Positions 1-41,847 of a DNA stretch of 41,847 nt are shown piece after piece. This DNA comes from Halobacteriales archaeon QS_1_69_70 (lineage in GTDB: Archaea; Halobacteriota; Halobacteria; Halobacteriales; Haloarculaceae): NCBI GenBank assembly GCA_003021005.1, contig PXRI01000014.1:1-41847 (forward strand), given 5' to 3'. Numbering within the stretch: the first letter of the stretch is position 1; the number at the start of each line of letters is the position of its first letter. Under the pieces are notes generated by a model. The model was given only the letters and a program-made list of their open reading frames with translations. It made no database searches and was not told where the DNA came from. Both the position numbers and the translations under genes were made by a program.

Positions 1-1298
1 GACTCCCGGCGCTTGCGGACCGTGACGTCCCGCTGGAAGCCGACGTAGTGGGTCACCTCGCTCCCGTCGGCGGATTCGACCGGCGCGAGCGTCAGCTCGT
101 TCCAGAACGGCGTCCCGTCCCGCCGGTAGTTCAGAAGCTCCTTGCGGACGGGCTCGGTGGCGTCGAGGGCGGCGCGAATCTCGTCGACGGCCGCATCGTC
201 GGTCCCCGGCCCCTGGAGGAACCGGCAGTCCCGGCCGAGCATCTCGTCGCCGTAGCCGGTGAGCCGCTCGAACTCCTCGTTGAGGTAGACGAGCGGGAAG
301 CCCTCCCCGTCGGCTTCGGCGATGCTGACGCCGACGGACGCGGACTCCAGTGCGCGCTGCCGCAAGCGGAGTTCCTGTTCGCGCTCCCGGCGGTCGGAGA
401 CGTCCCTGACGATGACCTGGGCGTGCTCGCGGCCGTCGAGGGCGACGGTGCTGGCGGTGACCTCGACCGGGACGGTCGTGCCGTCCCGTCGTTCGACGGC
501 CAGTGCGCTGCCATCCTCGAGCCGGTCGAGCGGGCCGTCCGCCGCGAGGAACCGGTCGAGTGACCCCCCGGAGCCGTCGGCGGCACCCGGCGGGTGGAGG
601 GTCGCGAGGGCCATGCCGCGGAGCCGGTCGCGGGCGTACCCGACGAGGTCGACGGCCGCGGCGTTGGCCTCGACGACCCGGCCGGTCTCGCGGTCGACCA
701 GCATTACCGCGTCGGGGGCGGTTTCCAGGAGCGTCCGGCGCCGCGTCTCCGAGCGTTCGACGGCCCGGTCGCGGTCGGCGAGTTCCCGGTCGTGGCGGGC
801 CCCCTCGCGTTCGCGGCCGAGCAGCCGGGCGAGCAGTTCGACGAACGCCTTCTCACTGGCGCCGAATTCCCGGTCGCGGACGTCCTGGGAGGCGAAACAG
901 ACCGTGCCCCACGGCTCGCCCCGGACGAAGACCGTCGTCCCGAGGTAGCATTCCAGGCCGTGTTCCCGGTAGGCCGGGTCGTCGGCCCACCCCTGGTCGC
1001 CGGCGTTCGAGACGGCGACCGGCGAGTCGGCGGCCATCGTCCGCCGACAGTACGTCGTCGCCCGCCGCATGGTCGACCCCACCGGAGGCAGGCCCGCCGG
1101 GTCGCCCGCGGTCGCGACTACCTCGTGGGTGTCGGCGTCGACCTTCCGCTGGACGTAGGCCGTCTCGGTGCCCAGGTACTCGCGGCCGACGGCGAGTGCC
1201 CGCGACTGTTTGTCCTCGATTGAGGCTGCCTCGTCCGCCATGACGTCGTAGAGGCGGCCTCGCAGGCCGCCCTCGCCCACGGCCGAGTGCTGTGACAT
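1..1298 (-). CDS. GAF-PAS-LOV sensor protein (C-terminus outside window)
   Basis: About 432 codons are open from an ATG at 1298 to the window edge, so the output domain is missing. A GAF domain lies at about residues 20-160, a PAS domain at 185-305 and a second PAS of the LOV type at 312-425. The LOV core reads GRDCRFLQGPGTD with the photoactive Cys at about residue 358. The usual flavin contacts are kept: Asn in LNYRRDG (390), Asn in PFWNEL (400) and Gln in YVGFQRDVT (422); only the first Asn of NCRFLQ is Asp. Family knowledge: such proteins are cytoplasmic blue-light or redox sensors ending in a histidine kinase or, as in Bat, an HTH. Start choice: AGGTGA lies upstream of 1298; an in-frame ATG at 1316 is the alternative. 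Which output it has cannot be told. Confidence 0.85.
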   Translation of the reverse strand, partial: MSQHSAVGEGGLRGRLYDVMADEAASIEDKQSRALAVGREYLGTETAYVQRKVDADTHEVVATAGDPAGLPPVGSTMRRATTYCRRTMAADSPVAVSNAGDQGWADDPAYREHGLECYLGTTVFVRGEPWGTVCFASQDVRDREFGASEKAFVELLARLLGREREGARHDRELADRDRAVERSETRRRTLLETAPDAVMLVDRETGRVVEANAAAVDLVGYARDRLRGMALATLHPPGAADGSGGSLDRFLAADGPLDRLEDGSALAVERRDGTTVPVEVTASTVALDGREHAQVIVRDVSDRREREQELRLRQRALESASVGVSIAEADGEGFPLVYLNEEFERLTGYGDEMLGRDCRFLQGPGTDDAAVDEIRAALDATEPVRKELLNYRRDGTPFWNELTLAPVESADGSEVTHYVGFQRDVTVRKRRE

Positions 1299-1316
1299 AC
1301 CAGGTTCACCTACCAT

Positions 1317-1776
1317 CCGGTACGTCCCATACGTGAATGGCTCCTATGCCAAACCAGTTGGGTGCGGGCGAATCGAACCGCCCGACTGCCGCCGATCCAG
1401 CGAAACCGGGGGCCGGGGGGACCACCCGCATGGCTACGGTCGGGCTGTCGACGTAAGGAGTGCTCGCGTCCGCGAGGATAGCCGGGTCGTCCGGCTCGAT
1501 ACGAACGGGCGGGCGGCCTCGAATGCCTGGACTGGCGTCCGTGTCGCCGTCGGACAGCGGCTCCCGGCCGGGCTGATTACACGGGCCGTGATCGTCCGCG
1601 TCGGACTCGACTCCGCTACGACCGAATGTGGGTCCCCGGGGCACTCGGTCAGCGGCCGGCACCGACTGCGATGAACCTCTCCAACGACGATCCGCAAGTT
1701 ATTGAACCGCTTGACCACGGACAATCGGGCCTTGGCGAGTTCAGCTCGGGGTAACTGGCGACGTGGACGAGGGGGA
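1317..1776. other. Intergenic stretch without a convincing gene
   Basis: About 460 bases lie between the divergent start region of the sensor gene and the stop of the HEPN gene. Reading frames present on either strand lack acidic haloarchaeal composition, have no recognisable motif and overlap each other. I see no tRNA, tandem repeat or clear TATA element; it may be old decayed coding DNA. Confidence 0.5.
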
Positions 1777-2289
1777 CTATTCCGGATGGTCGCAGCTGCA
1801 CCGCGAGTGCGCATCGGCAAACTCGACGGGATACTGGTGGATTTCCGCTGCCAACTCATGCAGCACCATCGCGACGTCTCGGCCGGGTCGGTCGATATCG
1901 TAGTAGAACCGCGAACGATGTTCGGAACGGAAGGCGTCGATTCGACTCGCGATGTTCGCGTCAGCAAAGACGTTGCGCGCTGCGATGTCGGCAAACACGT
2001 CCTCGTGGCTAAGGTAGTCTGCTGACACTGCTGCGGTCATCTCGACGAGGTAGAACTGGAAGGACCGCTCGATCGCGTTGAATGAGAGTTCGACGATGCT
2101 CACGTAGTTGTTCGTTCCGTGCCGAAGCTGCCGGCACGTCCCCAGCATGGCGCAGGCCTTCCCGAGCTGGATATCAGCGTCGTCGTCGGCCCGCTGCCAG
2201 GAGAGTGAGTCCTGTGGGGGACCGGTTTCACCATCGTCTAACAACTGTTCAGCGCGCTCGACCGCGTCGAGGACCTCATTCAGGCCCAT
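1777..2289 (-). CDS. HEPN-domain toxin-like protein of an MNT/HEPN pair
   Basis: A 170-residue, largely helical protein. Near the C-terminus it carries RDVAMVLH, which fits the R-x(4-6)-H signature of HEPN ribonucleases, preceded by RSRFYYD, a Tyr-rich stretch common in this group. Its start overlaps the 3' end of the nucleotidyltransferase gene by 14 nt, so the two are translationally coupled. Family knowledge: in HepT/MntA (type VII) systems the HEPN protein is an RNase toxin and the MNT partner silences it by adding AMP to a Tyr near the RNase motif. The pairing and gene order support that role here; toxicity is inferred. Confidence 0.7.
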   Translation of the reverse strand: MGLNEVLDAVERAEQLLDDGETGPPQDSLSWQRADDDADIQLGKACAMLGTCRQLRHGTNNYVSIVELSFNAIERSFQFYLVEMTAAVSADYLSHEDVFADIAARNVFADANIASRIDAFRSEHRSRFYYDIDRPGRDVAMVLHELAAEIHQYPVEFADAHSRCSCDHPE

Positions 2290-2968
2290 CGTCGAACACC
2301 CCCTGTTTTACGGCGTCGAGTGCTTTCGAGTCTCGTAGCGTCAGCCCTTCGGCGAGAATGTCACTGATCCGGTCGTGATTTTCGGCCGACCCTTTTCGTT
2401 CGACGATGATGTGTGCCTCGTACCGATCGCCGTCGAACTGTTCGTCGGCGATCTCCTGTTCGATGGTGTGGGCCTCGCGCTGGGCCTGCATTCGCTCTTC
2501 GTCGACGACGACGAACAGGTCGATGTCGCTCGTTCGGTCAGCGGTGCCTCGCGCGACGCTGCCGAAAAGGATGACACCGACGTCATCGCCGATCCGTTCG
2601 TCGAGACCGGTGAGGATCGCTCTGATCGGTGCGTGATACTCCGGTTGTGGGATGGTCGTTACCGGATCGTCAGATTTGACGAGCTTCTCTGCGTCCATTC
2701 GAACAGCGTTCGCTCGGCCGGATCGGTCGACGGTGATCACGCCAAGTGTCTCGAGCGTATCGACGGCGGCATTCACACTACTCAATCCGTCGCCCGTCAC
2801 GCGGTGGAGTTCTCGATTGGTAAACTCTCGCTCCGGATTATCCACGACGATATGCAGAATATCGGCGGTTGCCCCGTATCGGAAGGCATCCGGATCGCCG
2901 AGTGGGACCGGGAGCCGAACGTATGACCCCGTCGTTAGGCCATCAAACTGAACCGTCTCACCATTCAT
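2276..2968 (-). CDS. Winged-helix / MNT nucleotidyltransferase, antitoxin-like
   Basis: A 230-residue two-domain protein. Residues about 30-90 form a winged helix (NRELHRVTGDGLSSVNAAVDT is the predicted recognition region). Residues about 105-200 form a minimal nucleotidyltransferase with the GSVARGTADRTSDIDLFVVV active-site block, in which the paired Asp of SDID bind metal. It is the first gene of a two-gene minus-strand operon with the HEPN gene. Family knowledge: MNT proteins act as antitoxins of HEPN RNases, probably as AMP transferases. The fused DNA-binding domain suggests autoregulation of the operon (inference). Start: ATG at 2968. Confidence 0.75.
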   Translation of the reverse strand: MNGETVQFDGLTTGSYVRLPVPLGDPDAFRYGATADILHIVVDNPEREFTNRELHRVTGDGLSSVNAAVDTLETLGVITVDRSGRANAVRMDAEKLVKSDDPVTTIPQPEYHAPIRAILTGLDERIGDDVGVILFGSVARGTADRTSDIDLFVVVDEERMQAQREAHTIEQEIADEQFDGDRYEAHIIVERKGSAENHDRISDILAEGLTLRDSKALDAVKQGVFDDGPE

Positions 2969-3099
2969 GACTGTCCTAATGGTTCAAAGCACCAAAAATC
3001 TTCGGTGGGGGATAGTAGACGGCCCGCAGATTTCGTAGACGACCCGCTGATGTGGGGGTCGTGCATCGAGGCTCTTCTGCTTAATCTGGGTGCGAGCAT

Positions 3100-3150
3100 C
3101 TCAGCGGCGTTCGGCAGGATACCGTCGGTGATCCGCTCGTGATTCTCGCG
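3100..3150 (-). pseudogene. Relic of an MNT nucleotidyltransferase gene
   Basis: Bases 3124-3148 match 2356-2380, near the 3' end of the intact nucleotidyltransferase gene, at 21 of 25 positions. The minus-strand translation ENHERITDGI parallels ENHDRISDIL of the intact protein. The similarity fades on both sides and no full reading frame exists. It is probably the remnant of an older duplicate or of a related module. Confidence 0.4.
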
Positions 3151-3182
3151 GTCGCTGTGCTGGCGCTGTTCGGAGTTGCCAG

Positions 3183-3495
3183 TCACGAGGTGGGCGTCGC
3201 CGGCGGCCGCATCACGTCCTGCACGACGACGTCGGTCCGGGCGGTCTGGCCGGCCGTGTAGGCGTCGGCGTCGCCATCCCGGAAGCCTGCCGCCGACAGC
3301 GGGACTGCGATGTACCGACGACGGCGTTGGCGTCCTCGAGTTCCTCGACGAGGTTGGTTGTCGGCCGGATGTCGTAGCCTGCGTTGCCGGCCACGTTGAT
3401 GAACTTGGAGCACGCTCCGGACAATAGAGTGCCGAGTGCGGTCGCCAGGTGGTCGCCGGCGACGAGGACGCCGAACAGCGCGGAGCCGAACGCAA
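3183..3495 (-). pseudogene. Decayed, frameshifted gene of unknown function
   Basis: On the minus strand one frame reads MLAFGSALFGVLVAGDHLAT and continues through FINVAGNAGYDIRPTTNLVE to EELEDANAVVG. A second frame then continues with IAVPLSAAGFRDGDADAYTA up to a stop near 3183. Both halves have believable haloarchaeal composition and join at about 3310, which suggests a single indel. I do not recognise the family. The DNA from 3496 to 3791 holds no convincing gene except the promoter of the surface-protein gene. Confidence 0.3.
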
Positions 3496-3729
3496 GCATC
3501 ACCCCGACGGGGGTGACGCCTCCGGGGCGCGGTGCAGGATGGCGGCTGGCCGGTAACGCACTGATGGGTTGGGGGGCGAGCCCTCCCAGACCGCCTGAAC
3601 CCCGCACGCGACACGTTCGACGGGTACGGCGGCCGGTACGGTCATCAAGAGGCCGGCGACATCGACCACCACTGGACCGCTCTCGGGGACCTGCGGCCCC
3701 GCCCGTCAGGACATCACGACCGTTCGGAG

Positions 3730-3737
3730 TTATAAAA
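3730..3737 (+). promoter_or_regulatory. TATA box of the surface-protein gene
   Basis: TTATAAAA is a strong archaeal TATA element. Transcription would begin near 3760, giving a leader of about 30 nt to the ATG at 3792. This supports 3792 (or 3855) rather than a start further upstream. Confidence 0.65.
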
Positions 3738-3791
3738 GGCCGAATTCTGCCGGCAGAAGTAACTTTACTACACCATGACTGGTCCATCACC

Positions 3792-6557
3792 ATGGGAACG
3801 GATGGGGTACGACTGCGGACGAGGGGTGGCGACACCCCGGTCCCGTCTTTGTCAATGGCCCGGATCGTGGCGGTCCTCGGTGTTGTCGCGGTCACGGCCC
3901 TCCTCGGTGCCGGCCTCGCCGCACCGGCGGCCGCCGACACCGGCTCGGACGCGGCCTACGTGACGAACGGGACCGTCGAACTGGTAGACGGCGACGGGGT
4001 CAGGACGGACACGAACGCGAATGCCGCGGTGGTCGGGCCGGTCACCGACTTCGACGGCGACGGGACCCTCCAGGTGGCCACCGTCACCGGGGCGGGCGAC
4101 GTCCGGATCATCGACGCGGACGGGACGACCGAGACGCTCGTGGCTGGCGACGCCGCCACCACCGCCATTACCGTGGGCGACGCCACCGGCGACGGGGCCC
4201 TCGAGATCCTCTACCAGAACGCGAGCGACGACAACCGGGTCTACTGGGTGGACCTCCTCGGGAACACCGGGCAACTGACCGACGCCGGGACGAACGGGGT
4301 CGTCGGGTACGGCGACTTCGACGTCGACGGCGACGACGAACCGGTGTTCCTCGGGACGTCGAACGGCATCAAGTACTTGGACGACGGGACCGTCGTCGAC
4401 ACCGGCTACTCCGACGTCGGGACGAACGAGGGGATCGGCGTCGGGCCGCTCGTGGACTTCGACCTGGACGGGACGCCGCGGGTGGCCGTCGTCGACAGTG
4501 GCAGCGAGATCGTCCTGGTCAACCACACCGGGGACGGCGAGGCGGTCACCGACGGCTATCAGCGCGCCGCGAAGGCGTCGCTCGGCGCCGTCGACCGCCG
4601 GTCCGACGGAGCCCGCGAGGTCGTCCACGTCCGGACCGACGGGGAGTTGGCGCTCGCGGAGCTGGACGGCACGACCGACACGGTCACGGACGACACCGGC
4701 GACCCGATACCGGCCGACACCGGCGTCGGCGCGTCGGGCCTGGTCTCCTTCGACCGGAGTCCGCCGGTGATCGAGATCGTGAAGCCGGCCGAACGGACCT
4801 ACCTGAGCGACTCGGTCCCTTTGAACGTCACCGCGAACGAGCCGATCGACAACTGGTCGTACAGCCTCGATGGCGGCCCGAACCGGACGTTCGAACCGAA
4901 CACGACGATCGATTCGCTCGATCCCGGCGAGTACGAGATCACCGTCTACGCGACCGACGAGTCCGGCAACGACGTGCGTGACAGCCGGACCTTCGCAGTC
5001 GGCGAACCGGCGTCGCTACTCGTGTTCGTCGACAACGGCACCGGGCAGCTCTCGTATCTGACCGGGAACGGGGAGGTCGTCCGTACGCCCGTCACCAGCG
5101 ACGACGACGAGCTGAAGGCGGCCGGCCCCGCGGTCCACTACGACGCGGACGGCCGGCTGGAGATACCTTACATCAAACCAGACGGCGAGAACGACCCGGC
5201 GCTGTACCTGTACCACCTCGCAAACGGGTCGAGCACCGTGCTGGACCCGGACGTGATGGGGGAGGTCAACCGGGGGAAGCTTTCGCTCGCGGACTGGGAC
5301 GACGACAGGCGGTTCGACGTGGTCTACCCCGGGGCGAACGGCGAGCTGATGCGGGTCGACCACGACGAGGAACCGACGGCGATCGTCAGCGGCGACACGT
5401 CGACGAACGGCAACTCCGTCGACCCGCAGGGGATCTTCGGGGCGGTGGACATCGGCTTCAACGAGGACACCGACGACCGGGAGATCGTCTGGCTCGACGC
5501 GGGGAGCAACGTGAAGGCGGTGAGCAAGAGCGACCCGACGACCGTCGAGTCGGTGAGCTTCGACCAGACGCCGGGCACGAACAACAACGTCGGTGCCGGC
5601 GAACCGCTCCCGCTCTCGGACGACGGGCCGAAGTACCTCCCCATGGTCGACGGCTCGGGGCACCCGGGACTGCTCAACGTGAGCGACAGGAGTCACGTGA
5701 CGCTCAACGATTCCGGCAGGGACGAGCACACCGCGACCAAATCGCCGGTCGGACTGGGGGACATGACGGGCAACGACCGGAAGGAACTGGTGTTCGCCGA
5801 CACCGAGGGCGTGTTGAAGTACACCACGACGTACCTGGAGCAGGCACCGGACAACCCGATCTCGAGGCTGACCGTGGACGGCGACCCCGTCAGCGTGAAT
5901 CGCAACCACGGGGTCATCAGCACGCACTTCCCGGAGCGGGTCGAAGGGGAGTTCCGGTACGGCGGCGGCGACAGCACGCCTCCCGACGTGACCATCGTGG
6001 AGCCGACGCCGGACGGACACACGGCGGGGTCGGTCCCGCTTTCGGTCACGGCCGACGAACAGGTCACGGACTGGTCGTACAGTCTCGACGGCGGGCCCCG
6101 GCGGAGCTTCACGCCGAACACCTCCGTCTCCGTCGACGCCGGGACGCACACGGTGACGGTCTACGCGACGGACGAGGCCGGCAACGTCGACTCGACGACC
6201 CGGACCTTCGAGGTCGATCAACGCCCGACCGACACCCCGACGCCGACGCCGACGCCGAGCCCGACGCCCGCGCGCCCGCCCTCGGTCGACACACCCACGC
6301 CGACGCCGACGCCGATGGGCACGGTCGGTACGCCGGGGGTGGGTACGCGGACGGCCTCTCCCACCCCGACGGCCTCTCCCACCCCGACGGCAACCCCCAC
6401 GCCGAACGAAACGGCCTCCCCGACCCCGATCACCCGCGACCGCGGCTGGCTCCCCCTCCTCGGGGGCGGTTTCAACTGGTGGTTGCTGTTGCTCCTGTTC
6501 GCCACCATGGTGGTCCTGGCGTTGCTGGAGATCCACCTGATCGACCAGCAGGACTAA
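3792..6557 (+). CDS. Secreted, membrane-anchored propeller/Ig-like surface protein
   Basis: A 921-residue exported protein. A hydrophobic Sec-type signal (VAVLGVVAVTALLGAG, cleavage near APAAA-DTGS) follows MARIV; the start may therefore be the ATG at 3855. Residues about 50-320 contain FG-GAP/VCBS-like repeats rich in DFDGDG and DATGDG loops. Residues 323-405 are an Ig-like domain. A second repeat block covers about 410-720 and a second Ig-like domain 730-807. A Thr/Pro-rich stalk of about 75 residues and a C-terminal membrane helix (WWLLLLLFATMVVLALLEI) end in a short tail. The two Ig domains share the block DWSYSLDGGP. Likely role: cell-surface adhesion or substrate binding, probably O-glycosylated on the stalk (inference). 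Confidence 0.75.
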   Translation: MGTDGVRLRTRGGDTPVPSLSMARIVAVLGVVAVTALLGAGLAAPAAADTGSDAAYVTNGTVELVDGDGVRTDTNANAAVVGPVTDFDGDGTLQVATVTGAGDVRIIDADGTTETLVAGDAATTAITVGDATGDGALEILYQNASDDNRVYWVDLLGNTGQLTDAGTNGVVGYGDFDVDGDDEPVFLGTSNGIKYLDDGTVVDTGYSDVGTNEGIGVGPLVDFDLDGTPRVAVVDSGSEIVLVNHTGDGEAVTDGYQRAAKASLGAVDRRSDGAREVVHVRTDGELALAELDGTTDTVTDDTGDPIPADTGVGASGLVSFDRSPPVIEIVKPAERTYLSDSVPLNVTANEPIDNWSYSLDGGPNRTFEPNTTIDSLDPGEYEITVYATDESGNDVRDSRTFAVGEPASLLVFVDNGTGQLSYLTGNGEVVRTPVTSDDDELKAAGPAVHYDADGRLEIPYIKPDGENDPALYLYHLANGSSTVLDPDVMGEVNRGKLSLADWDDDRRFDVVYPGANGELMRVDHDEEPTAIVSGDTSTNGNSVDPQGIFGAVDIGFNEDTDDREIVWLDAGSNVKAVSKSDPTTVESVSFDQTPGTNNNVGAGEPLPLSDDGPKYLPMVDGSGHPGLLNVSDRSHVTLNDSGRDEHTATKSPVGLGDMTGNDRKELVFADTEGVLKYTTTYLEQAPDNPISRLTVDGDPVSVNRNHGVISTHFPERVEGEFRYGGGDSTPPDVTIVEPTPDGHTAGSVPLSVTADEQVTDWSYSLDGGPRRSFTPNTSVSVDAGTHTVTVYATDEAGNVDSTTRTFEVDQRPTDTPTPTPTPSPTPARPPSVDTPTPTPTPMGTVGTPGVGTRTASPTPTASPTPTATPTPNETASPTPITRDRGWLPLLGGGFNWWLLLLLFATMVVLALLEIHLIDQQD

Positions 6558-6705
6558 CGGTCGGCGTCGGCCCACCGCCTCCCGCCCGGCCTCCGGACCC
6601 TGCCCGGCAGGCGGGACAGACGTACGGCCGGCCGAAACGAGTGGGCTCGGTCCCCGGAGGGGCGCGCCCGGGCCGGACCGTCGGACGCAGGACCATCCGA
6701 AACGG

Positions 6706-6710
6706 TTTAA
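6706..6710 (+). promoter_or_regulatory. TATA-like element of the TRAM/Tfx operon
   Basis: TTTAA within AACGGTTTAACGG lies 24-28 nt before the ATG at 6734, the spacing expected for a leaderless archaeal transcript. Confidence 0.5.
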
Positions 6711-6733
6711 CGGTGTCTCACCAACCACCCCGC

Positions 6734-7210
6734 ATGCCCGACTGCCCGCTCGCCGAGGAGTGCCCCAGTTTCTCCGAACGGATAGAGGGCATGGGGTGTC
6801 AACACTACGGGGACCGGGGCGGCGCCGAGTGGTGCTCCCACTACAGCCAGCCGATCCGGGACCTCAAGGGCCAGCCCGTCACGCTCGGCGAGGAGGTGGT
6901 CGTCGACGTGGAGGACATCCACGAGTCCGGCGCCGGCGTGGGTCGGACGGAGGACGGCTTCATCGTGATGGTCGACGGCGTGCTGCCGGAGGCGCGGGCG
7001 AAGGTCCGGATCACGGAGGTCCGCTCGAACCACGCGCGCGCAGAGGAGGTCGAACGCCTCCCGATGGACGAGGAGGGCGAGGGCGAAGAGGCCGTCCCGG
7101 CCGGCGAGTCGGTGGCGTCCGACGAGGAAGAGGGATCCACCGAGAGCGAGCGGGAGCGCACGCTGGACCGCGAACGGCTGGGCAGCCGCGAGAACTTCTG
7201 GGGCAGTTGA
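6734..7210 (+). CDS. TRAM-domain protein with N-terminal Cys/His cluster
   Basis: A 158-residue protein. The N-terminus has a Cys/His cluster (CPLAEECPSF, GMGCQHYGD, WCSHY), a possible zinc site. Residues about 50-112 are a TRAM beta-barrel (VVVDVEDIHESGAGVGRTED, VMVDGVLPEARAKVRITEV). A very acidic tail follows. Family knowledge: archaeal TRAM proteins bind RNA, some acting as RNA chaperones. The ATG at 6734 follows a well-spaced TATA element. The stop overlaps the proposed TTG start of the Tfx-type gene, so the two form an operon. Confidence 0.8.
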   Translation: MPDCPLAEECPSFSERIEGMGCQHYGDRGGAEWCSHYSQPIRDLKGQPVTLGEEVVVDVEDIHESGAGVGRTEDGFIVMVDGVLPEARAKVRITEVRSNHARAEEVERLPMDEEGEGEEAVPAGESVASDEEEGSTESERERTLDRERLGSRENFWGS

Positions 7211-7662
7211 CCCGTCCAGACGCCGACGAGCTGCTCGACCGGGCCGGGTTCGTCGCGGCCGACAGCGTCCTCACCAGGCGGCAGGCCGAGGTACTCGCGT
7301 TCAGAGAGCGGGGGGTCGCCCAGGCCGACATCGCCGACCACCTGGGGACCTCGCGGGCGAACGTCTCGAGCGTCGAATCGAGCGCCCGCGAGAACGTCGC
7401 CAAGGCCCAGGAGACCGTCGCCTTCGCCGAGGCGCTGACGGCGCCGGTCCAGGTCACCGTCGAGGCCGGCACCGACCTCTACGACGTCCCGAACATGGTG
7501 TACTCCGCCTGCGACGACGAGGGCGTGAAGGTCGCCCGGACGGCGCCCGAGGTCATGCGGCTCGTCGGCGACGCGGCCGGCGACGCCGTCCACGGCCGGG
7601 AGGTCCGCCGCGATATCACGGTAAGCGTCACGGGCGACGGCACCGTCCGCGTCCGGGAGTGA
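7207..7662 (+). CDS. Tfx family DNA-binding protein
   Basis: A 151-residue protein. The N-terminal HTH reads LTRRQAEVLAFRERGVAQAD and continues to LGTSRANVSSVESSARENV, the characteristic Tfx recognition region. The C-terminal half is a small ligand- or partner-binding domain. No ATG or GTG suits; the best start is TTG at 7207, whose last two bases overlap the TGA of the TRAM gene (TTGA). Family knowledge: Tfx is an archaeal transcription regulator first described for a molybdenum formylmethanofuran dehydrogenase operon; the haloarchaeal targets are unknown. Confidence 0.8.
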   Translation: MTRPDADELLDRAGFVAADSVLTRRQAEVLAFRERGVAQADIADHLGTSRANVSSVESSARENVAKAQETVAFAEALTAPVQVTVEAGTDLYDVPNMVYSACDDEGVKVARTAPEVMRLVGDAAGDAVHGREVRRDITVSVTGDGTVRVRE

Positions 7663-7732
7663 CCGTCCCGGCCGGACGTCGAGCCGCCCGGGCGACGACG
7701 GGCTTACGGCGCCGGGCCCCGGAGGCACCGGT

Positions 7733-8521
7733 ATGGACCTCGGACTCGACGGCGACGCGGCACTGGTCACGGCGGGCACGGCCGGCCTCGGGCTGGCCAG
7801 CGCGGCGGCGCTCGCCCGGGCGGGGTGTGACGTCGCGGTCTGTGGCCGCGACGCCGACCGCCTCGCCCGGGCGGAGGCCCGCCTGGAGTCGTCCGGCGAC
7901 GGCGAGGTGCTCGCCGTCGGCGCGGACATCACCGACGCCGACGAACTCGAGGGCTTCGTCGGCGAAACCGTCCGGACGTTCGACGGCCTCGACCACGTCG
8001 TCACCAGCGCCGGCGGCCCGCCGTCGGGCTCGTTCCTCGAGATGGACGACGAGGACTGGTACCACGCCTACGACCTGCTCGTGATGAGCGTGGTCCGGAC
8101 GGTCCGGGCGGCCCACCCGACCATCGCCGAGGGGGGCGGCGGGACCGTGGTCACCATCACCTCCCGGTCCGTACGGGAGGTCATCGACGACCTCGTGCTG
8201 TCGAACTCGGTGCGGCGCGGCGTGATCGGGCTCATGAAGACCCTCTCCCGGGAGTTCGCCCCGGCGGTGCGGACGAACGCCGTCCTGCCGGGCGCCCACG
8301 AGACGGGCCGCATCGAGGAGCTGGTCGAGGCGGCCGTCGAGCGCGGGGACCACCCGGACTACGAGGCCGGGCTGGCCGACTGGTCCGAGGGCGTCCCCTT
8401 AGAGCGGGTCGGCGAGCCGCGCGAACTCGGCGAGACCGTCGCCTGGCTGTCCAGCGACCGCGCCTCGTACCTCAACGGCGCCGCCGTCCCCGTCGACGGC
8501 GGCGCGACCCGGAGCGTCTGA
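7733..8521 (+). CDS. SDR-family protein with altered catalytic residues
   Basis: A 262-residue Rossmann-fold protein. The cofactor loop is AGTAGLG (residues 13-19) rather than TGxxxGxG, and SAGGPPSG corresponds to the NNAG motif. In classical SDRs a Tyr-x3-Lys pair follows the catalytic Ser. Here the aligned block is SNSVR at residues 157-161, so Tyr is Ser and Lys is Arg. Family knowledge: a ketoacyl-reductase-like SDR subgroup lacks the classical tetrad, so this is not necessarily a broken gene. Its substrate is unknown and oxidoreductase activity is doubtful. The C-terminus (AWLSSDRASYLNGAAVPVDG) is typical of SDRs. Confidence 0.8.
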   Translation: MDLGLDGDAALVTAGTAGLGLASAAALARAGCDVAVCGRDADRLARAEARLESSGDGEVLAVGADITDADELEGFVGETVRTFDGLDHVVTSAGGPPSGSFLEMDDEDWYHAYDLLVMSVVRTVRAAHPTIAEGGGGTVVTITSRSVREVIDDLVLSNSVRRGVIGLMKTLSREFAPAVRTNAVLPGAHETGRIEELVEAAVERGDHPDYEAGLADWSEGVPLERVGEPRELGETVAWLSSDRASYLNGAAVPVDGGATRSV

Positions 8522-8612
8522 CCGGGCTCGATCCGGGCCCCGTCGGCAGCGCAACGAGTGGGGTCCCGGGAGCGTGATTTATGGCTGTCCGGTACTGAGA
8601 CGGACCACGCCG

Positions 8613-9380
8613 ATGTCCGCCGATGTGCTCGCCTCGTTCGGGCAGTTCCTCGCGAATCAGACGGCGCCCGAACGGACCATCCTGGTGGTGAACTGGGACG
8701 CCCCGGAGCAGATCGAACGGCTGCTCGAGCGGACGGTCGACCCGCTGCCCGTCGACTTCGAACGACGGATCGACCCGGACCGGGGTGAGAACCTGGTCTA
8801 CCTCCTCGAGGACGGCGAGGTGGTCGCGACCTCCCCACTCGAGGCCCTCCAGGAGGCTGTGTTGCTGGTGAACACCGACCTGTACGCGACCGGGCTCAGC
8901 GGCATCGAGCAGTACGAGGCGCCGGCCGTGCTGACGGAACTGGACGAGATGCGTTTCACCCTCCGTGGGTTCCCCGCCTCGACCAAGGAGAAACTCCTCC
9001 TGGTCGTGATGTCGCGGTTCATCGAGAAACGCGCCCTCGAGGTCGGGAGAGGACGGCTCGACGTCGCCTTCCAGGAACTGTCCCGGGTCCACGACGAGTA
9101 CGGGACCGGGCAGGTGTACGCGCGCCTGGCAGACACCGACGTCGACGTCCACGTCTACGGGGTCCCCGACGCGGACCCCGACCTCGACGGGATCACGGTC
9201 CACCGGGGCGAGACGCCCGCCTACCGGCAGTCCTGGGTCGTCGTCTTCCGCGCGCCGGCCCACGAGGAACCGGCCGCGCTGTTGGCCGTCGAAACCGGTG
9301 CCAACGAGTGGGACGCCATGTGGAGCTACGACCGCGAGCGCGTCCGGCGGCTCGGCGCCACCGTCGAATCGGAGTTCTGA
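8613..9380 (+). CDS. DICT sensory domain protein
   Basis: A 255-residue soluble protein beginning with an ATG at 8613. The pattern ILVVNWDAPEQIERLLERTV, followed by LVYLLEDGEVVATSPLEALQ and the C-terminal NEWDAMWSYDRERV, is typical of haloarchaeal stand-alone DICT proteins. Family knowledge: DICT domains occur in diguanylate cyclases and two-component systems and are thought to sense signals; stand-alone haloarchaeal versions have no proven function. An in-frame ATG at 8574 would add 13 residues but lies in the TATA-like region (GATTTATGG), so it is rejected. Confidence 0.75.
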   Translation: MSADVLASFGQFLANQTAPERTILVVNWDAPEQIERLLERTVDPLPVDFERRIDPDRGENLVYLLEDGEVVATSPLEALQEAVLLVNTDLYATGLSGIEQYEAPAVLTELDEMRFTLRGFPASTKEKLLLVVMSRFIEKRALEVGRGRLDVAFQELSRVHDEYGTGQVYARLADTDVDVHVYGVPDADPDLDGITVHRGETPAYRQSWVVVFRAPAHEEPAALLAVETGANEWDAMWSYDRERVRRLGATVESEF

Positions 9381-9503
9381 CTCGCGCCCAGCGCACGATG
9401 ACGACGCCGTGTCGGCGCCGGCGCCGCGACGGAGCGCCGCCCCGAGCGGGGTCGGCGACCCGCTGGGTCACGGCCATCCCTGGCGTCGGTGGGTTTCGGT
9501 CGT

Positions 9504-9788
9504 TCACCAGGTCTCGACGCAGCCGTCGCGGACGTCCTCGAGACAGCCCCGACAGTCCGGGTGGTCGCCGTCGAAGCAGTGAGGCCGCGCCGCGTCGTCC
9601 AGCGAGACGCGGCGCCGTTCGGCGTGGCGACGGCAGACGATCTTCGCCCGGCCCGCCTCGTCGGTGGGCAGGTCGACGGATGCGGCCGCACGCGCCTCAC
9701 TGTAGGCGCGCTTGGCCTCCGCGTACTGCGTCCCGGCGGAGCGTAGTTTCGTCCTGAGGAGCCGCTCGAGGCGCCGTCGGTTGCTCAC
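9504..9788 (-). CDS. Small conserved haloarchaeal protein with Cys/His motif
   Basis: From GTG at 9788 this encodes 94 residues; an ATG at 9836 would add 16 residues of less typical sequence. The N-terminal half is a basic amphipathic helix (RRLERLLRTKLRSAGTQYAE). The C-terminal half has IVCRRHAERR and HCFDGDHPDCRGCLEDVRDG, with four Cys and two His that could hold a metal. It resembles a haloarchaea-specific family I remember as DUF7091, but I could not verify that. It stands alone, divergent from the RPA operon. Confidence 0.65.
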   Translation of the reverse strand: MSNRRRLERLLRTKLRSAGTQYAEAKRAYSEARAAASVDLPTDEAGRAKIVCRRHAERRRVSLDDAARPHCFDGDHPDCRGCLEDVRDGCVETW

Positions 9789-9907
9789 GTCCGGCGGTAG
9801 CACCCGCGGGCTGAAAGGCGCGTCGGCTACCGGCACCGGTCGGGCCGGCCCACCGGGCCGCCGGACCCCCGCCCGACCATCTTCAGTTTCACCGTGCTAC
9901 CCTGGAC

Positions 9908-9914
9908 TTTTATA
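9908..9914 (+). promoter_or_regulatory. TATA box of the RPA operon
   Basis: TTTTATA lies about 60 nt before the rpa ATG at 9973, predicting a leader of roughly 30-35 nt. Confidence 0.55.
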
Positions 9915-9972
9915 CCATCGGGCAGCAACCGCCCTACGTCTCCCACCGAAACCACGCGGAGACGGCCCAGCC

Positions 9973-10902
9973 ATGACAGACCTGCGACAGCACGCGGTCG
10001 AGATAACCGAACAGTTCTCCGACTCGCTCGACGTCGACGCCGACGACGTCGAGGGACGGCTCGAAACGCTCGTCGACGACTACAGCGTCCCCCTCGAGGA
10101 GGCCCGTCGCAGCGTGGTCTCGACGTACCTCGACGAGGCCGACATGGACCGCGACACCCTGGCCGGCGGGACCAGCGAGGCCGCCGACGTCGCCGACATC
10201 AACGCCCCCGAGGAGTGGCTCGAGGTGACCGCGAAGGTCGTCGAGCTCTGGGAGCCCGACGCGGACTCGATCGCCCAGGTCGGCCTGATCGGCGACGAGA
10301 CCGGCACCGTCAAGTTCACGAAGTGGGCGAAAAGCGACCTGCCCGAACTCGAGGAGGGCACCGTCTACCGTCTCGACTCCGTCGTGACCGACGAGTACGA
10401 GGGCCGCTTCTCGGTGACGCTCAACTCCGCGACCACCATCGAGGCCCTCGACACCGAGCTGGAGGTCGGCGACGATACCACCGAGGTCGAGGGCGCGCTC
10501 GTGGACATCCAGTCGGGCTCCGGGCTCATCAAGCGGTGTCCGGACGACGACTGCACGCGCGTCCTCCAGAACGGGCGCTGCTCGGAGCACGGCGAGGTCG
10601 ACGGGGAGTTCGACCTCCGGATCAAGGGCGTCCTCGACGACGGCCGCGAGGTCCAGGAGGTCATCTTCGACCAGGACGCCACCGAGGAGCTGACCGGGAT
10701 CACGCTCGAGGCGGCCCAGGAGATGGCGAAGGACGCCCTCGACACCGAGGTCGTCGTCGAGGAGATGGCCGAGACCGTGCTGGGCCGGTACTACCGCGTG
10801 ACCGGGCCGTCGCTCGGCCGGTACGTCCTGGCCGACGACGTCGAGACCCGCGGGGCCCCGGTCGACCACGAGAGCGTGCTGATCAAGGCGAGGTCCCTGT
10901 GA
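9973..10902 (+). CDS. rpa3: Single-stranded DNA-binding protein, RPA (Rpa3 type)
   Basis: A 309-residue replication protein A homologue. An N-terminal helical segment (1-70) is followed by an OB fold (about 78-170, with VGLIGDETGTVKFTKWAKSD). A zinc-finger-bearing OB domain follows, with CPDDDCTRVL and GRCSEHG providing Cys/Cys/Cys/His ligands at about residues 190-215. Family knowledge: RPA coats single-stranded DNA during replication and repair. The length of about 310 residues and the partner gene match the Rpa3/Rpap3 pair of Haloferax rather than the three-OB Rpa1. The stop overlaps the start of the partner gene (TGATG), so the two are coupled. Confidence 0.85.
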   Translation: MTDLRQHAVEITEQFSDSLDVDADDVEGRLETLVDDYSVPLEEARRSVVSTYLDEADMDRDTLAGGTSEAADVADINAPEEWLEVTAKVVELWEPDADSIAQVGLIGDETGTVKFTKWAKSDLPELEEGTVYRLDSVVTDEYEGRFSVTLNSATTIEALDTELEVGDDTTEVEGALVDIQSGSGLIKRCPDDDCTRVLQNGRCSEHGEVDGEFDLRIKGVLDDGREVQEVIFDQDATEELTGITLEAAQEMAKDALDTEVVVEEMAETVLGRYYRVTGPSLGRYVLADDVETRGAPVDHESVLIKARSL

Positions 10903-11531
10903 TGTCCGACGCCGCGCCCAGCCGCGAGGTCGCCCGCCGCGTCCTCGCGGCCGAGTTCAACGACGCGAGGTACACGTTCACGGAGTCCGACGACGAGCGG
11001 GCCCCGGTGTACTCGCTGCTCCCGACCGGCGAACGGGCCAACCGCGTCTTCGTGGTCGGCACGCTGACCGAGACCGAGGACCTCGGCGACGACGCCGAGT
11101 ACTGGCGGGGCCGCATCGTCGACCCCACCGGGACGTTCTTCACCTACGCCGGCCAGTACCAGCCGGACGCCGCCGCGACCCTTCGGGAGACCGAGACGCC
11201 GGTCTACGCCGCCGTGGTCGGCAAGCCCAGCACCTACGAGACCGAGGAGGGCGACGTCAACGTCTCGCTCCGGCCGGAGTCGATCACCGTGGTCGACGAC
11301 GCCACCCGAGACCGCTGGGTGGTAGAGGCGGCCGAGCGGACCCTCGAGCGGATCCAGGCGTTCGACGGGGCCTCGGCGGGCACGCCGGCCGGCGAGGACG
11401 CCGCGGTGGCCGGCGAGTACGCGGCCATGGCCGAGACGCAGTACGACCCCGACCTCGCCGTCTACCGCGACCGCGTCGTCGCCGCCCTGGAGGACCTCGA
11501 GGACGAACCCGAGATCGCCGCCGAGGCGTAG
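10902..11531 (+). CDS. rpap3: RPA-associated protein (COG3390 type)
   Basis: A 209-residue protein starting in the overlap TGATG with the RPA gene. It contains an OB-like region (RVFVVGTLTETEDLGDDAEY to GTFFTYAGQYQPDAAATL) at about residues 40-110 and an acidic helical tail. Family knowledge: haloarchaeal RPA-associated proteins are encoded beside their RPA partner, bind it specifically, and are co-transcribed with it. The gene order and size match the Rpa3/Rpap3 arrangement. Confidence 0.85.
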   Translation: MSDAAPSREVARRVLAAEFNDARYTFTESDDERAPVYSLLPTGERANRVFVVGTLTETEDLGDDAEYWRGRIVDPTGTFFTYAGQYQPDAAATLRETETPVYAAVVGKPSTYETEEGDVNVSLRPESITVVDDATRDRWVVEAAERTLERIQAFDGASAGTPAGEDAAVAGEYAAMAETQYDPDLAVYRDRVVAALEDLEDEPEIAAEA

Positions 11532-11573
11532 CCGCCGCCCCGGGTAGGTCCCCGGTCGTGCCGATGGGCGCGT

Positions 11574-11685
11574 CGACCCTCGGCCGTGCCGATCATCGCG
11601 GCGACGCTTGGCCGTGGCGACCGCCGCGGCGACTCTCGGCCGTTTCGACCGCCGCGGCGACCCTCGGCCGTGGACGGACCGCCGG
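11574..11685 (+). repeat. Four-copy 28-bp tandem repeat
   Basis: Four contiguous 28-bp units begin at 11574, 11602, 11630 and 11658. The shared core is CGACYCTCGGCCGT followed by GACCGCCGCGG. A degenerate fifth unit precedes them (about 11546-11573). Because 28 is not a multiple of three, and the repeat lies between the stop of the RPA-associated gene and the start of the RHH gene, it is non-coding. Confidence 0.85.
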
Positions 11686-11742
11686 CGACGTGCGTCCGTC
11701 TGACGAACGCTTATGTGCGTGGCCGACCCACGTACGGGGACG

Positions 11743-12159
11743 ATGGGCAACAAGAACAAGACCATCTCCTTCAGGGTCAACGAGGACGCCTTCGAGGCCC
11801 TCCGGGAGATCGCAGAGCAGCGGGACATCTCGCTGTCGGCGGTGTTCCGCGACTACGTCGACGCCCTCATCGCCCACGACGGCCGGGTCACGGTGGTGCC
11901 CGAACACCAGGTCGACGGCGCCGCCGGGGCCGACGACGGCGAGTTCCCCCCGACGGTCGAGGTGCCGAAGAGCTACGTCCGCGAACACGAGCGGCTCGAA
12001 CTGGAGGCCGACCACCTCCGCGACCAGCTCGAGGAGTACAAGCAGTACGTCACGACGCTCAGCCAGAAGCTCGAGTCCCAGGAGGCCGAGGAGGTCGTCC
12101 AGCTCGAGGACCTCGACGCCGACGACGGGACCGAAGAGGAGCCGTTCCACCTCGGGTAA
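11743..12159 (+). CDS. Ribbon-helix-helix (CopG-like) DNA-binding protein
   Basis: A 138-residue protein from ATG 11743. Residues 5-45 (KTISFRVNEDAFEALREIA, then RDISLSAVFRDYVDAL) form a ribbon-helix-helix domain. Residues about 80-115 (ERLELEADHLRDQLEEYKQ) form a coiled coil that could mediate oligomerisation, followed by a very acidic tail. An in-frame ATG at 11713 lies within the probable promoter (GCTTATGTG) and is rejected. The 28-bp repeat immediately upstream is a candidate binding region for this protein (inference). Confidence 0.7.
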   Translation: MGNKNKTISFRVNEDAFEALREIAEQRDISLSAVFRDYVDALIAHDGRVTVVPEHQVDGAAGADDGEFPPTVEVPKSYVREHERLELEADHLRDQLEEYKQYVTTLSQKLESQEAEEVVQLEDLDADDGTEEEPFHLG

Positions 12160-12182
12160 CCACCGGCGCCGTCAGTTTCTCT

Positions 12183-12638
12183 TCAACCCATCAGGTCCTG
12201 CCGGTACCGCCGGATCTCGGCTCGGCGGTCCGCCCGGTCTTCGACGGCCGCGAGCCGCTCGGCCGCCTCCAGCGTTCGGACGGCGTCGTCGAGAAACGAG
12301 AGGATGTCGCCCGGGTAGGCGTACAGCATGTAGTCGTCGCCCATCACGTCGACGATGGCCTCCGGCCCCAGGCCCCGGGACCGCAGCGCCAGGAGATACC
12401 CGACGAACTTCCGCTCGGGGTGCCCGCAGTGGGGGTGGGCCTGGCAGTCGCAGTCGAGGAAGTCCTCGGCGAACGAGAGCACGCGGTCGCGGGCCGCATC
12501 GTCCAGCTTCGCGACGCCGTCACCGGTGAACAGGACGTCGAGGGTCGCCCCGGCGAAGGCGCTCTTCGGGAACGACGCCTCCAGCTGGGCGGCGAGCCGG
12601 CGGTGGTTCTCGACGTAGATTCGGTCGGTAACGGCCAC
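12183..12638 (-). CDS. Stand-alone Cys-rich domain protein (DUF5814-like)
   Basis: About 151 residues from GTG 12638; the upstream ATG at 12674 would add 12. The minus-strand TTTTAC element at 12665-12670 lies about 29 nt before the GTG, which favours a leaderless GTG start. The centre carries CDCQAHPHCGHPERKF, a possible metal site, then RSRGLGPEAIVDVMGDDYML and YPGDILSFLDDAVRTLEAAE. This resembles what I remember of the C-terminal domain of archaeal DUF5814 helicases; a helicase of that group is encoded at 22393 without such a tail. The link is from memory and unverified. Function unknown. Confidence 0.65.
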   Translation of the reverse strand: MAVTDRIYVENHRRLAAQLEASFPKSAFAGATLDVLFTGDGVAKLDDAARDRVLSFAEDFLDCDCQAHPHCGHPERKFVGYLLALRSRGLGPEAIVDVMGDDYMLYAYPGDILSFLDDAVRTLEAAERLAAVEDRADRRAEIRRYRQDLMG

Positions 12639-12771
12639 GGTGGCGGTGGTAGGCGGTCGAGCGGTAAAAGTCATGTTGGACGCCGCAGGGACGTCCCGCG
12701 ACTCGAAGTCGGGATTTTCGGTGGAGGAGTCGTAACGTATTTGAGCGCCACCTGACTAATCACGTCTGCGT

Positions 12772-12843
12772 GTCCGGGTTGGGGTATTGGTATCCTGTAG
12801 CCCTGTGGCGGCTACGAAGTGGGTTCGATTCCCACACCCGGAC
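12772..12843 (+). tRNA. tRNA-His (anticodon GTG)
   Basis: The cloverleaf folds fully. A 7-bp acceptor stem is preceded by an encoded G(-1) that pairs with C73, the hallmark of tRNA-His. The anticodon stem TAGCC/GGCTA encloses the loop CTGTGGC with anticodon GTG, and the T stem GTGGG/CCCAC encloses TTCGATT. CCA is not encoded. A T-rich run follows at 12848-12856. The gene marks the left edge of the accessory island. Confidence 0.95.
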
Positions 12844-12894
12844 TGATTAATTTTCTTACATTAATTCGGGGTGGTGGAGACGTCGCGCTCTGAC

Positions 12895-12901
12895 GTTTAT
12901 G
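12895..12901 (+). promoter_or_regulatory. TATA-like element of the HNH gene
   Basis: GTTTATG lies 24-30 nt before the ATG at 12925, the right spacing for leaderless transcription. Confidence 0.45.
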
Positions 12902-12924
12902 AGGGATGATGAACCATCTCACGT

Positions 12925-13722
12925 ATGCCGGAATGTCCGACCTGTGGCTCCGAATTCGACTCACGTCGAGGTCTCGGCGTCCACCACAGCCAGGCCCACG
13001 ATGTACTCCTTCCAAATCGAGACTGCCACCACTGTGGGACCGAGTTCCACTCGGAACACGAGAAGAAATACTGTTCCGACGACTGTCGGGATACGGCGGT
13101 TTCCTTCGAGGGTGAGAACCACCCGAACTACCGCGACGCCAGAGAGGAAACGACTTGCGACATCTGCGGAGCGATCTTCGAATACTACCCGTCGGAAAAG
13201 AAAGGCCTCTACTGCGGCTCGTGCGTCAGGAACGAAAACTGGCGCTATCGACCGGAAATCACCGGTGAGGAAAACCCCCTTTGGGAAGGTGGCCAACAGG
13301 AACTCGACTGCGAGCAGTGTGGGGCTACGGTCATCCGATGGCCGAGCAACATCACCAGCAAGTACGTCTTCTGCAGTGACGAGTGCCAGTACGCGTGGCT
13401 CTCGAAGACGTTCACCGGCGAGGGCCATCCGAACTGGGACGGAGGGGGTGAGCCCAACTACGGGCCGGGATGGCATCGCGCGAGACGACGCGCCCTCGAA
13501 CGCGACGAGTACACCTGCGTCCGCTGTGGAGCGTCGCGGGATGAACTCGGCCGGAACCCGGACGTTCACCACCTCCTCCCGGTTCGGGCATTCGTCGAGA
13601 CGCCCGCCACGAGCGAGGCCGACGCTCACTACGTGGAGAACCTGGTCTCGCTGTGCCCGGCGTGTCATCGACAGGTGGAGTTCGCCGACGTCGATCCCGA
13701 CTTACTGCGGGCGCCCGAATGA
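12925..13722 (+). CDS. HNH endonuclease with repeated zinc-knuckle/GExxPxW modules
   Basis: A 265-residue protein. It begins with a C2H2-like finger (CPTCGSEFDSRRGLGVHHSQAH). Three modules follow, each a CxxC...CxxC knuckle (CHHCG/CSDDC, CDICG/CGSC, CEQCG/CSDEC) and a GE-x-x-P-x-W/Y motif (GENHPNY, GEENPLW, GEGHPNW). The last module leads into an HNH nuclease (HRARRRALERDEYTCVRCGA, DVHHLLPV, LCPACHRQVE). Family knowledge: the GExxPxW motif resembles NUMOD3 DNA-binding motifs of homing endonucleases. It stands alone just downstream of tRNA-His with its own TATA element, consistent with a free-standing homing or mobile nuclease. Its target is unknown. Confidence 0.8.
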   Translation: MPECPTCGSEFDSRRGLGVHHSQAHDVLLPNRDCHHCGTEFHSEHEKKYCSDDCRDTAVSFEGENHPNYRDAREETTCDICGAIFEYYPSEKKGLYCGSCVRNENWRYRPEITGEENPLWEGGQQELDCEQCGATVIRWPSNITSKYVFCSDECQYAWLSKTFTGEGHPNWDGGGEPNYGPGWHRARRRALERDEYTCVRCGASRDELGRNPDVHHLLPVRAFVETPATSEADAHYVENLVSLCPACHRQVEFADVDPDLLRAPE

Positions 13723-14208
13723 CGAGCGCCTTCCCCAACCTGACGGTAGACTGTTCGCGGGTGAGGTCTCACTGACGGACGTAACTACGTGAATTGTAGT
13801 CCAGTCTCCCGTCGCGTTCGTTCGGATACTTGGACTAATACGGATTCAGATGTTCACGAAATTACGTCCGGCAGTATCAACAGCAGCGGATAGGCGTTCC
13901 TCGGGAACGGTCGGTCGGAGCGGGGTGTCGAGCGGTTGGTGTCGTTCGACACCCTGATGAGGACGATGGGTGGAACCGGTGTACGGTGCGGTTCAGCCGT
14001 ATTCTGAAGGGTGGATGGGGAGGCGGTCGAGCCGGGGCGCTCGAGGGCTCGTTCAAGCTCGAGTCCGGCACCTGGAGTACCGAGTACCACCCATCGGTGT
14101 CGGTGATCGACGCGACCTGGTATCCCGACGCGACCTGGCCCAGACCTGGGCGCCCGCGCCTTCGATAAACAGTCCTCCGACCGCGCGTGACACGTTTCAG
14201 GACGTACC
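13723..14208. other. Non-coding, probably decayed DNA
   Basis: About 490 bases between the HNH gene and the duplicated pilin flank. Open frames here are short or have untypical composition. It contains local inverted repeats (for example around 13940-13955, GTGTCGTTCGACAC) but no tRNA fragment or recognised gene. Confidence 0.4.
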
Positions 14209-14549
14209 CACCTAATTCAGCCTCCCACCGCATCGAAAACTCCGAACTCGGTCGCTCATCGGGCCATAATGACAGATTAACGCGATACATCGTTTCGATC
14301 GGCGGCACTGCCCGGAACTGCTCCGGAGAACGGCCGTTTCGCGGCTTTTAACCCCTGATTAGGAGGCCCATGGATCCGTATCGGATATTGAAAGCAATCC
14401 AGCGTTTAATACACCCGGAAGAAGACCGGGAGCCAAGCAGTCATCGCCGAGACCGGACGGCCGGGGACCCCCGCCGGCGTCGGATCGTCGGCAGGGGCGA
14501 GCGTACCCCTCCCATCGTCCTCTCGGCCGGAGGCTGCGGACGCAAACCC

Positions 14550-14942
14550 ATGAAACTGAACGAACTATTCGCAGACGACGACGCGGTATCGCCGGTCATC
14601 GGCGTCATCCTGATGGTCGCCATCACGGTGATCCTGGCCGCCGTCATCACGGAGCCGCAAGCACAGTTCTCGTTCGACGCAGATACGGACGCTGAAACGA
14701 TAACCGTCACCCACGACGGAGGCCAACCGGTTGACCCCGATAATGTCGAGGTCATCGCCTCATCCGCCCCCCCCGAGGTGTCGTGCGATTGGGGTGTCTC
14801 CGAAATTACCGCAGGTAATAGTTGTACGACCGACCCCGCCCTTAGTGATGAGGAGGGCACCCTCCGTGTCACGTGGGAGTCCGACGACGGTTCCCAGACC
14901 GGTACCCTCGCGGATTACGAGTACGACTTCACGGGTTCGTAA
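14550..14942 (+). CDS. Archaeal type IV pilin, shortened N-terminal helix
   Basis: A 130-residue pilin of the archaeal type IV pilin N-terminal family. The class III signal and hydrophobic helix read AVSPVIGVILMVAITVILAA. Relative to the second pilin at 17786, 13 codons are missing just after this block: the helix jumps from AAVI to TEPQAQFSF, so the end of the helix and the Gly/Asp linker are lost in frame. The globular domain keeps a Cys pair (SCDWGVSEITAGNSCT). Start: ATG at 14550, where the two copies begin to match at protein level; the upstream in-frame ATG at 14370 is rejected. Assembly into pili may be impaired (inference). Confidence 0.8.
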   Translation: MKLNELFADDDAVSPVIGVILMVAITVILAAVITEPQAQFSFDADTDAETITVTHDGGQPVDPDNVEVIASSAPPEVSCDWGVSEITAGNSCTTDPALSDEEGTLRVTWESDDGSQTGTLADYEYDFTGS

Positions 14943-14950
14943 CTCATTCA

Positions 14951-14962
14951 GCGTTTTTCTTT
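14951..14962 (+). terminator. T-rich terminator of pilin copy 1
   Basis: GCGTTTTTCTTT follows the pilin stop by about 10 nt. A matching ATTTTTCATT run follows copy 2 at 18220-18229. Archaeal termination at T-tracts is established; the hairpin is not essential. Confidence 0.5.
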
Positions 14963-15059
14963 CGGACGCGAAGGGGTGGAGCGACTGCTTCGAACCTGCG
15001 CGTCTCTCCATCAAGTCTTGAGGTTCGGGCTTTGCCTCCCATTCCTTGTCTATAAGGCT

Positions 15060-15345
15060 CGGCCCCCAGACGGCTGCCCATCCCCCTTCACGATCTCCAG
15101 CGGCGTCATCACGTCCGTCCGCGATACCAGCAGGATCACCCGATCCGAGTCCGCCCCGTGGACCCAGTCGGCCGGTCCCTCCCTCTCGGAAGCATCCAGC
15201 ACCGGCGTGTCGGGCGTCACGGGATCCAACTGCCGTCAATTCACGTCGACCGCGAGTCCTCCCGTTCCACCTAGTCATCCTCCTGGCTGTCCGACAGCGT
15301 GATGACACACATGCCCGCACGGATGTCGGACAGCGTGACGATACC
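15060..15345 (-). pseudogene. Decayed duplicate of the site-2 protease 3' end
   Basis: The minus strand matches the 3' end of the intact protease gene at about 20640-20925. Clear shared blocks are TTCACGATCTCCAG, GTCATCACGTCCGTCCGCGA and GTCCGACA-CGTGA. The translation TDVMTPLEIVKGDGQPSGG parallels TDVMTALEIVKEGGELSGR of the intact protein. Upstream the match breaks into short blocks with indels and stops. Orientation is the same as the intact gene, about 5.5 kb away. Confidence 0.75.
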
Positions 15346-15686
15346 GGAGTAACCGGCTGCGAGGTGACCCAGGGCGGTCGATGGGGCTGCATGCTACCGC
15401 TCGGGCACCGCCCATAGCACGCTACGACTACCAGCCGCGGCGGTAGGTGCGCCCGCCGCTGCCGCGGTGTCCGCCGGGGCTGCCTGGTTGGAGCCGCCCG
15501 GACCGTGACGCTCGGGCGGCTGGTGCCGGGCGAAATCGAGCCTGAAGAACTCGACCGCGACGATGCCGGGCTCACCTTGGCCGGAGATTGGAGCGTCGCG
15601 TTGCATGCAGGCACTGAAGCGGAAGCCCCAGGTTAGACCGGACACAGCGGCGCAACGGATGTAGCTCGTTGTTCAGACACCACAAC
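15346..15686. other. Intergenic DNA with no intact gene
   Basis: About 340 bases between the protease relic and the first TumE-like gene. A minus-strand reading (RDAPISGQGEPGIVAVEFFR) has coding-like character but no recognised family or proper boundaries. A 17-bp block, GCCGGGCGAAATCGAGC at about 15525, recurs exactly near 18398, showing that this DNA was part of the duplicated unit. Confidence 0.4.
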
Positions 15687-15702
15687 AACTATGGGTCATG
15701 CG
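15687..15702 (+). promoter_or_regulatory. Operator-like sequence before the first TumE gene
   Basis: ACTATGGGTCATGCG resembles the palindromic operator before the second TumE gene (16519-16534): both share TATG followed by GGTCAT, but the right arm is degenerate here. It ends about 13 nt before the ATG at 15716, as the other does about 10 nt before its ATG. This spacing supports 15716 as the start. Confidence 0.35.
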
Positions 15703-15715
15703 AACGGTATCACAT

Positions 15716-16042
15716 ATGGACGAAACAGGTGTCCGGATGACAGCGACGAAACTCATCGAGGACGACGACGAATTCCCTGAAGGAGACAGATGGGAAGCAC
15801 TCGCCTGGAGCGTCCCGAAAAGTGGCCAGTTTCCGGAGGGAGTGAAGTACAGTTTCCAGTACCTCGGGCCTGCCGATGACGAGATCCTCCGGTACGACAA
15901 CGCGAACGACGCCCACGGCGTTGGGCGACACCACCGCCACTACCGTGGTGGGGTCGAAGCTATCGAATTCGAGGGCCTTCGATCACAGATCCGGAAATTC
16001 CTCGACGAGGTCGAAACCATCCATGAACGAGAATTCGCCTGA
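15716..16042 (+). CDS. TumE-like toxin, copy 1
   Basis: A 108-residue protein with the family motif EILRYDNANDAHGVGRHHRH at about residues 54-73, then IEFEGLRSQIRKFLDE. The same motif recurs in the second copy (EILRYDNAHADEDLGRHHRH). Family knowledge: TumE proteins are toxins of the TumE/TumA toxin-antitoxin systems; the biochemical target is not established here. The 3' end overlaps the TumA-like gene by 20 nt, so the pair is coupled. Start: ATG at 15716, preferred over 15698 because the latter lies within the operator-like element. Confidence 0.75.
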   Translation: MDETGVRMTATKLIEDDDEFPEGDRWEALAWSVPKSGQFPEGVKYSFQYLGPADDEILRYDNANDAHGVGRHHRHYRGGVEAIEFEGLRSQIRKFLDEVETIHEREFA

Positions 16043-16472
16043 CCACCCACACGAACCCCCGGACGACGTCGAATATCCCTCGACACTCCGCATCACGTCG
16101 AAGCCGTTCGAGGACCATAAGAAAAGCGCCATAGACCGTGCGGAGCGCTGGGAGCAGGGCGAGGCGGTGCCACACGTCGTGAACTTCCAGGACGCCAGTC
16201 GCCTCCAGCGCGTCCTCACCCCGCGCCGCCTGGAGCTAGTGGAAAGGCTGATGGACGCGCCGGCGGAAAGCATCCGTGCCCTGGCGGACCGCCTCGATCG
16301 GGACGTCCGGCAGGTCCACGACGACCTCCAGATCCTGGGCGAGTACCGCATCGTCCACTTCCGCGAGGTCGGTAGCGCGAAGGAGCCCTTCGTCCCGTAC
16401 GAGACCGTGAAAATCGAGGTCGAACTGAGCACGTCGCTCGGTGAGCGTTCCGATACACTGGCGTCGGCATGA
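16023..16472 (+). CDS. TumA-like antitoxin, wHTH regulator, copy 1
   Basis: A 149-residue protein of the HVO_A0114 / TumA type. The central winged helix reads VLTPRRLELVERLMDAPAES, then LADRLDRDVRQVHDDLQILG at about residues 65-110. A beta wing ends in FVPYETVKIEVEL. The N-terminal half (LRITSKPFEDHKKSAIDRAE) is also conserved in copy 2 (LRITVESFDEM). Family knowledge: the antitoxin binds its toxin and represses the operon. It lies directly behind the TumE-like gene, an order typical of TumE/TumA pairs. The same 3' end occurs as a relic at 20440-20532. Confidence 0.75.
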   Translation: MNENSPDHPHEPPDDVEYPSTLRITSKPFEDHKKSAIDRAERWEQGEAVPHVVNFQDASRLQRVLTPRRLELVERLMDAPAESIRALADRLDRDVRQVHDDLQILGEYRIVHFREVGSAKEPFVPYETVKIEVELSTSLGERSDTLASA

Positions 16473-16518
16473 CCGAGGAGGGGCGAGACGACTCGCGAGC
16501 CCCCCATCACGTTTATGT

Positions 16519-16534
16519 CCTATGAGGTCATAGG
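16519..16534 (+). promoter_or_regulatory. Palindromic operator candidate of the second TumE/TumA pair
   Basis: CCTATGA-GG-TCATAGG is a perfect 7-bp inverted repeat. It lies directly behind a TATA-like GTTTATG (16511-16517) and 10 nt before the ATG of the toxin gene, so a bound repressor would cover the transcription start. A degenerate version precedes the first pair. TumA is the obvious candidate ligand (inference). Confidence 0.6.
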
Positions 16535-16543
16535 TCTTAGCGG

Positions 16544-16843
16544 ATGGGCGGTCCTCTGGAACTGAACCGGGCCGTTCCCGGCGGTCGCGTCGAGATCTTC
16601 GCCATCGAAGACCACGAGTACCCCGGGGATTGGTTCTACAGGTTCCAGTATTACGAGGTGGAGGACGGCGAGATACTGCGCTATGACAACGCACACGCCG
16701 ACGAAGACCTTGGCCGGCACCACCGGCACGTCAGGTTCGGCGAGGACTCCGGAATCGAGTTCCAGAATATCACCGCACACATCGCCCGGTTCCTCCAGGA
16801 GGTCGCCCACATCTCCGACGTGGATGACACTAACCATGACTGA
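16544..16843 (+). CDS. TumE-like toxin, copy 2
   Basis: A 99-residue protein with the TumE motif EILRYDNAHADEDLGRHHRH at about residues 43-62 and the C-terminal helix HIARFLQEVAH. It begins with ATG 16544 just behind a TATA-like element and a palindromic operator. It overlaps the following TumA-like gene by 8 nt. It is a diverged duplicate of the gene at 15716 rather than a recent copy: the motif is conserved but the N-terminal third differs. Confidence 0.75.
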   Translation: MGGPLELNRAVPGGRVEIFAIEDHEYPGDWFYRFQYYEVEDGEILRYDNAHADEDLGRHHRHVRFGEDSGIEFQNITAHIARFLQEVAHISDVDDTNHD

Positions 16844-17294
16844 ACGCACCGACGACGGCTGGCCCGACGAGTATCGCGATCCCCGCGACCGCCCACATCC
16901 CAGCGTGCTCCGCATCACCGTGGAGTCGTTCGACGAGATGTGCGAGGATACGCGTGCCGCAGTCGGCGCGGTCGAGGAGGGCGAGGACCAGCCCGCAGTC
17001 GTCTCGTTCCGCTCGGTCGGCGAGCTGCGGAAGATCCTCACCGACCGCCGCATCGAACTACTGCAGATGCTCGTGGCCACCGACGGGGCAGCCGAGAGCA
17101 TCGCCGCACTCGCGGCGGACCTCGATCGCGACTACAGTACGGTCCACGACGACGTCACGCTGCTCGCCGACTACGGCCTCCTGTTCGTCGTCGAAGACGG
17201 GCAATCCCGCCGGCCGTACCTCCCCTACGACCGGGTCCATCTCGACGTCGAACTCGTCGGCCGACATCTCGACGAGGGGGCTATGGCGACGTGA
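16836..17294 (+). CDS. TumA-like antitoxin, wHTH regulator, copy 2
   Basis: A 152-residue homologue of the protein at 16023. The winged helix reads ILTDRRIELLQMLVATDGAA, then LAADLDRDYSTVHDDVTLLA, and the beta wing ends in YLPYDRVHLDVEL. The ATG at 16836 overlaps the toxin gene by 8 nt. Together with the upstream pair it forms a tandem of two TumE/TumA modules, which raises the question of cross-talk between non-identical partners. DNA from 17295 to 17452 holds no gene. Confidence 0.75.
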   Translation: MTERTDDGWPDEYRDPRDRPHPSVLRITVESFDEMCEDTRAAVGAVEEGEDQPAVVSFRSVGELRKILTDRRIELLQMLVATDGAAESIAALAADLDRDYSTVHDDVTLLADYGLLFVVEDGQSRRPYLPYDRVHLDVELVGRHLDEGAMAT

Positions 17295-17739
17295 ATACCG
17301 ACACGATGGATGTTACCAGTTAACAGTCGTGGAGCTACGGTTCGGTCCGGACGACATGGACGCCGCGGAAGATCAGGTCGGGCCCCGGTCACCCCACGAG
17401 ACAGTCTCACCCGCGAGCGCGACGCATCTCAGGCCACAAGCTCCCTTATACAGCGTCCCACTGCATCGAAAACTATGAACATGCCCGCTCACTCGACCAT
17501 AATGACAGATTCACGCGAGGACGACGATTCGATCGGCGGCACGGCCCGAAACGTTCCGGAGAACGGCCGTCTCGCGGCTTTTAATCCATGATTAGGGGCC
17601 TCAACGGTCCGAATCGGATAATGAACGCAATGCAACGTTTAATACGTCGCGAGGGACACCCGCAGTCATCGCCGGGTCCGGACGGCCGGGGACCGAACTA
17701 GGCCCCGCCGGCGGCGGACGGTCGGTAGGGGGTGGCGGC

Positions 17740-17785
17740 GTACCCTCCAGCTGTCCTCTCGGTCGGAGGCTGCGGACGCAAACCC
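17740..17785 (+). promoter_or_regulatory. Conserved structured leader of the pilin genes
   Basis: The sequence CGTACCCTCCAGCTGTCCTC and the following TCGGTCGGAGGCTGCGGACG are nearly the same in both pilin copies (copy 1: about 14508-14549). CCTC can pair with GAGG around a 7-nt loop, and GTCC can pair with GGAC around it, so two hairpins compete. The GGAGG in one arm is Shine-Dalgarno-like but lies about 15 nt before the ATG. Regulation by this structure is inferred. Confidence 0.35.
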
Positions 17786-18208
17786 ATGACACTGAACGAG
17801 CTATTCGCGGACGACCACGCGGTATCGCCGGTCATCGGCGTCATCCTGATGGTAGCCGTCACGGTGATCCTGGCCGCCGTCGTCGGGACGTTCGTCCTGG
17901 CGTTGGGAGACGAGGGTGAGACCCCGGCGCCACAGGCAAAGTTCACGTTCGAAGAAGACGGCTCCGACATAACCATGACCCATGATGAAGGAGACCCTCT
18001 TCCGAGGGACAACATCGTAGTCATAGCTGGAAACGGTACCACTGTTACCAGCTGTAGCGACGGGGACGGCTGGGGAGCCACCGAAATTACAGCAGGTAAT
18101 AGTTGTACGGCCGAGTTCACCGATTCCGGAACGATCCGTATTATTTGGGAGTTCGAGGATGATTCCAGTAGTGAACCCCTCGCGAAGTTCGACTACGACC
18201 ACTCGTAG
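17786..18208 (+). CDS. Archaeal type IV pilin, full-length N-terminal helix
   Basis: A 140-residue pilin. The prepilin signal and helix read AVSPVIGVILMVAVTVILAA and continue VVGTFVLALGDEGETPAPQA before the beta-rich domain, as expected for haloarchaeal PilA-like proteins. A Cys pair (TSCSDGDGWGATEITAGNSC) could form a disulfide. The C-terminus is acidic and aromatic (KFDYDHS). Family knowledge: such pilins are processed by PibD and assembled into adhesion pili; minor pilins regulate motility. It is the intact paralogue of the gene at 14550. No assembly genes (PilB/PilC) are nearby. Confidence 0.85.
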   Translation: MTLNELFADDHAVSPVIGVILMVAVTVILAAVVGTFVLALGDEGETPAPQAKFTFEEDGSDITMTHDEGDPLPRDNIVVIAGNGTTVTSCSDGDGWGATEITAGNSCTAEFTDSGTIRIIWEFEDDSSSEPLAKFDYDHS

Positions 18209-18219
18209 CTGAATCAACT

Positions 18220-18229
18220 ATTTTTCATT
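18220..18229 (+). terminator. T-rich terminator of pilin copy 2
   Basis: ATTTTTCATT follows the stop codon by about 12 nt and matches the position of the T-run after copy 1. Confidence 0.45.
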
Positions 18230-18304
18230 CGAGCGCGATGAGGTGGAGTAACTGCGACAATTCGGTGGGTATCCCCCTTCCCTTGCCCGGTCAGTCGGGC
18301 TCGG

Positions 18305-18416
18305 CCACCGACAGCTTCCAACCACTTCGCGATATCCGGCGGCGTCAATCCGTCCGCTACGCCAAATCGACCGACCGTCCGGAATCCGGGGTGGCCGATG
18401 CCGGGCGAAATCGAGC
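18305..18416 (-). pseudogene. Possible second relic of the protease 3' end
   Basis: CGACAGCTTCC at 18309, then GATATCCGGCGGCGTCA and CGTCCG, line up in order with CGACAGCTCC, GATCTCCAGTGCCGTCA and CGTCCG of the intact protease gene at 20648-20702. The segment near 18398 shares the exact 17-bp block GCCGGGCGAAATCGAGC with 15525. The match is short and gapped, so this is less sure than the relic at 15060. The rest of 18209-18529 holds no gene. Confidence 0.35.
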
Positions 18417-18529
18417 GTTCTTAAGGGCTCGGCCGAGATACCGTGTTACGGCGTCGCTGTTACGGTACCTTATCGCTCGCACCGGGGTAATCTTTAATGG
18501 CCAGGCACTAACAGAACGTAAAGGGACTG

Positions 18530-19084
18530 ATGAGCATTGAGTATGACGGCCTCCCGACGACCGCGCGTCATTACTTGTCTGTATTCACCAAATTGACGAT
18601 TGGGCTGCTCTTGTTCATCACGTTCACGGGTGCAGTTGGCGCATTTCTGGTATTCGTCGTCGCCCCTGAATTCCTATGGCTCTTCGTCCTCGGCGCTGCG
18701 AGTGTTGCGATTCACGTCTCTGCCTTGTTCATCCGTGATGTCCATCGAGGACGCGCCGATATTGACCAGACGGAGTTCGCCTCCTGGCAGTCGATGTTCG
18801 CTCTCGTAGTCGTCTTTGGATTCGTCGAATCCACGGTCCTGCTTGTCGGGACTGGAACAGCGATCCTCCTCGTAGAGATAACCGGGTTGCCGATCTTCGC
18901 TGCCATGGTGGCTGCAGCTTACTATCCGGTAGTTGACATCCTGCTTATCAGGAGAGGTGTGTGGACCCCTGGAGGGGTCATGATGGTGTTGACTATCACA
19001 GCCGTTAGCACCATCATGGATTTCCACGATTCCTTAGTGCACACTATCCCGATATTCGGTAGGAATAGGCGGCATCAATCCTGA
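18530..19084 (+). CDS. Membrane protein of unknown function, about four helices
   Basis: A 184-residue protein with hydrophobic helices at about residues 22-45 (LTIGLLLFITFTGAVGAFLV), 48-68, 88-115 and 120-160, and a short basic C-terminus (GRNRRHQS). Codon use is noticeably less GC-rich than in the flanking core genes, suggesting recent acquisition. The gene is convergent with, and overlaps by 10 nt, the membrane protein gene at 19075. A TTTAATGG element lies about 35-40 nt before the ATG. I do not recognise the family. Confidence 0.6.
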   Translation: MSIEYDGLPTTARHYLSVFTKLTIGLLLFITFTGAVGAFLVFVVAPEFLWLFVLGAASVAIHVSALFIRDVHRGRADIDQTEFASWQSMFALVVVFGFVESTVLLVGTGTAILLVEITGLPIFAAMVAAAYYPVVDILLIRRGVWTPGGVMMVLTITAVSTIMDFHDSLVHTIPIFGRNRRHQS

Positions 19085-19428
19085 TCCGCTGTTTCTGATT
19101 CATCATCCTCGACCCTCGGCTCACTAAAACACCACGTAGCGGTAAATACCGTTGCCGTAACCGTTGCCCACAGACCGGCGATTTCCAGGTATCCCACTGG
19201 GGCGATGCCGAAGTATACGGACAAGAATCCCGGAAGGAGGATGAAAACGACGAGTCCGCCGGCAGCAACAAAAAGCTCGAATCCTACTTTCATCCAATAC
19301 CCGATCGCGTTCTCGAGGCTGTTCGTAGAATTGTAGAGAGTAATCATCTTTTCGTGAAAACTCTCGGCGGATTCCTCGGATACATCTTCGGCAATCTGTT
19401 GTTGCTCTCCGGAGTCCTCAGACATCAT
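19075..19428 (-). CDS. Small membrane protein, two helices
   Basis: A 117-residue protein from ATG 19428 (or 19425). A soluble acidic N-terminus (residues 1-45) is followed by helices at about 52-72 (FELFVAAGGLVVFILLPGFL) and 78-100 (EIAGLWATVTATVFTATWCF) and an acidic tail. A minus-strand TTTAAATAA element at 19448-19456 lies about 25 nt upstream, supporting a leaderless start. The upstream in-frame extension to 19569 is rejected. It is convergent with the membrane gene at 18530; the two 3' ends overlap by 10 nt. Function unknown. Confidence 0.6.
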   Translation of the reverse strand: MMSEDSGEQQQIAEDVSEESAESFHEKMITLYNSTNSLENAIGYWMKVGFELFVAAGGLVVFILLPGFLSVYFGIAPVGYLEIAGLWATVTATVFTATWCFSEPRVEDDESETADQD

Positions 19429-19447
19429 TTCCGATGACAACAGGCCG

Positions 19448-19456
19448 TTATTTAAA
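19448..19456 (-). promoter_or_regulatory. TATA box of the small membrane protein gene
   Basis: On the minus strand this reads TTTAAATAA, a near-ideal archaeal TATA element about 25 nt before the ATG at 19428. Confidence 0.6.
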
Positions 19457-19492
19457 TGTTGAAATCTGATAGGGCTCCTCTGGGAGCAATAG

Positions 19493-19687
19493 CGGACCTC
19501 GTATGCAGTTCGAGAAGAACTCGAAGCCGGCGCCGAAACTCCCCCGTACATCGAACACCCACTGGCCATCCTCGGGCAGGAGATCCCGATCAGTACGCCT
19601 TCCGCGTCGGCGGAGACGCTGGAAGAGCAACTTTTCGACTCGTTTGATCCCGGAGAAGCGCAGGCACTGGTGCGGAAAAAGGTTTAG
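19493..19687 (+). pseudogene. Remnant of a PIN-domain toxin gene
   Basis: An open segment without a start codon reads AVREELEAGAETPPYIEHPL, then ILGQEIPISTPSASAETLEE and FDPGEAQALVRKKV before a stop. Haloarchaeal PIN proteins have VREELEAG followed, after about 50 residues, by DPGEAQAL, where the Glu is catalytic. The N-terminal strand with the first Asp and the C-terminal part are missing. It precedes the small acidic protein gene at 19717. Confidence 0.5.
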
Positions 19688-19716
19688 CCGGCAGCAACGG
19701 TAATCCATACGCAGTC

Positions 19717-19857
19717 ATGCCCTCGAGTTCACCGTTCGACGAGGACGAATCCGAGGATGAGCCGATGGTCCCGGCAGGTGTCCTCGAGGGGATCGAGGAC
19801 ATCGCCGAGGGTCGGACCGCCGACGGGGACGATCTCGACGAGGCACTCGATCGATAA
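19717..19857 (+). CDS. Small acidic antitoxin-like protein
   Basis: A 46-residue protein, MPSSSPFDEDESEDEPMVPA continuing VLEGIEDIAEGRTADGDDLD. The pattern LEGIEDIAEGRTA...DLDEAL is characteristic of haloarchaeal antitoxins that partner PIN toxins. The toxin remnant at 19493 lies upstream instead of downstream. The antitoxin is intact but without a functional adjacent toxin, so it is an orphan (inference). No clear promoter is visible. Confidence 0.6.
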   Translation: MPSSSPFDEDESEDEPMVPAGVLEGIEDIAEGRTADGDDLDEALDR

Positions 19858-19943
19858 CGCGCTACGGGAACCAGGTTGGCGGACCGTAAGGTGATCTGCT
19901 TTGTAGCATAGATTTTAGACGGATCGCGTTCGTGTGATCGGGT

Positions 19944-20273
19944 ATGAGTGAACCGGTGGAGGACCGCCATTCGGACGAGGAGTATCTCGACGCCGTTCGC
20001 GAGCAGGAGCCGGCGGCCACGAGCGAGATCGCCGAGGTCGTCGGAGTCGCGCGGCAGAGTGCCGATTACCGGCTTCGGAAGCTCGAGGACGAACGAAAAG
20101 TCACGAGCAAGACGATCGGAAACTCCCTGTCGTGGAGCCTCGCCGACGGAGCCGTGGATATCCGTGACGTCGACCCCGACGACCGTTTCTGGGACGCCGA
20201 GACCTACACGGGTGAAGCCATGAACGCGTCGGACATCGACGATGTCGTCTGCGGCGACGTCGGGTCCGAATGA
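19944..20273 (+). CDS. Winged-helix antitoxin-like regulator
   Basis: A 109-residue protein. The winged helix reads EYLDAVREQEPAATSEIAEV, then VARQSADYRLRKLEDERKVT at residues about 13-55. The C-terminal region (DVDPDDRFWDAETYTGEAMN) would be the toxin-binding part. The stop overlaps the start of a truncated PIN gene (GAATGA), the usual order for a VapB-like antitoxin followed by its PIN toxin. Only the antitoxin remains intact. TATA-like TTTTAGA lies about 30 nt before the ATG. Confidence 0.7.
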   Translation: MSEPVEDRHSDEEYLDAVREQEPAATSEIAEVVGVARQSADYRLRKLEDERKVTSKTIGNSLSWSLADGAVDIRDVDPDDRFWDAETYTGEAMNASDIDDVVCGDVGSE

Positions 20274-20430
20274 GCCGGCCGACGGTGCCACTATGTATCG
20301 ATACCGGGGCCTTTTACGCTCGCTTCAACGAACGAGTCGCCAAGCATGATCGGGCACGGGCCGTCTTCTAAGGGCCTCCGTAGCGGGGAGTGGCAGTACG
20401 GTGGTCAGTGTACCCCTCGGGGCCCTCGCC
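20270..20430 (+). pseudogene. Frameshifted PIN-domain (VapC-like) toxin gene
   Basis: The frame from ATG 20270 gives MSRPTVPLCIDTGAFYARFN then ERVAKHDRARAVF and a stop at 20369. CIDTGAFYA holds the first catalytic Asp of a PIN domain. The other frame continues in register with GLRSGEWQYGGQCTPRG, which fits the second part of the same family, so a single-base change near 20368 broke the gene. Downstream the PIN sequence ends and a TumA relic begins. Confidence 0.6.
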
Positions 20431-20439
20431 ATAGAAGGA

Positions 20440-20532
20440 CGCCTGGTCGATGGCGAGACACGGCCGTTCGTCCCCTACGAGACTGTGAAAATCGAGGTCG
20501 AACTGAGCACGGCGCTCCGGGGACGGATCTGA
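20440..20532 (+). pseudogene. 3' relic of a third TumA-like antitoxin gene
   Basis: The frame reads VDGETRPFVPYETVKIEVEL then STALRGRI and stop. The intact gene at 16023 ends PFVPYETVKIEVELSTSLGE. At DNA level a long stretch from 20467 differs from 16387-16432 at very few positions, and the match continues past the stop (CGATACACTGG versus TGATACACCGG, then GTGACCGAGGAG versus ATGACCGAGGAG). Confidence 0.75.
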
Positions 20533-20570
20533 TACACCGGCATCGGCGTGACCGAGGAGCGAGGCGACGG

Positions 20571-21803
20571 CTACCGAGGGCCTATCGACGACGTATCGCC
20601 ACGGTCTCTGGCAGTCTCCCGACCGGTCCGTGTCCCGCCGCCCCGCCCCGACAGCTCCCCGCCCTCCTTCACGATCTCCAGTGCCGTCATCACGTCCGTC
20701 CGCGACACCAGCCCCACCAACCGATCGGCGTCCGCGCCGTCGACGACCACCAGCCGCCCGATGCCCTCCGCCTGCATCGTCTCGAAGGCGTCCATCACCG
20801 GGGTCGCCGGCGTCGCGGTCTCCACCTCCCGTGTCATCACGTCCTCGACGGTGAACGCCTCCCGCTCGACCTCGTCGACCTCGCGGGCGTCCGACAACGT
20901 GACGATGCCGGCGACCCGGTCGTTCGCCACCACCGGGTAGCCGGTGTGGCGTTCGCGGAACATCCGCGCGATGAGGTCCGCGACCGAGGTCTCGCGGTCG
21001 ACCACGTCCAGCTCCTCGCCGGGCGTCATCACGTCCCGGACCTCGACGCCCTCGAAGGCGGCGGCCATTACGGTCCGGGAGGACTCGCTGGCGGCCGCGA
21101 TGTAGATGAAGAAGGCCAGCACGATGAGAAACGGGTTGAAGCCGGCGAGCAGGCCCCAGAGACCGAGCAGGATGGCGAAGCCCTGGCCGACGCGGGCGGC
21201 CTGCTGGGTGGCCCTGGCGTGCGGGCGGCTCCTGGCGAGCAGCGCCCGGAGGATGCGGCCGCCGTCCATCGGGAACCCGGGCAGGAGGTTGAACGCGGCG
21301 AGGACGACGTTCATCACCGCGAGGTACGCGAGGGTAAAGCGGAGGGCCTCGAGGACGACGCCGCCGGGCGGCGTGGCGAGGAAGGCGGCGTACGACAGGA
21401 CGCCGACGGCGACGGAGACGACCGGGCCGGCGATGGCGATGGTGAACTCCTGCTTCCAGTCCTCGGGGATCTCCGCCATCTGGGCGACACCGCCGAGCAG
21501 CCACAGCGTAATGGACTCGATGGAGACGCCGTAACGGCGGGCGACGAGCGAGTGGCCGAACTCGTGGGCGACGACGCAGGCGAACAGGCCGACGGCGGCG
21601 ATGGCACCGATGGCGAACCGGACGGCGACCGAGCCGGTCAGGGCTTCGGCGTCGATGCTGGCTCCAAGGGTCTCGGCCATGAGCGGGGCCCACTCGCCGA
21701 GCTGGGCCCCGATGACGTAGGCGACCACCGGGAGCACGAGGAGGAAGGTGACGTCCAGCCGGATGGGGATGCCGACGGCGCTGCCGACGCGGAAGCGCTT
21801 CAT
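20571..21803 (-). CDS. Site-2 protease family metalloprotease with two CBS domains
   Basis: A 410-residue membrane protease (M50). The zinc site HEFGH is at residues 80-84 within a helix and the third ligand is in FNLLPGFPMDGGR (Asp 180). About six transmembrane segments precede a pair of CBS domains at about 240-375. Family knowledge: such proteases cleave membrane substrates within the bilayer, with CBS domains sensing nucleotides. The ATG at 21803 has a TATTTAG element at 21827-21834. The C-terminal 25 residues after EIVKEGGELSG are Arg/Gly-rich and unlike the domain before; they abut a toxin-antitoxin relic, so the stop may have been altered by rearrangement. Confidence 0.85.
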   Translation of the reverse strand: MKRFRVGSAVGIPIRLDVTFLLVLPVVAYVIGAQLGEWAPLMAETLGASIDAEALTGSVAVRFAIGAIAAVGLFACVVAHEFGHSLVARRYGVSIESITLWLLGGVAQMAEIPEDWKQEFTIAIAGPVVSVAVGVLSYAAFLATPPGGVVLEALRFTLAYLAVMNVVLAAFNLLPGFPMDGGRILRALLARSRPHARATQQAARVGQGFAILLGLWGLLAGFNPFLIVLAFFIYIAAASESSRTVMAAAFEGVEVRDVMTPGEELDVVDRETSVADLIARMFRERHTGYPVVANDRVAGIVTLSDAREVDEVEREAFTVEDVMTREVETATPATPVMDAFETMQAEGIGRLVVVDGADADRLVGLVSRTDVMTALEIVKEGGELSGRGGGTRTGRETARDRGDTSSIGPR

Positions 21804-21826
21804 GGCGCCGCGTTCTCGCCGGAGCC

Positions 21827-21834
21827 CTAAATAG
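21827..21834 (-). promoter_or_regulatory. TATA box of the site-2 protease gene
   Basis: On the minus strand GCTATTTAG lies about 25 nt before the ATG at 21803, predicting a leaderless transcript. Confidence 0.5.
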
Positions 21835-21926
21835 CCGGTCGGCCGCGGCCGCCTGCCGGGTCGCGAGCGGACACGGGCGGGGTGACCGCCGGGGGATTGG
21901 AGTGGCTCCACGGCGTAGCCACGACC

Positions 21927-22304
21927 ATGAGTCACCAGACAGGGCCGCTGGTTCGCCGCGCGGGCGAGGTGGAGTACGACACCGTCGACGCCGCCACCGG
22001 GCTCCGGAAGGGCGTCCTCGTGGGCGACGCCCACGGCGCGTCGAACCTGGCGATCCGTCGGTTCGTCATCGAGGCCGGCGGCGAGGTGCCGAAACACACG
22101 AACGAGATCGAACACGAGCAGTACGTCCTCGAGGGCGAGTACGTGGCCGGGATTGGCGACGAGGAGTACACGGTCCGGGCGGGCGACTCGCTGCACATCC
22201 CCGCCGGGACGGTCCTCTGGTACCGGAACGAGCGCGACGAGCCGGGGGCGTTCCTCTGTGCGGTCCCGACCGGCGACGACGAGATCAAGCTCCTCGAGGA
22301 GTGA
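21927..22304 (+). CDS. Cupin-domain protein
   Basis: A 125-residue single-domain beta barrel from ATG 21927. Cupin motif 1 is at about residues 50-75 (GGEVPKHTNEIEHEQYVLEG, with His/His/Glu-like metal ligands) and motif 2 at about 86-105 (AGDSLHIPAGTVLWYRN). Family knowledge: small stand-alone cupins bind a metal and act as isomerases, dioxygenases or binding proteins; the substrate cannot be told. It is divergent from the protease gene. An in-frame extension to 21882 is rejected because the ATG at 21927 aligns with the family start. Confidence 0.8.
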   Translation: MSHQTGPLVRRAGEVEYDTVDAATGLRKGVLVGDAHGASNLAIRRFVIEAGGEVPKHTNEIEHEQYVLEGEYVAGIGDEEYTVRAGDSLHIPAGTVLWYRNERDEPGAFLCAVPTGDDEIKLLEE

Positions 22305-22392
22305 CGCGGGGCCGTCCCGGGAGGGGCGGCCGTTTCGCGGGCGCGAGCGCGCGCCCGGTCCACTCAAATAGCCCGCTCTACTACCCACGGGC

Positions 22393-24420
22393 GTGCCGGA
22401 GCAGGTCGCCGACGTCGATACCCTGTTCCTCCACGGGACCGGCGACGAGTACGCCGTCGTCGTCCGGCGGGACGGCGAGCGGCTGCTCCGCGGTCGACTG
22501 GAACTCAAGGAGACCGACGCGGGGCCGCGGCCGGGCCGATTCCGGGTGATCGACGGCGAGGACACGGTGCCGCGGCGGCCCGAGCAGTTCGTCGAGATGG
22601 CGCGACGCGCGACCCGGATCCGGATCTCCGAGCAGACCTCCCGCGGCGGCCGCCGGGACCTCGTCGCGATGCTCGACGGCTACCAGCTGGCCGCCGAGCA
22701 GGTCCGGTCGTGCCGGATCTGTGCGGGGAAGGACCGCTACGCGCCGTTGACCTCGGAGACGGCGATCGAGTCCGCTGAGGAGTACATCTGTCCCGACTGC
22801 GCCAAGCGGGAGCTAGAGCGGGAAGCCGACTACCGCGGGCTCCGCTCGGGCGCCCGCGACCGGCTCGAGGACCTGCTCGTCGAGGTCGGCGACCTGGAGC
22901 GCGTCCGGAACCTGCTGTCCGGCCAGCTCGACCCCGAGCTGACGAAGTTCGACGAGATCAGCGCCACCACCGACGAGGTCGACCCGGTCCCGACCGACTC
23001 GCTGTCCGTCCACCCGGATCTCCTGGCCAGCGTGACGCAGTTCGACGACCTCCTGCCGGTCCAGAGTCTCGCCGTCGAGAGCGGCCTCCTGGAGGGCCGC
23101 GACCAGCTCGTCGTCTCCGCGACGGCGACCGGGAAGACCCTCGTCGGCGAACTCGCCGGCGTCGACCGCGCGCTGTCCGGCGAGGGCACGCTCCTGTTCC
23201 TGGTGCCGCTCGTGGCGCTGGCCAACCAGAAACACGGGGACTTCCAGGCGGAGTACGGGGACCTCCTCGACGTGTCGTTGCGGGTCGGTGCCTCCCGCAT
23301 CCGGGGGTCGGGGACCCGGTTCGACCCCAACGCTGACGTCATCGTCGGCACCTACGAGGGCATCGACCACGCCCTCCGGACCGGCACGGACCTCGGCGAC
23401 GTCGGCACCGTCGTCATCGACGAGGTCCACAACCTCGGCGAGGCCGAGCGCGGCCACCGGCTGGACGGCCTGATCTCGCGGCTGAAGTACTACTGTGAGA
23501 CGAACCGGTGTAACACGCAGTGGGTGTACCTGTCGGCGACGGTGGGCAACGCCCCGGCACTCGCCGGGGACCTCGATGCGAACCTCGTGGCGTTCGAGGA
23601 ACGGCCGGTCCCGATCGAGCGCCACGTCACCTTCGCCGACGGCGGCGAGAAGGTCGACATCGAGAACAAACTGGTCAAGCGGGCGTTCGACTCGAAATCG
23701 TCGAAGGGGTACCGGGGGCAGACGATCGTGTTCACGAACGCCCGGCGGCGGTGCCACGAGATTTCGCGGCGGCTGGAGTACGACTCGGCCCCGTACCACG
23801 CCGGGCTCGACCACGGCGAGCGCAAGCGCGTCGAGCGGCAGTTCGGCGACCAGGAGCTGGCCTGCGTCGTGACGACGGCGGCGCTGGCGGCCGGCGTCGA
23901 CTTCCCGGCCTCCCAGGTCGTCTTCGACTCGCTGGCGATGGGCATCGAGTGGCTCTCCGTCCAGGAGTTCGAGCAGATGCTCGGCCGCGCCGGCCGCCCG
24001 GACTACCACGACCGGGGCACCGTCTACGTCCTCGTCGAGCCGGACTGTACGTACCACCACTCCATGGAGCGGACCGAGGACGAGGTCGCGTTCACGCTCC
24101 TGAAAGGCGAGATGGAGCCGGTCATCACCGACTACGACGAGGCGGCGGCCGTCGAGGAGACGCTGGCGAACGTCACCGTCGCCGGCGGCGCGGCCAAGCG
24201 GCTCAACGACCGGATGGTCGGCGAGGTCCCCACGACCCACGCCGTCGGGAAGCTCCTGGAGTCCGGGTTCATCGACGGGTTGGAGCCGACCGACCTCGGG
24301 CGGGCCGTCACCGAGCACTTCCTCGCCCCCGAGGAGGCCGCAGCGCTGCTGGAGGCGGTCCGGCGGGGGACCGACCCGGCCGGCATCGTCGCCGAGATGG
24401 AACTCCGTGAGGAGTACTGA
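22393..24420 (+). CDS. Ski2/Hel308-like DEAD/DEAH helicase with Cys-rich insert
   Basis: A 675-residue superfamily 2 helicase from GTG 22393. An N-terminal region of about 100 residues is followed by a four-Cys element (CRICAG at 106, CPDC at 132). Motif I is SATATGKTL (about 242), motif II VIDEVHNLGE (about 341), motif III YLSATVGN and motif VI QMLGRAGRPDYHDRG (about 527). Family knowledge: archaeal members of this group, which I remember as carrying DUF5814, are probably RNA or DNA helicases of repair or RNA processing. No ATG fits, and a CAAATAG element about 28 nt before the GTG supports leaderless GTG initiation. The Cys-rich C-terminal domain I expect in relatives is absent; see the gene at 12183. 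Confidence 0.85.
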   Translation: MPEQVADVDTLFLHGTGDEYAVVVRRDGERLLRGRLELKETDAGPRPGRFRVIDGEDTVPRRPEQFVEMARRATRIRISEQTSRGGRRDLVAMLDGYQLAAEQVRSCRICAGKDRYAPLTSETAIESAEEYICPDCAKRELEREADYRGLRSGARDRLEDLLVEVGDLERVRNLLSGQLDPELTKFDEISATTDEVDPVPTDSLSVHPDLLASVTQFDDLLPVQSLAVESGLLEGRDQLVVSATATGKTLVGELAGVDRALSGEGTLLFLVPLVALANQKHGDFQAEYGDLLDVSLRVGASRIRGSGTRFDPNADVIVGTYEGIDHALRTGTDLGDVGTVVIDEVHNLGEAERGHRLDGLISRLKYYCETNRCNTQWVYLSATVGNAPALAGDLDANLVAFEERPVPIERHVTFADGGEKVDIENKLVKRAFDSKSSKGYRGQTIVFTNARRRCHEISRRLEYDSAPYHAGLDHGERKRVERQFGDQELACVVTTAALAAGVDFPASQVVFDSLAMGIEWLSVQEFEQMLGRAGRPDYHDRGTVYVLVEPDCTYHHSMERTEDEVAFTLLKGEMEPVITDYDEAAAVEETLANVTVAGGAAKRLNDRMVGEVPTTHAVGKLLESGFIDGLEPTDLGRAVTEHFLAPEEAAALLEAVRRGTDPAGIVAEMELREEY

Positions 24421-24460
24421 CGGCTGATGGACGACACGTATCCGCGACAGTCTTGGCCGG

Positions 24461-24700
24461 TCAGTCGCCGGCCCGGACCCGCCAGGTCGTCGCGTTGGCG
24501 TAGGACCACTTCTCGATGTCGACGCCGCCGTCGGCCTCCTGGAGCCGCGTGAGCAGCAACCCGACCTGGGAGGGCGTCAGGTTGACCTCGTCGGCGACGA
24601 ACTTGCTTTTGATGTACGCCTCACCTTCGGCCGCCTCGCGACGGAGGTACCGCTCGAGCCGCTCCTGGTCGGCATCGGTCACGCGGGCGCTGCTACGCAT
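24461..24700 (-). CDS. Small haloarchaeal wHTH-like protein
   Basis: A 79-residue protein. It reads RLERYLRREAAEGEAYIKSK, then FVADEVNLTPSQVGLLLTRL and EKWSYANATTWRV, a compact winged helix. It resembles a haloarchaeal family I remember as DUF7123. The start overlaps the 3' end of the membrane protein gene at 24693 by 8 nt, so both are in one operon. Probably a DNA-binding protein; the target is unknown. Confidence 0.7.
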   Translation of the reverse strand: MRSSARVTDADQERLERYLRREAAEGEAYIKSKFVADEVNLTPSQVGLLLTRLQEADGGVDIEKWSYANATTWRVRAGD

Positions 24701-24944
24701 CCGCGGCCACTCCCTCGCAGTTGTACCGGTGGCCGACGACGATGGCGATCGCGTGCAGCAGCGCCAGGCCGACGAGGACCGACGTCGAGATCGATTCCCG
24801 CACGTACAGCAGCCCGGCCGGGGCGTGGAGAACCGGGAACGTCGCCGCGGCCCAGAAGGCCCCCGCCTCGAGGACCGCCAGGAGGCGGCCCAGTGCCCAG
24901 CCGATCGGCTCGAACAGCCGGCCAGTGACCGTGGCGTGTCTCAT
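24693..24944 (-). CDS. Small two-helix membrane protein
   Basis: An 83-residue protein with hydrophobic helices at about residues 20-42 (LLAVLEAGAFWAAATFPVLH) and 50-70 (ISTSVLVGLALLHAIAIVVG). It is the first gene of a two-gene operon with the winged-helix gene. A minus-strand TTGAAATAG element at about 24963-24971 is a plausible promoter. Function unknown. Confidence 0.65.
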   Translation of the reverse strand: MRHATVTGRLFEPIGWALGRLLAVLEAGAFWAAATFPVLHAPAGLLYVRESISTSVLVGLALLHAIAIVVGHRYNCEGVAADA

Positions 24945-25056
24945 GGTCGGGCCGAGTCCCGGCTATTTCAAAGAAGTGGCTTTGGCTAAAACGGCTGTTT
25001 GTGTTACGGGTCCCCGAGGAAACGACGGGTCCGCTGGCGGCGCGGCCGGTCCCCGG

Positions 25057-25344
25057 TCAGACCAGCGCCAGGGAGGCAAACGGCGCGATCATCCCGGCGA
25101 ACGCAACCTCGAGGTACGCCAGGAGGATCACGAGGATCGCACCAGGCACGCCGCCGACGGCACAGACGAGGACCGCGATGGGCGTGATCGCGACGCCGAG
25201 GCCGGCGACGTTGGCCACCACGAGGATGATCAGCCCGACGATGGCGTTGATGATGAGTGGCTTGATGGTCTTGATGACAGTGTAAGCCCCGAACAGCAGC
25301 ACCAGAACCAGGAGTAGCAGCGCGATCTCAGTTGTTGTGACCAT
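25057..25344 (-). CDS. BofA-like small membrane protein
   Basis: A 95-residue protein with three hydrophobic segments: MVTTTEIALLLLVLVLLFGA, KPLIINAIVGLIILVVANVA and a C-terminal AILVILLAYLEVAFAGMIAP. The pattern VIKTIKPLIINAIVGLIIL followed by PIAVLVCAVGGVPGAI is that of the pro-sigma-K processing inhibitor BofA family. Family knowledge: in Bacillus BofA inhibits the site-2 protease SpoIVFB. A site-2 protease is encoded 3.3 kb away here, but a functional link is only inference. Confidence 0.75.
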   Translation of the reverse strand: MVTTTEIALLLLVLVLLFGAYTVIKTIKPLIINAIVGLIILVVANVAGLGVAITPIAVLVCAVGGVPGAILVILLAYLEVAFAGMIAPFASLALV

Positions 25345-25462
25345 GGCCGGTGGTCGTGGGGTCCGGCTATATCGCTTGGGGCCGACTGGCTGGCACTGTT
25401 CAGATTAGGATGCCGTTCATCAGACAGCTCGACTCACCGGACTTAGGGCCTCATCGGCACCT

Positions 25463-25934
25463 CGAACAACGAGTTCGGGCGGGACTCCGCAAGGGGCCGG
25501 CTGCGTCGCGGCGTACGCCGCGACGACAGGCGGTTGCCGGCGCAGCCGGCAACCCGCTCGGGGACGGCCGGCGACGGTGAGCCGAGCGACGCGAGGCGAA
25601 CAGCGCGGCGCGACGCGCCGCGGGCCGTGCGAGCGGCCGATGGCCGCGAGCAGACGTCGCTGGACGAGCGCCGCGAGTCCAGCGGAACAAGCACTGGCGC
25701 GAACGGGCGGCGCGAGCGGAGTGAGCGCCGCCGGATGGACGAACGGCGAGCGGAAGGTCGAGCGAAGCGAGACCTCCAAGGGCGAGCGGCGACCGTCGGG
25801 AGCCGCGAGCGACGCGAACCGTGAGCCGGGCGGCCGAATGAAAGGAGGCCGCCGGACGTGCGAGCGGCGTCCTCGCGAGCGAAGCGAGCGAGGGCTCGGC
25901 AGAGCTTCGCTCTACCGGCGAACGGAGTGAGCCG
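25463..25934. repeat. Dense array of hairpins with fixed 11-nt loops
   Basis: In about 470 bases at least a dozen inverted repeats are packed side by side. Seven have an 11-nt loop resembling GAGCGAAGCGA between arms of 3-8 bp that differ from one another: 25581-25597, 25659-25683, 25706-25732, 25755-25775, 25829-25853, 25871-25893 and 25916-25934. Others are simple palindromes (25506-25523, 25532-25554, 25604-25622, 25633-25647, 25901-25913). Several overlapping frames stay open on both strands because stop codons are rare in this sequence, but none looks like a protein. The array lies between the BofA-like gene and tRNA-Pro. Confidence 0.85.
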
Positions 25935-26061
25935 CAAGCACCGCCCGACCCGAGAAGCCGGGGGCTCGCGTCCACCGTAGGATTACTCAGCTTATTAAGT
26001 TAACACCGCCGACCTGGTGGAGCGAAACGTTTTCACCCGACCGGACAGTACCATCGGATGC

Positions 26062-26134
26062 GGGACCGTGGGGTAGCTTGGTATCCTTCATGCTTTGGGT
26101 GCATGTAACCCCGATTCAAATTCGGGCGGTCCCA
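26062..26134 (+). tRNA. tRNA-Pro (anticodon TGG)
   Basis: A complete cloverleaf: acceptor GGGACCG/CGGTCCC with discriminator A73, D arm GGGTAGCTTGGTATCCT, anticodon stem CATGC/GCATG around TTTGGGT (anticodon TGG), and T arm CCGATTCAAATTCGG. CCA is not encoded. DNA from 26135 to 26382 holds no gene. Confidence 0.95.
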
Positions 26135-26382
26135 TCGGCGGTTGCGAGGAATGGAGGTGACGAGCGAAACGCGACCGGCGGGAGCAGTCGGGCCGGTTGC
26201 TCGCGGTCGATTTCCTTCTCGGTGATGGCACTGCGAGGCGGATTCGACGGAACATGATAGTGACGTCGCGACGACCAACTCGAGCGGACCGGGCCCGATC
26301 GCTCGGTTTATTCCCCGATTGGACGCCTTTGTCAGAACCTTTTGTACCGGGCCGCCCAACCGGTCCGTAGAGTACCTTATCC

Positions 26383-29046
26383 ATGTCCGAGGACCCATTC
26401 GCGACGACCCCGATCTCGCGGCGACAGTTCGTCCGGCTCTCGGCGGCCACCGGCGGCACGCTGGCGCTGCCGGGCGCGGCAAGCGCGGACGTATCGTCGT
26501 CGTCGTTCGACGCCGAGTACCAGTATCTGGTGAACCACACGCCGGCGGACTACGAAGTCCCGACTCTGGTCGAGGTGACAGACCGGGCGTCGCTTCGGGC
26601 GATGGAGGCGATCGCTCCCGAGGCACGAACGACAACGGAGCCGCGGCCGGCGGCCCACGCCACCCTGACGACGAATCAGGCCGAACGGGTCGCCGACCTG
26701 CCGACCGCGGAGACGCTGCACTTCTCGCCGGGCGCGAACCCGTTCTGGCGGCTCGGCCACTACCCGCTCGGCGTCTTCCCGGAGCCCGAGCGGAGCACCG
26801 ACTTCATCGATTACGAGGAACTCGCGGCGGGCTTCGAGCACCTGGCCGCGGAGCACACCGACCGGATGCGGGTGTTCTCTATCGGGCGGAGCGCGGGCAA
26901 GTACAACGACGTCTCCGACCGCCGGGACCCCCGCGACGTGCTCGTGGTAGAACTCGCCGAGGACGTCGACGACCGCGCGGCCTTCGCGGAGAAGCGGCAG
27001 GTGCTGTCGAACTGCACCATCCACGGCGACGAGCGGGCCGGCGGCGAGGCGGCGCCGCGGTTCATCGAGGGCGTGCTCCGCGGCCAGTACGCCGGCGTCG
27101 AGGCCCTGCTCGACGAGCTAGCGCTCGTGTTCACGTTCGTGAACCCCGACGGTTGGGCCGCCCGGCGGCCGCAGTACGAGAGCTACGGCGTCCCGGGCGC
27201 GCCGCTGCACGAGCGTGGCAACCTCGGCGGAGATACTAATCGCCAGTTCCCGAATCCGGGATGGGTGTCGGCCGCACACACCATCGCCGAACCGCTCGGG
27301 GCTACGCTCGACGGCGAGACGGCGCCGCCCGACTACGTCGCCGAGACGACGCCCGACATGCTCGCGTTCGTCGAGCACTGCCGCAGCTACGAGAACCTCG
27401 TCTGCGGCATCGACCTCCACGGGATGCTGTCCTCGAAGGACTTCGTGCTCGCGCTGGACGGCGCCTCCCAGTCCTCGACCGACGAGCTCCAGAACAGCTT
27501 CGAGCTCATCGAGGCGATCGGCACCCGGATCACCGAGAACCTCCCCGAGTGGGAGGCGGCGGGCCAGGCACTCTCGCCCGTGACCGACCAGTTCAACCCG
27601 AGCGTGTTCGGCCTCTCGGCCGTTCCCGAGCAGGCGTTCAACTTCGGGACGCCCGTCGAGACCATCGGCTACTCCGGGACGGGCTTCGTGGACGAGTGGT
27701 TCGCCTTCCCGGAGGAGCTGGGTGGGCTCGGCATCCCGAGCCTGACCATGGAGATGGCGTACTCCAACATCGTCGGTGGGAACGTTTACGACCAGACCCG
27801 GGTCGGGATGCAGGTCGACGGCTACCGCGGCGCCATCCTCGGCGCCATCGACTATGCCACCCGCGACGTGGACGGCCGGTTCGACGGCAGCGGCGACGTC
27901 GCCTACGTCACGACCGACGAGCTGACCGTTCGGGCCACGGACCTCCCGCACGTCGACGACGATGACGACGCCGTCACGTACGACCCCTCTGGTGACACCA
28001 CGACGACCGAGACATCTGTGCAGGCCGACGGGTCGACCGCCGTCAGCCACACCGTCGCCTCGGACGTCGGGAGCCTGGCCGTCCACCCACACGTCCAGGA
28101 GTCGGTCGCGGCCGCCCGGCTCGTCGACCCCGAGGGGACCACCCGCCGCACGTTCGATCCCGACGCCGGCCGAACGTTCGGCGGGAGGTGCTGTGCGCTG
28201 CCGACCTGGGAGGTCAGCGACCCTGCGGCGGGCGAGTGGACACTCGAGCTGGACAACGCCCTCCCGCGTCCCAGCGGCGTGGAGGTACGGTTCGTCACCG
28301 CCCGCGGCGCCGGCGAGGCGCCCGACCCCCGCGAGGAACTCGGCTATGCCCAGCGCGACTACGAGGTGACGCCGCTGCAGTACTTCGCGGACCTGGACGC
28401 CGACGCCGACGTGGCCGTCGACGGCTACGCGCCGGTCGACCTCGACGGGAGCGTGCTGGCCGACTACGACCACCTCGTCGTCATCCACGACGACGGCGCC
28501 GACGACCCCGACTACCTGGCGGCCGTCGAGTCGTTCCTCCGGGACGGCGGCAACCTCGTCGTGACCGACACCGGCGCCAGGTTGCTCCCCGAGTTGAGCG
28601 CCGACCTCGGGGCCGGCGACGTCACCGACCAGACCGCCTACGTCGGCGAACTCGACGAGGTGAACGACGATCACCCCCTGGTGACTGACCGCCGCCCGAT
28701 CCAGGACCACCTCTGGTACATCGCGCCGGTCGGCTTCGCGGAGGACCAGGCGCGGATCTTCGGCGTCGACAGCGACGCCTTCGAGGCCGCCGGCGGCACG
28801 GTCGCCGGCACCACGGGCGGCGATGTCGTCGTCGGCACGCTCCCGGTCGGCGACGGCCAGGTCCAGCTCATCGGGAGCCTGCTCCCGGCGGCCAATCAGT
28901 CGAACCTCCACCCGTTCGGAATGGTCGACTACGCCGCGACGTACTTCGGCCACCTCGTGATGACGAACGCGCTGTTCGCCGAACAGGTCCGGACGGTCGA
29001 CGGCGCGGAGACGCTCCGGATCGGTCGCGGCGACGACCCGTCATAA
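26383..29046 (+). CDS. Tat-exported M14 zinc carboxypeptidase-like protein
   Basis: An 887-residue protein with a twin-arginine signal (ISRRQFVRLSAATGGTLALP, residues 11-30, cleavage near ASA-DV). The peptidase domain covers about 130-500. Zinc ligands are HGDE (His 214, Glu 217) and IDLHG (His 346); the catalytic Glu is in LTMEMAY (457). Residues about 545-640 are beta-rich, like a pre-peptidase C-terminal domain. Residues about 660-870 look like a class-I-amidotransferase-like fold (YDHLVVIHDDGADDPDYLAA, LRDGGNLVVTDTG) without obvious catalytic residues. Probably an extracellular peptidase. The ATG at 26383 directly precedes the signal. Family membership is firm, substrate unknown. Confidence 0.85.
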   Translation: MSEDPFATTPISRRQFVRLSAATGGTLALPGAASADVSSSSFDAEYQYLVNHTPADYEVPTLVEVTDRASLRAMEAIAPEARTTTEPRPAAHATLTTNQAERVADLPTAETLHFSPGANPFWRLGHYPLGVFPEPERSTDFIDYEELAAGFEHLAAEHTDRMRVFSIGRSAGKYNDVSDRRDPRDVLVVELAEDVDDRAAFAEKRQVLSNCTIHGDERAGGEAAPRFIEGVLRGQYAGVEALLDELALVFTFVNPDGWAARRPQYESYGVPGAPLHERGNLGGDTNRQFPNPGWVSAAHTIAEPLGATLDGETAPPDYVAETTPDMLAFVEHCRSYENLVCGIDLHGMLSSKDFVLALDGASQSSTDELQNSFELIEAIGTRITENLPEWEAAGQALSPVTDQFNPSVFGLSAVPEQAFNFGTPVETIGYSGTGFVDEWFAFPEELGGLGIPSLTMEMAYSNIVGGNVYDQTRVGMQVDGYRGAILGAIDYATRDVDGRFDGSGDVAYVTTDELTVRATDLPHVDDDDDAVTYDPSGDTTTTETSVQADGSTAVSHTVASDVGSLAVHPHVQESVAAARLVDPEGTTRRTFDPDAGRTFGGRCCALPTWEVSDPAAGEWTLELDNALPRPSGVEVRFVTARGAGEAPDPREELGYAQRDYEVTPLQYFADLDADADVAVDGYAPVDLDGSVLADYDHLVVIHDDGADDPDYLAAVESFLRDGGNLVVTDTGARLLPELSADLGAGDVTDQTAYVGELDEVNDDHPLVTDRRPIQDHLWYIAPVGFAEDQARIFGVDSDAFEAAGGTVAGTTGGDVVVGTLPVGDGQVQLIGSLLPAANQSNLHPFGMVDYAATYFGHLVMTNALFAEQVRTVDGAETLRIGRGDDPS

Positions 29047-29230
29047 CCGGCAGCGAGGGGTGACGATGCCCCCATTGGACCCGGCGGCACAGGATGAGGA
29101 CGGTCCCATCGTACCCGGCAGCCAGGGTGACGACGGCCCCCATTGGACCCGGCGGCCCAGGATGAGGAGAACCCCGTCGGACCCGGCGGCCCAGGGTGAC
29201 GACGGCCCCATTGGACCCGGCGACGAAGGG
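29044..29230 (+). repeat. Five-copy, about 34-bp tandem repeat before mcm
   Basis: Units of 33-35 bp begin at 29061, 29095, 29128, 29163 and 29197, each of the form TGACGACGGCCCCCATTGGA followed by CCCGGCGGCCCAGG. Two unit types partly alternate (TGACGA and TGAGGA beginnings). A partial unit directly abuts the stop codon of the peptidase gene. Since the period is not a multiple of three it is not coding, although one frame stays open into mcm. Confidence 0.85.
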
Positions 29231-29299
29231 TCGGCCGGACCACTCCCACTCCGGGTGGCAAACTTCTTAATCGGGGCCGCGCGAAAGAGGTGTATCCGG

Positions 29300-32200
29300 A
29301 TGGCCCGAGCGGAGAACACCGAGGTCACGGCGGAGTTCGAGCGGTTCTACCGCGAGTACTACCGCGACGAGATCGGGGACCTCGCCCAGAAGTACCCGAA
29401 CGAAAAGCGGTCGCTGTACGTCGACTGGGACGACCTCTACCGGTTCGATCCGGACCTTGCCGACGACCTCCTCGCCCAGCCCGACCAGATCCGGGACTAC
29501 GCCGAGGAGGCGCTCCGGCTGTACGACCTCCCGGTCGACGTCTCGCTCGGCCAGGCCCACGTCCGCGTTCGCAACCTCCAGGATTCGACCGAGATCCGGG
29601 CGATCCGGGCCCGCCACCGCGGACGGCTCATCGCGGTGACCGGCATCGTCCGGAAGGCGACCGACGTCCGCCCGAAGGTGACGGAGGCGGCCTTCGAGTG
29701 CCAGCGCTGCGGGACGCTGTCCCGGATTCCCCAGTCGTCGGGGGAGTTCCACGAGCCCCACGAGTGCCAGGGCTGTGAGCGCCAGGGCCCCTTCGAGGTC
29801 AACTTCGACCAGTCCGAGTTCGTCGACGCCCAGAAGCTCCGCGTCCAGGAGTCCCCGGAGGGCCTCCGCGGCGGCGAGACCCCACAGAGCATCGACGTCC
29901 ACATCGACGACGACATCACGGGCCACGTCACCGCCGGCGACCACGTCCGCGTCACCGGCATCCTCCACCTCGACCAGCAGGGCTCCGACCGGGACAAGTC
30001 CCCCATCTTCGACCTCTACATGGACGGCATCAGCGTCGAGATCGAGGACGAGCAGTTCGAGGACATGGACATCACCGACGCGGACAAGACGGAGATCATC
30101 GAGCTGTCGAACGCCGGCGACGTCTACGAGCGGATGGTGGATTCGATGGCCCCGTCGATCTACGGGTACGAACAGGAGAAGCTGGCGATGGTGCTACAGC
30201 TGTTCTCCGGCGTCACGAAGCACCTCCCGGACGACTCCCGCATCCGGGGGGACCTCCATATGCTCCTGATCGGTGATCCCGGTACCGGGAAGTGCCTGAA
30301 AGGAGACACCAAGGTCACGCTCGCGGACGGTCGGGAGCGGCAGATCGGACCGCTCGTCGAGTCCCATCTCGAGGACCCGACCCCGGTCGACGACGGCGTG
30401 TACGACGAGGTGGACATCCCCCTGGTCTCGATGAACTCGGAGGGCCGCCTCGAGGACCGGCGCGCGACGAAGGTCTGGAAGCGCGAGGCCCCCGAACGGA
30501 TGTATCGTATCAGGACGGCAAGCGGGAAGCAACTCGAAATCACACCGTCCCACCCGCTTTTCGTCCAGGCTGACGGGCGGATCGCGCCCGTCGATGCCGC
30601 CGACCTGACTGAAGGCGAGTTCGTCGCACTCCCCGGACGGCTGCCGACCGACGGCGACGACACCATCGCCGTCGATTACCGCGAGTCACGGTCGAACAAC
30701 GCCGTCAGACTCGATCTCCCGGACACGTGGACGCCCTGGCTTGCCCGGCTCGTCGGCTACATCGTCGCGGAGGGACACGTTACCGTGACGGATGACCACA
30801 GTGCCGACGTCAGGGTGACCAACGAGGACGAGGAGATCCTGGACGACATCGCCCGGTGTCTCGACCGGCTCGGGGTCAACTATACCGTCCAAGACGACCG
30901 CAACTCCAAATCCGCATCGGTCGCGCGCTGTGCGTCAAGCGAGCTCGTACGCTTCCTGGAACGCATCGAACCGGCGATCCTCGAGTCCTCGGCCGACCAG
31001 CGGGTGCCCGACGCCATTCTTGGCGCGTCACGCCCTGTCCAGCGTGGCTTCCTCCGGGCGTACGTCGACTCGGAGGGTCACGTATCGAGGACCCAGCGTG
31101 AACTCGCAGTCGCCTCGATGAGCCCCGAACTGCTCGAGGGCGTCGAATCGCTGCTTTTGGCTTCCGGAATCACCTCGAGTATCGAGCCGCGGGCGAACGG
31201 AAGTTACCGCCTTCGCATCAGCGGGGCAGACTTCGAACGGTACGTCGGCCGTATCGGGTTCGTCACCGACAGGAAGTCGAAGAGCGCCGGTGAGTTCGAC
31301 GGCGTAGAATCCAACACGAACGTCGACGTCCTCCCGGGCGTCGGCGACGAACTCGCGACCGTTCGGCAGGCCCTCGCGCTCTCGCAGTTCGACTGCGACA
31401 TCCCACGATCGACGTACCAACACTACGAGCGTGGCGACCGGAACCCGAGTCGATCGAGCCTCCGAACGGTCGTCGACCGCTTCCGGGAACGGTTGGACTG
31501 GCTCCACGCGACGAAGGCCTGTATCGAGACCGGGAGTTGGAACGATATCGAGGCCGTCCGGGAGAAACTGGACCTGTCTCAACGCGACCTGGCCGAGCGG
31601 ATGGGCGTAGCACAGACCGCGGTGAGTTACTACGAACGAAACGAGGTGGCCCCCGACGGTGGCCGAACCGCCGCCGCCAAGGACGCCGTCCTCGACCGTA
31701 TCGAACAGGGCCTCGCCGTCGAAGACCGAATCCAGGCGTTGGGAACTCTCGCGGAGAACGACATCCGATGGGACCGCATCGAATCCATCGAGCCGGTCCA
31801 CCCGGACTACGAGTGGGTGTACGACCTCGAGGTGCCCGGCGCGCACTGCTATGTCTCGAACAATGTCGTCTCCCACAACTCCGCCCTGCTGCAGTACATC
31901 CGGAGAGTCGCCCCGCGCTCGGTATATACCTCGGGCAAGGGCTCTTCGAGTGCCGGCCTCACGGCGGCGGCGGTGCGGGACGACTTCGGGGACGGCCAGC
32001 AGTGGACCCTGGAAGCGGGGGCGCTCGTGTTGGCGGACAAGGGCATCGCCGCCATCGACGAGCTGGACAAGATGCGGTGTGTGACCGGCGACACCCTGGT
32101 CAATACCGGCGACGGGCGGGTCGAACGAATGCGAGACCTGGCGAGGGAGGCTGCAGACTGCGGCAGTATCGAACGACTGGACGACGGGCGAACGATACGT

Positions 32201-35200
32201 GACGTACCGCTGACGGTCTGGACGATGACCGACGAGGGGCGACTGGTCCGTCGTCCCGTGACAGCCGTCCACGAATACGATGCCCCCGAGGCTATGACCG
32301 ACGTGACGCTGGAAACCGGGGAGTCGATCACGGCGACTGACGACCACCCGTTCTTCGTCATGGAGGCGGGGGAGCGAACGACGACGCCTGCCTCCGACCT
32401 GGAACCCGGCCAGTGGGTGTACGTTCCGCGAGCGCTCCCATCGCCAGTGGGCGACGGCGGCACCGCCGCGGCGACGTCGTGGACCGACGAGCCGGGAACG
32501 GAGATGTCGTCGGCGCTAGCTGGCGTGCTTGGTTACCTGTCCGGCGACGGGAACGTTTACTACGAGAGCGACGAGGGCGTCTACGGCATCCGCTTTTCCA
32601 ACACCGAGGAGAAACTGCTGGCCGACTTCGAGGACGCCTGCCGGGAGGCGTTCGACGCCGAGCCGGTCCGGCCACCGAGTGAAATCCGGGAGGACGGCGT
32701 CGAGACGGTCCGCCTCATGGGGCAGCAGTACGCCGACGCCGTCCTCGACGCCGGGATGACCCTCGAAACGTACGACGGGAAGACGCTCCCTGCCGGCGTG
32801 ACACGTGGCTCCCGGGAGGCGAAGGCCGTGTTCATCCGTGCGCTCGCCGACAGCGAGGGCAGCGTCAACGACCGGAACGTGAAGGTGCATTCCTCGAGCC
32901 GCCACCTCCTGCTCGGCGTCAAGAGCCTCCTCTTGGAATTCGGTGTGTCCTGCCAGATCCAGACGCGCGAACGCGAGACGGGTCGGGACCTCCACGTCCT
33001 GGCGATCACGGCGGCCGACTCGCTGGCTGCGTTCAACCGCAACGTCGGGTTCACCCTGGATCGCAAACAGGAGGCCCTCGACGCGGCCTGCAGAACGGTG
33101 TCCGGGGACCGCACCATCCTCGACGTGATTCCCGACATCGGGACCCACCTGGCGGACCTCAGGGCAGACCTTCGACTGCACCAGTCCGAGTGCGGTATCG
33201 AACCGACAACGTACTGCAATTTCGAGAACGGTGACGCAAACCTCTCGCTCCATCGCGCCGAGTCCGTGCTCGACGCGTTCGAGGCCCGGCAGCGACAAGC
33301 GACGTCGGATCTGGAACTCCTGCAGGAGGCCCCCGGCTGGGACGGCCTCGCGACGCTCAAAGACCGGTACCACGTCTCCCACTCGGAACTCGCCCGACGG
33401 ACGGAGTACAGCCAACCACAGGTCTCGGCCAGGTGGGGCGAGGACCCGGCGCTCCGCGAGGTCGTCCACCAGCGGATACAGTCGATCGTCGCGGCGGTCG
33501 CTGCGACGGACCTCACCCCTCTTCGCCGACACGTCGACGGCGACGTCAAATGGCGGCGGGTGGCGTCGGTCGATAGCGTCGACGCGACTGCCCGGGAGGA
33601 CCGGGTTCCCATCCTCGAGGAAGACCTCGCCGACGTTATCGGATGCGCCGTTCACGACGCGACGGCGCAAGCCCGCGGACTCCTCGACCGGGAGCCGACG
33701 ACGGCGACGTGGACGGAGCTCCGGGACGAACTCCACCGATACGATATCTCCTTCGAGACCCTTTCGGACGACCTCGGTGTCGACGGTTCCACGATCTCAC
33801 GATGGTTCAATGGGGTCGTCGGAACCGATCGGTTCGACGAGGTAAGAACCGCTGCCCTGGACCGCATACACCGGAAGCGCGATCGGCTCCGCGAACTCCT
33901 CGACGAGATCGACGAGCGTCGGCGACCGAAGGTCTACGATCTGACGGTCGCGGACACCCACAATTTCGTCGCCAACGGCATGGTGGTCCACAACTCGGAG
34001 GACCGGTCGGCCATGCATGAGGCGCTCGAACAACAGTCCTACCATCCGAGTTCTGAACTCCTCCTTGCGAACGGTCGCCGCGTCGTGATGGGCGAGTTCG
34101 TCGACGAGCGGATGACCGATCGGTCGGACGAGGTGGTCGACGGCGTCGACTGTGAGATCCTCCAGGTTGAGGACGTGGGTGTCCACTCGGTCGATCTCGA
34201 AACGCACGAGACGACGAAGCAACCGGTCGACCGGGTGAGCCGCCACGAAGCCCCCGAGGAATTCGTCCGTATATCCTTCTCGAACGGGCGGGACGTCCTC
34301 GTCACCCCCGAACACCCGATGTTCGCAGATCTGGACGGTGAGATCGGTACCGTTGAAGCGCGGAACATCGAGGAGGGAGCGTTCGTCCCCGCCCCACGGA
34401 AGTTGCCGAATTCGAGTACTTCCGTCGAGTTGGCCGACGAAACGCATATCGGGAAGGAACGGGACGTCGACCTCCCGGACGAATTGAGCGGGGATCTCGC
34501 GGAGCTCTTGGGATTCCTCGTCGCGGAGGGCCACTCCTACGCCGGTTCGGCGCACGAAATCGGGTTCTCGAATCAGGACGACCGACTGCTTGCCCGGGTG
34601 GACGGGTTGATGTACCGGGAGTTCGGCTTCCCGAGCACGGATACGACGAACGCGGCCGGAACGGTGACGAAGCGGTGGGTGTCGACTAAACTCTACCGCT
34701 GGTTCGAGGCGAACTTCCCGGAGTTCATGCACACCGCCCGGGAGAAGCGAATCCCGGCTCGCGTCCTCGGTGCGGCCGAGGAGCAAATCCGCCGCTTCCT
34801 TGTCGGGTCTTTCGCTGGCGATGGCGGCGTCGAATCCGAAGCGATGGCGTTCTCTACTGCCTCCGAGGGGCTGGCACGCGATTACGGTGATGCGCTGGCG
34901 AAAATCGGGGTCGCCTCACGTATTCACCACGATTCAACGGGGGATTCCTGGAAGGTGTACGTGATGGGCGATTCGATCGAGCAGTTCGTCGACGCCGTCG
35001 TCGACCCTCTGGACGATCGTCACGACGAGGCCCGGGCGTTCGTCGAACGAAGCAACGAGACAAGACGCCACCACGACGTCCTCCCGACGAGCGCGGCCCG
35101 AGAAATTCGGGAGCTTCGTTCTCTCCTGGGGCTACGCAAAACCGGTCAGTTCCGCCCCAATCTCGACGAGGGATACGGCGTCCAAGTCGAAACCGTCCGC

Positions 35201-36469
35201 GAACAGGTCGAGTCTATCCGTAACCGCATCAGAGATATCCGGGCAGCCGTGGACGCGGCGTCAGACCTCGCTGGAGTCCGTGCCGCGGCCGGCTGGTCGG
35301 GACGCCAGCTCGCCGAGCGGATGGACGGTCCGACACCAAGCCGTATCTACTACGCGGAGGACGGTGGGTACGATATCGAAACCCGGGACCGACTCGGGGC
35401 CCTCGCTCGTGAAACCGTGCATAGCAAGCTGGATGAAGCCGCCCGCCGCACCGACGCACTCCTGGATCGCTGTGAGCTGCGGTACTACCGTGTCACCGAC
35501 GTCGAGACGATCCCGAACGAAGGCGAGCACGCAACTGACTGGGTGTATGACGTGACCGTCGAGCCGACGAACACATTCGTCAGTCAGGGCGTGGTCCTCC
35601 ACAACTCCATCTCCATCTCGAAGGCCGGGATCAACGCCACCTTGAAGTCGCGGTGCTCGCTGCTCGGGGCAGCAAACCCCAAATACGGTAGATTCGACGA
35701 ATACGAACCTATCGGAGAACAGATAGATCTGGAGCCGGCACTGATCTCCCGGTTCGACCTGATCTTCACGGTGGCCGACCAGCCCGACGCCGAGCGGGAT
35801 GCCGACCTCGCCGACCACATCATCGACACCAACTACGCCGGCGAACTCCACACCCACCGGGCGAACCAGGCGACGCCGAACGTCTCCCGGGCGGAACTCG
35901 ACGAGGTCACCGAGACGGTTGAGCCGGCCATCGAACCCGAACTGCTCCGGAAGTACATCGCCTACGCCAAGCGGAACTGTTTCCCGACCATGACGGCGGA
36001 GGCGAAGGCGGCGATCCGGGAGTTCTACGTCGACCTCAGGGCGAAGGGCCAGGACGATGACGCGCCGGTGCCAGTGACTGCCCGGAAGCTGGAGGCGCTG
36101 GTGCGGCTCTCGGAAGCGTCCGCGCGGATGCGGCTGTCGGACTCCGTCGAGGCCGAGGACGCCGAGCGCGTGATCGACATCGTTCGGTCGTGTCTGCAAG
36201 ATATCGGCGTCGACCCCGAGACCGGCGAGTTCGACGCCGACGTGGTCGAGACGGGCCACTCGAAGACCCAGCGGGACCGCATCAGGAGCATCAAGTCCCT
36301 CATCGGCGAGGTCGAGGCGGAGTACGACGAGGGCGCCCCGCGGGAGGAGGTGCTCGACCGCGCCGAGGAGATCGGGCTGGAGCGATCGAAGGCCGACCAC
36401 GAGATCGAGAAGCTCAGACAGAAGGGCGACGTCTACGAGCCACAGACCGACCACTTGCGGACCGTCTGA
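29300..36469 (+). CDS. mcm: Replicative helicase MCM with three inteins
   Basis: A 2389-residue precursor; removing the inteins leaves 698 residues, the normal haloarchaeal MCM length. The N-terminal part has the zinc element CQRCG/CQGC and OB-fold strands. The AAA+ core has Walker A GDPGTGK, Walker B IDELDKM, the pre-sensor hairpin SISISKAGINATLKSRCSLL and the Arg finger region LISRFDL; a C-terminal winged helix ends the protein. Family knowledge: MCM is the hexameric replicative helicase. Inteins sit at GDPGTGK/S, DELDKMR/S and EALEQQ/S, all in ATP-handling or DNA-handling motifs. Start: ATG 29300; the same frame stays open to GTG 29060 only because of a tandem repeat. TGATG overlap with the next gene. 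Confidence 0.95.
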   Translation: MARAENTEVTAEFERFYREYYRDEIGDLAQKYPNEKRSLYVDWDDLYRFDPDLADDLLAQPDQIRDYAEEALRLYDLPVDVSLGQAHVRVRNLQDSTEIRAIRARHRGRLIAVTGIVRKATDVRPKVTEAAFECQRCGTLSRIPQSSGEFHEPHECQGCERQGPFEVNFDQSEFVDAQKLRVQESPEGLRGGETPQSIDVHIDDDITGHVTAGDHVRVTGILHLDQQGSDRDKSPIFDLYMDGISVEIEDEQFEDMDITDADKTEIIELSNAGDVYERMVDSMAPSIYGYEQEKLAMVLQLFSGVTKHLPDDSRIRGDLHMLLIGDPGTGKCLKGDTKVTLADGRERQIGPLVESHLEDPTPVDDGVYDEVDIPLVSMNSEGRLEDRRATKVWKREAPERMYRIRTASGKQLEITPSHPLFVQADGRIAPVDAADLTEGEFVALPGRLPTDGDDTIAVDYRESRSNNAVRLDLPDTWTPWLARLVGYIVAEGHVTVTDDHSADVRVTNEDEEILDDIARCLDRLGVNYTVQDDRNSKSASVARCASSELVRFLERIEPAILESSADQRVPDAILGASRPVQRGFLRAYVDSEGHVSRTQRELAVASMSPELLEGVESLLLASGITSSIEPRANGSYRLRISGADFERYVGRIGFVTDRKSKSAGEFDGVESNTNVDVLPGVGDELATVRQALALSQFDCDIPRSTYQHYERGDRNPSRSSLRTVVDRFRERLDWLHATKACIETGSWNDIEAVREKLDLSQRDLAERMGVAQTAVSYYERNEVAPDGGRTAAAKDAVLDRIEQGLAVEDRIQALGTLAENDIRWDRIESIEPVHPDYEWVYDLEVPGAHCYVSNNVVSHNSALLQYIRRVAPRSVYTSGKGSSSAGLTAAAVRDDFGDGQQWTLEAGALVLADKGIAAIDELDKMRCVTGDTLVNTGDGRVERMRDLAREAADCGSIERLDDGRTIRDVPLTVWTMTDEGRLVRRPVTAVHEYDAPEAMTDVTLETGESITATDDHPFFVMEAGERTTTPASDLEPGQWVYVPRALPSPVGDGGTAAATSWTDEPGTEMSSALAGVLGYLSGDGNVYYESDEGVYGIRFSNTEEKLLADFEDACREAFDAEPVRPPSEIREDGVETVRLMGQQYADAVLDAGMTLETYDGKTLPAGVTRGSREAKAVFIRALADSEGSVNDRNVKVHSSSRHLLLGVKSLLLEFGVSCQIQTRERETGRDLHVLAITAADSLAAFNRNVGFTLDRKQEALDAACRTVSGDRTILDVIPDIGTHLADLRADLRLHQSECGIEPTTYCNFENGDANLSLHRAESVLDAFEARQRQATSDLELLQEAPGWDGLATLKDRYHVSHSELARRTEYSQPQVSARWGEDPALREVVHQRIQSIVAAVAATDLTPLRRHVDGDVKWRRVASVDSVDATAREDRVPILEEDLADVIGCAVHDATAQARGLLDREPTTATWTELRDELHRYDISFETLSDDLGVDGSTISRWFNGVVGTDRFDEVRTAALDRIHRKRDRLRELLDEIDERRRPKVYDLTVADTHNFVANGMVVHNSEDRSAMHEALEQQSYHPSSELLLANGRRVVMGEFVDERMTDRSDEVVDGVDCEILQVEDVGVHSVDLETHETTKQPVDRVSRHEAPEEFVRISFSNGRDVLVTPEHPMFADLDGEIGTVEARNIEEGAFVPAPRKLPNSSTSVELADETHIGKERDVDLPDELSGDLAELLGFLVAEGHSYAGSAHEIGFSNQDDRLLARVDGLMYREFGFPSTDTTNAAGTVTKRWVSTKLYRWFEANFPEFMHTAREKRIPARVLGAAEEQIRRFLVGSFAGDGGVESEAMAFSTASEGLARDYGDALAKIGVASRIHHDSTGDSWKVYVMGDSIEQFVDAVVDPLDDRHDEARAFVERSNETRRHHDVLPTSAAREIRELRSLLGLRKTGQFRPNLDEGYGVQVETVREQVESIRNRIRDIRAAVDAASDLAGVRAAAGWSGRQLAERMDGPTPSRIYYAEDGGYDIETRDRLGALARETVHSKLDEAARRTDALLDRCELRYYRVTDVETIPNEGEHATDWVYDVTVEPTNTFVSQGVVLHNSISISKAGINATLKSRCSLLGAANPKYGRFDEYEPIGEQIDLEPALISRFDLIFTVADQPDAERDADLADHIIDTNYAGELHTHRANQATPNVSRAELDEVTETVEPAIEPELLRKYIAYAKRNCFPTMTAEAKAAIREFYVDLRAKGQDDDAPVPVTARKLEALVRLSEASARMRLSDSVEAEDAERVIDIVRSCLQDIGVDPETGEFDADVVETGHSKTQRDRIRSIKSLIGEVEAEYDEGAPREEVLDRAEEIGLERSKADHEIEKLRQKGDVYEPQTDHLRTV
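30293..31879 (+). mobile_element. Intein 1 of MCM (at Walker A), 529 residues
   Basis: Starts with Cys1 (CLKGDTKVTLADG) after GDPGTGK and ends HCYVSNNVVSHN before Ser. Block B is ITPSHPLF. A LAGLIDADG nuclease is present: LVGYIVAEGHV and FLRAYVDSEGHV. After it come two XRE-like helix-turn-helix units, around TVRQALALSQFDC and LDLSQRDLAERMGVAQTAVS. All splicing residues are present, so it should be active; nuclease Asp/Glu residues of both motifs are kept. Confidence 0.92.
32078..33994 (+). mobile_element. Intein 2 of MCM (after Walker B), 639 residues
   Basis: Starts with Cys1 (CVTGDTLVNTGDGR) after DELDKMR and ends FVANGMVVHN before Ser. Block B is ITATDDHPFF. The nuclease motifs are LGYLSGDGNV and FIRALADSEGSV. 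Three HTH-like units follow: around LRADLRLHQSECG, LKDRYHVSHSELARRTEYSQ and ISFETLSDDLGVDGSTISRW. It is the largest of the three, the additional length being the third HTH unit. Confidence 0.92.
34037..35605 (+). mobile_element. Intein 3 of MCM (before pre-sensor hairpin), 523 residues
   Basis: Starts with Ser1 (SYHPSSELLLANGRR) after EALEQQ and ends FVSQGVVLHN before Ser. Block B is LVTPEHPMF. The nuclease motifs are LLGFLVAEGHSY and FLVGSFAGDGGV. Two HTH-like units follow: around IRELRSLLGLRKTG and VRAAAGWSGRQLAERMDGPT. The use of Ser instead of Cys at position 1 differs from the other two. Confidence 0.92.
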
Positions 36470-36723
36470 TGGACCGGATCGCCGCCCTCCGCCGGATCGA
36501 GACCGCGCTGGCGGACTTCGAGGCCGGCGCCGTCGACCTCGAGGCCTGCGAGCGGGAGGTCCGGGCGACGGTCAGGACGTTCGCGACGGAGTTCGACGGC
36601 GACCTCGCCGCCTACCGCGCCGACGACGGGACGGTGGTCCTCGCCGACTCGGAGCGCGCGGCCCGCGACCGGGTCCGGGAGCTGACCGGCGCCGAGGCGC
36701 CGACGGTCGAGCGGGTCGACTGA
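36469..36723 (+). CDS. Small conserved protein downstream of mcm
   Basis: An 84-residue, mostly helical acidic protein (MDRIAALRRIETALADFEAG, REVRATVRTFATEFDGDLAA). The ATG overlaps the mcm stop (TGATG), so it is co-translated with mcm. Small proteins of this kind lie beside mcm in haloarchaea; I recall them as numbered DUF families but cannot verify which. No function known. A role with MCM is only suggested by coupling. Confidence 0.7.
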   Translation: MDRIAALRRIETALADFEAGAVDLEACEREVRATVRTFATEFDGDLAAYRADDGTVVLADSERAARDRVRELTGAEAPTVERVD

Positions 36724-36730
36724 CGCGGTA

Positions 36731-36738
36731 AGTTTAAC
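36731..36738 (+). promoter_or_regulatory. TATA-like element of the three-gene cluster after mcm
   Basis: AGTTTAAC lies about 27-33 nt before the GTG at 36764, so the following genes can be transcribed apart from mcm, leaderless. Confidence 0.5.
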
Positions 36739-36763
36739 ACTGGAAGAGAGGAAACTCCGGGTC

Positions 36764-37102
36764 GTGCTGCTGGTCGTCACGTACTCCCGGGCGGCCCGGA
36801 CCTCCCTGCGGAACGCCTGTCGGACCCACGAGGACACCGTCGTCCGTCGGTTCGGCCGGGCCGCCCTCCTCGAGGAGACCGAACACGGCGCCTTCCTCGC
36901 GCTGTGGCTCCGGGAGAAACACCCCGACGACGTCCAACTCGAGCGGACGGAGCCGTTCAACGAGTTCCGCGACGTGCCCCCGGCCGTCAGGGCGGCCGCC
37001 GCGGCCTACGAGGAGCGCACCGACCGGAACGTGCCGTACGCGAAGTTCGCCGTCGACACCGACCACCCGGCGCCGGCTGCCCTCAAGCGTGAGCCGCTGT
37101 GA
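36764..37102 (+). CDS. Conserved haloarchaeal protein, GTG start
   Basis: A 112-residue protein starting with GTG, MLLVVTYSRAARTSLRNACR then ALWLREKHPDDVQLERTEPF. It lies in the cluster of small genes downstream of mcm, and its stop overlaps the GTG start of the next gene (GTGA). Function unknown; no cofactor or catalytic motif is visible. A TATA-like element at 36731-36738 supports leaderless initiation at this GTG. Confidence 0.7.
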   Translation: MLLVVTYSRAARTSLRNACRTHEDTVVRRFGRAALLEETEHGAFLALWLREKHPDDVQLERTEPFNEFRDVPPAVRAAAAAYEERTDRNVPYAKFAVDTDHPAPAALKREPL

Positions 37103-37764
37103 GGCTGTACGACCACGTCGCCGTCGTCGCGCCCGGGCTCGCGCTGGACCGGCGGGCCGCCCTCGCTGCGGCCGCCCGGTCCCGCGGCGTCTCGACGAGC
37201 GTCGACGAGGCGCTCCGGACCGCACGGGCTGGGCTGGCCGAACTCGACGAGCCGGTCCCCTCCCCGGCCGAGGCCCGCCGGGCCGTCGCGGAGGCCGAGT
37301 CGGAGCTGGCCGCCCAGCGCGAACGCGTCGCGACGCGGCGCGGCCGGCTCGAGGCGACCGAGGACGGCGAGGCCGAGGCGGCCTACCGGCAGGCGGTCCG
37401 GACGCTGTCGGAACTGGAGACCGACCACCAGGCCGCGCTCGAACGGCTGTCGGCGGCCCGCGAGCGCGCCCGGCGGGCCCGCGATGACCGGGAGCGGCGG
37501 CTCCGGCTCCAGGACCGGGTCGACAACCTCGAGCGGACCGCCCGCGAGGAGCGCGTCGCCGCGGTGCGGCCGGCAGTCGACGCGGCCGCCGCCGCGGCGC
37601 CGGACGGCGAGGCCGACTCCTTCGAGGCGGCGACGCCCGTGACCGCGGCACTGGCGCTGGTCCGGGTCGGCACGGTCCGGCCGCCGGTGGTGTTGGCCTG
37701 CCGACGGTTCCCGGACGGCCCGACCGCCGAAGCCTGGCTCGGCGCCCCGGTGATCCGGCTGTAA
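37099..37764 (+). CDS. Coiled-coil protein of unknown function, GTG start
   Basis: A 221-residue protein. The centre (residues about 60-155) is a long Arg/Glu/Ala-rich coiled coil (AEAESELAAQRERVATRRGR, ALERLSAARERARRARDDRE). N- and C-terminal ends are globular (RLYDHVAVVAPGLALDRRAA; VTAALALVRVGTVRPPVVLA). The GTG start overlaps the previous stop (GTGA), so it is co-translated. The length and coiled coil suggest a structural or oligomerising role; function unknown. Confidence 0.75.
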   Translation: MRLYDHVAVVAPGLALDRRAALAAAARSRGVSTSVDEALRTARAGLAELDEPVPSPAEARRAVAEAESELAAQRERVATRRGRLEATEDGEAEAAYRQAVRTLSELETDHQAALERLSAARERARRARDDRERRLRLQDRVDNLERTAREERVAAVRPAVDAAAAAAPDGEADSFEAATPVTAALALVRVGTVRPPVVLACRRFPDGPTAEAWLGAPVIRL

Positions 37765-37795
37765 CTTATCACCCAAGCCGCGGCCTAGCCCCCGT

Positions 37796-38332
37796 ATGCC
37801 GACCGCCTCGACCACGACCGTCCGGACGGACGGCGTGACGCTCGTCGAACTGCTCGTGACGGCGGCGGCGCCTCACCGGCTCCGGTTCGACGTCCGGTGT
37901 GACGGGCCGGTGTGGCCGCCGCGGGACCACCAGGGCGCCGTCTGGGGACCGGACGGTGTGACACTCGATGTGTCGGCCGGCACGACCGGCGCGGGCTTTG
38001 CGACGCCGGCGCCCCCGGAGTCGGTCGAGGTCCGCCTGGCGGACGCCAAGCCGGTCGACGAGGGGCTCCCGGACGGCCTCGAGGGGTGGCTCGAGGCCGT
38101 CGGCTCGCGGGTCGCGTCGGCCGAACGGCTCGCCGCGGCCGAGGACCTCCCGGCCGCCGCCGAGGCGGTCGCCTCGGTCGGCGGTCTCGGGGCGGTCGAG
38201 CGGCTGGCGGCCGAACTCGAGCGGGACCGACGGCTCCTGGCCCGGTTTTCGTTCGCGCCGGCGGCGTTGTGCGACCGCGCCGAATCGGTGCGGGTGCCGG
38301 TTGCCGCGTTGACGACGATCGCCCGCCCCTGA
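37796..38332 (+). CDS. Conserved haloarchaeal protein of the mcm cluster
   Basis: A 178-residue protein. The N-terminal half is beta-rich (VTLVELLVTAAAPHRLRFDV, RDHQGAVWGPDGVTLDVSAG). The C-terminal half is helical (ASAERLAAAEDLPAAAEAVA, ERLAAELERDRRLLARFSFA). It is the last of four co-directional genes after mcm, 31 nt behind the coiled-coil gene. Function unknown. Confidence 0.7.
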   Translation: MPTASTTTVRTDGVTLVELLVTAAAPHRLRFDVRCDGPVWPPRDHQGAVWGPDGVTLDVSAGTTGAGFATPAPPESVEVRLADAKPVDEGLPDGLEGWLEAVGSRVASAERLAAAEDLPAAAEAVASVGGLGAVERLAAELERDRRLLARFSFAPAALCDRAESVRVPVAALTTIARP

Positions 38333-38417
38333 CTCGATCGCGCCGCTCGCCGGCGGGGCCGTCCCCTTCGGAGAGACCGGCTACCCCTACGGGGCGCAAC
38401 GGATGGCCCCGGCAGCG

Positions 38418-39281
38418 TCAGCTCCGCAGCTTCTGGTAGGAGGTCCGGATCGTCACCGCCGAGACGTCGGCGACGTCGCTCAGTTCCGCCTGGGTGAGGT
38501 CGTAGCCGGCCTCCCGGGCGGCGGTGTACAGACAGGCGGCGGCGACGCCGCTCGGGTCCCGGCCCGCGGCGATGCCGGTGTCAATCGCCTCGGCGGCCAG
38601 CGCGCGGGCGCGGCGCTCGAGCCGGGTCGGGACCTCGAGGGAGGAGGCGAACCGGGCGAGGTACTCGGCGGGATCGATCGGCCCGGTCGGGAGCCCGAGG
38701 TCCCGGTTCATCGCGTCGTAGGCGACGGTCAGTTCGCTCTCGGTCGCCGTCGCGACCGCCACCACCTCGTCGACGGTCCGGGCGACGGAGGCGGTCCGAC
38801 AGACCGCGTAGACGGCCGCCGCGGCGAACCCCTCGATGGAGCGGCCCTGGAGGAGGTCCGCCTCCTGGGCCGACTCGAACAGCACGCAGGCGCGCTCCTG
38901 GAGGCTCTCGGGGAGTTCGAGCCGGCCGGTGATCCGCCGGATCTCGGTGAAGCCGTACACCTGATTGCGGTCGCGCTTCGAGCCGATCCGGGCGCGTCGG
39001 TGGTGGCGTCGCATGCGGGCGAGGCGGCGGCGCTTGCGGCCCTTGAGGCGCGTCGAGTGTCCGATCTCGGTCGAGAGCCCGCGGTCGTGGCGAGACCTGG
39101 TCAGGGGCGCACCGCAGCGCTCGGGGTCGGCGTCGTCGTCGGCGAAGGAGCGCCACTCCGGGCCGCGGTCGATCGCGGTCTCCTCGACCACCAGCCCGCA
39201 GTCGCTGCAGACGGTCTCCGTGTCGGTGCGCCGGAGTCGCCCCTCGCACTCCGGACAGGCCTGGTGTGTCCTCGTGCTCAT
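38418..39281 (-). CDS. tfb: Transcription initiation factor IIB (TFB)
   Basis: A 287-residue TFB. The zinc ribbon is CPEC (9-12) / CSDC (25-28). The B-reader/linker region follows (PEWRSFADDDADPERCGAPL, RDRNQVYGFTEIRRITGRLE) and two cyclin folds cover about 105-195 and 200-287. Family knowledge: TFB bridges TBP and RNA polymerase at archaeal promoters; haloarchaea encode several TFBs with different target sets. Start: ATG at 39281, about 30 nt behind a TTTTTAATAA element. Slightly shorter than the usual 300-320 residues, lacking an N-terminal extension before the zinc ribbon. Confidence 0.93.
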   Translation of the reverse strand: MSTRTHQACPECEGRLRRTDTETVCSDCGLVVEETAIDRGPEWRSFADDDADPERCGAPLTRSRHDRGLSTEIGHSTRLKGRKRRRLARMRRHHRRARIGSKRDRNQVYGFTEIRRITGRLELPESLQERACVLFESAQEADLLQGRSIEGFAAAAVYAVCRTASVARTVDEVVAVATATESELTVAYDAMNRDLGLPTGPIDPAEYLARFASSLEVPTRLERRARALAAEAIDTGIAAGRDPSGVAAACLYTAAREAGYDLTQAELSDVADVSAVTIRTSYQKLRS

Positions 39282-39307
39282 CACGTGCGAAACTTCGGCC
39301 GGATCGG

Positions 39308-39317
39308 TTATTAAAAA
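39308..39317 (-). promoter_or_regulatory. TATA box of tfb
   Basis: On the minus strand this reads TTTTTAATAA, a strong TATA element 27-36 nt before the ATG at 39281. Confidence 0.6.
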
Positions 39318-39423
39318 CGGTCGCGTTCGGGGCGAACTGACGCCGTGACACGCGGGTGAACGTACCGGTAACCGGTACGTTATCGGCGCGGGCCGCAGCG
39401 CCCTCGTTTCACACCTGCGAAAG

Positions 39424-39428
39424 TTTAA
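39424..39428 (+). promoter_or_regulatory. TATA-like element of the gene at 39455
   Basis: GAAAGTTTAAGG lies 18-32 nt before the two candidate ATG codons (39446 and 39455), consistent with leaderless expression. A GGAGG at about 39432-39437 could alternatively serve as a Shine-Dalgarno for 39446. Confidence 0.45.
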
Positions 39429-39454
39429 GGAAGGAGGCCTCTCCAATGGGTCCC

Positions 39455-39952
39455 ATGGGGCTGTCGGAGATCGCCGCCGGTCTCGAGGTCACCAACGAAC
39501 AGCGTGATCGGGGCGTCGCGACGGTCGACGAGACCGCCGGGTCGCTCGCCGAGCGGCTCGCCCCATTCGCGGCCTCGCTGCCATGCGACCCGGCCGCGGC
39601 CGCCGCGGTCGTCGAGGCGTACGCCGAAGGGGCGGACGTGGGCCGGGCGGCCGCCGTCGCCGAGGTCCCGCCGACGACGGCGGCGAAGGCGCTGTACCTG
39701 CTGGGCGAACCGGTGGATCCGCTGACGCCGACGTCCCGGCGCGTCGTCGCGGACTGGCTCGACGGCGAGATCGGCCGGAGCGAGGCGCTGACGCTGGCCA
39801 ACGTCGGCGACCGGGAGTTCGCGCTGGGCGCATACGTCGCGACCCACGAGCCGATCGCGGCCGCCGAGTCGGTGGTCGCGGACGCCCTGTCGGTCGAGGC
39901 AGAGGTCGATCCCTTGGACGAGGCCCGGAGTGGCCTCGGGGACCTGGTTTAG
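39455..39952 (+). CDS. Conserved haloarchaeal helical protein
   Basis: A 165-residue, mainly helical acidic protein (MGLSEIAAGLEVTNEQRDRG; AAAVVEAYAEGADVGRAAAV). The region EGADVGRAAAVAEVPPTTAA resembles a helix-turn-helix, and ALTLANVGDREFALGAYVAT is well ordered, so a DNA-linked role is possible but unproven. An in-frame ATG at 39446 would add MGP. The 3' end overlaps the convergent ParA-like gene by 4 nt. Confidence 0.7.
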   Translation: MGLSEIAAGLEVTNEQRDRGVATVDETAGSLAERLAPFAASLPCDPAAAAAVVEAYAEGADVGRAAAVAEVPPTTAAKALYLLGEPVDPLTPTSRRVVADWLDGEIGRSEALTLANVGDREFALGAYVATHEPIAAAESVVADALSVEAEVDPLDEARSGLGDLV

Positions 39953-40602
39953 AAGGACAGCTTCTCGCGGAGGCCGCGTTCCTCCTCGGTGTCCACCTCG
40001 AACTCGAGTGCGGCTGCCAGCATGTCGGCGACGTGTTCGCGAGCCGCGGCGCTGGCGGCGACGGCGGGTGGGTCCGCTTCGAGGGTCGGGAGCGCGGCGT
40101 CGGCGTCGGGGTGATCGGCGGTTCCGGTCACGACCGTGGCCGTCGGCTCGACCCCGAGGTCGAGGAGGCGGTCCCGCGTCCGGGGGAGGACGTCGCCCGC
40201 CCGCCCGGCGTCGGCGACGACGGCGGCCGCCTCCACGGCGGTGACGGCGGCGACGGCCTGGTTGGCGCCGACCGGCGGGACGTCGACGATGACGTGGTCG
40301 AACCCGCGGGCGGCCGCGGCCACGTGGTCGCCGAACCGCTCGGCCGCCTCCGGGGTCTTCGCGCGGGCGAGGCGCTCGAACGGCGCCCGGGCCGGACAGA
40401 CCGAGAGCCGGCCGGCGCCCTGCAGGTCGCGGTCTATGAGCCCGGCCGCAAGCGGCCGGTCGTCGACGCACAGCGCCGTCATGTCGGGGTCGATGCGGCC
40501 GGGGGTGTGGTCGGCGAGTCTGGTGGTTCCGGCGCCGCCGGCGGCGCCGACGAACGCGAGCGTGTCGGGTGGCACGGGATGGGTTGGCGCGTTCTCTCCC
40601 AA
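39949..40602 (-). CDS. ParA/MinD-like P-loop protein with unusual N-terminus
   Basis: A 217-residue protein. The P-loop reads GAAGGAGTTR, without the KGG-Lys and Lys of MinD-type Walker A motifs. Directly after it comes LADHTPGRIDPDMTALCVDD, so the first helix and the second strand with its Asp, normally about 30 residues, are missing. The rest follows the family: FDHVIVDVPPVGANQAVAAV is the Walker B/switch II region, then VVADAGRAGDVLPRTRDRLL. Either a degenerate ATPase or an in-frame deletion. Start: ATG at 40602, or GTG at 40575. It overlaps by 4 nt the convergent neighbour. Confidence 0.7.
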   Translation of the reverse strand: MGENAPTHPVPPDTLAFVGAAGGAGTTRLADHTPGRIDPDMTALCVDDRPLAAGLIDRDLQGAGRLSVCPARAPFERLARAKTPEAAERFGDHVAAAARGFDHVIVDVPPVGANQAVAAVTAVEAAAVVADAGRAGDVLPRTRDRLLDLGVEPTATVVTGTADHPDADAALPTLEADPPAVAASAAAREHVADMLAAALEFEVDTEEERGLREKLSF

Positions 40603-40619
40603 AAACGTGTCGACCGGGG

Positions 40620-41039
40620 TCAGCCGCGGATCTCGTCGGCGATGTCGTCGAGTTGTTCGTCGGAGAGGTCGGGCATCGTGCGGACGATCGAGTGGATGGC
40701 GCCGCCGCCGTCCCCGTCGAACCGGGGGACGAGGTGGCCGTGGACGTGGGGTACTTCCTGGCCGGCGGCATTCCCGTCGTTCATGCCCACGGTGACCCCG
40801 TCGGCGTCGACGGCGGCTCCGACGGACGGTGCCAGTCGACCGAGCGTCTCGAAGACGGCGTCGCGGTCCTCGCTCGGCATGTCGGCGACCCGGGCGTGGT
40901 GGCGCTTCGGGACGACGAGTGTGTGTCCCCGCGCGAGGGGGTTGGCGTCGAGGAACGCCTGGACGGCATCGGCCTCGTGGACGGTTCGCGCCGGGATGGC
41001 ACCATTCACGATCTGACAGAACGGGCAGTCCTCGGCCAT
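40620..41039 (-). CDS. HIT family (histidine triad) protein
   Basis: A 139-residue HIT protein. The N-terminal CPFCQIVNGAIPA and the triad HVHGHLVPR at about residues 99-107 define the family. Family knowledge: HIT hydrolases act on nucleotide phosphoramidates or dinucleotides. Start: ATG at 41039, about 25-30 nt behind a minus-strand TTTTAATA element; an extension upstream to 41264 is rejected because the family starts with the CPFC element. Confidence 0.9.
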   Translation of the reverse strand: MAEDCPFCQIVNGAIPARTVHEADAVQAFLDANPLARGHTLVVPKRHHARVADMPSEDRDAVFETLGRLAPSVGAAVDADGVTVGMNDGNAAGQEVPHVHGHLVPRFDGDGGGAIHSIVRTMPDLSDEQLDDIADEIRG

Positions 41040-41062
41040 GTGCGACCGTTCACAGCCGTCGG

Positions 41063-41070
41063 TATTAAAA
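41063..41070 (-). promoter_or_regulatory. TATA box of the HIT gene
   Basis: On the minus strand this reads TTTTAATA, 24-31 nt before the ATG at 41039. Confidence 0.6.
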
Positions 41071-41107
41071 CCGTTTCCGGAGAGGGATGTACACCTGTCC
41101 ACGGAAT

Positions 41108-41114
41108 GTTTATA
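41108..41114 (+). promoter_or_regulatory. TATA box of the binding-protein gene
   Basis: GTTTATA lies 26-32 nt before the ATG at 41140, the spacing for a leaderless transcript starting there. Confidence 0.55.
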
Positions 41115-41139
41115 GTAGTAAAAAATAAGCCGTTGTCCC

Positions 41140-41847
41140 ATGATACCTGGTTCCATGACGTGGGATGACAGATCGCAGAGCCGGCGCCGGTTCGTCAAGA
41201 CATCGGCCGGGGTAGCGGTCCTCGGGTCGCTCGCCGGCTGTAACGGCAACGGCGGCGGTGGCAACGAGGTCAGGGTTCCGGGAATCTACGACGAGAGCGG
41301 CGGAACCGCCGACGTCGGCCGGCCGACCGCGATCGGCTCCAGGGACGCCATCACGTACTTCAACGAGAACGACGAGCTGCCGCGAGAGATCGCCCACCCG
41401 AACAACGATTATGCATACGAGGTCCAGCAGGCCCAGCAACTGTACGACGACTACACCGCCGACGACGACCCGCCGGCCATCATCGGCTGGGGGACCGCCG
41501 ACACAGAGGCGCTGTCCGGGGCGGTCGCCGAGGACGAGATCGTCTACGTCTCGGCGTCGTACTCGGCGAGCCTGATGACGGAGGACTCCCCGTACAACTT
41601 CTTCGGGAACCTCGATTACACGAGTCTGGGGCGGGCACATATCAAGTGGATCGCCGACAACGACGCGGAGGCGACGGTGGCGTTCATATTCCCGAACAAC
41701 GCCTTCGGAAAGTCCCCGGTCGAGGGGGGCAAGCAGTACGCCGACGAACTCGACCTGAACGTCGCCGAGGACATCAACCTCCCGCTGGACGCAAACTCCG
41801 CGACGACGCAGCTCCGGCAGGCGCGCGACGCCGACGTGGACTACCTC
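41140..41847 (+). CDS. ABC transporter substrate-binding lipoprotein (cut by window end)
   Basis: 236 codons are present, the C-terminus lies outside. The N-terminus is a Tat lipoprotein signal: SRRRFVKTSAGVAVLGSLAG with lipobox LAGC near residue 35, followed by a Gly/Asn-rich tether. The rest is a type I periplasmic binding fold: VPGIYDESGGTADVGRP, ITYFNENDE, VQQAQQLYDDYTADDDPPAI, IGWGTADTEALSGAVAEDEI and VAFIFPNNAFGKSPVEGGKQ. Family knowledge: members bind branched-chain amino acids, urea or amides for an ABC importer. Start ATG 41140, or 41155. The transporter genes are expected downstream. Confidence 0.85.
   Translation, partial: MIPGSMTWDDRSQSRRRFVKTSAGVAVLGSLAGCNGNGGGGNEVRVPGIYDESGGTADVGRPTAIGSRDAITYFNENDELPREIAHPNNDYAYEVQQAQQLYDDYTADDDPPAIIGWGTADTEALSGAVAEDEIVYVSASYSASLMTEDSPYNFFGNLDYTSLGRAHIKWIADNDAEATVAFIFPNNAFGKSPVEGGKQYADELDLNVAEDINLPLDANSATTQLRQARDADVDYL

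Follow-up and report, generated by a model that had tools for sequence, protein, structure and literature searches.

A hairpin array in a haloarchaeal genome as a possible stack of palindromic repeat units nested inside a MITE-like element

The window, i.e., the whole stretch of 41,847 nucleotides that was analyzed, is contig C14 of Halobacteriales archaeon QS_1_69_70 (G000 hereafter; genome of 2.45 Mb, 82% complete), and searches with it return relatives within Halobacteria. An array of hairpins lies between a gene of the BofA family (25057-25344, minus strand) and a gene for tRNA-Pro (26062-26134, plus strand). Elsewhere in the window, a long frame at 29300-36469 resembles, by eye, an MCM helicase with three intein-like insertions. 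Scanning both strands for 11-nt heads of the form GA.{7}GA with arms of at least 4 bp yielded seven hairpins in the array, listed here with one further hairpin recognized by reading.

Around 25584, plus strand: hairpin with head GAGCGACGCGA and arms of only 3 bp (by reading)
25658-25684, plus strand: hairpin CGCTGGAC
25706-25732, plus strand: hairpin with 8-bp arms GGCGGCGC and head GAGCGGAGTGA
25755-25775, plus strand: hairpin with arms AGGTC
25786-25806, plus strand: hairpin with arms GCGGC and head GACCGTCGGGA
25829-25853, plus strand: hairpin with 7-bp arms GGCGGCC and head GAATGAAAGGA
25871-25893, plus strand: hairpin with arms CCTCGC
25916-25934, plus strand: host hairpin with arms CGGC and head GAACGGAGTGA, whose outer left arm is separated by unit B (scan and alignment of MITE copies)

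A previous reading of the window, made without database searches (the sequence-only reading), had described at least seven hairpins at 25463-25934 with divergent arms around a constant 11-nt loop. Six of its seven heads carry arms of at least 4 bp, and the arms and remaining heads agree with its description, but the seventh (GAGCGACGCGA) has arms of 3 bp, the hairpin at 25786-25806 was absent from its list, and position 25463 precedes the first hairpin of the GA-head kind. That the array exceeds chance was confirmed by 1,000 dinucleotide shuffles of 25463-25934, which retain its biased composition (75% GC, T at 32 of 472 positions): 0.069 hairpins with arms of at least 4 bp were expected (maximum, 2) versus 7 observed, and 0.009 versus 4 for arms of at least 6 bp. 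The remaining GA.{7}GA hairpins of the window with arms of at least 4 bp are isolated (three on the plus and five on the minus strand), and by eye none of these eight forms both inner pairs of the head described below. None of the five overlapping open frames matched Pfam when this check, proposed earlier, was run, and a protein-coding function of the array was rejected on these 0 of 5 matches.

The 11-nt "loop" is probably structured as GA-NN-GNA-N'N'-GA rather than open, because its inner pairs covary and GA faces GA on both sides. In DNA, C-G-closed GNA triloops and tandem sheared G.A pairs have unusual stability; the literature also mentions a GCGAAGC mini-hairpin. Typically, each hairpin would be tipped by a head able to fold into a stem, a tandem G.A-A.G, two base pairs, and a GNA triloop, drawn schematically as follows.

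arm-GACCGGAGGGA-arm': head-bearing hairpin

In 416 kb of G000, hairpins with 11-nt loops are in excess (50 with arms of at least 8 bp versus 15 to 35 for other loop lengths), and 52 of the 242 with arms of at least 7 bp have GA..GA loops, the mirror TC..TC class also counting 52 and the next class 4. Both inner pairs are formed in 277 of 328 candidates from 1.203 Mb of G000 (CC/GG, 112; GC/GC, 75; AC/GT, 35), and 177 of these 277 heads have a GNA triloop. Among GNA heads with paired arms, each inner pair is Watson-Crick in 189 of 201 (CG, 86; GC, 75; AT, 28), versus 240 and 198 of the 673 armless heads, by which the earlier notion of an open loop is probably wrong. In 140 distinct 21-mers, selected without using the inner pairs, the Watson-Crick fractions were 0.83 and 0.81, compared with 0.33 and 0.67 after shuffling one side; the second inner pair is mostly C-G and contributes less to the covariation signal. 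Together with the shuffles (7 hairpins versus 0.069), this covariation bears out the structural nature proposed for the array. Single departures from pairing on the head strand were G.T or T.G in 20 cases and A.C or C.A in 5 (pairs 1 to 6 and inner pairs; arm pair 7, with 11 G.T/T.G and 0 A.C, was excluded), an asymmetry expected if the head-bearing strand folds alone, to which no probability attaches since related copies were counted separately. Just outside, GA also stands on both sides in 45 of 89 hairpins with arms of 4 to 5 bp.

The 1.203 Mb of G000 contain 95 clusters formed by 213 of the 328 hairpins, and 50 of the 52 multi-hairpin clusters are one-stranded. Eight of the 95 overlap predicted genes, with 78% of the sequence called coding by codon-model predictions rather than annotation, and 85 are intergenic when two contig-edge clusters are left out. 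Short palindromes of this kind are indeed common between haloarchaeal genes, as the sequence-only reading had stated. Its description needs correction for the arms, most of which occur beyond this array: 36 distinct arms are found among 140 hairpins of G000 with arms of at least 7 bp.

A search of the genome and its relatives, which had also been suggested, found heads genome-wide in G000 and enriched across Halobacteria. The pattern GACCGNAGGGA has 225 matches in G000 versus 1 for the reversed pattern, the highest among 292 genomes of the class, and by eye it exceeds its reversed control in most of them; examples of genomes where it does not are G070 (2 versus 5), G152 (10 versus 11), G198 (3 versus 8), and G302 (17 versus 17). 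GCGAGCGAAGCGAGC, whose reversed control overlaps the motif and gives no independent control in Halobacteria, occurs in 67 of 294 genomes of a phylum sample, mostly Halobacteria, with several copies in G498. Outside the class, five genomes of genus g80 in family f14 (G373, G386, G394, G414, and G496) carry 5 to 13 copies of GCGAGCGAAGCGAGC with 0 to 1 for the reversed pattern; other sampled members of the genus have 0 or 1 copy. A 36-base unit pattern matched 22 stretches in named genomes, in a search that may have omitted the genome of the window itself: 20 in Halobacteriales archaeon QH_7_69_31 (G011) and one each in Halorhabdus amylolytica and a Haloarculaceae bin.

Two further observations were made next to such hairpins. 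A second recurrent intergenic element with hairpins lies in G000 at L049 (contig C2, 4423-4630), with conserved T/A-rich parts, TTTTTCCCCA..GTTT and AGTAAAAAGTGG, that show some variation, and elements of this type are also found on C8 at 33950, 38608, 72724, 221790, and 233243; CCGCGC hairpins like its first one occur in a genome of another family (G266) as well. At L047 (C5, about 6840-6990), a tRNA-Ser-like sequence with an interrupted 3' part was seen by eye beside a hairpin cluster; ARAGORN called only the intact tRNA-Ser copy at 7164-7250.

The array of the window lies within a larger element, whose borders follow from homologous copies in G000 and G011. In the list below, the terminal repeats come from this copy comparison, the target duplications from the empty site GACCGGCC in G011 (locus L081), and the units and their direct repeats from an alignment of MITE copies and, for units B and C and the direct repeats, pattern matches.

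25384..25391, no strand: 8-bp target duplication, left copy GACTGGCT, diverged
25392..26010, plus strand: MITE-like carrier of 619 bp (244-bp core form in other copies); homologous copies run from 25392 to about 26010
25392..25402, plus strand: left terminal inverted repeat GGCACTGTTCA
25503..25557 (approximate), plus strand: added palindrome pair (CGTCGCGGCGT/ACGCCGCGACG and GGTTGCCGGC-GCA-GCCGGCAACC), missing from 244-bp core copies
25577..25687 (approximate), plus strand: added module ending in hairpin CGCTGGAC, with its own inner addition at 25600-25653, from aligned copies with and without the module
25748-25752 and 25807-25811, plus strand: GAGCG direct repeats flanking unit C
25753..25806, plus strand: unit C, a double hairpin (GAAGGTC..GACCTCC and GCGGC..GCCGC) in the tip of a host hairpin; another copy is present/absent at the orthologous site C5:11324
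25865-25869 and 25916-25920, plus strand: CGGCG direct repeats flanking unit B
25870..25915, plus strand: unit B of 46 nt, a TCCTCGC hairpin and a CTCGGCAGAGC hairpin in the neck of the host GCGGC-GAACGGAGTGA-GCCGC; other copies are present/absent at orthologous sites
25999..26010, minus strand: right terminal inverted repeat, inward GGCGGTGTTAAC (GGCAGTGTTCA in other copies)
26011..26018, no strand: 8-bp target duplication, right copy GACCTGGT, diverged

The carrier ends in GGCACTGTTCA and TGAACACTGCC, imperfect in some copies, and its empty site is present in the close relative G011. Judged from the printed flanks, the 8-bp duplications are perfect at L087, L088, L090, L093, and L099 and partial at other loci; automatic pairing (at least 6 of 8 positions) gave 8 pairs, five of them 8/8 and one from another, 193-bp type; this pairing contributed L085 and L170 to the loci with duplications. 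Four of the 17 aligned copies measure 244 bp and the rest up to 647 bp (L085 ends at an inner match in this alignment, its end being placed at 585 bp by the automatic pairing), and the copies differ by palindromic modules added at several points. In the window copy, two separate additions precede the unit stack (25706-25940), within which units B and C lie. The array is a set of modules within a MITE, some copies of which have these modules and others not. Terminal repeats, 8-bp duplications, the lack of recognized coding in its five overlapping frames, and copies of 244 to 647 bp are features shared with MITEs; unlike them, the carrier here gains length through hairpin units. In some copies, one side of the MITE hairpin CGCTGGAC is disrupted (CGCAGGAC), which counts against the explanation that we favor.

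Profile searches detected no PF12762 in G000 (82% complete) or G011 (72% complete). At a locus with an IS1595-type gene in G007 (L240, 1050-2217), the ends GGCGGTGTTG and GGCACTGTTG resemble those of the MITE, with flanks agreeing at 3 of 8 positions; by this sequence resemblance, IS1595 is a lead only for the carrier's transposase. A viral or plasmid origin was set aside: the MITE had no match in a phage collection and one partial plasmid match, and a 19-base pattern had 8 matches on viral contigs. Another stretch of G000 (C8:49846-50038, 193 bp) has similar terminal repeats together with a duplication of 8 bp, CTCTGTCC, that is perfect, and may be a further MITE type.

In our proposal, small palindromic repeat units are stacked in the array and nested within the MITE; the basic unit, about 46 to 68 nt in total, comprises two hairpins joined by a linker. 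The common form has a first hairpin with arms of 7 to 8 bp, a linker of ~10 nt ending in GCGA, a second hairpin with 5-bp arms, and GAGC. GAGCG immediately precedes 15 of the 19 pattern matches of unit C (GGAGGTC type), and CGGCG or CGGTG precedes 18 of the 21 TCCTCGC matches of unit B, whose pattern has 29 matches, the other 8 being CCGCGC hairpins of another element. GAGCG and CGGCG are both frequent motifs in the units themselves and may not represent target duplications. Comparing G000 with G011, we found sites where one genome carries a unit and its counterpart an unbroken hairpin, in the tips at C5:11324 (60 nt), C21:50931 (62 nt), C7:56343 (63 nt; here the host arms differ too), and C21:37729 (117 nt, in G011). 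In the necks at C10:102807, C17:93763, and C21:71226, unit B (51 nt each) is present only in G011. Four genomes picked for high counts were surveyed at up to 8 loci each. One of them, G288, from a different genus of the same family, shows double hairpins arranged in this way but with other arms; single hairpins with such heads occur in G153, G266, and G168.

According to this proposal, units have spread through the genome and are found, all oriented alike, at the tip or neck of hairpins of their own kind; since units nest in tips and necks, the structure branches and grows like a tree. Insertion would rely on an enzyme supplied in trans, and folding would presumably take place in single-stranded DNA. 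Individual cases, with weak statistics, suggest the tip as the preferred target. The presence or absence of units could also reflect loss rather than gain, and the stereotyped host sites could reflect the spread of a ready-made composite.

Automatic tests of tip insertion were weak or unsuccessful. Among 32 indels between G000 and G011 (the event at C5:11324 being entered twice), 22 lie inside some hairpin, 5 inside a GA head, and many in linkers; no enrichment was seen, and the P values (0.68 and 0.22) carry no weight since the expectation is undefined. A split-head test gave 94 complementary cases versus 62, 34, and 55, mostly pairs of separate complete hairpins, and a further one was dominated by background. 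In 54 multi-hairpin regions, 53 split GA-GA heads with 5-bp arms pair on the head strand, versus 2 for TC-TC and 1 to 13 for six other dinucleotides, but matches as direct repeats number 52, on a par with the complementary ones, and some of the 53 are connectors between neighboring hairpins. With 6-bp arms there was no excess in these regions (11 complementary; controls, 15, 9, and 7). Nine inserts read there as tip insertions measure 62 to 68 nt, others 37 to 191 nt.

A copy lies inside a protein gene. Within uvrC of G000, the element lengthens the protein in frame by about 67 residues (283-349), and family hairpins occupy the same place, with the frame open, in G005, G010, and G018; in G011 the hairpin element is present and the match splits into two frames. 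The insert is missing from uvrC in 13 genomes of the genus (in G002, G003, G007, and G016 as judged by adjoining matches), and G012 gave no uvrC match. Variants of the first hairpin here are CGAGGCC, GGAGGCC, and CGAGGCGC, each with a matching right arm. At the same place in uvrC of G015 (L244) is an unrelated, low-complexity insert rich in Ala, Gly, Ser, and Thr.

For 36 of the 95 clusters, both flanks mapped to a single stretch of the G011 sequence that was covered (0.72 Mb, overlaps included). In 20 of the 36, each flank has an identity of at least 90%, and some of the others are probably paralogous. At 34 of the 36 loci, some of them probably such paralogous pairs, the two clusters are more than 20 nt apart in length. 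Thirteen hairpins were judged orthologous, 11 from a flank-filtered comparison and two from an earlier one and not chosen blind: 5 changed in both arms and are fully paired nonetheless, 5 are unchanged (2 of which follow an upstream length difference), and 3 changed on one side. The sequence-only reading had proposed to look for strain-to-strain covariation of the arms; between these two relatives, both arms differ together at 5 of the 13. The flank filter kept 23 flank sides and dropped 66; the 11 hairpins counted are those present in both genomes at the orthologous place. MITE paralogues (window, C13:58696, and C8:199180) were left out, as were sides whose first hairpin was absent or different. 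The earlier comparison (96 of 232 anchored) mixed orthologues with paralogues. Its two rows had left flanks of 98 to 99% and arms known beforehand to have changed; a third such row with unchanged arms, C17:100320, apparently inside a gene, was left out.

Both arms differ between G000 and G011 at C10:94937, C10:111714, C43:48183, C8:20482 (CGAGGCC to GGCGGCGC), and C17:75075 (CGAGACC/GAACAAAGTGA to CGAGGCGCC/GAGCGAAGCGA). At a few percent divergence, independent substitutions would be expected to produce mainly one-sided changes. The donor search covered 1.2 Mb from G000 and 0.58 Mb from G011. At C10:111714, C43:48183, and C8:20482, both arm types are common (14 to 30 copies in the G000 sample, 8 to 18 in that of G011), which makes replacement from another copy the simplest reading. 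The G000 arm of C10:94937 has no other copy in the sampled sequence and its G011 arm occurs once more, in G000; neither arm of C17:75075 was found elsewhere. We propose that once many copies exist, ectopic gene conversion or replacement between copies would swap whole hairpins, so that both arms change together and pairing is kept, with gene conversion as the presumed main process.

As the sequence-only reading had suggested, one arm might instead be copied into the other in place, by slippage or template switching at a stable mini-hairpin, so that flanks become paired around a constant head. Template switching has been proposed to create and maintain RNA hairpins (PMC8794818), and the joint change of both arms between relatives is what it predicts. 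At C10:94937 and C17:75075, where no donor for at least one state was found in the sampled sequence, it also fits, and copying in place may apply; in the other three of five, replacement suffices, both arm types having 8 to 30 copies per sample. Since the arms also arrive with the linker and head of the family, and head and arm length change in one step (CGAGGCC with CC/GG to CGAGGCGC with GC/GC), we consider in-place copying an unlikely source of the array as a whole.

Similarly doubtful, in our judgment, is that the hairpins are parts of transcripts (3' untranslated region stabilizers, terminators, or small RNAs) whose pairing is kept by selection on RNA folding. The strand-specific tolerance of G.T over A.C (20 versus 5) would suit it, although single-stranded DNA gives the same asymmetry, as would heads lying on one strand per cluster; predicted RNA folding also recovers the branched nesting of unit C in its host. 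However, of the 85 intergenic clusters, 40 follow a co-directed and 45 an opposed gene, which lends no support to the transcript-linked role considered earlier, and a promoter or terminator role was rejected on this absence of orientation bias. Rfam had no match in the array up to an E value of 1 (a single sub-threshold snoRNA match, 25398-25458, lies outside it). The length differences at 34 of 36 loci and the copy inside uvrC also argue against selected transcripts.

Mobilization in trans by a Y1 transposase of the IS200/IS605 type, with the hairpins as recognition sites as in REP/RAYT or PATEs, is weakened and appears very improbable. It would account for the one-strand behavior, and haloarchaeal PATEs are related to IS605-type elements (PMC3119063). 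Against it, Y1_Tnp (PF01797) was not found in G000 (82% complete) or G011 (72% complete), the head-richest genomes of the genus, while it is present in 13 of 20 genomes, and head counts do not follow Y1 copies across these 20 (rho, -0.27; P = 0.26). The searches identified no mobilizing enzyme for the units, PF01797 being absent from both of these incomplete genomes. An artifact of GC-rich repetitive sequence or a decayed reading frame, for which the T-poor, 75% GC composition and five overlapping frames of 96 to 174 amino acids might speak, can be set aside as already refuted by the shuffles, the inner-pair covariation, and the empty site, with no Pfam match for any of the five frames.

We favor nested units in a MITE, placed on the same strand in tips or necks and kept paired by structure as well as by exchange of whole hairpins between copies, at a probability of roughly 0.55. 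A bolder version is distinctly tentative: structure-defined, class-wide mobile double hairpins would recognize their own folded GA-GNA tip on one strand, insert without a known transposase, and branch ever further; the GNA mini-hairpin of single-stranded DNA would serve at once to identify the units and to mark where they land.

REP families are known by arm sequence. Like REP/REPIN elements with RAYT, the hairpins are short, high-copy palindromes between genes; here, however, the arms vary (36 distinct among 140) and the head is constant, and no Y1/RAYT was found in G000 (82% complete). PATEs and other IS200/IS605 elements lack terminal inverted repeats and target duplications, whereas the carrier has both; a Y1 gene, their other feature, was not found in G000 or G011, both incomplete. 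The units are placed outside PATE and REP because the features of these groups were looked for and not found in these two incomplete genomes. We judge that they belong to no existing family and that the carrier is MITE-like.

The nearest known behavior would be, by analogy, that of SMR-A repeats of Haloquadratum walsbyi, which are ~110 bp long, lack a transposase, and have many copies (PMC3119063). Both are haloarchaeal, short, transposase-free, and numerous, and SMR-A inserts within palindromes of other elements (PATEs, IS605-type), the targets being PATE/IS605 palindromes and the SMR-A families sharing no sequence similarity, according to the same source. In contrast, guests and hosts here share the GA-GNA head, the units span about 46 to 68 nt, and no Y1 transposase was found in the two richest genomes. 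Insertion within palindromes is represented here by seven individual cases, the automatic test showing no enrichment; SMR-A has prominent terminal inverted repeats without target duplication; units here are flanked by 5-nt GAGCG or CGGCG repeats, which need not be such duplications.

For in-frame entry, the closest analogy would be the Rickettsia palindromic elements, which are palindromic and enter protein genes in frame, as in uvrC here, but measure ~150 bp and affect many genes (PMC10969869); here such entry is shown for one gene, with the frame kept in four genomes, and copies are mostly intergenic. Mitochondrial double-hairpin elements and GC clusters of Allomyces, yeast, and sponges are likewise hairpin units, some double, dispersed, and apparently mobile with no known enzyme (PMC4478555 and PMC2800124). 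Nested units of two hairpins are found here too; in sponges, stems are conserved and loops vary (PMC2800124), the reverse of the haloarchaeal hairpins. Titles and abstract openings in the open literature, with subscription papers outside this scope, gave no description of this haloarchaeal repeat; by title, none of the open papers containing 12-mers of the head concerns haloarchaea, and the main text of the RepRanger paper (PMC12306157) has no word starting with Halo. New are the constant GA-GNA head with variable arms, the nesting in its own kind, and the spread through Halobacteria.

If the favored reading is true, much of the intergenic palindromic DNA of haloarchaea would be one structural repeat family nesting in itself, with both arms altered together and with the capacity to insert peptides in frame into proteins, UvrC among them. 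Some of the spurious Arg/Glu/Ser-rich frames of these genomes may also be due to the family. Copies of one MITE would record how branched secondary structure grows, and the orthologous hairpins would provide a concrete case for separating selection, template switching, and gene conversion as sources of compensatory change.
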